A stretch of DNA of 41,361 nucleotides from a virus, in the IMG/VR virus record IMGVR_UViG_3300033150_000112, positions 1-41,361 of that record, one strand, 5' to 3'. The translations under genes were made by a program, and so were the position numbers. Position 1 is the first letter of the stretch. Every line of letters starts with the position of its first letter. The notes beneath the pieces were generated by a model. The model was not told the origin of the DNA and did no database searches. It was given only the letters and a program-made list of their open reading frames with translations. Shown one piece after another: positions 1 to 41,361 of this stretch.

Positions 1-1
1 A

Positions 2-292
2 ATGAGAGGTGGATTACCTACAGGTGCAGGGTCAGGTAGAGTTAATGGACTTTTAGTTCCTGCAGGTTCTACTTCAGTATATGACCAAATTCTTGGTAAG
101 AACGCTAAGAGACCATTCTTGCACGTTAGATATAGAGCTTCTGAAACTGAAGACAGACGTTACAAGACTTGGATTACAGGTTCTGCAGGTGGAGCAGAAA
201 CTTCTAGCCTAGATGCTATGGAGGTTCACTTCTTATCTGAAAGAGCAGTATGTACTTTAGGTGCAAACAACTTCTTCTTATTCCAAGAGTAA
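2..292 (+). CDS. Major capsid protein, C-terminal fragment (partial)
   Basis: The frame is open from the left edge of the window, so the true start lies upstream; the ATG at position 2 is probably internal. About 96 residues remain. The fragment contains LLVPAGSTSVYDQILG, then a charged stretch (RYRASETEDRRYKTWITG), and ends in CTLGANNFFLFQE. A compact beta-rich end of this type, placed just before ring and tail genes, fits the end of an HK97-fold capsid protein of Bacteroidota podoviruses. A GC-rich hairpin follows the stop, as expected for a highly expressed gene. The call rests on position and general resemblance; another abundant virion protein is possible. Confidence 0.55.
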   Translation: MRGGLPTGAGSGRVNGLLVPAGSTSVYDQILGKNAKRPFLHVRYRASETEDRRYKTWITGSAGGAETSSLDAMEVHFLSERAVCTLGANNFFLFQE

Positions 293-311
293 GAATGAAA
301 ATATGTAATTT

Positions 312-338
312 TTACCCCCGTTGTTGTGACGGGGGTAA
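312..338 (+). terminator. GC-rich hairpin after the capsid gene, probable terminator
   Basis: A perfect 10-bp inverted repeat (TTACCCCCGT / ACGGGGGTAA) encloses a 7-nt loop and lies 19 nt after the stop codon. The following bases are T-rich (ATTATTACTTTTAT) but not a clean T run. It could be a terminator or a 3'-end stability hairpin for the capsid mRNA. Confidence 0.6.
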
Positions 339-375
339 TTATTACTTTTATAAACTTTAATTTAATTTTACTATA

Positions 376-1128
376 ATGAAAAAAAAGACAACAACAAAAG
401 TTGTATTTGCAGATAAGCAATATAAACTTACAAGAGATGTAGCACCTCTTTCTTTTATGCTACCAACAAGACATTCAAGAAGATTCCCACTATTACATTT
501 TGATGAGAACGAAGGAATTAACAGAGAACTTCGTTACGCAAGAAATCAAAAATCACCATTTGTAGATGAGCAAGATGGTAATGCAATATTAGAGCCTGTA
601 ATATTTGAAGATGGATTTTTGTTTGTTAAAAAAGAAAACCAAGTACTCCAACAATTTTTACATTATCACCCATTAAACGGAACAAAGTTTGTTGAGGTTG
701 ACAAAGCTAAAGATGCAGCAGATATTGTAGACCAACTTATGGTTGAGGCTGATGCTTTAACAGAAGCAAAAAAATTATCTCTTGAACAACTAGAGAATGT
801 GTGTAGGGTTTTATTTAATACTAATGTAGATAAACTAACTTCTTCTGAAATGAAAAGAGATGTTTTGGTTTTTGCTAAAAACAATCCTCAAGACTTTTTA
901 GATATTTGTAGTGACCCTGAATTAAAAATAATGGGTACAGTACAATCGTTCTTTGATAAAGGACATTTGGCTTATAGAAAAAGCAAAAAGGAAGTGTGGT
1001 TTAATACACCTACAAACAAAACCAAAATGCTAAACGTACCATTTGGTGCTGATGGATTGGATTTAGTTGTATCATACCTTCAATCTGACGAAGGCATTGA
1101 TGTTTTAAAGCACTTAGAATCTCTATAA
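376..1128 (+). CDS. Unknown virion-region protein, 250 aa
   Basis: I do not recognise this family. The protein begins with a lysine/threonine-rich stretch (MKKKTTTKVVFADKQYKLTR). The middle is mixed and acidic, with the segment LQQFLHYHPLNGTKFVEVDK near residues 90-115. A helical region follows, and the end (FGADGLDLVVSYLQSDEGID) is acidic. No signal peptide or membrane span is visible. It sits between the capsid gene and the ring proteins and is flanked by hairpins on both sides, so it may be transcribed as its own unit. The start follows an AT-rich leader (TTTAATTTTACTATAATG), the usual pattern here. A structural or capsid-associated role is inferred from position only. Confidence 0.7.
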   Translation: MKKKTTTKVVFADKQYKLTRDVAPLSFMLPTRHSRRFPLLHFDENEGINRELRYARNQKSPFVDEQDGNAILEPVIFEDGFLFVKKENQVLQQFLHYHPLNGTKFVEVDKAKDAADIVDQLMVEADALTEAKKLSLEQLENVCRVLFNTNVDKLTSSEMKRDVLVFAKNNPQDFLDICSDPELKIMGTVQSFFDKGHLAYRKSKKEVWFNTPTNKTKMLNVPFGADGLDLVVSYLQSDEGIDVLKHLESL

Positions 1129-1138
1129 ATAAATGTTG

Positions 1139-1146
1139 TATATTTG
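1139..1146 (+). promoter_or_regulatory. Bacteroidota -7 promoter box (TATATTTG)
   Basis: TATATTTG matches the Bacteroidota sigma-A -7 consensus TAnnTTTG and lies 11 nt after the preceding stop. I see no clear -33 TTG at the expected distance. A terminator-like hairpin begins about 13 nt downstream, so a transcript from here would meet it almost at once. Confidence 0.45.
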
Positions 1147-1158
1147 CAGGATAGTGCT

Positions 1159-1184
1159 TACACCAAGTAGGTGTAGGTTTTTTT
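1159..1184 (+). terminator. Hairpin plus T run before the 104-aa gene
   Basis: TACACC (1159-1164) pairs with GGTGTA (1170-1175) around a 5-nt loop, followed by GG and seven T. This is a short but typical intrinsic terminator. It ends the 250-aa gene transcript or attenuates transcription into the next gene. Confidence 0.6.
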
Positions 1185-1205
1185 ACTAATCTTAAATAAT
1201 ATATT

Positions 1206-1520
1206 ATGTTAAAGTATTTAGAATTCGAAACCAAGCAAGGTAAACAACAGGTAGCTGCTGACAGTGTCCTTTTTATTGAAGTACTCAGTGCGGAGGTTGC
1301 TCACATTTACTTAAAGAATGCTAACAATAGTTACTTAGTAGTAAAGGGTGAAAACCTAGAAGACGGTTTTCTTAAAGTAGTTCAAGACGCTCTCTTTATA
1401 GCTGCTACTACTAATTGGATGAAACCAATTGCTGAGGTAGTTTTTGATGGACCTTACTTAGGTATTGGAGTTGAAACTATTAAACTAGAATGCGTACCGT
1501 GCAAAGAAGTTCAGGTTTAA
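1206..1520 (+). CDS. Unknown small virion-region protein, 104 aa
   Basis: I do not recognise this family. The protein is 104 residues with no membrane span. It appears to alternate short beta strands with one helix: YLEFETKQGKQQVAADSVLF at the start, then SYLVVKGENL and GPYLGIGVETIKLECVPC at the end, with two cysteines close to the C-terminus. The gene stands alone between two hairpin terminators (1159-1184 and 1556-1589), which suggests separate dosage control, as for a decoration or head-completion protein. That role is an inference from position. Confidence 0.65.
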   Translation: MLKYLEFETKQGKQQVAADSVLFIEVLSAEVAHIYLKNANNSYLVVKGENLEDGFLKVVQDALFIAATTNWMKPIAEVVFDGPYLGIGVETIKLECVPCKEVQV

Positions 1521-1555
1521 GCTTAATTTAAACTAACCCACGGGATTAACTTAGG

Positions 1556-1589
1556 GACCTCTTCATTTTTGAAGGGGTCTTTTTTTTTT
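1556..1589 (+). terminator. Strong intrinsic terminator
   Basis: A 9-bp stem (GACCTCTTC pairing with GAAGGGGTC, one G-T pair) has a 6-nt loop and is followed by ten T (1580-1589). It separates the 104-aa gene from the tail operon. The promoter for the next gene starts 4 nt later. Confidence 0.85.
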
Positions 1590-1592
1590 AGT

Positions 1593-1600
1593 TATCTTTG
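1593..1600 (+). promoter_or_regulatory. -7 promoter box (TATCTTTG) of the tail operon
   Basis: TATCTTTG matches TAnnTTTG and sits directly after the T run of the terminator, 16 nt before the ATG at 1617. Box, leader and start codon (1593-1619) are almost identical to 36825-36851. It falls inside the upstream extension of the open frame, so it decides the start of the next gene. Confidence 0.65.
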
Positions 1601-1616
1601 TACAAAAGAATTAGAG

Positions 1617-2585
1617 ATGATAAATTCAGTAAGGCAAACAGTAATGTCCATCCTGAATAAAAATAATTACGGATACATATCTCCGTCAGATTTTAACTTA
1701 TATGCTAGACAGGCACAGTTAGATATATTTGAAACATATTTTTATTCATACAACTACCAATTGCAAAAAGAAAATGCAAGACAGTCGGGAACGGGATATG
1801 CGGATATTACAAAAGGTTTAGAAGAAGTTATTGATACTTTTTCTGTTACACTTCCATTATTAAATTCAGGTGGTAATAACTATTTTTTACCCTCATTAAT
1901 TACTACAAGTAATGATTATTATTTAATAAATAAAAATCTTGTATACAATAATGAGTTAGCTGAAGGAACAACAACCGCTACAAACGGTGGTGGTGTGTTG
2001 GTTCAAGACACAACTGCTGATTTTATTTCTGCAGGGGTTCAAGTTGGAGATATAGTTTCTACCGTAACAAACGGTATTACATATAATACCACAATAGTTA
2101 ATGTAGTTAGTTCTACAGATTTAATTGTATCAACTACACCTAACGCAATTGTTTGGAATGCAATAGGAAAAACATATAACATATATTCTGTTAACGATGT
2201 TAAGGAGGCAGAGAAAGTTACGCATAGTAAAATAACAATGCTTAATAACTCTTTGCTAACTAGACCTAACCTTACATACCCTGTGTACATACAAAACGGT
2301 TTGACGGTACAAATACACCCAAACACTGTTGACGGTGTGGGACAGTTGGTTTCTCAATATATTAGATTTCCGTATCCACCAAATTGGACATACGTTAGTT
2401 TAACTAATGGAGAACCTGCGTTTGATGAAACTGCAGTTGATTATCAAGACTTTGAACTACCGAATGATGATGAAGTAAACTTAGTTATGAAAATACTTCA
2501 ATATGCAGGAATGAGTATTAGAGAGATAGCAGCCGTACAGTTTGCGGGAAGCGAAGAAGCACAAAGTGAACAACAAGAAAAATAA
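1617..2585 (+). CDS. Ring / head-tail connector-like virion protein, 322 aa
   Basis: The open frame extends to 1569, but those codons cover a terminator T run and a promoter box, so the start is taken at 1617 (MINSVRQTVMSILNK). The N-terminal 60 residues look helical (PSDFNLYARQAQLDIFETYF), a pattern seen in connector and ring proteins of short-tailed phages. The centre is threonine-rich beta sequence, including a small domain near residues 110-190 with VGDIVSTVTNGITYNTTIV. The C-terminus is helical and acidic. It is first in a close-packed run with the next protein (2 nt gap) and the tail hub. A connector-ring role is inferred from order and fold impression. Confidence 0.6.
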   Translation: MINSVRQTVMSILNKNNYGYISPSDFNLYARQAQLDIFETYFYSYNYQLQKENARQSGTGYADITKGLEEVIDTFSVTLPLLNSGGNNYFLPSLITTSNDYYLINKNLVYNNELAEGTTTATNGGGVLVQDTTADFISAGVQVGDIVSTVTNGITYNTTIVNVVSSTDLIVSTTPNAIVWNAIGKTYNIYSVNDVKEAEKVTHSKITMLNNSLLTRPNLTYPVYIQNGLTVQIHPNTVDGVGQLVSQYIRFPYPPNWTYVSLTNGEPAFDETAVDYQDFELPNDDEVNLVMKILQYAGMSIREIAAVQFAGSEEAQSEQQEK

Positions 2586-2587
2586 TT

Positions 2588-3511
2588 ATGGCATATATAT
2601 CACAATATCAGTACTACGAAAACGGAGGGATTTCTCCTGAAGACTCTAATTGGGGTTCATATCAATATGTTTCTTTAGAAGATATAGTTAATAATTTTAT
2701 GTTAATGTATACAGGGAATCATAGCCTTGTAAATAACGAAGAAAGATATAAGGTATTATTTCACGCAAAGAGAGCAATACAAGAATTAAACTACGATGCC
2801 TTTAAAGAAATTAAAATACTAGAACTTAGTGTTTGTGACACATTGAGATATGTGTTACCATCTGACTATGTAAATTGGGTTAGAATATCTATGTATAAAG
2901 ATGGTATACTTTATCCATTAAGTGAAAACATTCAAACTAATTGGGCAAACGCATACTTACAAGATAGTGATTGCCGTATACTATTTGACATAGACGGTAA
3001 CGCACTAAGTCCTCAAGACTCTACTATAGATTATCAGAGAATAAAAGGTGGTAAAAGGTCTATCTATTTAAATCAAAACTCTCCATATAATGGAAAGGAA
3101 GGTTATTGTTGTGACGGGCAATGGTTTTTTGAATATGGTATTGGTGCTCACTACGGGTTAAATACAGAGACTGCCAACGCTAATCCTACTTTTAAGATTA
3201 ATCCTAAAGGTGGTGTTATTAATTTTAGTTCAGGTATGGCAAATGAACTTTGTGTTTTAGAGTATGTGTCAGACGGTATGGAAAACGGTAATGATAGTTT
3301 AGTTACTGTAAACAAACTGTTTGAAGATTTCATCTATGCAGCAATTGAATTTGCAATACTAGGCTCCAAGGTGGGGGTACAAGAATACATTGTAGCTAGA
3401 CTGAGAAAGCGTAAATCAGCATTGCTTAGAAACGCAAAAATCAGAATAAGTAATATACATCCCGGAAGACTATTACAAAATCTAAGGGGTAGAGATAAGT
3501 GGATAAAGTAA
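2588..3511 (+). CDS. Tail-tube / gp4-gp11-like ring protein, 307 aa
   Basis: Residues about 40-80 form helices (YKVLFHAKRAIQELNYDAFK). A beta segment follows with ILELSVCDTLRYVLPSDYVNWVRI near residues 80-105, then a beta-rich middle and a C-terminal helical part rich in Arg/Lys (VARLRKRKSALLRNAKIRIS). This helix, LPxDYVxWVRI, helix layout is typical of tail-tube/ring proteins of podoviruses (T7 gp11 and P22 gp4 type). It starts 2 nt after the previous stop and ends 1 nt before the hub gene, so the three genes are probably co-translated. The exact ring layer cannot be told from sequence. Confidence 0.65.
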   Translation: MAYISQYQYYENGGISPEDSNWGSYQYVSLEDIVNNFMLMYTGNHSLVNNEERYKVLFHAKRAIQELNYDAFKEIKILELSVCDTLRYVLPSDYVNWVRISMYKDGILYPLSENIQTNWANAYLQDSDCRILFDIDGNALSPQDSTIDYQRIKGGKRSIYLNQNSPYNGKEGYCCDGQWFFEYGIGAHYGLNTETANANPTFKINPKGGVINFSSGMANELCVLEYVSDGMENGNDSLVTVNKLFEDFIYAAIEFAILGSKVGVQEYIVARLRKRKSALLRNAKIRISNIHPGRLLQNLRGRDKWIK

Positions 3512-3512
3512 T

Positions 3513-6500
3513 ATGGCGAATACGACAAGAAATTTTACTCAAGGAAAAATGAATAAGATGGTGGATGAACGTCTTGTCCCTGACGGGCAGTACGTTGATG
3601 CACTAAACATTCGTATGGGTTCTACTGAAGGCTCTGAGATAGGTGTTATAGAAAATTCCAAGGGTAATAACCAACTAACTAGCTTAAGATATTTAAACGC
3701 TAATTTAAGCGGTGCAGCTAAATGTATAGGTGCATTTGAAGATGGTGCATTTGAAACAATGTATTGGTTTGTTCACGACCCCAACTTTGAAGGACCGGGA
3801 ACATTAACAAGTATAGTTGATTTAATTGTTTCCTTTAATACAGAAACACAACTCTTAAGATATCACGTTATTAGTATTGGTGACCCACTAGATGTCACAC
3901 AGACTAAAACCACATTAAACTTTAACTCAGATTACTTAATCACAGGAGTAAATAAGATTGAGAACTTATTGTATTGGACCGATAATTATAACGCACCAAG
4001 ACAGATAAATGTAAATAAAAACTATGCTAATCCTGTTGGGCAAATTGATGGGTTTAGTGCAGAAGAATTGTTGGTTATTAAAAAACCACCTGTTACATCT
4101 CCATTAGTTACACCTGTTGCTACGTCAAGCCAAGATAATTTTTTGGAAGATAGGTTTATAAGCTTTGCATATAGATATAAGTATGCTGACGGAGAGTATT
4201 CCGCTACGTCACAATTTTCAGAGCCAAGTTTTTTACCTAATGCATTTAGATACGATATTAGTACTGCATTAAATTCGGGTATGTTAAATACCACTAACGC
4301 TGCTACTATAAGATATAATTCAGGTGGTCCGTTAGTAAAAGAAGTTGATATTCTTTTTAAGGATATGAATAGTTCTGTAATTAAAGTTATTGAATCACTA
4401 AACAAAGAACAGGTAGGGTTAGCAGATGATACGGAATACAACTTTAATTTTAATAACAGTAAAATATTTACAATTCTGCCTACTTCAGAAATTTTAAGGT
4501 TATATGATAACGTACCGCATTTAGCACAGGCTCAAACAATGATGGGTAACAGGCTAATGTATGGGAATTATTATGAGCAATATGATTTACAAAGAGATTC
4601 TGTACCAACTAAGTTTGAATATACTGTAAGTACATCTCAGGAATCAATAGGTAGAACTGACTTAGAAGGTTTAACCGTTCAAGGAAACTATAGTGTTAAT
4701 GGTGCTCAAGCAATACAGAATAGTGTTGTTGAAGTAGATTTAGATGGATTAGACTTAATACAAGGTGCTACATTAAATATATTAATAAGGTTTGAACACA
4801 GTAGTTGGACAGGACAAGCACCATTCCCTGCTGATGAAACTCAAGAACAAAGTATAGAGTTTACTTATATATTACCTCAAAATTTTTCTTCAGTTTATGA
4901 CTTAGCTAGTTCTGTAGACTTTGCAGAAAAGGTAGGTGTTATAACTAATATACAAACAGTAGATAATGCTTGTAGTGGATTAACATTAACAGATTTATTT
5001 AATTGTACAATTTCAAATGAGTTGTCAGGATTATTTAAATATGAAAGTGGAATAAGTACCACAGGTCAACCTATAGAAATTATTACAACTCCGGGGTCAA
5101 CTAGCATAAAATTACAGTTGTTAGCTATGTCTTTTGTGGATGACCCTACAGGAGCAGCAATTACACAAACTGTATGGGAATACTATAAAATAAACTTAGT
5201 AGATGCAGTCTATCAAGAGTTAGGAGACCCATCAAGTTTACATAGTAATAGAGGGTATGAGATTGGTATAGTTTATATGGATGAGTTCAATAGAGCGACA
5301 TCTGCACAAGTTAGTTTAAATAACAACGTGCACGTTCCCTGTTCTGCATCTGAATTTAAAAATACAATTAATGTAAATATACCAACATCACAACTAGCAC
5401 CATCTTGGGCAACTAGGTATAAGTTTGTAATAAAACCTGATAAGGAAATTTATAATACAATATATTCACAATTCTTTTTTAGAGACCCTGCTAGTGGAGC
5501 GGATTACTTTTTATTAGAAGGTCAGAACTCACAAAAAATAGAACTTGGCGATGAGTTAATTGTAAAGAAAGATACACAAGGTCCAAGAGATAATTGTACA
5601 TATACAACGGTTCTTGAAAAAGATGCTAAAACAAAAGACTTTTTGGACCCTAAACCCGTTGATATAAATGGTGAGGATATTCCTGTTCCGGCAGGGACAT
5701 ATATGAAATTAAGAGCAAACAACTTTTCTACCGAAGTAGGGGACTTGCCGGTTGTTGCTTATGGTGAAAAAAATAATAACGGAAGTGGTTGTAGGTCTGT
5801 TAACTACCCTGTAGACACAGAGGACCCAAGTAACCCCGGTCAATATATAGACTATAGTTTACCGGCAGGTACTAAAGTTAGTATGAAGCTGAGAGGATAT
5901 AGAAGGGGTAATGAAGATAAGTTATTTGGGAATGTCCCTAAAAAAATATGGCAAGTAGACACCATCTTTACTGCTTCTCAGGAGTATAGTAACTTTAAAT
6001 CTTGGTTTGAAGGAGACAATATTGCCGGTGCATTAAGTGGACTTGCAACCGATGAGGGGACGGGTGTCGATGGACCTAATTATAGTAACAACTATCAATC
6101 TGCAAGTAATAGACCTTGTAGTGTTGGTAATGTTTACACTAACTTTTATCAATCCGGAGGAAGAACATATTTTGTTTTTAAAGCAATGAAAGGGTATGGT
6201 GGAAGCAACAAAAATTCTAGAGCAAGAGTTGATATTGAAGTTATTCGTGCAAGTGGATTAACTGTTTTTGAAACACTACCCCAAGATGCATCACCGGATT
6301 TATGGTATGAGTCTTCAAAATCTTACCCTATTAATACCTCAACAGGAGAACACTTAGGTAATGTGCAGGACCAAGATATTGCAACCAATACACCTGCCTT
6401 AATTAAAACTGCATTTTTTAATTGTTATTCTTTTGGTAATGGAGTGGAAAGTTGGAAAATTCAAGACTCAATTATTGGTAAAGAATTAGTCTTAGGCAAC

Positions 6501-8351
6501 AGAGCATTTACAACAACGGCTCAAGATTATAAAGAAGAACACAGGTTCGCAGACATTACATATAGTGGTGTCTATAATGCTGAATCAAACATAAATAAGC
6601 TTAACGAATTTAATGCAGGTCTTTTAAACTTTAAAGCTTTAGAGCAATCGTTTGGACCTGTTCAAAAATTATTTGCAAGAGAAACAGATATACTTACATT
6701 ACAGGAGGATAAAATTTCTTATGTGTTGTCAGGTAAAAATTTACTATCTGATGCAGGTGGAGGTAATGCACTGACATCTGTACCTGAAGTATTGGGAACT
6801 CAGATAGCTAGAATAGAAGATTTTGGTATAAGTCATAACCCTGAAAGCTTTGCTATTTGGGGACCTGATAAATATTTTACTGACGGAAAGCGTGGGGTGG
6901 TTATACAACTCACAGGTTCTTCTGCACAAAACGAAAGGTTAAAAGTTATATCAGCAGATGGTATGAGACCTTGGTTTAGAGATTTGTTTAATGATAGTTT
7001 GTTTACCCAAAAGCTTGGTGGCTATGATACTTATATGAATGAGTATGTATTAGCTGCAAACTGCACACCTATTCCTCAGGAGATTGAGTGTACTGAGTGT
7101 GGTATTACACAACAGATTATTCTACAAAATCAAAAAGAGGTCTTTGAGTATTGTGTTGATGTTGGTGAAACCATAGGGCAAGTAGATATTGATTACAGTG
7201 TAAACAATTTAACCGGCACTTTTAAAATAGATGCTGAGTACGGTCTACAGAATGTAACTACAGGAAATGTAACTACAGGTGGCACCTTAAGTTTTAATAA
7301 GAATTTAATATTAAATCAAGAGGCGAATATAACACTACAGACAACAGGCTACGCTATTATTACATTGACGGTAAAGTGTCCTCAAGCAGATATAATTACA
7401 ATTAGATTAGTACATTTAAATAGTTCAGCAGACACAGGTTTAAGTATTCACGATGAATATCGTTGGGTTGATGGTGTATTTATTTCTCCGCTTCAATCTG
7501 AAGAGGTTACAATGGTAAACGGTACATATCCAATTGTATCTTTATTTCAAGATATAACAGGTCCTCAAGGCGGTGGTGTTATACCAACAGATGGTTCTAT
7601 TGTTTCTATGTTTTCTAATAGTATTGGCTCAGATGATTATGTGTTTAATCCTAATCAGGATGATTTTAAATACCTAAGAACTGACACTGTGTATAATAAT
7701 AATTCAGCAGATATAATTGCTTTGTTATCCGCTTCAAGTCAAGCTACACCAATAAACCCACCGGCTAACGGTAATACTGCATATTATGCAGACTTTACAA
7801 TGCCTAATACGGGACAATATTTATACTTAATTTGGGACTTCAGAACAAGCACCGCATTAGACTTGTGTTATGGTACAAGTCCAACAGAAGCTTGTTGTAG
7901 TTGTGAGGGTTCAGGACCGGGGTCTACAGTTTGGGGATTATCAGATTGTGTCACAGGTGACCTTGTAATTATAGAAGACCCTAACAATCTTTATAGTGTA
8001 AATGATGTGGTTCAATACCAAACTACTACGGGTGGAACAATTAAGTGTGGTGAAATATTAGCACCTTCAGTATTAACCCCTACCGGAACTTTATATGGTA
8101 CAGGTGTATCTTATGTTTGTGGTGACACATTACATTGTAATATACCTGACCCAAGTGGTGCGGGTTGTACATCTTATACATTATCAACCTCTTCACCCCA
8201 AGCACAAAGTTTTTCATACACTGCGTGTGATGGAACTGCAGCAGGTGGAGCAATAGGAGGTGTAGGTGGATATGACCAAGAAACAATATGTGCTCAAACA
8301 GGCACCGTAGACCCGGGATTAAATTCAATAGGAACTAATGGGTCTTGTTAA
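3513..8351 (+). CDS. Tail hub / large tail protein, 1612 aa
   Basis: The N-terminus (RNFTQGKMNKMVDERLVP, then GQYVDALNIRMGSTEGSE) is a widely shared opening of large tail proteins of Bacteroidota and marine podoviruses, in which a beta-propeller-like body forms the tail hub (P22 gp10-like position). Residues 1-1150 are long, beta-rich and threonine/asparagine-rich. Near residue 1190 a cysteine pair motif (ECTECG) opens a beta-sandwich-like region of about 110 residues. The last ~160 residues form a cysteine-rich module that includes GDLVII, DVVQY, KCGEI and VCGDTLHC and ends GTNGSC. The same module recurs at the end of the next protein. It probably forms the distal tail with receptor-facing domains. 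Confidence 0.7.
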   Translation: MANTTRNFTQGKMNKMVDERLVPDGQYVDALNIRMGSTEGSEIGVIENSKGNNQLTSLRYLNANLSGAAKCIGAFEDGAFETMYWFVHDPNFEGPGTLTSIVDLIVSFNTETQLLRYHVISIGDPLDVTQTKTTLNFNSDYLITGVNKIENLLYWTDNYNAPRQINVNKNYANPVGQIDGFSAEELLVIKKPPVTSPLVTPVATSSQDNFLEDRFISFAYRYKYADGEYSATSQFSEPSFLPNAFRYDISTALNSGMLNTTNAATIRYNSGGPLVKEVDILFKDMNSSVIKVIESLNKEQVGLADDTEYNFNFNNSKIFTILPTSEILRLYDNVPHLAQAQTMMGNRLMYGNYYEQYDLQRDSVPTKFEYTVSTSQESIGRTDLEGLTVQGNYSVNGAQAIQNSVVEVDLDGLDLIQGATLNILIRFEHSSWTGQAPFPADETQEQSIEFTYILPQNFSSVYDLASSVDFAEKVGVITNIQTVDNACSGLTLTDLFNCTISNELSGLFKYESGISTTGQPIEIITTPGSTSIKLQLLAMSFVDDPTGAAITQTVWEYYKINLVDAVYQELGDPSSLHSNRGYEIGIVYMDEFNRATSAQVSLNNNVHVPCSASEFKNTINVNIPTSQLAPSWATRYKFVIKPDKEIYNTIYSQFFFRDPASGADYFLLEGQNSQKIELGDELIVKKDTQGPRDNCTYTTVLEKDAKTKDFLDPKPVDINGEDIPVPAGTYMKLRANNFSTEVGDLPVVAYGEKNNNGSGCRSVNYPVDTEDPSNPGQYIDYSLPAGTKVSMKLRGYRRGNEDKLFGNVPKKIWQVDTIFTASQEYSNFKSWFEGDNIAGALSGLATDEGTGVDGPNYSNNYQSASNRPCSVGNVYTNFYQSGGRTYFVFKAMKGYGGSNKNSRARVDIEVIRASGLTVFETLPQDASPDLWYESSKSYPINTSTGEHLGNVQDQDIATNTPALIKTAFFNCYSFGNGVESWKIQDSIIGKELVLGNRAFTTTAQDYKEEHRFADITYSGVYNAESNINKLNEFNAGLLNFKALEQSFGPVQKLFARETDILTLQEDKISYVLSGKNLLSDAGGGNALTSVPEVLGTQIARIEDFGISHNPESFAIWGPDKYFTDGKRGVVIQLTGSSAQNERLKVISADGMRPWFRDLFNDSLFTQKLGGYDTYMNEYVLAANCTPIPQEIECTECGITQQIILQNQKEVFEYCVDVGETIGQVDIDYSVNNLTGTFKIDAEYGLQNVTTGNVTTGGTLSFNKNLILNQEANITLQTTGYAIITLTVKCPQADIITIRLVHLNSSADTGLSIHDEYRWVDGVFISPLQSEEVTMVNGTYPIVSLFQDITGPQGGGVIPTDGSIVSMFSNSIGSDDYVFNPNQDDFKYLRTDTVYNNNSADIIALLSASSQATPINPPANGNTAYYADFTMPNTGQYLYLIWDFRTSTALDLCYGTSPTEACCSCEGSGPGSTVWGLSDCVTGDLVIIEDPNNLYSVNDVVQYQTTTGGTIKCGEILAPSVLTPTGTLYGTGVSYVCGDTLHCNIPDPSGAGCTSYTLSTSSPQAQSFSYTACDGTAAGGAIGGVGGYDQETICAQTGTVDPGLNSIGTNGSC

Positions 8352-8367
8352 AATATAAAATTAAATT

Positions 8368-9543
8368 ATGGCTACATACTATTTAGACGGAACAACACTA
8401 ACAAATTCAACATCTATATTTCAGGATGCGGGTTTGACTATTTGTGCAGCAGATGGTTTTTATTCAGATGGTGTTATTAGTAGAGAATTGTCAGGGTGTG
8501 TTTTACTACCCGGTCAAACTTGTGGTACTTGTGCTCAACCTTGTGATGGTACTATATCTGCAAATCAGAATCAGGGTGCCTTTATTTTAGATATCGACCT
8601 AGGAGGAACAAGTACTGATACAGGAGCGGCAATAATTACATTTAATCCTGCTAGTATACCTGATGGTATTATAGTAACTTATGATAGTTCAAGCTACAAT
8701 AAATTGGTTTCACCTACCGAAGGTGTTTTACAAGCAAATAATGCGGGGGTTCCTGATGTAACTGTTCCAACATTTATTGGAAATACAGGTAATCAAGGTA
8801 ACTGTAATGGAGGTAGTCCGGGTAGTATATTGGGTACTTACTCTTTAAATGAATCAGAATATCTAAATGGTCAATTTACTCCTACAGGAAATACACAAAC
8901 AATTACTATTACTCCTACAGGTGCACAACTAACAGGTAATTCTCCCGGTAACTGTAAGATGGTTATACCAAAACCACAAGCATCCCCAAGTATTATGCAA
9001 ATACAAGTATATGGTCCTTGTGGCTCAACTGCTTGGTCGTTGTCTGTTGATTGTCCAACTAAGCTAGATTCTTTTCAGGGAAGCGTAACACTTGGTGATG
9101 TACAATGTAATATAAATCCTTCCCAAACTTATTACCACGTTCCGGTAAACGGAACTGCAGCAAACCCCGCATTGTACGATATGATATTTATTGATATTGA
9201 TGGTGTTACACCTGCTTCAGATGGGTTTATAAATTTAGTTGGCGAACCACATCCTTGGATTCAAATTCAAGATGGTGTTGTAATAAACACAGGAACTTGT
9301 GTTCCTAATGGATATAGACTACAAGAATGTTGTGACGGAGATTTATATATGGCATCAAATTCTACTTACGGAGGATTTGGTTTAGGTGATGTAGTTCAGT
9401 TTAAAGAAGGTGCTCAAGGTACAGGAGCAGAGAAATGTGCGACAGTAGTGGCTTTAATAAATAGTGCTACCTTTGATTCAGTAATTCAATCCGGTGTTGC
9501 TTACGCTTGTGATGACACTGTTCACTGTCCGGTTTGTCCTTAA
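8368..9543 (+). CDS. Cysteine-rich tail protein, 391 aa
   Basis: The first 60 residues (YYLDGTTLTNSTSIFQDAG, GFYSDGVISREL, CGTCAQPC) look like a small beta domain common in tail fibre proteins of marine phages. The middle is low-complexity beta sequence rich in Gly, Thr, Asn and Pro. The last 75 residues repeat the cysteine module at the end of the hub protein: GDL, DVVQF, EKCATV, GVAYACDDTVHC, then CPVCP. It lies 16 nt after the hub gene and 11 nt before the next gene. It probably assembles with the hub as a tail tip or host-recognition protein; that is an inference. Confidence 0.6.
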   Translation: MATYYLDGTTLTNSTSIFQDAGLTICAADGFYSDGVISRELSGCVLLPGQTCGTCAQPCDGTISANQNQGAFILDIDLGGTSTDTGAAIITFNPASIPDGIIVTYDSSSYNKLVSPTEGVLQANNAGVPDVTVPTFIGNTGNQGNCNGGSPGSILGTYSLNESEYLNGQFTPTGNTQTITITPTGAQLTGNSPGNCKMVIPKPQASPSIMQIQVYGPCGSTAWSLSVDCPTKLDSFQGSVTLGDVQCNINPSQTYYHVPVNGTAANPALYDMIFIDIDGVTPASDGFINLVGEPHPWIQIQDGVVINTGTCVPNGYRLQECCDGDLYMASNSTYGGFGLGDVVQFKEGAQGTGAEKCATVVALINSATFDSVIQSGVAYACDDTVHCPVCP

Positions 9544-9554
9544 AAAAATAAAAT

Positions 9555-10364
9555 ATGGCTTTACAAAATAATTGTACTTATACTATATCATACGACCCGG
9601 GAGTTCAGGGATTCCCATCGTTTTATTCATACCAACCTGATTATATGATGGGGATGAATAGTTATTTCTATACGTTTAAAAATGGAAATCTTTATCGTCA
9701 TAACACCAATGAAACAAGGAATCAATACTATGGAGTAAACTACCCTAGTAAATTACAATCTGTATTTAATCAGCAGCCTTTAGAAAATAAATTATTTAAA
9801 ACCTTAAATTTAGAGGGAGATGATAGTTGGTCAGCAGTTCTAACAAGTGACCAACAAGATACAGGGTTTATTGATGCTGATTGGTTTGAGTTAAAGGAGG
9901 GAGCATATTATGCATTTGTTAGAAACTCAGGACAGTCATCCAACTCACCTGCTAATATTAATCAATATGCTTTACGCTCATTAAATGGAATTGGTTCTTC
10001 TCAAGACATAACTGTAGCGGGTACCGAGACTACTGTTTCTTTTACTACGGGAGTTTATTTAGGAAACATTATTTCTGTAGGAGATATGGTTTACTTTGGT
10101 GCTCCAAATCCACAATTATTAGGTAGCGTTATCTCTATAGATGTTAACCTTCCTGCAGGAATAAACAATATTGTAATAGATAATACTGTAGGTGGAGCAC
10201 AACCCGCACCATCAACAACTGAGTATATATTATATATTAAAAACTCTGTTGCAGAATCTCACGGTATTTTAGGACATTATGGTGTATTTACATTAACAAA
10301 TAATAATACAAGTAAAATAGAGTTATTTTCAGTTGAGTCTGAAGTAATGAAATCATTCCCTTAA
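9555..10364 (+). CDS. Conserved tail protein, 269 aa
   Basis: The N-terminal 70 residues contain FPSFYSYQPDYMMGMNSYFY followed by TFKNGNLYRHN. I recall this aromatic signature from tail (muzzle or hub-associated) proteins of crAss-like and related Bacteroidota podoviruses, in a similar gene position. The rest is beta-rich, with repeated short strands (TTVSFTTGVYLGN, DMVYFGAPNPQLLG). No catalytic motif or membrane span is seen. It is the last gene of the hub cluster: a new promoter box follows 6 nt after its stop. The role is structural by context and the specific function is unknown. Confidence 0.6.
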   Translation: MALQNNCTYTISYDPGVQGFPSFYSYQPDYMMGMNSYFYTFKNGNLYRHNTNETRNQYYGVNYPSKLQSVFNQQPLENKLFKTLNLEGDDSWSAVLTSDQQDTGFIDADWFELKEGAYYAFVRNSGQSSNSPANINQYALRSLNGIGSSQDITVAGTETTVSFTTGVYLGNIISVGDMVYFGAPNPQLLGSVISIDVNLPAGINNIVIDNTVGGAQPAPSTTEYILYIKNSVAESHGILGHYGVFTLTNNNTSKIELFSVESEVMKSFP

Positions 10365-10370
10365 AATTAG

Positions 10371-10378
10371 TATCTTTG
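10371..10378 (+). promoter_or_regulatory. -7 promoter box (TATCTTTG) before the cupin-like gene
   Basis: TATCTTTG matches TAnnTTTG exactly and ends only 7 nt before the ATG at 10386. A transcript starting the usual few bases downstream would be nearly leaderless. No convincing -33 TTG is visible. It would drive the cupin-like and internal virion protein genes. Confidence 0.55.
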
Positions 10379-10385
10379 CTACAAT

Positions 10386-10904
10386 ATGGATGAAGTTCAA
10401 ATAGTACAGTCTAATCCTGAATCTGTTTTGGAAACTATAAGTCAAAACAGAGGTGTATTATGGGAAAAGATAAATGAATTTAAGGGACAATTGCTTTCGA
10501 TTGAAGAAACCGTAAAGCATCATACTCCTGAGATGCAAGAGGCTATGCCACTAAAACACCATATAAAAGATGGTATTTATACTAGAGAAATATTTATGCC
10601 AAAGGGGATGTTGGTTTTAAGCTTTATACATAAGGTGAATCATCCATCATTTTTTTTAAGTGGTGAGATGTCAATACTAACAGACAAGGCAGAAGTAAAA
10701 AGAATTAAAGCACCTATGGTGGTGCAAACAGAAATAGGCACACAGAGAGTCGCATATATGCACGAAGATTGCGTATGGGTCTGTACATATAGAACAGATG
10801 CCAAGACGGTAGAGGAAGCTGAAAAAGAATTATTTACCGAAGACTTTAACGAGTTGCCTGAATATGTAATAAAACAAAAAAAGAAATTATGTCAGCAGCA
10901 ATAG
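10386..10904 (+). CDS. Cupin-like phage protein, 172 aa
   Basis: Residues about 55-140 have the arrangement of a small cupin found in many tailed phages: KHHIKDGIYTREIFMPKGM, then FIHKVNHPSFFLSGEMSIL, then APMVVQTEIGTQRVAYMHED followed by CVWVCTYRTD. The histidines in HKVNH and the MHED segment match positions of cupin motifs 1 and 2, though metal binding is not assured. The N-terminal 50 residues are helical and the C-terminal 30 residues are acidic then basic (KKK). It has its own promoter box and overlaps the next gene by 16 nt. The function of this family in phages is unknown to me; a virion-assembly role is suggested by context. Confidence 0.6.
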   Translation: MDEVQIVQSNPESVLETISQNRGVLWEKINEFKGQLLSIEETVKHHTPEMQEAMPLKHHIKDGIYTREIFMPKGMLVLSFIHKVNHPSFFLSGEMSILTDKAEVKRIKAPMVVQTEIGTQRVAYMHEDCVWVCTYRTDAKTVEEAEKELFTEDFNELPEYVIKQKKKLCQQQ

Positions 10905-11731
10905 CAGGATTAGCGATAGGAGCCGTTTCAACAGGTTTGTCGTTTGCTCAAGCAGGGCAACAGAAAAAGCTTCAAGCAAGAGCGGAAGCAGAAGCTGATG
11001 CAGCAATGGAAGCAGCAAGAGGAAAACTAGAGGTTAACTTCGCAGAACAAATGTCTATTAAAAAAGAAGCTTACGAACTAGAAAGGGAAGCTAATTTATC
11101 AGCAGGTGCTCAAGCTTTAGAAGCGGGAGTAGAAAGCGATAGAGGTGGTGCTGCTACCGCAGGAAGAGTTCTAGCCGCTCAACAACAAGGTCAAGCACAA
11201 ACTCGTGCAGCAATGGGAGATGAACTAACTAATATTGAAGCCGCCATTGTAGAAGAAGATTCAAGACTTAGAGATTTAGATGTGGCTTTAGATTTAGAAG
11301 AAGTTGCGGGTAACCAACAAAAAGCAGCAGATGCTCAAAGAGCGGCTCAAGCTGCAACAAATCAAGGGATACAGGGTGCAATTTCTACCGTAGGTCAAGC
11401 AGTATCTATGGTTCCTTTATACAAGCAGAATTTGGCTGCACAAAAATCAGGACTTGCGGGTGCTCAAGCAGCAGGACAATTTGACGGTCAGACTGTAAAG
11501 GGTCCTGACAAAAATACTTTTTTTAACAAGGGACAACAAAAGTACACAGGTCAAGATATAGGTAAGATTGATTTCAACGCTATGAGCAATAGAGATTTAA
11601 GACAGTTCAAAAGAGCGGTTGGAAATGATGGTAGTTTATTTGGCAATAAAGCCTACACAGGTGCGTATAATGAATATATGACAGGACAAAGTTCTTTAGA
11701 TTTCTTTAATTACCTTCCTCAAAATAATTAA
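10889..11731 (+). CDS. Internal virion protein, Ala/Gln-rich helical, 280 aa
   Basis: The N-terminus (MSAAIAGLAIGAVSTGLSFA) is a hydrophobic glycine/alanine segment. It is followed by a long alpha-helical, coiled-coil-like region rich in Ala, Glu, Gln and Arg (residues 25-160), then another hydrophobic helix near VGQAVSMVPLY. This matches the small internal or ejected proteins of T7-like and P22-like phages (T7 gp14-type position and composition), which insert in the host envelope during DNA delivery. The C-terminal 80 residues are Gln/Gly-rich and polar. It overlaps the cupin gene by 16 nt and is 8 nt from the next internal protein. Confidence 0.6.
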   Translation: MSAAIAGLAIGAVSTGLSFAQAGQQKKLQARAEAEADAAMEAARGKLEVNFAEQMSIKKEAYELEREANLSAGAQALEAGVESDRGGAATAGRVLAAQQQGQAQTRAAMGDELTNIEAAIVEEDSRLRDLDVALDLEEVAGNQQKAADAQRAAQAATNQGIQGAISTVGQAVSMVPLYKQNLAAQKSGLAGAQAAGQFDGQTVKGPDKNTFFNKGQQKYTGQDIGKIDFNAMSNRDLRQFKRAVGNDGSLFGNKAYTGAYNEYMTGQSSLDFFNYLPQNN

Positions 11732-11739
11732 AAAACAAT

Positions 11740-13731
11740 ATGGCAACAGCATATAAATACGTTGAAAGAAAAGCAGAGGACAATATAAATTGGGCAGAGG
11801 TAGGCTCCAATTTAACTAATACTCTTAAAGAAGAAAATAGAATTCGTGAGGAGAAAAAAGGTGCGATTGATGCAGCTACTCGTGAAATGCAAAAGGTATT
11901 AAATAATATACCTCTTGGAGAAAATACTCTATTAAATGAATTTGCTTTAAATGCCGGTGCTGATTTACAAGAGGTTATGCTTATGAACGAGACCCTTTTA
12001 AAGTCAGGACAATTAGACCCAAGACAATATACTATTACTAGACAAAACCTAGTTGACGGAACTGACCAAGCTTTTAGTTTGTTTGAAAATTATAATGCTG
12101 AGTACAAAAGAAAAATGGCTATGAATAACTCCCAACTTCCTGTTGGAGAACAAGCTTCAGAAATACAGAATTGGTCTATGGGATTAGTTGAAGGCTTTGG
12201 AAATTTCGAAGACAGTAAACTTATAATTAATCCTAATACAGGGATTATGTCTATGGCTAAAATGATACCTGACCCTAACAATCCAAATGGTCCAAGAATA
12301 CCTGACAAAAATAACCTAATGACTGTTCAAAACTTAGAGAACAGAATTAAAGGAACTTATACCAAGTTTGATGTAATAGGTACAGTTGATGAATATGCCA
12401 AAACATTAGGTGTAGATAAAGAAGTTCAACGAAAAATGGGTGGATATAGAGCCAATGGTTTAGTAACCGAGGTTACAGATATTACAAAGAGAAAAGGCTT
12501 TGGTTCATTAGCAGACCTAACTGATAAACAAATTGCAGAAATTGCCAAAGAAGCAGGTATCAAACCTGAAGATGTAAAGGTTATGTCTATGTATGAAAAA
12601 GCAGAGGACAGTTTTGTTAAGAGTCAATTAGGTATTGGAGATAATTCTGCAGCATCAGTGCTTGTAGATTTCTTGCAAGGTGATGGATATACTCCAACAA
12701 TGGACCCTACAGAGGCAGCAGCAGACCCTAAGAAAGTATTGATGAAAAACAACAACGGTAAGCTTGAAGCAGAACTTACTGATGAGCAACAGGCTAGAGC
12801 GGAAGAGGCAATGAAAATTCAGCTTCGTATGCAATTAGATAAAACAGAAGAATATAAAGCTGCACCTAAGGATTACAATGCTCCTACATATGCACCTGCA
12901 GATGTTAGAAAAGAAAAGAGAGATGATGAAGCTAAAGAAAATATTCAAAGAACTTGGAACTCTATTAAAGGTCAAACGGCTAAAGAAAGAGTTGCTTCTT
13001 TTGAATCTTTAATTGGTACCGAAGAAGGTAAAGCGGCAGGATTGATTGGTGTTAACCCATCAACTGATGGATTGTCTATAGAGTTTGTATATACTGACCC
13101 TGTTAAAAATAGAAGAATTGATTTCACTAAGGATATTAGTGATGAAGATTGGGCAATACTAGGTAATGAGATTACAGGTCTTGATGACCCTAAAAAAGCA
13201 TTAAGTGCAGGAGGATTTGTTAAAGATGATAAGGGTAAGAGTAAGCCTCTTAACTTAGACTTCGGAGATTCAGGAGCAAACAGACAAGGTAACCAAGGAA
13301 GATTTGACTCAGAGGTGAGTACATTTATTAAAGCAGGATTCCCTAAAGCTAACAACGGTGAGCCGTTCTTAGACCAAGAACAAGATGCGGTAGCAAAAGC
13401 TTTAAATGATAGATATTCTAAGTATGGTCTAGTAGCTAAAGCAACAGGTTATGGAGGTGGAGATAATACCCAAGTAACTATAGATGGTTGGAAAGGTAAT
13501 GCAGAATATCCTGCGACATTTGATTTAGATTCAGATATTGATATAGATTCTAATGCATATGAAGAAGAACAAAGATTTGAGAAGTGGTTGACTTATGTAT
13601 TAAAGCAAACTAAGCAAATAGGAACCCTAGCGAAAGACCAAAAGTTTACAGGTGGTCAAGGTAAGTATGGTCCTTGTGTTAATGGTAAGAAAGAAGAACT
13701 TTCAACAGGACTACAGGTCCCTTGCAAATAG
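11740..13731 (+). CDS. Internal / ejected virion protein, 663 aa
   Basis: The protein is long, polar and mainly helical, with a charged start (MATAYKYVERKAEDNINWAE) and many Lys/Glu-rich helices. There is no signal peptide, membrane span or recognised enzyme motif. Residues about 330-410 are highly charged and could be a coiled coil. The C-terminal 40 residues (TGGQGKYGPCVNGKKEELST) carry two cysteines, the second at the very end (VPCK). It lies between the T7 gp14-like gene and the 2632-aa polyvalent protein, the place of the second ejected protein in podoviruses. I assign it by position and composition, not by a family match. Confidence 0.55.
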   Translation: MATAYKYVERKAEDNINWAEVGSNLTNTLKEENRIREEKKGAIDAATREMQKVLNNIPLGENTLLNEFALNAGADLQEVMLMNETLLKSGQLDPRQYTITRQNLVDGTDQAFSLFENYNAEYKRKMAMNNSQLPVGEQASEIQNWSMGLVEGFGNFEDSKLIINPNTGIMSMAKMIPDPNNPNGPRIPDKNNLMTVQNLENRIKGTYTKFDVIGTVDEYAKTLGVDKEVQRKMGGYRANGLVTEVTDITKRKGFGSLADLTDKQIAEIAKEAGIKPEDVKVMSMYEKAEDSFVKSQLGIGDNSAASVLVDFLQGDGYTPTMDPTEAAADPKKVLMKNNNGKLEAELTDEQQARAEEAMKIQLRMQLDKTEEYKAAPKDYNAPTYAPADVRKEKRDDEAKENIQRTWNSIKGQTAKERVASFESLIGTEEGKAAGLIGVNPSTDGLSIEFVYTDPVKNRRIDFTKDISDEDWAILGNEITGLDDPKKALSAGGFVKDDKGKSKPLNLDFGDSGANRQGNQGRFDSEVSTFIKAGFPKANNGEPFLDQEQDAVAKALNDRYSKYGLVAKATGYGGGDNTQVTIDGWKGNAEYPATFDLDSDIDIDSNAYEEEQRFEKWLTYVLKQTKQIGTLAKDQKFTGGQGKYGPCVNGKKEELSTGLQVPCK

Positions 13732-13740
13732 AAAAGAACT

Positions 13741-16700
13741 ATGGATGAAATTTTTTATGTAACACCCAATGGTTATAAGATTAGTCAACAAGAAGCACTA
13801 GAAAGATATGGTGATGAAGGGTTTGACCAACTTGTAAATGAAGGGCAGTTAACTGAATTTGTAGAAGAAGAAACACCTGAATTAAATTTTCAAGATGGTG
13901 GTCATTTTTATGAAACACCTAATGGTAAAGTTTACTCTGAAGGTGATTTGGTAAACCGCTATGGTGTAGAGGAATTTAAATCTTATGTTGAGCAAGGCTC
14001 CTTAAAAAAAAAAGATACTCCGGATTTCGTTTCAAGTTTTTCGGATGGCACATCAAGTGCTACAACTTCACCGTCTCCCGTTTCTGAGGAGGTTGATTAC
14101 TTTCAAGGAACATTTGGTGATATACTAAGAGGTATAGATGCCATTAGTCCTGTAGGTGTAGGAGACTTTATTGATGATATGGCACGTTCAATTGATGCCG
14201 GTTTTCAAAATGGTCAGATTGCAGAAAGTGGTAACGATTTACTTATGGGTGGTACTTCTGCTACCTATGAAGATATACAGGAATTTATATCTAAAAGTCA
14301 AAAGGCTACTCAATTGGGTCCTTCTGATGAAATGCAAGATTATCAAAGGATTTATGAAGAAGAAGGCAAGGGTGTATGGGGAACAATAAAGGGACTCATA
14401 TTAAACCCTAGTGTTATTCCTGAGGTATTAGCTAGTTCTTTTTCAGCTATGGCTAATGAAGATTCAGCAGCAGCAGGAGGTGCAGTTATTGCAGCAGGTA
14501 CTGCTTATGGTGCAGGTGCAGGTGCGTTAGCGGGTGGTGTTGGTGCAGCACCGGGTGCAGTTGCAGGTGCCGCAGCTAGTTTACCTTATGCTTTTGCGGC
14601 AGCTAGTACAGTTTTAGAAACAGGTTTAACTTATGGAGAGTTATTAAAAGAAAGACTTGAAGTTCAAGGAAAAGAATTAACTGCAGATAACGTAAAAGAA
14701 TTACTATCTAATGAAGAGGTTGTTGATGAACTAAGATTTGATGCTATCGCAAGAGGTTTAGCAATCGGTACTATAGATGCATTAACAGGTAGATTAGGTG
14801 GTAAGGTAGCAAAACCATTGCTTACTAAGGCGGGGTCTGCGGGAAGTAAATCTGCATCAAGAGCGTTAAAAAGAAAAGCAATTGGTCGTGCTATGGGAGT
14901 TGAATCAGTAGGTGGTTCTATTGGTGAAACTGCAGGTATTGCAGCTACTAATATATACGGTGAACAAGGACAAGAATTTGATACCGGTGAAATACTATTA
15001 GAAGGTATTGCTGAAGCACCGGGTTCTGTTAAGGATTTAATTTCAGTTAGATACCAAAATCCTAAATATAAAATTAACGGAAAGAAAGCTACTGTAGAAG
15101 AAATAGATAAAGTTATTGATGGTATGACTTATGAGCAATTAACCGCTCCTAATTTTAAAATACAAATAGACAATGACTTTGAAGGTAGAGCACAAAAATT
15201 ACAAGATAAAATTTTAGCAGGTAGAACAAAGGAGTCTGTTATGGCTGCTAATCCTGATTTAAATGGACCAACTGTTGATGCTATTGTAGACCTAGAGAGA
15301 CAGGTACAAGAACTTGAAGGACGAGTACTAGGTACAGTAACCGGTAAGAAAAAAATTGCAGACCTAAAAGCACAAATAGTAAACCTTCAGGAAAATCAAT
15401 TAGCTGATGAAGCTGCTGCAGAAACAGAACAAGTAATATCAGAAGTAGCTGACAATGTTAAGGAGAGTATAGAAGAATATAATGCCTTATCTCCTGAAGA
15501 TAAGTTAGAACTTCAAGATAGAGCCATCGACCAAATGCAAAATGAGATGGCTGAGAAGGGTATTAAAGAATACGAACTTACTTCAGAGATGGTTGATGAA
15601 AGAGCATCTCAAATATTAAAACAAGATATAGAAAATCTAGAAGGAAATTTAGAGGGTGAGACTAGATTTAGTATAGCCGAAGAAGGTGAGTCGGCATTCG
15701 TTGCTGACCCCGCAGACTCAGAAGCTATTACTGAAGAGATGAATCAAATGGATGAGGCTGAGGTAAACTTTACAACTCCTAAAGGTCAAACAACATCTCA
15801 AGTTAATCCTTTTGAGGCTAGTAATTCTTCTACAAATTTAAATGAAAACGAGGTTACCGACTTAGGTTTTGAATCACAAGACGATATGGTTGGTGGTATT
15901 GAAGAGTTTAATGGAATACCTATGATTACCGGTGTTTCAGATATCGCTGCAGGTGGAACAATAAAAGATTCCAAGGGTAACGATATGAATGCAAAAGGTG
16001 GTGTAATGTTTAATGCACTTGCTAAAGTTAAAGCGGCTTGGGCAGGAGTAAAAAGAGAAACATCTCAAGGTCAATATGATAACGCAGTTAAACTATACAA
16101 AAAAAATAAAGACTTGTTTGACAGATTGTGGGACGAGGGAAGACTACCAAAGGGACATATTCCAATGGCGATTATCCGTATGGGTAATGATGCTATCAAT
16201 TCAAACGAACTTGTATTCAGGTATCTTGCACCCGAGATTAAAGAACAATCAACAGAAAACCAAACTGCCGCTTTAAATGAACTTGTGTCTGACTTAAAAA
16301 GAAAGAAAGGAAAGTTTGGAAACAACCCTAGACTTCTTCAATTTATAGCAGATAAAAACATAAAGACCTTAGGAGGTTTAATGGATGCGGTTGTTTCTGA
16401 TGCAAATGCTAGAGCAAAGGGAGATGTAAATAACACTTTAACTCTTGATGAAAGAGCAGAATTATTCTACAACATAACCTCACCTGAAGGAGTTTCAACT
16501 CCAAACAAGACATTCTTAAAAGCACTATACAAAGGAACAACGGATAACTCAAATGTTTTTGCTTCAGATAATATTTATGCTGCAGTAGGTGAACCTTCTA
16601 TGATGAAGGCAAACAAAGGAGACGTGGTTTCAATTGTAGGTGTAGATGTTTTGAATGGTGGTGTTATAGATATAGACCACCCTAACTATGGTTCAGGTCC

Positions 16701-19700
16701 AAAGGGTAGATTGATTAAGCTTATTAAAAATCCAACAAGCGGAATGGAAGTATTCCCTGAATGGAAAGCAAAATCAAATAGAGTATTTAAAAAGGATAAG
16801 GCAGGAAAGAGACCTTCAGATAAAAATGTTTCATCTCAAACTATGGGAACTGTAGCTAATGATAAAGCATTTCAGGGTGCATCAGTTCAAGCTGATGGCA
16901 TAACTGATATGCAACAGTTAGCTGCTAAATTTAGATTTGCATTTCCGGGTGTAACTGTAGTGGCAACACAACAGGAGTTTGATGCTATGTTAAAAGAACC
17001 GGGTGTTAGAACTAAGGTTTCAAAAGGTAAGACCATTCTTGGTATGACCAAAGAAGGTAAGGTATTTTTAAATCCTGAACAAGCTTCATTAGGTACACCT
17101 ATTCACGAGTTTGGACATATATGGATTGATTTCTTGAGGTCTAAGTCTAGTGGTAGAAAAGGAACTAAGCTTTTAGAGAAAGGATTAAAACTTGTAGAAG
17201 GAACTCCTGCATTAAAGGCAGCTATAGAAAAGTATGGGGATAATAAGTTAGCAAGAGAGGAAGCGTTAGTAGAGTTGATGGCTACAAAGGGTGAAACCAT
17301 TATTAATGCAGCTAAGAAATCTAGATTTAAAGAGTGGATGAATGCCACTTTTAAATACATAAAAGAAAAATTCACAACACTTGCTGATGTAGACGAAAAG
17401 AAAATAGAAGCAATGTCTTTAGATGAGTTTATCAATGTAGGTCTTGCTGATTTATTTGCAGGTAAACCTGTAGATGCTAAGGCTAAAAAAGATAATAAGT
17501 TTGATGCCGCCAAGGAATCACAAGGTATGATGCCAAGGTTCTCCTTAGGAGATGATGTTGCTGCGTTTATAAAAGATGCAAGGGGACAGGGTATCTCAGA
17601 GGTTGCTATTAAAACTGTTTTAAATAGAAGAGGTGTTTCAATGCCTGACATAAAAGCAGCGTTTGAAAAAGCAGGACCTAAAGCTAATCAAAAATCTAAA
17701 GTCAGCGAGAAGTTTGCAAAAGGCTTTGATAGAGTGATGAGTGAAATAGATGGTATAGTTGAAAAGATTAAAGCTAGAAATACAAAAGAAAGCACAAGTC
17801 CAACTAAAATATTTAATGCAGCTTTAGAATATTTAAAAGGAACTAAGCTTTATAAAAACTCAACTGACGTTCAGAGAGAAAAGATGGTTCGTGATTTGAG
17901 AAAAAAGTTTGGGCAAAAAGATAAGAAGGCTCCGTCTGCTAAAAGATTATTATTTGGCAAGGTAGACCCTAAGAAAATTACGCTTACAGAAAAACAAGCA
18001 TTAGCTGAACAGATTAAAGCTTTAAACCGTGGAGCAAAAAATGCAATACAAGCATTTGTCGAGGCAAGTAAGCAGTTGGCTGAACAGATAGGAGAGATGG
18101 CTCAGAAAGGAAAGATAACTCCTAAACAAGCTTCAGCTATAATTAAAAGATTTACAAAGGTTAATATGCTTAGTGATGCATCTATTGATAGCTTCGCTGA
18201 ATATATGCGTAGAGTATTTAAGAACGCTAACTATGCAGAGGAAGTGGCAGTTGCTAACAAGCAACGCAAACAGGCTATTAAAAATGTAAGAACTAAGATA
18301 GGTATTGCCGATGCGGTCAATACTCAATTGAATAGAATATTCTCAATGAAGGCTTCATTGATTCCTGAATCAGTATTCCAAGAGTACATAGATTTAGTTG
18401 CAGAGTTTGGAGCAAGGAAAGCAATTTTAAATCCATCTGCAGTAGCTGAGGTTGAAAAAATTACAGAAAGAATATTAGAAGCGGTTGATGTAGAGTACTC
18501 TAAAGTTCCTGAACTGCAGGAAAAATATTCTGCATTTGAAAATAAAGTTGTTGATAAGGACGGTAAGATTGATTACGCTAAAACAATTAAGGCTATGCTT
18601 AATGATGGTATCATTGATGAGGTAGACTTAGAGGTAATGCAAAAGTATAAGAGTGAAATACTTCCTAAGAAAGAGAAGGTAGAAAAAACAGATGCAGAAA
18701 TTGAAGCAGAAAGACAAGAAGTTTTAAAGAACATTAAAAAACTACCTGCCTTAAAGATATCTGAATTACCAAGTAAGTTTGAGAGAAAGGTAGCGGGTAT
18801 GTTTGAAAGCCTGATAAACAATATCGAGGCTATAGAAAATCTTTCACTTGAAGATTTAAAACAAATTGATAAGCTATACAATAACATAAACAACGGATAC
18901 ACACCACATCTTGTTCAGGTAATGAACGAGAAAATGAACGCACAGTTGAATGGTAAGGAACTTGCAGGGGGAATATCAGGTTCTAAGATGCTTCCAATAA
19001 CTAAGATGTATGCTAAGTTTAAAAGTATGCTAACTAGAAAGGGTGCTATCTCTGAAGCTATTAGGAGAAATCCTCTGTTTTATGTTGACCAAGTATTTGG
19101 AAATTTTAAAAGCAAACCTATTTTTAATAGTTTATTTAATGAATCTGCAAAGGCACAGGAGTTGTTTACATCTCAATTCAAAAGACTAAGAGGTAAGATA
19201 GATGCGGCAGAAGCGGCAGTTGCTAAATCATTTAAACAAAATCCAAATAAAACTTTAATGTCTAAGTTTAAGCAGATGGTTTATATGATTCAACTTGAAC
19301 ACGATTCCAACTTGGGTAACCCTGAGACAAGACATCAAGCTGCTGCATATGTTAAAAAGACTATAGAAGCTATTGACACAGACAAGACAACCTTCAGTCA
19401 GCAAGACTCTGAAATGTTGGCAGAGATTTTAGAAAAGTTTACTGATAAAGAAACAGGTGAAATCAACTTAGAGAAACTTTATAATAGTTTTAATGAAGCA
19501 GAAAAAAATTCTATTAAAACAATACAGGAAGTTAATTCTGAACTAGGACCAATGGCGGTTCAGACTGCATCTATTATTCGTGGTACAGGTATTAAACCAA
19601 GAAATAACTATGTTCATTTAAATGTAGTTAATGAAAAAGGACTTGACCCTAACAGTAGTGAATCATTTATAACACAGTATATGAATGGTATGAAGGGTTC

Positions 19701-21639
19701 AACAAAAGCAAAGTCTTTAATTAAAAGAGAGGGAGTTGTTTCGGCATTGAACTTTGATGTGTATGCTTCTGCAACAAGAGGAGCCAAAGGTGTGTTGTTA
19801 GATTTTCATATGACAGAACCTATTAGAACTGCAAGAAGAACTTTAAATGTAGCTGAGGCTAGACTTAAAGGTGATAAAGCAAGAATGGATTCTAAGGATA
19901 GAGAAAAATTCAACGCTATTAGAGATGCATATGAAGAGGTTGTAGAAAATCTTTTGACAACTGCGTATCAACAAACTACCATTGCAGAAGAAGCAATGAA
20001 TTGGTTAAAGAAAAATGGATACCGTGCTATACTTGCAAGTAGTTCTAGATGGGTAGCTGAACTCACTTCGAATACTGCATTTGCATTGATTACTAATCCG
20101 GTTGCATTTGTAGCAGGTTCTAAGTTTGGTGTTAAGTTTTTAAATAGTGATGCCGCTCCAAAAGCAATGGAGAATCTAAAAAGTAAACAGACTAACCGTA
20201 TTTATCCCAATGAAGATATGTCGGGTAGAATGATTGATACCAACATAATGAAAGAAGCAGAGGGTATCAAGGGTGGAAGAGCGAAGGGCAAGTATATGAA
20301 TAAGCTTGTACAAATTTGGAATAGGTCAGGGAAAAAATATCAGAGCGGTGTAGCAACTTTAGCTGACGGATTAATATCTACCCCTGATAAGATTGTAATG
20401 AGACCAATGTGGTTTGGGTCTTTCGCATCTGAGTTTAAAAAGATAACAGGTATCGAACCTGATATGGATAAGATTGCAGCAAATGATTCTAAGTATATGG
20501 CAGATAACGCAGAAGCTTTAGCTAAGGCTACAGAGATAGCTGACGAAACTTCTGTTATGACAGGTTCAACTGCTAATCCATTTCTAGGAATATTAAAAGG
20601 AACAAGAAAGCCGGGAGACAGTGGATTTAAAACTGCCTTTAATGCGTTTAATTCTTTTATGACCACATTCTTAATATACGAATATGTAACTGCAAGAACA
20701 GGTATTGTTAATGCAATAGGAAGAGGTCACTTGAGTAAGAGAAAAGGAGCAGCATTACTTGCGGGTTCAACTACTCGTATGATTATGTACACTATGATGG
20801 CACAGGTATTGGGTGAGGCACTAGCAAGTATTGCAGGTGAAGAAGAAGAACCTAAAGACATCGAGAAGAAACTTGGTCAAGCAGTGGCTTCATCAATGTT
20901 AGGGTTGATTGTTGGTAGAGACTTTGGTAATGCAACTAAAGCAATACTTAATATGGGTATTGAAGAATTCAATAAAGAGTTCTTAGACTTCTTAAGGGAT
21001 GGTGAGTATGATGTTTATAAAGACGGATTATCATATCAAGTTGTACCAAAAAGTAAAGACGGAAGAGGCTCTTCTCTTGGAGATATACTAACTAATATGG
21101 CTGCATCTTTAGGACCTGCGGTTAAGACTGCAGATTTTATTGTTAAGAAAGCTACATCTGCACCAAAGAAAACAGTTGAAGCACAAGAAAGACAGGCAGA
21201 TGAATTAATGTATAGACTACCTCTTGAATTGCTAGGTAACTCAGGATTCATTCCTATGTATAAAGACGTAAGACGTTTAGTCTTAAGAAGTTTATATGGA
21301 GAGATGAATAAAAAACAAGCACAAGAAAGAAAAGCTGCGGCTATAGAAAAAGAAAAGCTTGGTAACTATAGTTCAAGAAGCGAAATGAAAAGATATAACT
21401 ATAGGTTGTGGTATGATACCTTTGGTCCTAACTCTCCTGATTATGAATCTGAACAACAATTAAAGGAACAGAAAAGAAGAGAGGCTGAGTTAAAAAGATT
21501 ACTGAAAGATAAAGAAATGAATTACACATCAGGTTCTTCATTTGGTTCAGGAAGCTTTGGAAGTGGTGATGGCTTTGGTAAAAAGAAAAGAAAGAAGAAA
21601 GGTAAAGATACCTTTGGTAGTCAAAAATTTGGAAACTAA
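13741..21639 (+). CDS. Giant polyvalent virion protein with zincin metallopeptidase motif, 2632 aa
   Basis: The start has two tandem ~35-residue repeats (about 6-40 and 56-90) sharing TPNG, RYGxExF and a V..G.L end. Residues about 220-300 are a long Gly/Ala-rich hydrophobic stretch that could insert in membranes. Residues 450-640 are coiled-coil rich. HEFGH at residues 1122-1126 is an HExxH zinc site, with a plausible third ligand in REEALVELMA about 48 residues later. Lys-rich helices fill most of 1270-2000. The tail (about 2598-2632) is a low-complexity Phe-Gly-Ser/Lys region. Such multi-domain giants are known as large polyvalent proteins, usually packed in the capsid and injected. The peptidase could cut virion proteins or act in the host; neither is shown. 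Confidence 0.65.
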   Translation: MDEIFYVTPNGYKISQQEALERYGDEGFDQLVNEGQLTEFVEEETPELNFQDGGHFYETPNGKVYSEGDLVNRYGVEEFKSYVEQGSLKKKDTPDFVSSFSDGTSSATTSPSPVSEEVDYFQGTFGDILRGIDAISPVGVGDFIDDMARSIDAGFQNGQIAESGNDLLMGGTSATYEDIQEFISKSQKATQLGPSDEMQDYQRIYEEEGKGVWGTIKGLILNPSVIPEVLASSFSAMANEDSAAAGGAVIAAGTAYGAGAGALAGGVGAAPGAVAGAAASLPYAFAAASTVLETGLTYGELLKERLEVQGKELTADNVKELLSNEEVVDELRFDAIARGLAIGTIDALTGRLGGKVAKPLLTKAGSAGSKSASRALKRKAIGRAMGVESVGGSIGETAGIAATNIYGEQGQEFDTGEILLEGIAEAPGSVKDLISVRYQNPKYKINGKKATVEEIDKVIDGMTYEQLTAPNFKIQIDNDFEGRAQKLQDKILAGRTKESVMAANPDLNGPTVDAIVDLERQVQELEGRVLGTVTGKKKIADLKAQIVNLQENQLADEAAAETEQVISEVADNVKESIEEYNALSPEDKLELQDRAIDQMQNEMAEKGIKEYELTSEMVDERASQILKQDIENLEGNLEGETRFSIAEEGESAFVADPADSEAITEEMNQMDEAEVNFTTPKGQTTSQVNPFEASNSSTNLNENEVTDLGFESQDDMVGGIEEFNGIPMITGVSDIAAGGTIKDSKGNDMNAKGGVMFNALAKVKAAWAGVKRETSQGQYDNAVKLYKKNKDLFDRLWDEGRLPKGHIPMAIIRMGNDAINSNELVFRYLAPEIKEQSTENQTAALNELVSDLKRKKGKFGNNPRLLQFIADKNIKTLGGLMDAVVSDANARAKGDVNNTLTLDERAELFYNITSPEGVSTPNKTFLKALYKGTTDNSNVFASDNIYAAVGEPSMMKANKGDVVSIVGVDVLNGGVIDIDHPNYGSGPKGRLIKLIKNPTSGMEVFPEWKAKSNRVFKKDKAGKRPSDKNVSSQTMGTVANDKAFQGASVQADGITDMQQLAAKFRFAFPGVTVVATQQEFDAMLKEPGVRTKVSKGKTILGMTKEGKVFLNPEQASLGTPIHEFGHIWIDFLRSKSSGRKGTKLLEKGLKLVEGTPALKAAIEKYGDNKLAREEALVELMATKGETIINAAKKSRFKEWMNATFKYIKEKFTTLADVDEKKIEAMSLDEFINVGLADLFAGKPVDAKAKKDNKFDAAKESQGMMPRFSLGDDVAAFIKDARGQGISEVAIKTVLNRRGVSMPDIKAAFEKAGPKANQKSKVSEKFAKGFDRVMSEIDGIVEKIKARNTKESTSPTKIFNAALEYLKGTKLYKNSTDVQREKMVRDLRKKFGQKDKKAPSAKRLLFGKVDPKKITLTEKQALAEQIKALNRGAKNAIQAFVEASKQLAEQIGEMAQKGKITPKQASAIIKRFTKVNMLSDASIDSFAEYMRRVFKNANYAEEVAVANKQRKQAIKNVRTKIGIADAVNTQLNRIFSMKASLIPESVFQEYIDLVAEFGARKAILNPSAVAEVEKITERILEAVDVEYSKVPELQEKYSAFENKVVDKDGKIDYAKTIKAMLNDGIIDEVDLEVMQKYKSEILPKKEKVEKTDAEIEAERQEVLKNIKKLPALKISELPSKFERKVAGMFESLINNIEAIENLSLEDLKQIDKLYNNINNGYTPHLVQVMNEKMNAQLNGKELAGGISGSKMLPITKMYAKFKSMLTRKGAISEAIRRNPLFYVDQVFGNFKSKPIFNSLFNESAKAQELFTSQFKRLRGKIDAAEAAVAKSFKQNPNKTLMSKFKQMVYMIQLEHDSNLGNPETRHQAAAYVKKTIEAIDTDKTTFSQQDSEMLAEILEKFTDKETGEINLEKLYNSFNEAEKNSIKTIQEVNSELGPMAVQTASIIRGTGIKPRNNYVHLNVVNEKGLDPNSSESFITQYMNGMKGSTKAKSLIKREGVVSALNFDVYASATRGAKGVLLDFHMTEPIRTARRTLNVAEARLKGDKARMDSKDREKFNAIRDAYEEVVENLLTTAYQQTTIAEEAMNWLKKNGYRAILASSSRWVAELTSNTAFALITNPVAFVAGSKFGVKFLNSDAAPKAMENLKSKQTNRIYPNEDMSGRMIDTNIMKEAEGIKGGRAKGKYMNKLVQIWNRSGKKYQSGVATLADGLISTPDKIVMRPMWFGSFASEFKKITGIEPDMDKIAANDSKYMADNAEALAKATEIADETSVMTGSTANPFLGILKGTRKPGDSGFKTAFNAFNSFMTTFLIYEYVTARTGIVNAIGRGHLSKRKGAALLAGSTTRMIMYTMMAQVLGEALASIAGEEEEPKDIEKKLGQAVASSMLGLIVGRDFGNATKAILNMGIEEFNKEFLDFLRDGEYDVYKDGLSYQVVPKSKDGRGSSLGDILTNMAASLGPAVKTADFIVKKATSAPKKTVEAQERQADELMYRLPLELLGNSGFIPMYKDVRRLVLRSLYGEMNKKQAQERKAAAIEKEKLGNYSSRSEMKRYNYRLWYDTFGPNSPDYESEQQLKEQKRREAELKRLLKDKEMNYTSGSSFGSGSFGSGDGFGKKKRKKKGKDTFGSQKFGN

Positions 21640-21648
21640 ATAAAAGAT

Positions 21649-21801
21649 ATGCCGTTTAAAAGTAAAGCACAAAGAAGATGGATGTATGCAAACAATCCTG
21701 AAATGGCTAAAGAATGGGAAGAGTATGGCGGTAGTAAGTATCTACCTGAAAGAGCCAAACCATTAAAAGCTAGGAGAAGACTTGTTAAGAAGAGAAAGTA
21801 A
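21649..21801 (+). CDS. Small basic phage protein, 50 aa
   Basis: This short frame begins MPFKSKAQRRWMYANNPEMA and continues KEWEEYGGSKYLPERAK to a Lys/Arg-rich end. The opening is one I recognise from many tailed phages as a tiny conserved protein with a KSKAQRRWMYANxPEMA signature; its function is unknown. It starts 9 nt after the giant protein and closes the rightward virion block. Its last 39 nt overlap the end of the leftward nuclease-like gene, so the two blocks converge without a terminator gap. The conserved start makes it a confident gene despite its size. Confidence 0.8.
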   Translation: MPFKSKAQRRWMYANNPEMAKEWEEYGGSKYLPERAKPLKARRRLVKKRK

Positions 21802-22206
21802 ATCTTTTCCTTTCTTTATGTTTAAGTATCCTATTTCTTTAGATACAGTTTCACGTCTAGAAAAATCTGTCTGCTTAGGTAGGTCTCTATGTTCCCACTT
21901 TATTTTTATTCCTATTAAGTAAAATGCCCACACACCTTTAGGTGTAGAGTTAATGTAGATAGGTATTGTTCCCTCATCATTACACCTTTTTAAAATAGCA
22001 TCGTATTTTCCTTTTTCAATTATGAGTTCATCATAATGTTTTCTCCTACACTTAAGTTCAATATGTGATTTGAATTTCTCAGAGTAACAATCATATCTAG
22101 ATGTGGGATTGTCAGAAGAGATGAGGTCCGATATAAAATTATCTTTTATGAAATCAAATAGCTGCTGCTCATTAGCAAATTGAGAATAGTCATATGTCAT
22201 CCTCAA
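21763..22206 (-). CDS. PD-(D/E)XK nuclease-like protein, 147 aa
   Basis: Residues about 38-58 (SRYDCYSEKFKSHIELKCRR) contain a D...E-L-K pattern typical of the PD-(D/E)XK nuclease core, followed by IIEKGKYDAIL and a hydrophobic strand (GVWAFYLIGIKI). The fold and spacing fit a small endonuclease or resolvase-like enzyme, but the family cannot be named by eye. It is the last gene of the leftward block and overlaps the plus-strand 50-aa gene tail to tail. The ATG at 22206 overlaps the previous gene by 17 nt; a second ATG at 22200 is possible. Confidence 0.55.
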   Translation of the reverse strand: MRMTYDYSQFANEQQLFDFIKDNFISDLISSDNPTSRYDCYSEKFKSHIELKCRRKHYDELIIEKGKYDAILKRCNDEGTIPIYINSTPKGVWAFYLIGIKIKWEHRDLPKQTDFSRRETVSKEIGYLNIKKGKDLLSLLNKSSPSF

Positions 22207-22384
22207 CTGAAGTAGAGATATCTTTAAGTATAGATATCAAGTTTTTTACTTGGGACTTTACTTCAGTGTACTCCCTGTCAACTAATGATTCGTATATCTC
22301 GGTGGCGGAGTCGTTGATTTGGTCCATCAGATAGTTGATGTGAGCAATACGTTCTTTATCGTATGCAGACCTTTCTCCTTGCAT
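22190..22384 (-). CDS. Unknown small helical protein, 64 aa
   Basis: I do not recognise it. It is acidic and probably all-helical (RIAHINYLMDQINDSATEIY, then VKSQVKNLISILKDISTSVE), which suggests a short coiled coil. There is no membrane span or cysteine. It starts 3 nt after the preceding gene and overlaps the next by 17 nt, so it is part of the same translationally linked string. Confidence 0.6.
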   Translation of the reverse strand: MQGERSAYDKERIAHINYLMDQINDSATEIYESLVDREYTEVKSQVKNLISILKDISTSVEDDI

Positions 22385-22387
22385 TTG

Positions 22388-22639
22388 CTATAGTCGTTCT
22401 TTTTCTCGTTGGTCCATTGTCGATAAAAACAATACACCCATAGAGTGGTTAATAGTTTTAATTGCTAAGTATATTTTCCTTGACATCTTTTTTACTTCGT
22501 ACCTCTCTGACTTAGTACTGTCTGTTCCTAGATGACAGTATAGAGAGCAGTCCATTTTTAAAAGTTCGTCTTGCTTTCTTTTATCAGACCAAGTTTTATA
22601 TCCTAAAACTTTTTCTATATCACTTGTCGTATACTCCAT
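22388..22639 (-). CDS. Conserved small phage protein, 83 aa
   Basis: The opening MEYTTSDIEKVLGYKTWSDK, then a region with CSLYCHLGTDSTKSE and VKKMSRKIYLAIK, resembles a small protein I have seen in several Bacteroidota phages. I know no function for it. It looks helical with a basic centre. It overlaps the preceding DnaA-like gene by 20 nt. A role in replication or its control is suggested only by the neighbours. Confidence 0.6.
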   Translation of the reverse strand: MEYTTSDIEKVLGYKTWSDKRKQDELLKMDCSLYCHLGTDSTKSERYEVKKMSRKIYLAIKTINHSMGVLFLSTMDQREKERL

Positions 22640-23177
22640 TGTAAAATTGATTCATCCTATGTGCTATCATCTCTTCAGTTCCCGGTCTTGTTCTTTCCTT
22701 TACTATCTTAACTAACTTAGTAATTTTATTAGACTCTTGCTCTAGTGATTCTAGCTTGGCGGTTAATTTACTTAGTCGTGAAGATAAATCTTTATTTTCA
22801 ATTCTCAAAGAAATAAGTTCTTTTTTTAGTTCAATTTCTGACATATAATATACAGGGTTATATTCCTCTATAAATTCAGATTTTATTTTCTCGTAAGACC
22901 TGTGAAGACTAATGTCTGTTTTTAAATACCAAGGTATAGTTTTAAAGTAATGTAGAATGGTTGCGTGATTACAATTCATTGACCTAGCTATGATGCTACA
23001 TCCCATACCACAATGTTTATGTAGTATGTATGCATAAATCATTTTAGCATTAACAACGTGACGTAATCTACTCTTATTATTTTTTACTTCTACTCCTAGA
23101 ATTGTTTTTATAATCTCTCTTAAAAAATTTATCTCCTGTTCTTTCCTCATCAGTATTTCCATTTCTTGTTCCATCAT
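22620..23177 (-). CDS. DnaA domain-IV-like DNA-binding protein with coiled coil, 185 aa
   Basis: Residues about 35-85 (SRLRHVVNAKMIYAYILHK, then SIIARSMNCNHATILHYFK) match the helix-turn-helix of the DnaA C-terminal domain, including the R..VxAR/K helix and an H-A-T-I-L-H version of the signature helix. There is no AAA+ ATPase part. Residues 110-165 form a long charged coiled coil (RIENKDLSSRLSKLTAKLES), so it may dimerise. A second DnaA-like protein lies at 30376-30675. The start is taken at 23177; in-frame ATGs at 23174, 23162 and 23150 are alternatives, and the last would shorten the 101-nt overlap with the upstream gene. It probably binds origin or promoter DNA. Confidence 0.65.
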   Translation of the reverse strand: MMEQEMEILMRKEQEINFLREIIKTILGVEVKNNKSRLRHVVNAKMIYAYILHKHCGMGCSIIARSMNCNHATILHYFKTIPWYLKTDISLHRSYEKIKSEFIEEYNPVYYMSEIELKKELISLRIENKDLSSRLSKLTAKLESLEQESNKITKLVKIVKERTRPGTEEMIAHRMNQFYNGVYDK

Positions 23178-23505
23178 AATATAATTGTTTGATTGTTTGA
23201 TTGTTTGATATAAAATCTAAATAAGTATCTATATCTGTTTGATTAAGGTCTAATAAAATAGGTATCTCGTTTGGTTGGTTTAAGTATTCTACTATAAAAA
23301 ATATAGGGTTTCTTTTTAATACAACTCCGGCAACTTCTTGTCCCCATCCACCACGTTCAGGAAGTTTTTCAATTACAGATAAACACTGACCTATAATAAT
23401 CCCTGCATCATCTAATGGAAACTCAGATAGTTTTGAGTAGAAGTATTCATCTATCTCATAACCTATTTTATCCTCTATATACTTCAGTGCTAAAACCATA
23501 CTCAT
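23077..23505 (-). CDS. Unknown protein, 142 aa
   Basis: I do not recognise it. The first 90 residues look folded (KYIEDKIGYEIDEYFYSKLS, ERGGWGQEVAGVVLKRNPIF), with an acidic, mixed composition. The final 40 residues (after NNQTIKQLYY) are polar, low complexity and basic (KNNSRSRSKK), and lie where the gene overlaps the DnaA-like frame by 101 nt. The tandem 8-bp repeat encodes part of this junction. It overlaps the VRR-NUC gene by 38 nt at its start; an alternative ATG is at 23499. Confidence 0.6.
   Translation of the reverse strand: MSMVLALKYIEDKIGYEIDEYFYSKLSEFPLDDAGIIIGQCLSVIEKLPERGGWGQEVAGVVLKRNPIFFIVEYLNQPNEIPILLDLNQTDIDTYLDFISNNQTIKQLYYDGTRNGNTDEERTGDKFFKRDYKNNSRSRSKK
23184..23207 (-). 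repeat. Three tandem 8-bp repeats (ATTGTTTG)
   Basis: Three exact head-to-tail copies of ATTGTTTG (plus-strand reading) lie within the 142-aa gene and 7 bp upstream of the DnaA-like start. The unit is not a multiple of three, so copy-number change would shift the reading frame of the host gene's end. Confidence 0.8.
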
Positions 23506-23707
23506 CTAATTCTTTTAATCTGTATTCTTGAAGCTTAGAAACTTTACCCTTAGGTGTCTTAACTTCACTAAACAAAACATTAGCGTTAGGTGGTATTGCT
23601 AGGATATCCGGTATACCATTTTTGTTTGTCTTAATTAATTTTAAAACATAATAACCCTCTGCTTCTAGTTGTTTAATTCTTTTTGTTTGTATCTGTTGTT
23701 CAGTCAT
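23468..23707 (-). CDS. VRR-NUC domain nuclease, 79 aa
   Basis: This is a compact single-domain VRR-NUC (PD-(D/E)XK superfamily) protein. KRIKQLEAEGYYVLKLIKTN is the first helix and strand. GIPDILAIPPNANVLFSEVK carries the catalytic D and the E-V-K motif, and GKVSKLQEYRLKELDEYGFS is the closing helix. Its length is usual for phage VRR-NUC proteins. Stand-alone phage versions are thought to be structure-specific endonucleases that process recombination or replication intermediates. The start at 23707 (MTEQQIQ) overlaps the upstream gene by 8 nt; an ATG at 23722 would add five residues. Confidence 0.85.
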   Translation of the reverse strand: MTEQQIQTKRIKQLEAEGYYVLKLIKTNKNGIPDILAIPPNANVLFSEVKTPKGKVSKLQEYRLKELDEYGFSTEVYRG

Positions 23708-23888
23708 CCTTTGATTTTTCATAGTCTAACATAAAACCCATCGCTACTATTAGATTCATACTCAGTGATGACAAGACCTCAACTGTGTCGTGAAAGTTGT
23801 GAATCGACAAGTGAATGTGACCAACAACCCAAAAGGGTATTGCAAGGTTTTGACTAATCCATATCAATAAGAATCTTAAAAACCTCAT
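23700..23888 (-). CDS. Small two-span membrane protein, 62 aa
   Basis: The open frame reaches 24011, but that extension lies inside the helicase gene. The ATG at 23888 is 4 nt after the helicase stop and is preferred. Residues 2-28 (RFLRFLLIWISQNLAIPFWV) and about 40-56 (SLSMNLIVAMGFML) are hydrophobic, so two membrane helices with a charged C-terminal tail (DYEKSKDD) are likely. Candidate roles are a holin or a membrane anchor for replication. Nothing in the sequence decides this. Confidence 0.55.
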   Translation of the reverse strand: MRFLRFLLIWISQNLAIPFWVVGHIHLSIHNFHDTVEVLSSLSMNLIVAMGFMLDYEKSKDD

Positions 23889-23892
23889 ACCG

Positions 23893-25332
23893 CTAAGATA
23901 ATAAATCTCTTTTAAAGTGACTGACCGTGTAGTCTTTCTTCTTAGATACCGCTTTGTAAATATCTTTTTCAATTCCACCCTTAGCAAATATCCAATAAAC
24001 ATCTGATTCAAGTCTATCCTTTGTGGTCATCCTGTCTCTACTTTGCCAATAAGATGTAGCAGAAAAATCTATATTATAATATACAAGTGCATCTGCTTTT
24101 CGTAAGGATATACCCTCACGACCCGATACAATTTGTAAGGCTATAGACTTACTTGTGGTATCAAACTCGTCAAGTTCTGTACATAGTTGGTCTCCATAAA
24201 TTTTCTTTAATGCATTTAACTCCTCTTTAAACTTATAGAATATTCCAATCTTTACATCTGCGAAGTTGTCGTGTATGAACTGTGCTTTTGAATAATCAAT
24301 TATAGTTGAGTTACCTGACTCAAACTTAACAGTTCCTGAATACAACTGATGAAGCTTCATCATAAGCTTTACGGGTGTGTCTCCTAGTATAACCTCTTCC
24401 TTCCCTTGTACAACTCTATCTTTTTTTAATTGAGCCGTAAGCTTCTTTGTAATTGGCTCAACATCTACTTCAAGAATATGCTCACGAGTATCGACCTTGA
24501 ACCCTGCTTCTTTTTGAGAATAAGATATTGTGTATGGTTTCATTTCATCAATAATAGTTTTTAGTCCATCGTGATAATCGTTTATGTAAAGAGAATTGAT
24601 TTTTCTTTGCTTAACATTTACATACTGTTTAGAAAACTTATAAAAGTTTACATAGTCTTTAAATGGATTTCCCTTTACTCCATAAACCTGATGATACATT
24701 TGACTATATGATTCAGGAGTTGGTGTACCTGATAAGAGAATAACATTAGGGTTATTGTTTTTAATCAGCAATTCCTTTACCTGCTTTGCTCTTCTACTAG
24801 GCTTAGGGAAAGCACCCATACTGTGTGCTTCATCTAATATAATTAAATCAAACTCTCCTTCTACTTTATGCAATGACTCATAGTTTATAACCACAATATC
24901 AAAGTCCGGCTTTAGTGCTTGATAATCTTTTTCAATACTGCCAATAGCTTTTTTCTTGGTAACAAATAATACACTAGACTTATTCATTAACCTAGCTATA
25001 CCTAAACTTGTTAGTGTCTTTCCTGTTCTTACTTCCATTGTAAGGTATAACATACCCTTCACAATTAAAATCTCTGAACCTTTTACAATAATTTTATTTT
25101 GATAATCTCTGAATTTAATTTTGGTTTGGTCTTTCATTTTGTTTTTATAGTATTCTAAACTATGTATTGCTCTCTTGTCTACCTCTTCGTCAACCTCGTA
25201 CCTCCTTACTTCTATGAACTTTGCGTTCTTACCTCTACCTACCTTTTGTTTCTTTGTGGCAAACACGATACCGTGTAATAACTTAGCTTGATTATACATC
25301 ATCTCATCAGAGAACCCCGTAACTCTATCCAT
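23893..25332 (-). CDS. SNF2-like superfamily 2 helicase, 479 aa
   Basis: Ordered SF2 motifs are visible: a Walker A variant EVRTGKTL (RTGKT at residues 102-106), motif Ia LFVTKK, DEAH (residues 167-170, in LIILDEAHS), motif III LLSGTPTP, motif V VSGREGISL and motif VI SYWQSRDRM near the end. This SNF2-type helicase is characteristic of the replication block of crAss-like and related Bacteroidota phages, next to primase-type genes. The start at 25332 shares its A with the stop of the preceding gene (TAATG), a coupling used elsewhere in this block; the frame also has an ATG at 25371 that would overlap by 40 nt. It probably remodels or unwinds DNA during replication or recombination. Confidence 0.85.
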   Translation of the reverse strand: MDRVTGFSDEMMYNQAKLLHGIVFATKKQKVGRGKNAKFIEVRRYEVDEEVDKRAIHSLEYYKNKMKDQTKIKFRDYQNKIIVKGSEILIVKGMLYLTMEVRTGKTLTSLGIARLMNKSSVLFVTKKKAIGSIEKDYQALKPDFDIVVINYESLHKVEGEFDLIILDEAHSMGAFPKPSRRAKQVKELLIKNNNPNVILLSGTPTPESYSQMYHQVYGVKGNPFKDYVNFYKFSKQYVNVKQRKINSLYINDYHDGLKTIIDEMKPYTISYSQKEAGFKVDTREHILEVDVEPITKKLTAQLKKDRVVQGKEEVILGDTPVKLMMKLHQLYSGTVKFESGNSTIIDYSKAQFIHDNFADVKIGIFYKFKEELNALKKIYGDQLCTELDEFDTTSKSIALQIVSGREGISLRKADALVYYNIDFSATSYWQSRDRMTTKDRLESDVYWIFAKGGIEKDIYKAVSKKKDYTVSHFKRDLLS

Positions 25333-25559
25333 TACTGATGGGTGTCTAGGTATGTTTTTATGGCTATACATTTTTTTGTTTCTCCTTGTTCTTTAAAATA
25401 TTCTAACATCTTTATCACCTCTCTTTCGGTTGGGAATTGCTTCATCGGGTTTATAGCAAACATTATGTTTTGTTTCATAATATCTTCAACATCATACCCA
25501 AGTATAATAACTCTATAAGAATTGTTATAAGCTTCCCAAAGGTCTTCGTCTGTTATCAT
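25332..25559 (-). CDS. Unknown small protein, 75 aa
   Basis: The ATG at 25559 overlaps the primase-helicase stop as ATGA, and the stop overlaps the helicase start as TAATG, so it is tightly coupled on both sides. A longer frame from 25613 would overlap the primase more deeply and is not preferred. The protein is mixed helix and strand (EDLWEAYNNSYRVIILGYDV, EREVIKMLEYFKEQG) with no motif I can name. Its place between two replication enzymes suggests an accessory factor. Confidence 0.7.
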   Translation of the reverse strand: MITDEDLWEAYNNSYRVIILGYDVEDIMKQNIMFAINPMKQFPTEREVIKMLEYFKEQGETKKCIAIKTYLDTHQ

Positions 25560-27973
25560 ATATCTAATGTTGATTGTTCTTCTAGTTCGTGTTTCCTTCT
25601 TAATCTTATCCACCTTCCTTGTGGGTCTCTACCTTCTTCAGGCTGAATCCCTGTACTGTAAATTGCATAAGAAACTAACCATTTATAAAACCTAGTTCTA
25701 GATATTGTCATCTTTGCTTTAGGTCCATAGTCAGGATACTCACCTATAAACTCAAAATATAAATCTTGCTTTATTAATTTTACCCCAACACTAAGACTGT
25801 TATTCTTTTGGTTACCCTCTACTAACCCACACCACTCAATAAAATCGTGTGAAGTTTCCGCAGATAGCTGACGTATTTTAAGATTAACAAACTTACTTTT
25901 TACAAGACCTGTTGTTAGGTAGTCTTGTAAAGATGTTGTCATATAATTATCGAACCCACACCATTCATCCTCTGACCAATCTGCAAAGAAGTGCTTACCA
26001 AATTCATCAAGTGGTGTAAAGTTTTTATTATAATGTTGATGCAATTCTATTTCCCACTTTCTACGAGCAAAAGAATTTCCCGTTCCCTTGATTGCATAGT
26101 TAGTTGTTATTGATATTTTAGGAGACTTGCTGAATGGTATCTTTATTGCATCTTTGTTTTTCTTTTCTAGTGTCAAGCCTTCGGTTACAACACTGAATAG
26201 TCTTTCAAAATCAAAATGTTTTTTTACATCATCAAAACAAAGTAGTTGTGTGTCAGCAGAAACTAATTGATAAGGAAAAGATTTTTCAAAAGCAAAAGCT
26301 TTACCATCAATAACCACTAGCTTTTTCATTTGAGATAGTGCATTCATAAACAAACCTTTACCTGTTCCACCTTCAGGATTGTCAGATATAATTTCGTCAT
26401 TAAGTATTACTGCAGGACAGTAGCTTAAATTTTTATATCCGTGCATCATAAAACCAATGGTAGACTCCATAGTTTTTACCCTCTCTTTATCACCTCCACA
26501 AATATTTTTTATAAAGGTTTTGTAGTCACAAGAGTTGTCATCACAAATCTGAAACTTCCTATCAATGATATGGTCCTTCCATACATACCCACCTAAATCT
26601 AAATAATCTATAGGTTCAATTAAATCCTTTGTAATTTTTACTGCACAGTTTTTATAGTATAAGTATGCGGCATCTTTACTGTCCTCAATAAAGTATACGT
26701 CAATAGTATTAAGCAGGGTTAAGAATTCATCTCTAAAGAATCTTACGTTATCAGCAAAGTAATTGTAAATAGATAAGTCATCAAGTTCAATCAGATACTT
26801 TAATACAAAATCTTTAATTTCTTTTTCAGTAGTATGGTCAATTAAATTGTTTGTTACTTTCACAAAGACATAGTTGCGACCACCCTCAGGATTAAATTTA
26901 TAAAACCCATTATCTTCTAGGAACTTTTTAAAACTATAGTGTACCATTTTTATGGTACCCTTATCGTTCTTTTCCCAAAATGTTTGCTTTGAATTATCTT
27001 TTTCTATTCTTGAAATAATAGAATCTGCTACATCATTCTCAACACCTGAGTCAATTAGTTGAGAACGGACTTCTTTTTTTGGTGTTCCTTTTTTGAGTTT
27101 ACCTTTTATTATTTCTAACTTCTCACTGTCTTCATAGTACTTTGTTCCGTGATTCATTGTATTTGAATAAGCAGAATCAATTGTTCTATTTATCTCTGAC
27201 AGTGGAAAGCTTTTGGTTTCGTATTGATTTAAAACATAACCCGCTAGTGTTTTATTAATACCGTAATCATTAAAAGCCATAGCCAAAACAAATGCGTTTT
27301 GATTTCTTTGACCTTCACTCATTGGGTATTTTTTTGTCCACCATTTTACTAGAATATCTACAACCTTATTCTCGTCTGTAATAGGTATTGTTGGTTGGTC
27401 AATGTTGGCAGTAACCTCTCTGTATTCCGGCTCGGATATAGTGTCCCACACTTGTGAGTTTATATTTAAATGTAATAGTGGGTCATATGATTCATAACAT
27501 ACTCTTGATAAGTTCTTACAAGTCTTATCAAAGTACTGTGAATCAAAATATTTTTCTAATGAATTAAAGTATTTAATATGATTGTCTGCTATAGGTGGTA
27601 TTTTAATTAGCACCTTAAGTCCATTTCCTGATGGTGAAACAAAAACAGAAAACACATAGTTGTCCTTACTAAACTTTTCTTTATCGGACAACATCTCTTT
27701 TCTTTTTGGATACCCATCAAAATCCAAACAGATATATCCACTATGTTCTGTTATTGCACTGTCATTACGCTTTACGAATACACCACTAAAACATATAGCG
27801 GGAAGTCTTTTCTTTAGTTCATTGCGTTCTGTTTTGTCTTTGGCACCACGAATATCTTTAACTAAGTTCTTTGTTGCACCATTCTTTATTCTCTCTAGGA
27901 TTTCCCCCACCTCACGATGAAAAGGTGTCTCTGTTTCCTTTATATTTTTGAAGATTGTAACTCTTTGTGTCAT
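25556..27973 (-). CDS. Primase-helicase (VirE-N/BT4734-like domain plus P-loop helicase), 805 aa
   Basis: The N-terminal ~200 residues contain AICFSGVFVKRND, GYICLDFDGYPKR (acidic D-x-D strand) and FVSPSGNGLKVLIKI, the pattern of the VirE N-terminal/BT4734-like primase domain common in Bacteroidota elements. Residues about 205-300 are a helical linker of the primase C-terminal type. The C-terminal half is a phage/plasmid SF3-like helicase: VILNDEIISDNPEGGTGKGL with Walker A GGTGKG (535-540), Walker B LLCFDDV, then SITTNYAIKGTGNSFARRKW as sensor and arginine region. It would prime and unwind DNA at the fork. Its start lies just inside a 190-bp locus of TGTCGA repeats (27979-28140). Confidence 0.88.
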   Translation of the reverse strand: MTQRVTIFKNIKETETPFHREVGEILERIKNGATKNLVKDIRGAKDKTERNELKKRLPAICFSGVFVKRNDSAITEHSGYICLDFDGYPKRKEMLSDKEKFSKDNYVFSVFVSPSGNGLKVLIKIPPIADNHIKYFNSLEKYFDSQYFDKTCKNLSRVCYESYDPLLHLNINSQVWDTISEPEYREVTANIDQPTIPITDENKVVDILVKWWTKKYPMSEGQRNQNAFVLAMAFNDYGINKTLAGYVLNQYETKSFPLSEINRTIDSAYSNTMNHGTKYYEDSEKLEIIKGKLKKGTPKKEVRSQLIDSGVENDVADSIISRIEKDNSKQTFWEKNDKGTIKMVHYSFKKFLEDNGFYKFNPEGGRNYVFVKVTNNLIDHTTEKEIKDFVLKYLIELDDLSIYNYFADNVRFFRDEFLTLLNTIDVYFIEDSKDAAYLYYKNCAVKITKDLIEPIDYLDLGGYVWKDHIIDRKFQICDDNSCDYKTFIKNICGGDKERVKTMESTIGFMMHGYKNLSYCPAVILNDEIISDNPEGGTGKGLFMNALSQMKKLVVIDGKAFAFEKSFPYQLVSADTQLLCFDDVKKHFDFERLFSVVTEGLTLEKKNKDAIKIPFSKSPKISITTNYAIKGTGNSFARRKWEIELHQHYNKNFTPLDEFGKHFFADWSEDEWCGFDNYMTTSLQDYLTTGLVKSKFVNLKIRQLSAETSHDFIEWCGLVEGNQKNNSLSVGVKLIKQDLYFEFIGEYPDYGPKAKMTISRTRFYKWLVSYAIYSTGIQPEEGRDPQGRWIRLRRKHELEEQSTLDI

Positions 27974-27978
27974 TCCTG

Positions 27979-28140
27979 TGTCGGTTTTGTGTCGATTTAA
28001 TGTTGATTTTGATTTTGTAATTGATTGATTATCAGTACTATGTCGATAATGTCGATTTTCTTCTCGTGTTATGTAAAGAAAAGAAAATTAAATGAAATAA
28101 TATAATGTTAATAAAGTTTATTTTTATTGACATTCGACAT
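27979..28140. promoter_or_regulatory. TGTCGA repeat locus 1, candidate origin or operator
   Basis: This gap between ssb and the primase-helicase gene holds TGTCGG (27979), TGTCGAT (27990), the tandem pair TGTCGATAATGTCGATTTT (28041-28059) and, after a very AT-rich 69-bp stretch, the opposite-facing pair GACATTCGACAT (28129-28140). The same order, and nearly the same 88-91 bp spacing, recurs at 37219-37361. Paired direct sites flanking an AT-rich core resemble an iteron-type origin or a two-ended operator. Confidence 0.6.
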
Positions 28141-28142
28141 TA

Positions 28143-28174
28143 AAGGGAAAAGAAAGGGAGACATAAGTCTCCCT
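28143..28174 (-). terminator. Terminator after ssb (leftward)
   Basis: An 8-bp perfect stem AGGGAGAC / GTCTCCCT with a 4-nt loop is followed on the minus strand by a pyrimidine run (TTCTTTTCCCTTT). It lies 25 nt after the ssb stop and would separate the ssb-recombination genes from the primase genes. Confidence 0.75.
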
Positions 28175-28198
28175 CTTACTTTCCAACACAATGTATAC

Positions 28199-28468
28199 TT
28201 AGAATGGTAAGTCTTCACCACTAGAAGTATCTGCTTGTGCTACAGGTTGTTGTTTTGGTTTTGCTTCCCAAGTATCCAACTCACAGTAGAAGTTACCTCC
28301 CTTTGCTCGTTTAATATCTAGGTTGACCCAACCGTTTTTAGCATTGCTTTTCAAAAATGCAATAGCTTCATCCACCTTGATTGATTGTCTACCGACAACA
28401 AAGTCAGGTGCGTTTTCGTTTCTCTTGAATGAGAAACCTTGTGCAAAGATTTTTTCGTTTTGCTCCAT
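28199..28468 (-). CDS. Single-stranded DNA-binding protein, short type, 89 aa
   Basis: The sequence opens MEQNEKIFAQGFSFKRNENA and has a strand-rich core (DFVVGRQSIKVDEAIAFLK, NGWVNLDIKRAKGGNFYCEL). It ends in a flexible Gln/Pro/acidic tail terminating GEDLPF, like the acidic -DDIPF tail of SSB that binds partner proteins. At 89 residues it is shorter than bacterial SSB (about 150-180) but matches short OB-fold SSBs of Bacteroidota phages. It sits with annealing protein, exonuclease and primase genes and has its own downstream terminator. It would coat single strands during replication and recombination. Confidence 0.75.
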   Translation of the reverse strand: MEQNEKIFAQGFSFKRNENAPDFVVGRQSIKVDEAIAFLKSNAKNGWVNLDIKRAKGGNFYCELDTWEAKPKQQPVAQADTSSGEDLPF

Positions 28469-28470
28469 TG

Positions 28471-28623
28471 TTAATTGATTTTAATTGTTTGTTCCAAATT
28501 ATTAATTATAGTGAGGATAAGTTCGTCTTTCTCCTCACGAGTCTTGCAGTCCATTGGAACTTTGAACCACTTAACCCGTTTATTTTTAATAAAATTAAAG
28601 AACATCTTGTATAAAATATTCAT
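28471..28623 (-). CDS. Unknown small basic protein, 50 aa
   Basis: Start chosen at 28623 (MNILYKMFFNFIKNK). The frame extends to 28671, but this would overlap the exonuclease gene by 77 instead of 29 nt. The N-terminal half is aromatic and basic (FFNFIKNKRVKWFKV) and the C-terminal half is an acidic helix (REEKDELILTIINNLEQTI). It is 2 nt upstream of the ssb start. I do not recognise it. Confidence 0.5.
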   Translation of the reverse strand: MNILYKMFFNFIKNKRVKWFKVPMDCKTREEKDELILTIINNLEQTIKIN

Positions 28624-29317
28624 TAATGTCTTGCTCCGCTTGGTCAGAAAAAAATGTATTATAAACCTCAACGGCTTTTATAACTTTATCTCTTCCTCTC
28701 TCAACGAATTCTGCCGTTGGTTTAAAAATTCCTAGCATCTTAGTTCCCTTGTCAACCACATAGAATTCTAGAGGCTTACCAAAAAGTTCTTGATAAATAA
28801 AGCATTGACTGTCATAATTATATTTACGAGCCGACCACTTAAAGTCCTTTATATTTCCACTCGTTTTTAAATCAATTAGCTTGTCTGTACAAACTATATC
28901 TGCCTTCCCCTTCCATTGTAATCCAAAGAATTCTTTTACCGCAGGTACTTCATATTGTACACCTTCAGACCTTATACCTTCAAAGAAAGAATAGTTTTGC
29001 ATCATAGCATCGACACAACTTCTAATCTCTTCTCCTTCTTTCTCAAGCATAATTATTCCATTCGTTGCGGTTTCTTTATATGCTTTGGTGTTTCTTGAAG
29101 AGACATCTACAAACTTTGTTTCCTTCGCTTTCTCAGGCTCTAAAATAAGTTGATGGAAGTATCTGCCTTTATGATAGTTTACATTATCATCTTGAGGTTG
29201 TCTGAATTCTTTTGGATTGCTTAACAAGGTACCAATATCTGAATTAGATAGGTACTGTTTACCGAATGAACCATAGTATTGTTCATCGTCTTTTAATTTT
29301 TCTAGTATGTCTTTCAT
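28595..29317 (-). CDS. PD-(D/E)XK exonuclease (RecE/DUF3799-like), 240 aa
   Basis: The N-terminus has YLSNSDIGTLLSNPKEFR and KGRYFHQLILEPEKA, the typical start of the DUF3799/exonuclease VIII-like family. The catalytic core is GKADIVCTDKLIDLKTS, with D and the D-L-K triplet of the PD-(D/E)XK fold, followed by YNYDSQCFIYQELFG, the usual helix with QxxxY-like motif. Length is normal for the family. It follows the annealing-protein gene with a TAATG overlap, so the two form an exonuclease-annealase recombination pair of the lambda Red/RecET type: it resects 5' ends and the partner anneals the strands. Confidence 0.85.
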   Translation of the reverse strand: MKDILEKLKDDEQYYGSFGKQYLSNSDIGTLLSNPKEFRQPQDDNVNYHKGRYFHQLILEPEKAKETKFVDVSSRNTKAYKETATNGIIMLEKEGEEIRSCVDAMMQNYSFFEGIRSEGVQYEVPAVKEFFGLQWKGKADIVCTDKLIDLKTSGNIKDFKWSARKYNYDSQCFIYQELFGKPLEFYVVDKGTKMLGIFKPTAEFVERGRDKVIKAVEVYNTFFSDQAEQDINEYFIQDVL

Positions 29318-29982
29318 TATACTAGATTTTTTATTTCGTTCTTAGCTTTAGCACTAAGCTTACAGTTCCCCGCTAGTTCTAACTTATCTACAAGCTTCTT
29401 ATAACCTATCTGCTTATTCTCTTGAGCAAACTTCATAAGACCTTGCCATCTTGGTGAGTCAGTATCTAGTGTTTCTTTACTAACTGTTTTTGTTGCGGGT
29501 TTTTTTGCAGTTGCTTTAGGTTTAGTTACAACCTCTTCTACATCTGCTTCAGGTAAATCATCACCACTATAGATATAGATTCCCATCCCAAACATAGCTA
29601 AGTTCTTTACCAAACATCTCATAATAGTTTTGTTGATATCAAACATTGTTGCTTGTGCAACCTGCTTTTCTCCATATCTAGTTTGGTAGGAGTAGGGTTG
29701 CTTTTTCATTGCTTGGTTCTTGCCGTCCATAACGGGTAACCACATCTCTAATGTTTCACCTTCAATAGTTACCGCAGTGTGACACATAAACCCTAAGGCT
29801 TCGTCATAATCTGTTTCACCAATAAGGTATGTTGCATCAGGACATTGTTTCTTTACTTCGCTCCAAGCATATGCCCAAGACAGATACGTTAATCCGTTTT
29901 TCTTTTCTACTTTAGAGTTAACATTAATTGCGGATAATCTCTCGAAGACCGACTTGTTTTTTGCTACTGATTTAGTTGCCAT
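29317..29982 (-). CDS. Single-strand annealing protein, DUF1071/Sak3-like, 221 aa
   Basis: The core motif LTYLSWAYAWSEVKKQCPDA near residues 31-50, then VTIEGETLEMWLPVMDGKNQ and MFDINKTIMRCLVKNLAMFG, GMGIYIYSGDDLPE, is the signature of the DUF1071 (Sak3) family of phage annealing recombinases. The C-terminal 70 residues are a Thr/Lys/Ala linker followed by a small helical domain (KLVDKLELAGNCKLSAKAKN). It anneals complementary single strands in replication-linked recombination and works with the adjacent exonuclease and SSB. It overlaps the upstream 140-aa gene by 19 nt. Confidence 0.85.
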   Translation of the reverse strand: MATKSVAKNKSVFERLSAINVNSKVEKKNGLTYLSWAYAWSEVKKQCPDATYLIGETDYDEALGFMCHTAVTIEGETLEMWLPVMDGKNQAMKKQPYSYQTRYGEKQVAQATMFDINKTIMRCLVKNLAMFGMGIYIYSGDDLPEADVEEVVTKPKATAKKPATKTVSKETLDTDSPRWQGLMKFAQENKQIGYKKLVDKLELAGNCKLSAKAKNEIKNLV

Positions 29983-30386
29983 AATTTTAATTGATTTAAT
30001 TTATAATTGATTTCACTGTATTTGTTCATCACTCTTTTGCGAGAACCTTTTAAAATATCTATCTGCTTCTTACTCTTTCTAGAGTTCATTTCCTTATGGA
30101 TTTTCTGCTCTATTATATCAAGCTTTAAACGATAGTTAGACAAAGATAAGACATAAACTCCATACCTCCATCCTTTTTCTAGAAAAACTTCAAGTTCCTC
30201 AGCATTTATTTCACGATAATAATCCCCTCCTCTTGTTGCGTTGATGAGTTCAATTTGATTTGTTTCATCATCCTTCACAATCTTTAATCCATACACCATT
30301 CTAGATTGATATCCTTTACCATCTAAAGAAATAGCATAAGTATCTTCTAGTGCTTGAACCCAAATATCTTCTAGGCTATACTTCAT
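29964..30386 (-). CDS. Unknown protein, 140 aa
   Basis: I do not recognise it. The first 90 residues are beta-rich (SRMVYGLKIVKDDETNQIEL, GWRYGVYVLSLSNYRLKLD). The last 50 are a basic helical region (KSKKQIDILKGSRKRVMNKY) ending in a Leu/Gln-rich helix. The basic end could contact nucleic acid. It overlaps the DnaA-like gene by 11 nt and the annealing gene by 19 nt, so it belongs to the recombination operon. An accessory role is inferred from context. Confidence 0.65.
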   Translation of the reverse strand: MKYSLEDIWVQALEDTYAISLDGKGYQSRMVYGLKIVKDDETNQIELINATRGGDYYREINAEELEVFLEKGWRYGVYVLSLSNYRLKLDIIEQKIHKEMNSRKSKKQIDILKGSRKRVMNKYSEINYKLNQLKLWQLNQ

Positions 30387-30675
30387 TCAATACACTATTA
30401 ATAGTTTCTATATAATCCTTATCATTTTCTAGCTTAGTTTTAACCTGAGCAATACCGTGATGGATTGAACTATGGTTTATATCGTACCCACCGTCAGCCA
30501 TATACTCTTGTATATAAACTAAACGCATTGGTCTTTTAGAACATAGGTAATAAAGTAAATGCCTAGCATCTACCACATCTCTACGTTTTGTTTTAGTAAA
30601 TAAAGTTTCCTTATCTATATTAAATAAGTAACAAACTTTATCTACATACTGATTAAAAATTTTCGTCTTCATCAT
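30376..30675 (-). CDS. DnaA domain-IV-like protein, 99 aa
   Basis: Residues about 20-85 (VDKVCYLFNIDKETLFTKTK, RRDVVDARHLLYYLCSKRPM, SIHHGIAQVKTKLENDKDYI) closely follow the DnaA C-terminal DNA-binding domain. They include the RRDVVDARHLLYYL helix, equivalent to R..VxARQxAMYL, and the NHSSIHHGI helix that reads the DnaA box. No ATPase domain is present. The start at 30675 gives a 23-nt overlap with the upstream gene; a longer frame to 30729 would overlap by 77 nt. It may recognise the host or phage origin. Its partner at 22620-23177 has the same domain plus a coiled coil. Confidence 0.8.
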   Translation of the reverse strand: MMKTKIFNQYVDKVCYLFNIDKETLFTKTKRRDVVDARHLLYYLCSKRPMRLVYIQEYMADGGYDINHSSIHHGIAQVKTKLENDKDYIETINSVLNEV

Positions 30676-30862
30676 TTGATTTGATTTTAGTGACATCTTT
30701 AGCACCGAAGATTTCTCCCCAAGCTTCAAAGATATCGTTTAACACTTGCTTTGTTTGTTCGTTTGAATACTGTGCCTGTTGGTAAGTATCATCTAAGTAA
30801 TCTCCAAAATTTTGAGATTCTTTTTCTCGTTCCTCTTGGAACACTTGTTTCATTTTTGACAT
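30653..30862 (-). CDS. Unknown acidic small protein, 69 aa
   Basis: I do not recognise it. It is acidic and Gln/Glu/Asp-rich (EREKESQNFGDYLDDTYQQA), probably helical, with a short hydrophobic helix (NDIFEAWGEIFG). A -7-like box (TATCTTCG on the minus strand, one base off TAnnTTTG) lies about 25 nt upstream, so a new transcript may begin here. It overlaps the DnaA-like gene by 23 nt. Confidence 0.6.
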   Translation of the reverse strand: MSKMKQVFQEEREKESQNFGDYLDDTYQQAQYSNEQTKQVLNDIFEAWGEIFGAKDVTKIKSNDEDENF

Positions 30863-30904
30863 ATGATTTAATTTAAATTGATTGACTGCGAAGATACTAA
30901 ATGT

Positions 30905-31186
30905 TTATTTCTTTTCCAAATTTTGTTCATCTTTTTTACACTGAACACGGTAAAGAATTAAATATCCGATGAGGTCTAATAGTGTATCTTCTGTTTTGTC
31001 GTTTAACCCCACCGTTTTTATTCTACTTAATTTATCATCTATCCTAGCTAAGATTCCTTCTTTGGCTGAGAGTTTAGAAAATATCTTAGGTGGTTTGTTT
31101 GCGGTATCACCGTAAGCTTTGTTCTTTTCTAGAAGTAACATCACCACTTCCCTACCTACTTCTTTTATTAAATCTTGTGTATTCAT
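30905..31186 (-). CDS. DUF1599 / MazG-like nucleotide-associated protein, 93 aa
   Basis: The sequence LLEKNKAYGDTANKPPKIFS, then ILARIDDKLSRIKTVGLND and DTLLDLIGYLILYRVQ, matches the DUF1599 family of all-helical, MazG/dUTPase-related phage proteins. The KNxxYGD, RIDDKLSRI and DLIGYLIL blocks are well conserved. Related proteins are thought to handle nucleotides (modified-nucleotide metabolism or NTP pyrophosphohydrolysis), but activity here is unproven. It starts with a 4-nt ATGA-type overlap with the preceding gene. Confidence 0.8.
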   Translation of the reverse strand: MNTQDLIKEVGREVVMLLLEKNKAYGDTANKPPKIFSKLSAKEGILARIDDKLSRIKTVGLNDKTEDTLLDLIGYLILYRVQCKKDEQNLEKK

Positions 31187-31557
31187 AATTCAGGATTAAA
31201 TATTTCTTTACACATATAATTTTCAGCAGTAGATAGTTTTTTATATAGCTTCTTTTCTCCATCAAAATTTATATAGATAAACTCTTTGCTTTCACCTATA
31301 TGAATTTCTTGGATAAAGTTAAAGCCAAGATAAACATATACAAACTTACAACCACCTTCAATTTGCGGTGGGTTTGCATACATACTTAAAAAATTTTTTG
31401 AACTCATCTTATTTCTCATCATACGAAACTCCTTTGCTCCGTATGTATCAGACTCCATAGCCTGTTGAACCTTTTGAATTTTACTTTTGTTGTCTACTCC
31501 TTCTTCAAGTTTCAACGATAGAAGATGCTCTCGCATCAGGTGTCTCATATTTTTCAT
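31183..31557 (-). CDS. Unknown protein, 124 aa
   Basis: I do not recognise it. The first 60 residues are basic helices (MKNMRHLMREHLLSLKLEEG, KEFRMMRNKMSSKNFLSMYA). The rest is a beta-rich part (GCKFVYVYLGFNFIQEIHIG, SKEFIYINFDGEKKLYKKL). It starts 4 nt after the DUF3846-like gene and overlaps the DUF1599-like gene by 4 nt. Confidence 0.65.
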   Translation of the reverse strand: MKNMRHLMREHLLSLKLEEGVDNKSKIQKVQQAMESDTYGAKEFRMMRNKMSSKNFLSMYANPPQIEGGCKFVYVYLGFNFIQEIHIGESKEFIYINFDGEKKLYKKLSTAENYMCKEIFNPEL

Positions 31558-31561
31558 TACG

Positions 31562-31804
31562 TTATTTCATTTCAGCTAATCCACACTCGATAACGTCTCC
31601 CACTAAAGGACGTCCATAGATTTTACTAGCTTGTTGGTTAAAGGGAAGTTTATGTATGAGTCCTTCTTCATTGCATATAAGGAGTTTGTCACCTTTCATA
31701 TAAACAAACTCTACATACCCCTGAACTAGGTCTTGCATACTTTTTAGATTTGAAACATCTACATTAGGGATTATTTCCCCGCTTGATTTAATTAGTCTTG
31801 CCAT
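31562..31804 (-). CDS. DUF3846-like small protein, 80 aa
   Basis: SGEIIPNVDVSNLKSMQDLV, QGYVEFVYMKGDKLLICNEE, GLIHKLPFNQQASKIYGRPL and VGDVIECG follow the DUF3846 pattern (LQxxVxGYVE, NEEGxxxxLPxNxxA, P.VGDV). This small family is widespread in phages and plasmids, often near antirestriction and replication genes; its role is unknown. The leader (TTAAATTTAAATCAAATGG region) is the typical A-rich type of this block. Confidence 0.75.
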   Translation of the reverse strand: MARLIKSSGEIIPNVDVSNLKSMQDLVQGYVEFVYMKGDKLLICNEEGLIHKLPFNQQASKIYGRPLVGDVIECGLAEMK

Positions 31805-31847
31805 TTGATTTAAATTTAATTGTACTAAAATAATAATTTTATTAGAC

Positions 31848-32153
31848 TTATCCTATTTTTATGTCAGACATTTTTACATACCAATATCCATTGATAAGTT
31901 GTTTGTCTGTATCCTTCCAAGTTTTTTTAGGACGGTATTTTAGTGGTAGGTATCCACCTTCAATACATACTCTCATCCCTAACTTTAATGCTTCATCTAT
32001 CTCATCGTGTGACTCAAGCATACTATCAGATTCATCTTCGTGTACTGCAAAAAGTTCGTGACTAAGCCATACTTCTTCTCTCTTCTTGTGTCCGTGTTTC
32101 ATTTGTTCGGTTACATCTAGCCAAACAAAATGGTCATCTGTTATGTGTATCAT
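31848..32153 (-). CDS. Unknown protein, 101 aa
   Basis: I do not recognise it. The start is rich in charged residues (HITDDHFVWLDVTEQMKHGH), the middle is acidic (HEDESDSMLESHDEIDEALK), and the end forms strands (RVCIEGGYLPLKYRPKKTWK, NGYWYVKMSDIKIG). It could be a small acidic regulator or DNA mimic, but there is no specific evidence. It is separated from its neighbours by short AT-rich gaps. Confidence 0.65.
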   Translation of the reverse strand: MIHITDDHFVWLDVTEQMKHGHKKREEVWLSHELFAVHEDESDSMLESHDEIDEALKLGMRVCIEGGYLPLKYRPKKTWKDTDKQLINGYWYVKMSDIKIG

Positions 32154-32177
32154 TTTATTTTATTTATTTAATTAATA

Positions 32178-32483
32178 TTATAAGTGTCCACCCTCATCAT
32201 TTAATTGGTATCTCCATTCAGACTCAGATTCAGGTTCGTTCATACAGGAATTGTAGTGAGAGTTGGCATCAGAGTCAGTTCCAAAACCAAACTCATAAGA
32301 TGCTTTACTCATTTCCTCATCTATTTTATCTGTATATAAGTCTTCATTCTCTATTAGAAAATCCTGAATAGATGCATACTTTCCATTGTCAAGTTTCCAA
32401 TGGTCGTAGGCATCATCGTCTATCTCTATTTCTACTTCTGCGAATTTGTGGTACACACTTCTTTGTTGAATTTTTACTTTCAT
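32178..32483 (-). CDS. Unknown acidic protein, 101 aa
   Basis: I do not recognise it. It begins with strands (MKVKIQQRSVYHKFAEVEIE) and is strongly acidic afterwards (IENEDLYTDKIDEEMSKASY, EPESESEWRYQLNDEGG). Such small acidic proteins are common in phage early blocks. An antirestriction-type mimic is only a possibility. The leader is A-rich (AATTAAAATAAAATCAAAATG). Confidence 0.65.
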   Translation of the reverse strand: MKVKIQQRSVYHKFAEVEIEIDDDAYDHWKLDNGKYASIQDFLIENEDLYTDKIDEEMSKASYEFGFGTDSDANSHYNSCMNEPESESEWRYQLNDEGGHL

Positions 32484-32495
32484 TTTGATTTTATT

Positions 32496-32795
32496 TTAAT
32501 TATTAATATCTATTAAGCTACCATCCCAAGCTTCACCGTTTAGGTACCAAACTTTTTTGGATTGATTTATACTAACACCTTCAATAGCATTCAGCCTATC
32601 TTTAGTAGTGTTGGATTTCCAACCGCAATTTGTGATTGATAGTGTTCTTTCAGGGTCATTGTATCTGTATGCAATTTCGTTACCGAATAGTTTTAATACA
32701 GTTACATTTGGAAGTACAACAACTTCTGTGTTGTCTCTTTTAAACGGTTCAGCATTCATAAATTTTTGTGCTGAGTCATAAGATATTTTTCTCAT
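32496..32795 (-). CDS. Conserved phage protein with GWxSNTTKxRLN motif, 99 aa
   Basis: The protein starts at 32795 (MRKISYDSAQKFMNAEPFKR), after the leader CAAAATCAA; the frame continues upstream to 32819 without a typical leader. The centre has VTVLKLFGNEIAYRY and SITNCGWKSNTTKDRLNAIE, and the end has KVWYLNGEAWDGSLID. I recognise the GWxSNTTKxRLN...W.LNG..W pattern from a small domain of unknown function found in many phages (a DUF8033-like type). It follows structured element C and a promoter box. Confidence 0.7.
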   Translation of the reverse strand: MRKISYDSAQKFMNAEPFKRDNTEVVVLPNVTVLKLFGNEIAYRYNDPERTLSITNCGWKSNTTKDRLNAIEGVSINQSKKVWYLNGEAWDGSLIDINN

Positions 32796-32828
32796 TTGAT
32801 TTGATTTTGATTGTGGCACTATTGCCTT

Positions 32829-32875
32829 CTACCACCAAAAGCCGACCACTATTTCAAGGTCAGCTTGGTGGGGTT
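32829..32875 (-). ncRNA. Structured intergenic element, copy C
   Basis: On the minus strand an outer stem CCACCA/TGGTGG and an inner 8-bp stem AGCTGACC/GGTCGGCT (one T-G pair) enclose a loop with TTGAAATA, and the element ends TTTTGGTGGTAG. No T run follows, so it is not a simple terminator. Copies A (35350-35404) and B (35054-35096) share the loop GAAA[AT]A and the end TTTGGTGGTAG with different inner-stem sequences. Confidence 0.65.
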
Positions 32876-32932
32876 GCTAGGTCAACCCTATTAATAATAT
32901 AAACTAAAACATCCTAGCATCTAAGTTCAGTA

Positions 32933-32940
32933 CAAATATA
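32933..32940 (-). promoter_or_regulatory. -7 promoter box (TATATTTG, minus strand)
   Basis: The minus strand reads TATATTTG, an exact TAnnTTTG match, with a TTG about 20 nt upstream (plus 32961-32963). It lies right after the lysozyme-like gene and would drive the 99-aa gene and those beyond, with element C in the 5' leader. The surrounding bases (ATTTAGACTATATTTGT) resemble the ardC promoter at 36380-36387. Confidence 0.55.
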
Positions 32941-32942
32941 GT

Positions 32943-33497
32943 CTAAATATTTGACAATTCCAAATCTATACTGCACAACTTATTTTCTACTCTCTTCCAA
33001 TAATTCAGGGTTGATTTCTTTTTATGACCTCTTCCCCCACCGTTCCATTTTCTTGCTACTACCTCACAGAATTCAAAGAAACTTAAGTCATCACAACACT
33101 CTGTTTGTTCTGCCATAATCTCAAACATCTCAATAGATTTTTCTCTACTATATCTATCTTGTAGTTTGTATTTTTTGTTTGCTTTATTTTTTCTTAGAAC
33201 TCTATTAACTTCTCTAACCATAATTGGATGGATTTGAAGACAACCAACTGCCTTTCCATTGTCTCCAATTATTGAGTCATTACCTCTGCTCTCAACCCAT
33301 ATCATACTCTCAATAAAATCATCCCAATTCAACTCTCTGAACTGAGGTTGAGGTGGTATAGTTTCTAGGCTATCAATTACATTTTGAATAATCTCTTTTT
33401 GTTTTTGAACAGGTGTATGGTCTTGGTATCCAAAGATTAAACTCAATCCAAAGATTAAGTTTGAACCTAATAATATATTTAATAATTTAACTTTCAT
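32943..33497 (-). CDS. Lysozyme/transglycosylase-like protein with N-terminal anchor, 184 aa
   Basis: Residues 4-24 (KLLNILLGSNLIFGLSLIFG) are a hydrophobic signal or membrane anchor. The soluble part has the lytic transglycosylase pattern: catalytic Glu in MIWVESRGNDS (E69), the GKAVGCLQIHP block, then VVARKWNGGGRGHKK, equivalent to the late YN-G motif. This fits a peptidoglycan-cleaving enzyme (endolysin or spanin-side muramidase). It overlaps the zinc-ribbon gene by 4 nt (ATGA). It is unusual to find it among early/replication genes, where it may be held as a signal-anchor enzyme for lysis or entry. Confidence 0.72.
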   Translation of the reverse strand: MKVKLLNILLGSNLIFGLSLIFGYQDHTPVQKQKEIIQNVIDSLETIPPQPQFRELNWDDFIESMIWVESRGNDSIIGDNGKAVGCLQIHPIMVREVNRVLRKNKANKKYKLQDRYSREKSIEMFEIMAEQTECCDDLSFFEFCEVVARKWNGGGRGHKKKSTLNYWKRVENKLCSIDLELSNI

Positions 33498-33730
33498 AGT
33501 CCTTGTCTTTTTTCGTCAGCTAAATCCTCTAAGTAGGATTCCCTTCTGCGTTCTTCATATTCCCAATCTTCCTCTATTTCACAAAAGTCTTGACAACTAT
33601 TACAAACGTAAGGCTCTTCAGTTTCTATGTCATTCTCATAATCTATAGAGTTAACATAGTCAGCACCACAACAAGTACTTACATACTCACTGTATTCTGG
33701 TGCCTGTAATTTCCAATCATCGTAATTCAT
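33494..33730 (-). CDS. Zinc-ribbon-like acidic protein, 78 aa
   Basis: Two cysteine pairs (STCCGADY near residues 18-25 and VCNSCQDFCE near residues 42-51) form a likely zinc ribbon, followed by a Glu/Arg-rich helix (EEDWEYEERRRESYLEDLAD). The protein is acidic. It starts 5 nt after the 54-aa gene and overlaps the lysozyme-like gene by 4 nt. Its role is unknown; zinc ribbons of this size often mediate protein or nucleic acid binding. Confidence 0.7.
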   Translation of the reverse strand: MNYDDWKLQAPEYSEYVSTCCGADYVNSIDYENDIETEEPYVCNSCQDFCEIEEDWEYEERRRESYLEDLADEKRQGL

Positions 33731-33735
33731 ATAGT

Positions 33736-33900
33736 TTAATTTTTAGATTTGACTGCGGTAAATTTTTCTCTTTTAATCCAAGGATGGGTTCCTATATTTT
33801 TATTGTAGATTCTATCTATAGCTTCCCACTTGGTGTGGGCGGGGATAACCTGTATTAGTTTCCCCGCATATCTTACATTATAATAGCTTTGTCTTTCCAT
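33736..33900 (-). CDS. Small basic protein, 54 aa
   Basis: This short frame reads MERQSYYNVRYAGKLIQVIP then AHTKWEAIDRIYNKNIGTHP and ends WIKREKFTAVKSKN. Its ATG overlaps the stop of the 374-aa gene as TAATG and its stop is 5 nt before the zinc-ribbon start, so it fills the gap exactly as a coupled gene. A basic strand-helix-strand layout is likely. I do not recognise a family. Confidence 0.7.
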   Translation of the reverse strand: MERQSYYNVRYAGKLIQVIPAHTKWEAIDRIYNKNIGTHPWIKREKFTAVKSKN

Positions 33901-35024
33901 TATTTCTGCTTGTTAAATCTATCTGCCCACTCCTCCCAAGTATCTAACTTAAACTCGTTAGCATCTTTGTATGATAGCATTTCAAATTGAGTATCATCTT
34001 CTCTCCAAGCATTTATATTAAAATACATATAACTTCCTGAAGGAAAAGATAGCTTGATTTTATCAAGATTATCGTAGTACTTGCTTATGTTTTCTATGAT
34101 TGCACTAGGATACTTTTGTTTTAATTGTGAAGTATATTTATTATAACACAACAACCTCTTGCTATAGATTAACATATTGTTTTCTGATTCCTCAGCCAAC
34201 TCCTTAATCTTCTTAAGTAGTCCTTTAGCAGTATATCCTCGGCTTGTATCTGTGATACTCCAACATTCCATTTTGTTACCATACCTAGGTCCTCTTGAAT
34301 AACTTGTATTCAGGTCCTTTAATCTAGGATTTGCTAATTTTATTTTTAGATGAGGTGTTTCGTCACTGTAACGATTTGATACATATGTCTTATATCTTAT
34401 TTGTAATTTACTATAAGGCACATTAATGTAAACGGTATATTTTATATTGCCATCTATGATATAAAATGTTTCAGTTTCAGAACTAACTATGTAATTAATA
34501 TCCTTAGATTCAAAGCCTCCTTCAATTAAAAGATTGTACAATGTTTTATCGTGTTCCACTTGCCCGTTGTTTGAGTTATAAATATTTTCGCAACGGTCTA
34601 AGTTCTTTTTATCTTTGATGGATTCTAAAAACTCTTTTGTGATTTCAGGCTTATCGGTATAGGACATATAGTTTAATGTCTTGACCTCTAAACTTTTTTC
34701 AACTCTTGATATCAACTCTAATATATCCTCTCTACCTTGCCAACCAAGTACATCGTCATTGGCTCCAATAAAAAACTTTCTAGTAAATTCTTTGTCACCG
34801 TCTTCATTGGTTTCAAATACTGCTACCTCAAAGCTACTATAGAACCTATCTTGGTCAGGCTTTAACCAAGAACTAATTTTACCATCGAAGCCTGTTGAGT
34901 AAAAGTTTTTACCTCCTACGATTGACAACTCATACTGAGCAATTTTTAAGGTGCCTCTTACACCTTCATCTGTTGCGGGATGCTTTTCAAATTTGATGTC
35001 ATCCCAATTGTTTACTGTTTGCAT
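33900..35024 (-). CDS. Unknown protein, 374 aa
   Basis: I do not recognise it. The first 110 residues are a beta-rich domain (GTLKIAQYELSIVGGKNFYS, SSFEVAVFETNEDGDKEFTR). Then comes a helical, acidic link (GREDILELISRVEKSLEVK), a mixed centre with several Tyr/Ser-rich strands (LQIRYKTYVSNRYSDETPHL), and a lysine-rich helix region near residues 270-310 (GLLKKIKELAEESENNMLIY). No catalytic motif is obvious. It lies between element B and the 54-aa gene, sharing a TAATG junction with the latter. Confidence 0.65.
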   Translation of the reverse strand: MQTVNNWDDIKFEKHPATDEGVRGTLKIAQYELSIVGGKNFYSTGFDGKISSWLKPDQDRFYSSFEVAVFETNEDGDKEFTRKFFIGANDDVLGWQGREDILELISRVEKSLEVKTLNYMSYTDKPEITKEFLESIKDKKNLDRCENIYNSNNGQVEHDKTLYNLLIEGGFESKDINYIVSSETETFYIIDGNIKYTVYINVPYSKLQIRYKTYVSNRYSDETPHLKIKLANPRLKDLNTSYSRGPRYGNKMECWSITDTSRGYTAKGLLKKIKELAEESENNMLIYSKRLLCYNKYTSQLKQKYPSAIIENISKYYDNLDKIKLSFPSGSYMYFNINAWREDDTQFEMLSYKDANEFKLDTWEEWADRFNKQK

Positions 35025-35053
35025 TTTAATTTAATTTTAATTATTAATTATTA

Positions 35054-35096
35054 CTACCACCAAATCCCCGCATTTATTTCAGTGCGAGGTTGGTGT
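35054..35096 (-). ncRNA. Structured intergenic element, copy B
   Basis: On the minus strand CACCAA pairs with TTGGTG and the inner stem CCTCGCA pairs with TGCGGGG (one T-G pair) around the loop CTGAAATAAA; it ends ATTTGGTGGTAG. It begins about 16 nt after the small membrane gene and ends 30 nt before the 374-aa gene. No T run follows. It belongs to the same family as copies A and C. Confidence 0.65.
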
Positions 35097-35111
35097 TTTA
35101 GTGAGTTCTAA

Positions 35112-35312
35112 CTAGCTCTTAATCTCTTTGAATACTAAGTATCCACTAACATACATTAAGAACGCTAAGAACAGAAATACAGGTGTCAAGGCTAATGATT
35201 TAATACCGTTGTTGGCAACGATGTCGACCACCATTCTAGCTACATTGGTATAAATAAATAATACTGCTAAAGTCATTAAAACTTTTCCTGTAATTGTGAT
35301 AATTGATTTCAT
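35112..35312 (-). CDS. Small two-span membrane protein, 66 aa
   Basis: Two hydrophobic segments are visible: residues about 8-30 (TGKVLMTLAVLFIYTNVARM) and about 42-60 (LTPVFLFLAFLMYVSGYLVF). A basic start and KEIKS end suggest a defined topology. It is flanked by structured elements A and B. A holin or membrane-remodelling role is possible, especially as a lysozyme-like gene lies 1.6 kb downstream, but the sequence does not prove it. Confidence 0.6.
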   Translation of the reverse strand: MKSIITITGKVLMTLAVLFIYTNVARMVVDIVANNGIKSLALTPVFLFLAFLMYVSGYLVFKEIKS

Positions 35313-35349
35313 AATTTTTGATTTTGATTTATAAATTAATTAATAGTTT

Positions 35350-35404
35350 CTACCACCAAAACCCCGCTATTTTCATAGCGAGGCGGTTGGCGGTGGTGGT
35401 TGGT
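35350..35404 (-). ncRNA. Structured intergenic element, copy A
   Basis: Directly after the ardC-like stop the minus strand forms a perfect 9-bp stem CCTCGCTAT/ATAGCGGGG with a GAAA tetraloop, an outer ACCACC/GGTGGT pairing and the shared end TTTTGGTGGTAG. It lies 37 nt before the membrane-protein gene. No T run follows, so it is not a standard terminator. Confidence 0.7.
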
Positions 35405-36340
35405 TTACTTCTGTATAAACTCTACTACCTTAGTTGCCTGTTGCATAGCGTAGACACATTCGCTTGGCTTGTCTGCAAGATGCTTACACCAACCCTTTAT
35501 GTAGGCTTGAGAGTTTTCGTCATCGCTCTTTGGATTAAGTCCTAGCAACCCTACTAAATACATTGCACTAATCTCAGCAACCAACTCTTCCTTAGCGTAA
35601 GTATTGTCACCCCAATGTGCTACCTCAGTTAAAGACTTTCTGTTAAGTCTTGATTTGTGACCTGTACTGTGAGCGATTTCGTGAAACAAAACTTTGTAAT
35701 AGCTATCAGAGTCAACAAACGTCTCTAGGTGTGGCATATTTACATAGTCTCTTGATGGTGAGTAATACGCTCCACTTTGACCGTGCTTAATCTCAAAACC
35801 GTTTTGATTTTCAACGTAGTTTTTTACTAAAGTTTCAGCTACCTCAACAGGCTCGTTTTGAACCTCCTCAATAACTTTCTCTGTTTGCATTGGCTCAATT
35901 CCTTCGCACTGAGCAATATTAAATACTCTGTAATATTTCACTGAGAAAGTCTTTCTGTACCTGTCTTTCCCATCAGCTAATTTCTCATTTGGATTAATAT
36001 TTTTAACCTCCTTAGGACTTACAAACTTCCCTGTTTTATTATCAAAATATCCTATTTGCCAAAAGTAAACTTCAGTAGATTTTGAACCCTTAACAACCTT
36101 ACCACCTTTTGCGGATACTTGTTTAAAAGTTAACCATTGGTTGAACTCATAACCTTCGGCTCTCATAACGCAGTTTAACATAAAGATATTGAACCCGTTG
36201 TAATAGCGTTTTGTAGCTAGATTAAATGGTGCGTTTTCCTGTCCACCTTTCCAAGGCTTGAACCAATTCATCCCTTCCTTTTCTAGTCCTTCAATTACTA
36301 GCTTATTTACTCTTTCGAAAATTTCGTTTTGCTTACTCAT
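35405..36340 (-). CDS. ardC: ArdC-like antirestriction protein, 311 aa
   Basis: The N-terminal domain (residues 1-130) has the ArdC ssDNA-binding pattern: NWFKPWKGGQENAPFNLATK, RYYNGFNIFML, NQWLTFKQVSAKGGKVVKGS, KYYRVFNIAQCEGI. The C-terminal half is a zincin-like domain with YYKVLFHEIAHSTGHKSRLN (HEIAH at residues 220-224) and KEELVAEISAMYLVG supplying a likely third ligand. ArdC proteins protect entering single-stranded DNA from restriction and are found on plasmids and phages. As first gene of the leftward block, next to divergent promoters, early expression is expected. Length is close to the family norm. Confidence 0.88.
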   Translation of the reverse strand: MSKQNEIFERVNKLVIEGLEKEGMNWFKPWKGGQENAPFNLATKRYYNGFNIFMLNCVMRAEGYEFNQWLTFKQVSAKGGKVVKGSKSTEVYFWQIGYFDNKTGKFVSPKEVKNINPNEKLADGKDRYRKTFSVKYYRVFNIAQCEGIEPMQTEKVIEEVQNEPVEVAETLVKNYVENQNGFEIKHGQSGAYYSPSRDYVNMPHLETFVDSDSYYKVLFHEIAHSTGHKSRLNRKSLTEVAHWGDNTYAKEELVAEISAMYLVGLLGLNPKSDDENSQAYIKGWCKHLADKPSECVYAMQQATKVVEFIQK

Positions 36341-36379
36341 AATGTTTAATTTTAGTTTATTTAAATTATTAATATTTTA

Positions 36380-36387
36380 CAAATCTA
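36380..36387 (-). promoter_or_regulatory. Promoter of the leftward block (TAGATTTG with -33 TTG)
   Basis: The minus strand has TTG (36410-36408), a 20-nt spacer and TAGATTTG, an excellent match to the Bacteroidota TTG-N19/20-TAnnTTTG promoter. It lies 40 nt upstream of the ardC-like start and is the most complete promoter seen in the window. Confidence 0.7.
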
Positions 36388-36570
36388 GTCTAAATCTATT
36401 TAACTCACAAGCATTTTTTAAATTATTTTCTAATTCTTTTTCATTTCTCTTTTAAACTACCTGATATTCAGAGAGTTACACAGGGTCTGATTACCTACAA
36501 ATATTTATATACATTTCACTTCGGCACGGGGTAACGCTCTCTCTTTAAGTATCTATACTTTAAGTTTGAG

Positions 36571-36690
36571 CGGGGGAAGGGGGACACGGGTACGGGGGAA
36601 GGGGTCAACAGGGGTGACAAATCCGTGGAACGTGGGACGGGGGGACGGGGGTACAGGGGTTGACGGGTACAGGGCAACAGGTCAAAACAA
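36571..36690 (+). other. G-rich non-coding tract with about 13 G runs
   Basis: In an AT-rich genome this ~105-nt plus-strand stretch has about 13 separate runs of three to six G (for example 36572-36576, 36579-36583, 36594-36598, 36639-36644, 36647-36651). Short recurring units such as ACGGGG, GGGTAC and AGGGG(T) are visible. It lies between the divergent ardC promoter and the promoter at 36825; a further TAnnTTTG box (TAAGTTTG, 36561-36568) reads into it. The strand is G-quadruplex-prone. It could be a replication or R-loop region or an assembly/packaging mark. The open frame across it is not considered a gene. Confidence 0.75.
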
Positions 36691-36824
36691 AAAGCTAAAA
36701 AAATCAGAGCGGGTCAAACAAAAGCAAAACACTTTTTCTAAAAAAAATCGGTTTCGGTTTGGGGTCCGGTCAGCGTATATTATATATTACCCGTTGGTTA
36801 CATATAACTGATAAAATATTTTTG

Positions 36825-36832
36825 TATATTTG
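36825..36832 (+). promoter_or_regulatory. -7 promoter box (TATATTTG) of the 64-aa gene
   Basis: TATATTTG is followed by the 16-nt leader TACAAAAGCATTAGAT and ATG at 36849. The whole block matches 1593-1619 except for three bases. It fires rightward, away from the ardC promoter. Confidence 0.7.
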
Positions 36833-36848
36833 TACAAAAGCATTAGAT

Positions 36849-37043
36849 ATGAAAATGAGATATCAAAGTATGGGAGGACTGCGTGTCAAAGACGGCAGAC
36901 TTATAAACGATAGACCTGATGGAATCACAGGTATTGCACAAGCATCACAATTAAGGAAGTCATTTAGAAGAGCCAAGAAGGTTGATATGATGGCAGACGG
37001 TATTGAACTTGCTGAAGGCAGAAAGAACTTCTACAGATTGTAG
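36849..37043 (+). CDS. Small basic protein, 64 aa
   Basis: Start at 36849 by the promoter-leader pattern (MKMRYQSMGGLRVKDGRLIN); an open frame reaches 36759 but crosses the promoter. The second ATG at 36855 is possible. The protein is basic (QLRKSFRRAKKVDMMADGIE) and ends GRKNFYRL. It has a strong terminator at 37071-37103, so it is a single-gene transcript with the same leader as the tail operon. I do not recognise it. Confidence 0.7.
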   Translation: MKMRYQSMGGLRVKDGRLINDRPDGITGIAQASQLRKSFRRAKKVDMMADGIELAEGRKNFYRL

Positions 37044-37070
37044 TTGATTTTGATTTGATTGATTGATAGT

Positions 37071-37103
37071 AAAAGAGACGGCTGATTACCGTCTCTTTTT
37101 TTT
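37071..37103 (+). terminator. Strong intrinsic terminator
   Basis: An 11-bp stem AAAAGAGACGG / CCGTCTCTTTT with a 7-nt loop is followed by a T run (to 37103). It ends the 64-aa gene transcript. The A-rich side could also act on minus-strand RNA from the tRNA. Confidence 0.9.
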
Positions 37104-37104
37104 G

Positions 37105-37178
37105 TACACCTACTAGGACTCGAACCTAGGACCTACTCATTAGAAGTGAGTTGTTCTATCCAACTGAACTATAGGTGC
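37105..37178 (-). tRNA. tRNA-Arg (anticodon UCU)
   Basis: The minus strand folds into a full cloverleaf of 74 nt. The acceptor is GCACCTA/TAGGTGT with one G-T pair and discriminator A, the D arm is GTTC AGTTGGATA GAAC, and the T arm is CTAGG TTCGAGT CCTAG. The anticodon arm is ACTCA CTTCTAA TGAGT, giving anticodon TCT, which reads AGA, the main arginine codon of the phage genes. CCA is not encoded. It lies next to the terminator and TGTCGA locus 2. Confidence 0.95.
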
Positions 37179-37196
37179 ATTACTATGTCAGATTTT

Positions 37197-37361
37197 CGAC
37201 ATTACTATGTCGTTTTTGTGTCGGTTATTAGAAGTTAACTTATTGATAATCAATAGGATGTCGATAATGTCGATTTTAAAGTCAAATTCTCTTATTAAAA
37301 TTTTACTACTACTACTACTACTACTACTACTATAGTAGAAATTATTTACGACATTCGACAT
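37197..37361. promoter_or_regulatory. TGTCGA repeat locus 2, candidate origin or operator
   Basis: Sites in order are CGACAT (37197), TGTCG (37208), TGTCGG (37219), the tandem pair TGTCGATAATGTCGATTTT (37259-37277), an AT-rich and TAC-repeat core, and the opposite-facing pair GACATTCGACAT (37350-37361). The arrangement and ~90-bp spacing match locus 1 at 27979-28140. It lies between tRNA-Arg and a PD-(D/E)XK nuclease gene. Confidence 0.6.
37304..37331 (+). repeat. Nine TAC triplets ending in a palindrome
   Basis: Nine tandem TAC units run from 37304 to 37330 and lead into the 12-bp palindrome CTACTATAGTAG (37327-37338). It is non-coding and occupies the core of TGTCGA locus 2. Confidence 0.85.
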
Positions 37362-37379
37362 ATACAATTTAGACGAGAG

Positions 37380-37724
37380 TTATACAAGTTCATTTACCGG
37401 AAGTAATATTCCTTTAGAAGTATCACTGTCTCCACCAACCACATCTCTTTTAGTACCTAAATATTTTCTGCATTTTTGTTTTAATACCTCAGGCTTTATA
37501 ATATGAAATGAGTCTTCAATAGCGAAACAATAGTAGTCAGCTAAACTTGTAGAGATACCACTAGGCTTTCCTCTACTTTCATATTCAACAAACACATTCC
37601 CTGTTTCCTTTGTTTTGAAATCAGTTTTTACTTCAATTGTTTTATAAGAGAACGCATCGTATAGTTCGTCTTCTTTTACTTTACCAAGCTTAAGGTCGTA
37701 CTTAAAATCTGAGTTATGTTCCAT
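37380..37724 (-). CDS. PD-(D/E)XK nuclease-like protein, 114 aa
   Basis: KLGKVKEDELYDAFSYKTIE, then the core IEVKTDFKTKETGNVFVEYE with E-V-K, and GKPSGISTSLADYYCF, follow a PD-(D/E)XK endonuclease pattern seen in small phage nucleases (TGNxFVE..PSGI..T.AD). The start at 37724 avoids the groEL promoter; the open frame reaches 37760. It is a one-gene minus-strand unit between TGTCGA locus 2 and groEL. A role in resolving or cutting DNA near the repeat locus is speculative. Confidence 0.7.
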   Translation of the reverse strand: MEHNSDFKYDLKLGKVKEDELYDAFSYKTIEVKTDFKTKETGNVFVEYESRGKPSGISTSLADYYCFAIEDSFHIIKPEVLKQKCRKYLGTKRDVVGGDSDTSKGILLPVNELV

Positions 37725-37747
37725 AAGGCTAAGATAAAATAAATTTG

Positions 37748-37755
37748 TATCTTTG
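37748..37755 (+). promoter_or_regulatory. -7 promoter box (TATCTTTG) of groEL-groES
   Basis: TATCTTTG lies 23 nt before the groEL start, followed by an AT-rich leader (ACTTTAATTTAATTAAAT). No clear -33 TTG is present at the usual distance. Confidence 0.6.
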
Positions 37756-37778
37756 AGCAAACTTTAATTTAATTAAAT

Positions 37779-39371
37779 ATGTCAAACATAGGATATACTC
37801 CCAAGAACTTATTGTTCGATGAGGAGGGGAGAAAAAAATTATACAAAGGGATTGAAACATTATCCTCAGCAGTAAAGTCTACACTAGGACCTGCCGGTCA
37901 AACAGTATTGATTGAATCACCACAACACACCCACGGAATAACAGTAACAAAAGATGGAGTAACAGTTGCTAAAGCAGTTGCACTTATCGACCCCACTGAA
38001 CACCTTGCGGTAAAGATGATGAAAGAAGCAGCCGAAAGAACTGCGACCTCAGCAGGAGACGGAACTACAACTGCAATTGTTCTCACTGAAGCTTTAGTCA
38101 AAGCAGGTGCAGAACTTATAACTGAAAATAAAACATCGGTATTAAGAGATTTAGTTTCATTAACCGAAACCATATGCAGTAACTTAAAAAAGAAATCGAC
38201 AAGAGTTACACAAAAGAAACTAAAGGACGTTGCTACTATATCAGCAAACAATGACAAAGACTTGGGTACTATTATATCAGAGGTATACAAGAAGGTGGGT
38301 ATAAACGGATTAGTTACTATTGATAGGTCTCAAACATCTGAGACATATTATGAATCTACAAATGGATTAAAGATTGAACGTGGATATGAATCACCATTGT
38401 TTGTAAACAATCAGAAGAAAGACGAGTGTGTACTAGAGGATTGCTATATTCTAGTTAGTGATGCACCAATTGAAAATTTACTACATATAGAAAATGTATT
38501 GAAGCCTGTTATACAAGATAACAAAAGACTTTTAATTATTGCACCAACCTCAGCGAATGTAACAAATACATTAGCGGCTAATGTAATGAAGAATGGTTTA
38601 AAGCTTTGTACTATTGGACCACCATCATTTGGTTATAAGCAACACGAACTTATGCAGGACATTGCATTAAGCGTGGGTGCTACTTACTATAGTGAAAAGA
38701 CCGGTGATGATTTAAGCTTGATGACGTTAGATGATTTGGGTCACTGTGCTAAGGTGATAGTTGGTCGTGACTCAACCGTCATCATTAAAGATGAAGTTGA
38801 AGTAGAAGGATTAGATAAAAGAATAAAAGAACTAAAAGAAGCACACAAAAGAGAGTCAGATAAAAACAACGCAGAGTTTATACTATCAAGGATTGCAACA
38901 CTTACAGGTGGTGTAGGAGTTATTTATGTTGGAGGTCAAACAGACTTAGAACAAAAAGAACTATACGATAGAGTTGATGATGCAGTATGTGCAGTACGTT
39001 CAGCACTAGAAGAGGGAATCCTACCCGGTGGTGGAGTAGCACTTTATAAAGAAGCCACTTATATTGAAGACGATAATAATAAAGTTGCCGGTAAAATTTT
39101 AGCGAGAGCACTTCGTGCTCCTTTGTTACAGATTTATTCCAATGCAGGTTTAGAGTTATCCGGTGACGAAGAGCACCATATTCAATTTGATGAAGGTAAT
39201 GAAGGTATGAATATTAAGACGGGTGAATGGGGAGATATGTATAAGATGGGTGTGATTGACCCATTAAAGGTTACTAAGTCTGCATTACAAAATGCAGTAT
39301 CTGTTGCAGTAACTATATTATCTACTAACGCTATAATAACTATGGCTAGAACTTACGAGGATAAAGATTAA
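37779..39371 (+). CDS. groEL: Chaperonin GroEL (Cpn60), 530 aa
   Basis: This is a full-length GroEL-type chaperonin subunit. ATP-binding motifs include AVKSTLGPAGQTVLIE, ITVTKDGVTVAKAV and GDGTTTA (residues 93-99). VDDAVCAVRSALEEGILPGG then GVALY is the equatorial return segment, and the end is VTKSALQNAVSVAVTILSTN. All three domains seem present. It is slightly shorter than E. coli GroEL (548) and lacks the GGM-rich C-terminal tail. The apical part diverges strongly from bacterial GroEL. Its gene is followed 16 nt later by groES, as in bacteria, so a complete phage-coded folding machine is likely, probably for virion proteins. Confidence 0.97.
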   Translation: MSNIGYTPKNLLFDEEGRKKLYKGIETLSSAVKSTLGPAGQTVLIESPQHTHGITVTKDGVTVAKAVALIDPTEHLAVKMMKEAAERTATSAGDGTTTAIVLTEALVKAGAELITENKTSVLRDLVSLTETICSNLKKKSTRVTQKKLKDVATISANNDKDLGTIISEVYKKVGINGLVTIDRSQTSETYYESTNGLKIERGYESPLFVNNQKKDECVLEDCYILVSDAPIENLLHIENVLKPVIQDNKRLLIIAPTSANVTNTLAANVMKNGLKLCTIGPPSFGYKQHELMQDIALSVGATYYSEKTGDDLSLMTLDDLGHCAKVIVGRDSTVIIKDEVEVEGLDKRIKELKEAHKRESDKNNAEFILSRIATLTGGVGVIYVGGQTDLEQKELYDRVDDAVCAVRSALEEGILPGGGVALYKEATYIEDDNNKVAGKILARALRAPLLQIYSNAGLELSGDEEHHIQFDEGNEGMNIKTGEWGDMYKMGVIDPLKVTKSALQNAVSVAVTILSTNAIITMARTYEDKD

Positions 39372-39387
39372 TTTAAAACCTTATACA

Positions 39388-39645
39388 ATGAAACCAATAG
39401 GTAAATATATTTTAATTAAAGAAATTAAAGAAGAGGTTAAGACTGAATCAGGTCTATTACTTTCCGCAGAAGATACTAGCAACATTAGATATAAGAAAGG
39501 AAAAGTAATAGCACCCGGTACTGACGTTGTTGTTATTGATTCAGAAGATGTTATATACTATGACTCAAGAGCGGGTTATACAATGATAATTAAAGAAGAG
39601 ACATATACGGTTATTTCTGAGAGGGATGTCGTTGTTGTCTTATAG
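39388..39645 (+). CDS. groES: Co-chaperonin GroES (Cpn10), 85 aa
   Basis: MKPIGKYILIKEIKEEVKTE carries the first strand. EVKTESGLLLSAEDTSNI is the mobile loop region that contacts the chaperonin ring, and KKGKVIAPGTDV then YYDSRAGYTMIIKEETYTVI finish the beta barrel. The length is close to the bacterial GroES (about 95-97), with a shorter roof loop. It lies directly downstream of groEL and its last 35 nt overlap the end of the opposing MarR-like gene. Confidence 0.92.
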   Translation: MKPIGKYILIKEIKEEVKTESGLLLSAEDTSNIRYKKGKVIAPGTDVVVIDSEDVIYYDSRAGYTMIIKEETYTVISERDVVVVL

Positions 39646-40042
39646 CTTTGTTTAGTTTCTTTATGTAGTTTCTAAACACAGTATCCATATATCCTATGTT
39701 TTTTAGAAAGAGGGGGTTGTTAGATTTCGATTCGGGAATCTCTTCTCCCTCTAACTTTTTATATATAGATGTTATAACTCTAACTGCTTTGTAAGATAAT
39801 TGGTATATAGCTTTTCTTTTACCGTTACGTTTTCTAAAAACTTCTATCCACCCTCTTTCCCTTAGACTCTCGAATCTATTCTTATCCCAACTTAGTAATT
39901 CGTTGAACTCATCAAAGTCATCTTTACTAAAGTATTTCTCAGACCTGAGAAACATAAGCATATCTAAATCAGCAGTTGTTAAGTCGTATTTAGACTTAAT
40001 ATAATATCGGACTACCTTCCAATATTTCAAGTAATCAGGCAT
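39611..40042 (-). CDS. MarR-like winged-helix regulator, 143 aa
   Basis: The core KYDLTTADLDMLMFLRSEKY, then DFDEFNELLSWDKNRFESLR and ERGWIEVFRKRNGKRKAIYQ followed by LSYKAVRVITSIYKKLEGEE, follows the winged-helix plan of MarR-type regulators: helix-turn-helix, then basic wing, then dimer helix. The C-terminal 40 residues are basic. It is transcribed from one half of the palindromic promoter at 40057-40075 and ends inside groES, so it is likely to regulate neighbouring phage genes. Ligand and targets are unknown. Confidence 0.75.
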   Translation of the reverse strand: MPDYLKYWKVVRYYIKSKYDLTTADLDMLMFLRSEKYFSKDDFDEFNELLSWDKNRFESLRERGWIEVFRKRNGKRKAIYQLSYKAVRVITSIYKKLEGEEIPESKSNNPLFLKNIGYMDTVFRNYIKKLNKAIRQQRHPSQK

Positions 40043-40056
40043 TCAATTAAATTTAA

Positions 40057-40075
40057 TATCTTTGTAGCAAAGATA
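40057..40075. promoter_or_regulatory. Palindromic divergent promoter pair
   Basis: TATCTTTGTAGCAAAGATA is a perfect 19-bp palindrome around one central base pair. Each half is a TAnnTTTG -7 box: the plus box (40057-40064) faces the gene at 40093 and the minus box (40075-40068) faces the MarR-like gene ending its leader at 40042. The two polymerase sites overlap, so both genes are likely to be expressed alternatively or under common control. Confidence 0.65.
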
Positions 40076-40092
40076 ATAATAAATATTTCGAT

Positions 40093-40398
40093 ATGAGTTG
40101 TGAAGGATTAACCGGACAGAAACTAAAAGATTGCAAAGCTAAAGCAAAAATAGATAAAGATGCTGAGTCTGATAAAAAGACCAACGCAGAAAAAGCAAAA
40201 GCAAGAGCAGAGAAACTAAAGAAGGCTACTACTGATTTAAGTACATTTAAAAATAAAGATGTAGTTAAGTGGGAAAAGAAACCAAATGGAGAGCGAAGAA
40301 CTACAGGTGCAGGTAAATTAGCTTTTGGGGGAACAAGTCTAGGTAAGTCAAGAACTCGTATGGCAAGAAAGAAAAACGGAAAAAGTTATAGAGCATAG
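40093..40398 (+). CDS. Small Lys-rich protein, MSCxGLTG family, 101 aa
   Basis: It opens MSCEGLTGQKLKDCKAKAK and has about one-third Lys/Arg residues, with a basic helix (NAEKAKARAEKLKKATT) and a Gly/Lys/Arg-rich end (SLGKSRTRMARKKNGKSYRA). The opening is shared with the protein at 40895-41254. Two cysteines in the first 15 residues could bind metal or cross-link. It is probably a nucleic-acid-binding or virion-associated basic protein; no function is known to me. Confidence 0.65.
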   Translation: MSCEGLTGQKLKDCKAKAKIDKDAESDKKTNAEKAKARAEKLKKATTDLSTFKNKDVVKWEKKPNGERRTTGAGKLAFGGTSLGKSRTRMARKKNGKSYRA

Positions 40399-40400
40399 TT

Positions 40401-40532
40401 ATGAGTAAAGCAAAACCATATTTCACACAAGCAAATAAGTCAATGAAAGGTAAACCGGAAAAGTACGGACTACCTTCTAATAAGCAGATAGCTAATAGTG
40501 TATACGCAAAATGCGGAAGTAAAAAGAAATAG
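40401..40532 (+). CDS. Small basic protein, 43 aa
   Basis: The frame reads MSKAKPYFTQANKSMKGKPE, then KYGLPSNKQIANSVYAKCGS, ending KKK. It starts 2 nt after the preceding stop and ends 3 nt before the next start, so it sits in the same tight row. It has one cysteine and a strongly basic end. I do not recognise a named family. Confidence 0.7.
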   Translation: MSKAKPYFTQANKSMKGKPEKYGLPSNKQIANSVYAKCGSKKK

Positions 40533-40535
40533 ATT

Positions 40536-40895
40536 ATGCCAAAGGATGCTTGTTACAAAAAGGTAATGAAGAGTTACGGCAAGTGGTCGGCTCGTGCTGC
40601 ACAAGCAACTGCTAAGTGCAGAAAGAAAAAGGGCAAGGTAAATAAATCTAAAGCAGGGTCTAATCTAAAAAGATGGACTGCCGAGAAGTGGATAGACACT
40701 AGAACAGGTAAGCCTTGTGGAACGGGAGGTAGAAGCGAATACTGCAGACCATCCAAAAGAGTATCATCAAAAACACCGGTAACAAAATCGGAAATGTCAA
40801 GAGGTACTTTGAAAAAGAAACAAGCTGAAAAAGCAAGGATAGGTAAGCAAGGTGCAGGTGGAAGAAAAGTTAAATCAGTTAGAAAAAAGAAATAA
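40536..40895 (+). CDS. DUF5872-like basic protein, 119 aa
   Basis: MPKDACYKKVMKSYGKWSAR, AAQATAKCRKKKGKV, SNLKRWTAEKWIDTRTGKPC and SEYCRPSKRVSSKTPVTK match the DUF5872 type, a short cysteine/lysine-rich domain I recall from phages and giant viruses. The four cysteines (C6, then in AKCRK, GKPCG and EYCRP) could form a metal site. The C-terminus is a Lys/Gly-rich tail. It shares its stop with the next start (TAATG). A nucleic-acid or virion role is likely but unproven. Confidence 0.75.
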   Translation: MPKDACYKKVMKSYGKWSARAAQATAKCRKKKGKVNKSKAGSNLKRWTAEKWIDTRTGKPCGTGGRSEYCRPSKRVSSKTPVTKSEMSRGTLKKKQAEKARIGKQGAGGRKVKSVRKKK

Positions 40896-41254
40896 TGAGT
40901 TGTAAAGGATTAACAGGAAGTGCTTTGATGGATTGCAAGGCAAGACAAAAAGCAACAGTAACTTCTGCTTCAGTAAAGAGGGAAAAGAATGGAAAGTTAA
41001 AAAGAAGTAGCCACTCTACTATTGAAAGCAGTAATCGTATATCTAAAAAAACAGTAAAGGGAGCGAAGGTAAAAAGAAAATCTGCTACTCTTCAAGATGA
41101 TGGTAGTTTAGTTATCGCAACAAATAGTTCTTCTAATCCTGTAGGGAAAACAAGGAAAATAAGAAATAAAAAACGAGCAGCAAAAAAATTAGCTAATATG
41201 ACTGAAAGGTTTAATAAGCAGCAAAATCGTTTTAATAAGAAAGCAACATCATAA
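40895..41254 (+). CDS. Small basic protein, MSCxGLTG family, 119 aa
   Basis: It opens MSCKGLTGSALMDCKARQKA, a clear paralogue of the opening at 40093, then has a Ser/Lys-rich middle (KREKNGKLKRSSHSTIESSN) and a basic helical end (KKLANMTERFNKQQNRFNKK). Only the opening is clearly shared; the rest has diverged. It is coupled to both neighbours by TAATG overlaps. Confidence 0.7.
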   Translation: MSCKGLTGSALMDCKARQKATVTSASVKREKNGKLKRSSHSTIESSNRISKKTVKGAKVKRKSATLQDDGSLVIATNSSSNPVGKTRKIRNKKRAAKKLANMTERFNKQQNRFNKKATS

Positions 41255-41361
41255 TGGCGGTAAGCAAAAAGAATATGAAGTGTAACTCGGTGAGACCGAG
41301 TACAAGACCGGGCAAAAAGAAAATGGTTAAAGCCTGTGAAGGTGGAAAAGAAAAACTAATT
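41254..41361 (+). CDS. Conserved small phage protein, N-terminal part (partial)
   Basis: The first 36 residues (MAVSKKNMKCNSVRPSTRPG, KKKMVKACEGGKEKLI) run off the right edge. The KKNMKCN...RP...KxxVKACEGGKEK pattern is one I recognise from small basic proteins of many marine phages (a DUF6321-like type), function unknown. Its ATG overlaps the previous stop as TAATG. Confidence 0.75.
   Translation, partial: MAVSKKNMKCNSVRPSTRPGKKKMVKACEGGKEKLI

Follow-up and report, generated by a model that had tools for sequence, protein, structure and literature searches.

The window considered here (the whole 41-kb stretch of DNA that was analysed, taken from an IMG/VR virus record) contains a leftward operon that consists mostly of small genes of unknown function and lies directly after an anti-restriction gene. 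The operon houses three copies of a hairpin element, W1 to W3, which are shown with their parts and neighbouring genes in Table 1. W1 lies 10 nt past the stop codon of the anti-restriction gene. A related phage, L184, has neither the 66-aa gene found between W1 and W2 nor one of the elements, and its homologue of the 374-aa gene (36% identical) has an element upstream there too. The leader after W3 contains a small hairpin of its own, GGCA-ATAG-TGCC; the same small hairpin follows the copy at locus L009.

Table 1 Hairpin elements W1 to W3 in the leftward operon, the leaders that follow them and the flanking genes. Positions are those of the window.
Feature	Position	Strand	Sequence or description	Basis
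Anti-restriction protein gene, upstream of W1	35405..36340	(-)	PHROG 7245	E 2e-70
W1	35352..35394	(-)	two-stem hairpin, inner stem CCTCGCTAT/ATAGCGGGG, loop GAAA	fold z, covariance model
W1 outer-stem 3' strand and tail	35350..35360	(-)	TTTGGTGGTAG	exact motif match
Leader, W1 to ATG of 66-aa gene	35313..35349	(-)	A/T-rich	sequence
66-aa gene, between W1 and W2	35112..35312	(-)		reading frame
W2	35058..35095	(-)	CACCAA-CCTCGCA-CTGAAATAAA-TGCGGGG-AT-TTGGTG	fold z, covariance model
W2 3' motif	35054..35064	(-)	TTTGGTGGTAG	exact motif match
Leader, W2 to ATG of 374-aa gene	35025..35053	(-)	A/T-rich	sequence
374-aa gene, downstream of W2	33900..35024	(-)	function unknown	reading frame
W3	32833..32870	(-)	CACCAA-GCTGACC-TTGAAATAGT-GGTCGGC-TT-TTGGTG	fold z, covariance model
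W3 3' motif	32829..32839	(-)	TTTGGTGGTAG	exact motif match
Leader, W3 to ATG of 99-aa gene	32796..32828	(-)		sequence
99-aa gene, downstream of W3	32496..32795	(-)	PHROG 554 (unknown)	PHROG match

Each of the three copies has a GC-rich inner stem of 7–9 bp, an outer stem formed by CACCAA (or a shifted variant) with TTTGGTG, and, 3' of the loop, a short T-containing bulge. The RNA folding energies are −27.9 (W1), −19.2 (W2) and −32.3 kcal/mol (W3), with z-scores of −4.8, −4.4 and −3.9, respectively, and none of 200 shuffles equalled any copy. Two covariance-model searches returned E-values of 5e-14 and 1.7e-11 for W1, 1.2e-20 and 5.2e-17 for W2, and 1.3e-16 and 7.5e-10 for W3. The exact 11-mer TTTGGTGGTAG occurs three times in the whole window, always at the 3' end of one of these copies, and a covariance-model search of the whole window found no fourth copy.

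The original prediction, made from the sequence alone, had described three intergenic hairpins on the minus strand, and all of them are present where it placed them. It had also described inner stems that differ in sequence and still pair, each with a T-G pair; this held as well, the T-G lying at the third pair in every case. The outer stem is present, a feature that the prediction had not separately described. Two of its claims held only in part: that the loop core GAAA[AT]A is common to all three copies (the first loop is GAAAAT) and that there is no T run (three or four T's follow each inner stem, yet the element is not an ordinary terminator). Its further claim, that covariation within the stems reflects selection on structure, was upheld against both shuffled sequences and slid controls, as follows.

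In an alignment of 69 sequences, no copy has a non-standard pair at any of the seven inner positions, and six of the seven pairs vary on both sides. The covariation score of the inner stem over these 69 copies is 0.355, as compared to 0.163 for shuffled alignments (0 of 500 as high) and no more than 0.11 when the strands were slid. The copies in this alignment were chosen partly by fixed stem letters and an intact stem. The fairer test is therefore an earlier alignment, for which loop and 3' motif were the main criteria, and its result agrees (0 of 500 shuffles). For the outer stem, a copy's own partner strand is better than permuted partners, which did as well in 0 of 5000 trials over all copies and in 5 of 5000 when only the 31 copies without TTTGGTGG were considered. 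The inner stem shows 21 G-T pairs on the sense strand against 4 A-C mismatches, and since a G-T pair reads as A-C on the opposite strand, the large excess of G-T indicates that it is the sense strand that folds. Kinship amongst the sequences somewhat inflates these counts. The hairpin is a real structured RNA family that acts on the sense strand; its U bulge and tail are conserved and its loop partly so.

The original prediction had set the finding of further copies in related phages as a check, and they were found in many other phages. Scans of viral contigs by three routes (loop plus 3' motif, 3' motif alone, and stem plus loop alone) gave 68 distinct copies at about 60 viral loci; the first covariance model comprised 23 copies. 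Whole viral records, up to 73 kb in length, hold one to three strong copies each. The predicted common 3' end, TTTGGTGGTAG, which held within the window, failed as a signature of the family, because amongst the copies retrieved by stem and loop it proves to be merely the commonest form of the outer-stem 3' strand. Alternative outer stems include CCGCTTC/GAGGCGG (L227), CGCCC/GGGCG (L241) and CCAGA/TCTGG (L242). The loop is about 96% conserved in copies that were selected on the loop; those found by the 3' motif or by the model have varied loops (CTGAAAYAAA, TCAGAAACGG, AGAAAC, AGAAAT, TTAATT, TTAACG and GAAA types). A viral scan by flanks gave mostly chance matches in coding sequences, with a few real copies.

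Amongst bacterial genomes, the model search found clear copies in one from Flavobacteriales and three from Sphingobacteriales, all at prophage-like loci with phage-type replication, recombination, methylase, terminase or portal genes nearby. In one of the Sphingobacteriales genomes, two copies separated by 870 bp lie on a chromosome contig of 5.6 Mb. The family is thus one of Bacteroidota phages and prophages. No copy was found in Bacteroidales genomes, a weak result, as is absence from other bacterial genomes generally, because the strict multi-genome filter missed a known copy. An exact-pattern scan of genome contigs gave only chance matches, and two candidates were set aside: L336 (Flavobacteriales), a chance match inside a repetitive coding region, and L335, which may be an ordinary terminator.

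The element has no described relative within Rfam and the open-access literature that I searched, as had been predicted. No family of Rfam 15 comes to or near its gathering threshold at any scanned element, BLAST of the consensus against 50,697 phage records gave no match, and the annotated relatives MW202828 and MT497078 do not carry the element. The open-access papers searched contain no description of it, and the motif may appear without a name in some published list of structured RNAs from phages.

The element lies between co-directional genes, and its position in the gap varies little. The distance from the upstream stop codon to the inner stem has a median of 21 nt (IQR 19–22) and that from the inner stem to the downstream ATG a median of 33 nt (IQR 30–38). 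The spacer before the element is A/C-rich, and the leader after it is A-rich and mostly unpaired. In long gaps (W3, L128, L218 and L225), the element remains close to the downstream gene. The genes themselves are mostly unrelated ORFans: the 65 downstream genes fall into 47 clusters and the 64 upstream genes into 54, with few matches to PHROG or Pfam, and the element is therefore general-purpose.

A clue to what that purpose may be comes from a single phage lineage, in which the element shares gaps with hammerhead and pistol ribozymes and replaces a hammerhead before the same gene. One operon of phage record G438 (L345, L272) reads gene, hammerhead, gene, element, gene, pistol, gene, element, gene. 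Its pistol scores 54.9 bits, above threshold; its hammerhead scores 29.7 bits, under the Rfam gathering score of 34, with core and three stems intact. The leaders in three of these four gaps are nearly identical, ending in AAATTAAATGCTTTATG, and that in the fourth gap is similar. Related phages (L266, L127, L378 and L375) contain similar mixtures, with a neighbouring pistol or hammerhead in the first three. The exchange itself is seen before a gene of 183 aa, which an element precedes in L380/L266. The orthologue in L381/L382 (79% amino acid identity) and the almost identical gene in L383 (98% at the DNA level over 184 bp) each follow a hammerhead. A gene further upstream is also common to L380 and L383 (94% over 393 bp); what sets the two apart is one unit of small ORF plus element. 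The window and L184 differ in a similar way, by the 66-aa ORF plus one element. Hammerhead and pistol were also found to exchange with one another, before genes with a common N-terminal domain.

Direct exchange of slots is confined to this one lineage, and Rfam scans of some 45 other element loci found no ribozymes. The elements are not themselves unrecognised members of these two classes. The hammerhead core (CUGANGA...GAAA...UH) with three stems is absent from every element, by cmscan and by a core-and-stem scan that does recover the neighbouring hammerheads, and the pistol consensus (RF02679) with its pseudoknot was found by cmscan in neighbouring gaps, never at an element. Hammerhead-like matches at L242 look like chance occurrences in repeated sequence. 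A second apparent swap, of pistol and element before genes of family F0, was dropped, the proteins having only their C-terminal part in common. Such ribozymes were already known between phage genes: hammerheads are arrayed there, and one set of them surrounds an anti-restriction gene (Perreault et al. 2011, PMC3088659). It was in the neighbourhood of phage genes associated with ribozymes that pistol, twister-sister and hatchet came to light (PMC4604425).

The original prediction had left a choice amongst processing, stability or regulatory RNA elements and a repeat family spread by phage. Of these I now favour processing, because the element shares its slots with self-cleaving ribozymes, though the case is finely balanced: the hairpin would mark or make a cut between genes in a polycistronic phage mRNA. 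Cleavage is inferred from position, and none has been measured. The function common to element and ribozymes would be to separate neighbouring messages into single-gene pieces. The transcript would be cut at or just 3' of the base of the hairpin, near GGUGGUA/AAA, leaving an upstream message that ends in a stable hairpin just past its stop codon and a downstream message that starts with a short, unstructured, A-rich leader. The cutting agent is more plausibly a host or phage endonuclease (e.g., RNase III) than the element itself, since the loop and the 3' strand both vary and since the additional helices or pseudoknots of the known small ribozymes are missing. The element does provide the intercistronic double-stranded helix expected of an RNase III-type site; that RNase III cleaves there is inference, and a hairpin of 13–16 bp is short for a classical site of this kind. 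It remains possible that the common slots reflect not cleavage but a shared recombination joint or a need for a structured spacer.

The element may be compared with four known systems. Like hammerheads (RF00163, RF00008; PMC3088659), it is intergenic in phage operons, occurs in small numbers on either side of single genes that are not always the same, is found around an anti-restriction gene (which W1 follows), and exchanges with them before one orthologous gene. Unlike them, it has no CUGANGA...GAAA core, three-way junction or Rfam match. It occupies neighbouring gaps of the same operon as pistol (RF02679; PMC4604425), with a similar leader (L345, L266), but it has neither the consensus nor the pseudoknot of pistol and no match by cmscan. 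The early RNase III sites of phage T7 are two-part hairpins with a one-sided internal loop, located in the gaps of the early operon. The element resembles these in hairpin architecture, position and proposed outcome; it differs in having a shorter helix, a partly conserved loop and tail, and cleavage that is only proposed. Finally, the PeSL cassettes of T4-type phages (Arbiol 2010 and Comeau 2014, cited in PMC4503421) also comprise a stem-loop bordering small exchangeable genes, but the gaps that hold the element have no promoter or strong terminator, and both its stems covary strongly.

So far as Rfam and the open-access papers that were searched can tell, the RNA family is new. The kind of element is probably a known one, that of intercistronic mRNA-processing elements; only self-cleavage would make it a new category. 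The presence of self-cleaving ribozymes between phage genes is an old observation, and what they do there is unsettled. A family of hairpins that takes their place in one and the same gap opens the question to testing, for comparison of interchangeable elements within one operon would show whether it is cutting, protection of the end or definition of the leader that is selected. If the processing interpretation is true, Bacteroidota phages gain a described mRNA-processing signal, and those who build synthetic operons might gain a compact part with which to split them.

One of the other explanations is that the element is itself a new and very small class of self-cleaving ribozyme, widespread in Bacteroidota phages, that exchanges freely with hammerhead and pistol as the mRNA cutter between genes. 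In its favour are the occupation of their slots, with one hammerhead replaced, the partly conserved loop and the conserved U bulge and tail. The same logic led to pistol, twister-sister and hatchet (PMC4604425), and a genomic association with known ribozymes is seen here in one lineage. Self-cleavage is only inferred, however, and I judge it unlikely: the element is a simple two-stem hairpin in which no pseudoknot or third helix was found, its loop and 3' strand vary in a way that a catalytic core does not, and no Rfam ribozyme matches it. A translational operator, with the hairpin by the start codon bound by a protein of phage or host that controls how much of the downstream protein is made, also seems improbable, while not ruled out. 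The element does stay near the downstream ATG in the long gaps named above, the leader is unstructured, and GAAA-type hexaloops often bind proteins. But the downstream genes are almost all unrelated, with few recognised families, the upstream stop codon is more tightly placed than the ATG, and the exchange with ribozymes would go unexplained.

There is still less to recommend a weak intrinsic terminator or attenuator that reduces expression along the operon. A GC-rich stem is indeed followed by a conserved TTT (99%, 93% and 88% at +18 to +20). Against this, there are on average just 4.2 T's in 8 nt, the U-tail score is 3.5 as compared to 5.3–6.4 for good example tails, a terminator scan of the window does not list W1 to W3, no promoter follows to restart transcription, and the outer stem is maintained around the T run. 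That the element is a promoter, either a DNA hairpin for an N4-type phage RNA polymerase or a host sigma site, can be all but dismissed. The nearly fixed distance to the ATG and the occurrence of few copies in gene regions of early type speak for it. Promoter hairpins of the N4 type, however, act on the template strand, and here G-T far exceeds A-C on the sense strand; the host-type motif TAnnTTTG is scarce in the vicinity of elements, at 0.08 against 0.57 per kb; and no virion RNA polymerase was recognised amongst the window proteins scanned. Unlikely too, if less so than these two, is that the element is mainly a joint for recombination, with the repeat marking cassette borders at which small genes are swapped in the manner of PeSLs. 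It finds support in the gain or loss of ORF-plus-element units, in L380 relative to L383 and in the window relative to L184, and in the conservation of the neighbouring gene, seen in 8 of 50 comparisons across gaps with the element as against 347 of 661 at nearby boundaries without it. A joint, however, has no need of the compensatory changes that indicate selection on pairing in both stems, and PeSLs carry promoters, none of which were found near elements. Other large gaps, moreover, are nearly as mosaic (neighbours conserved in 121 of 484), and for this reason the shuffling of genes at element gaps is likely to be more a consequence than a function.

A further repeated element occupies the gaps of L375 and L272, two viral loci from the phage lineage whose operon gaps mix the two-stem element with hammerheads and pistols. 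It recurs across several successive gaps within this one lineage and often shows a short GC-rich hairpin of variable sequence, followed by GGTTACTGATAAC, a leader of the same type as elsewhere in that lineage, and the ATG. Comparison of the L375 copies with Rfam gave no match; this may be another processing element. In L127, L266, L272/L345 (a single phage record), L375, L378 and L383, several hammerhead ribozymes with core and stems intact fall below or outside the Rfam hammerhead thresholds (one scores 29.7 bits vs. 34). Pistol ribozymes above 70 bits are also present in L266 and L375.

In viral loci L265 and L281, the CTGAAAYAAA hairpin is followed not by a short leader and ATG but by GAGA...CGTTAATTTAGAT-like sequence, and these hairpins may be a different RNA from the element family.

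Coordinates of additional features
Feature	Locus	Position	Strand	Remarks
Further repeated gap element	L375	gaps at 3787-4895	reverse	
Further repeated gap element	L272	12400-13960	+	
CTGAAAYAAA hairpin	L265	~2461		different surroundings
CTGAAAYAAA hairpin	L281	~9118		different surroundings
Hairpins flanking W3	window	32871-32888 and 32800-32828	-	
tRNA-Arg (TCT)	window	37104-37178	-	upstream of leftward operon
Phage GroEL homologue	window	37779-39371	+	PHROG 5725, E 1e-136

The tRNA gene of the window is 86-87% identical to tRNA-Arg of Bacteroides phages, e.g., DAC15. The GroEL homologue is divergent from the leftward operon; a related Manatee Spring phage (MW202828) carries both groEL and a chaperonin-10 gene.

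Within that operon, W3, the element copy before the 99-aa gene, is immediately preceded by a GGGTTG-ACCTAG-CAACCC hairpin and followed by a small one, GGCA-ATAG-TGCC, which also follows the copy in viral locus L009.
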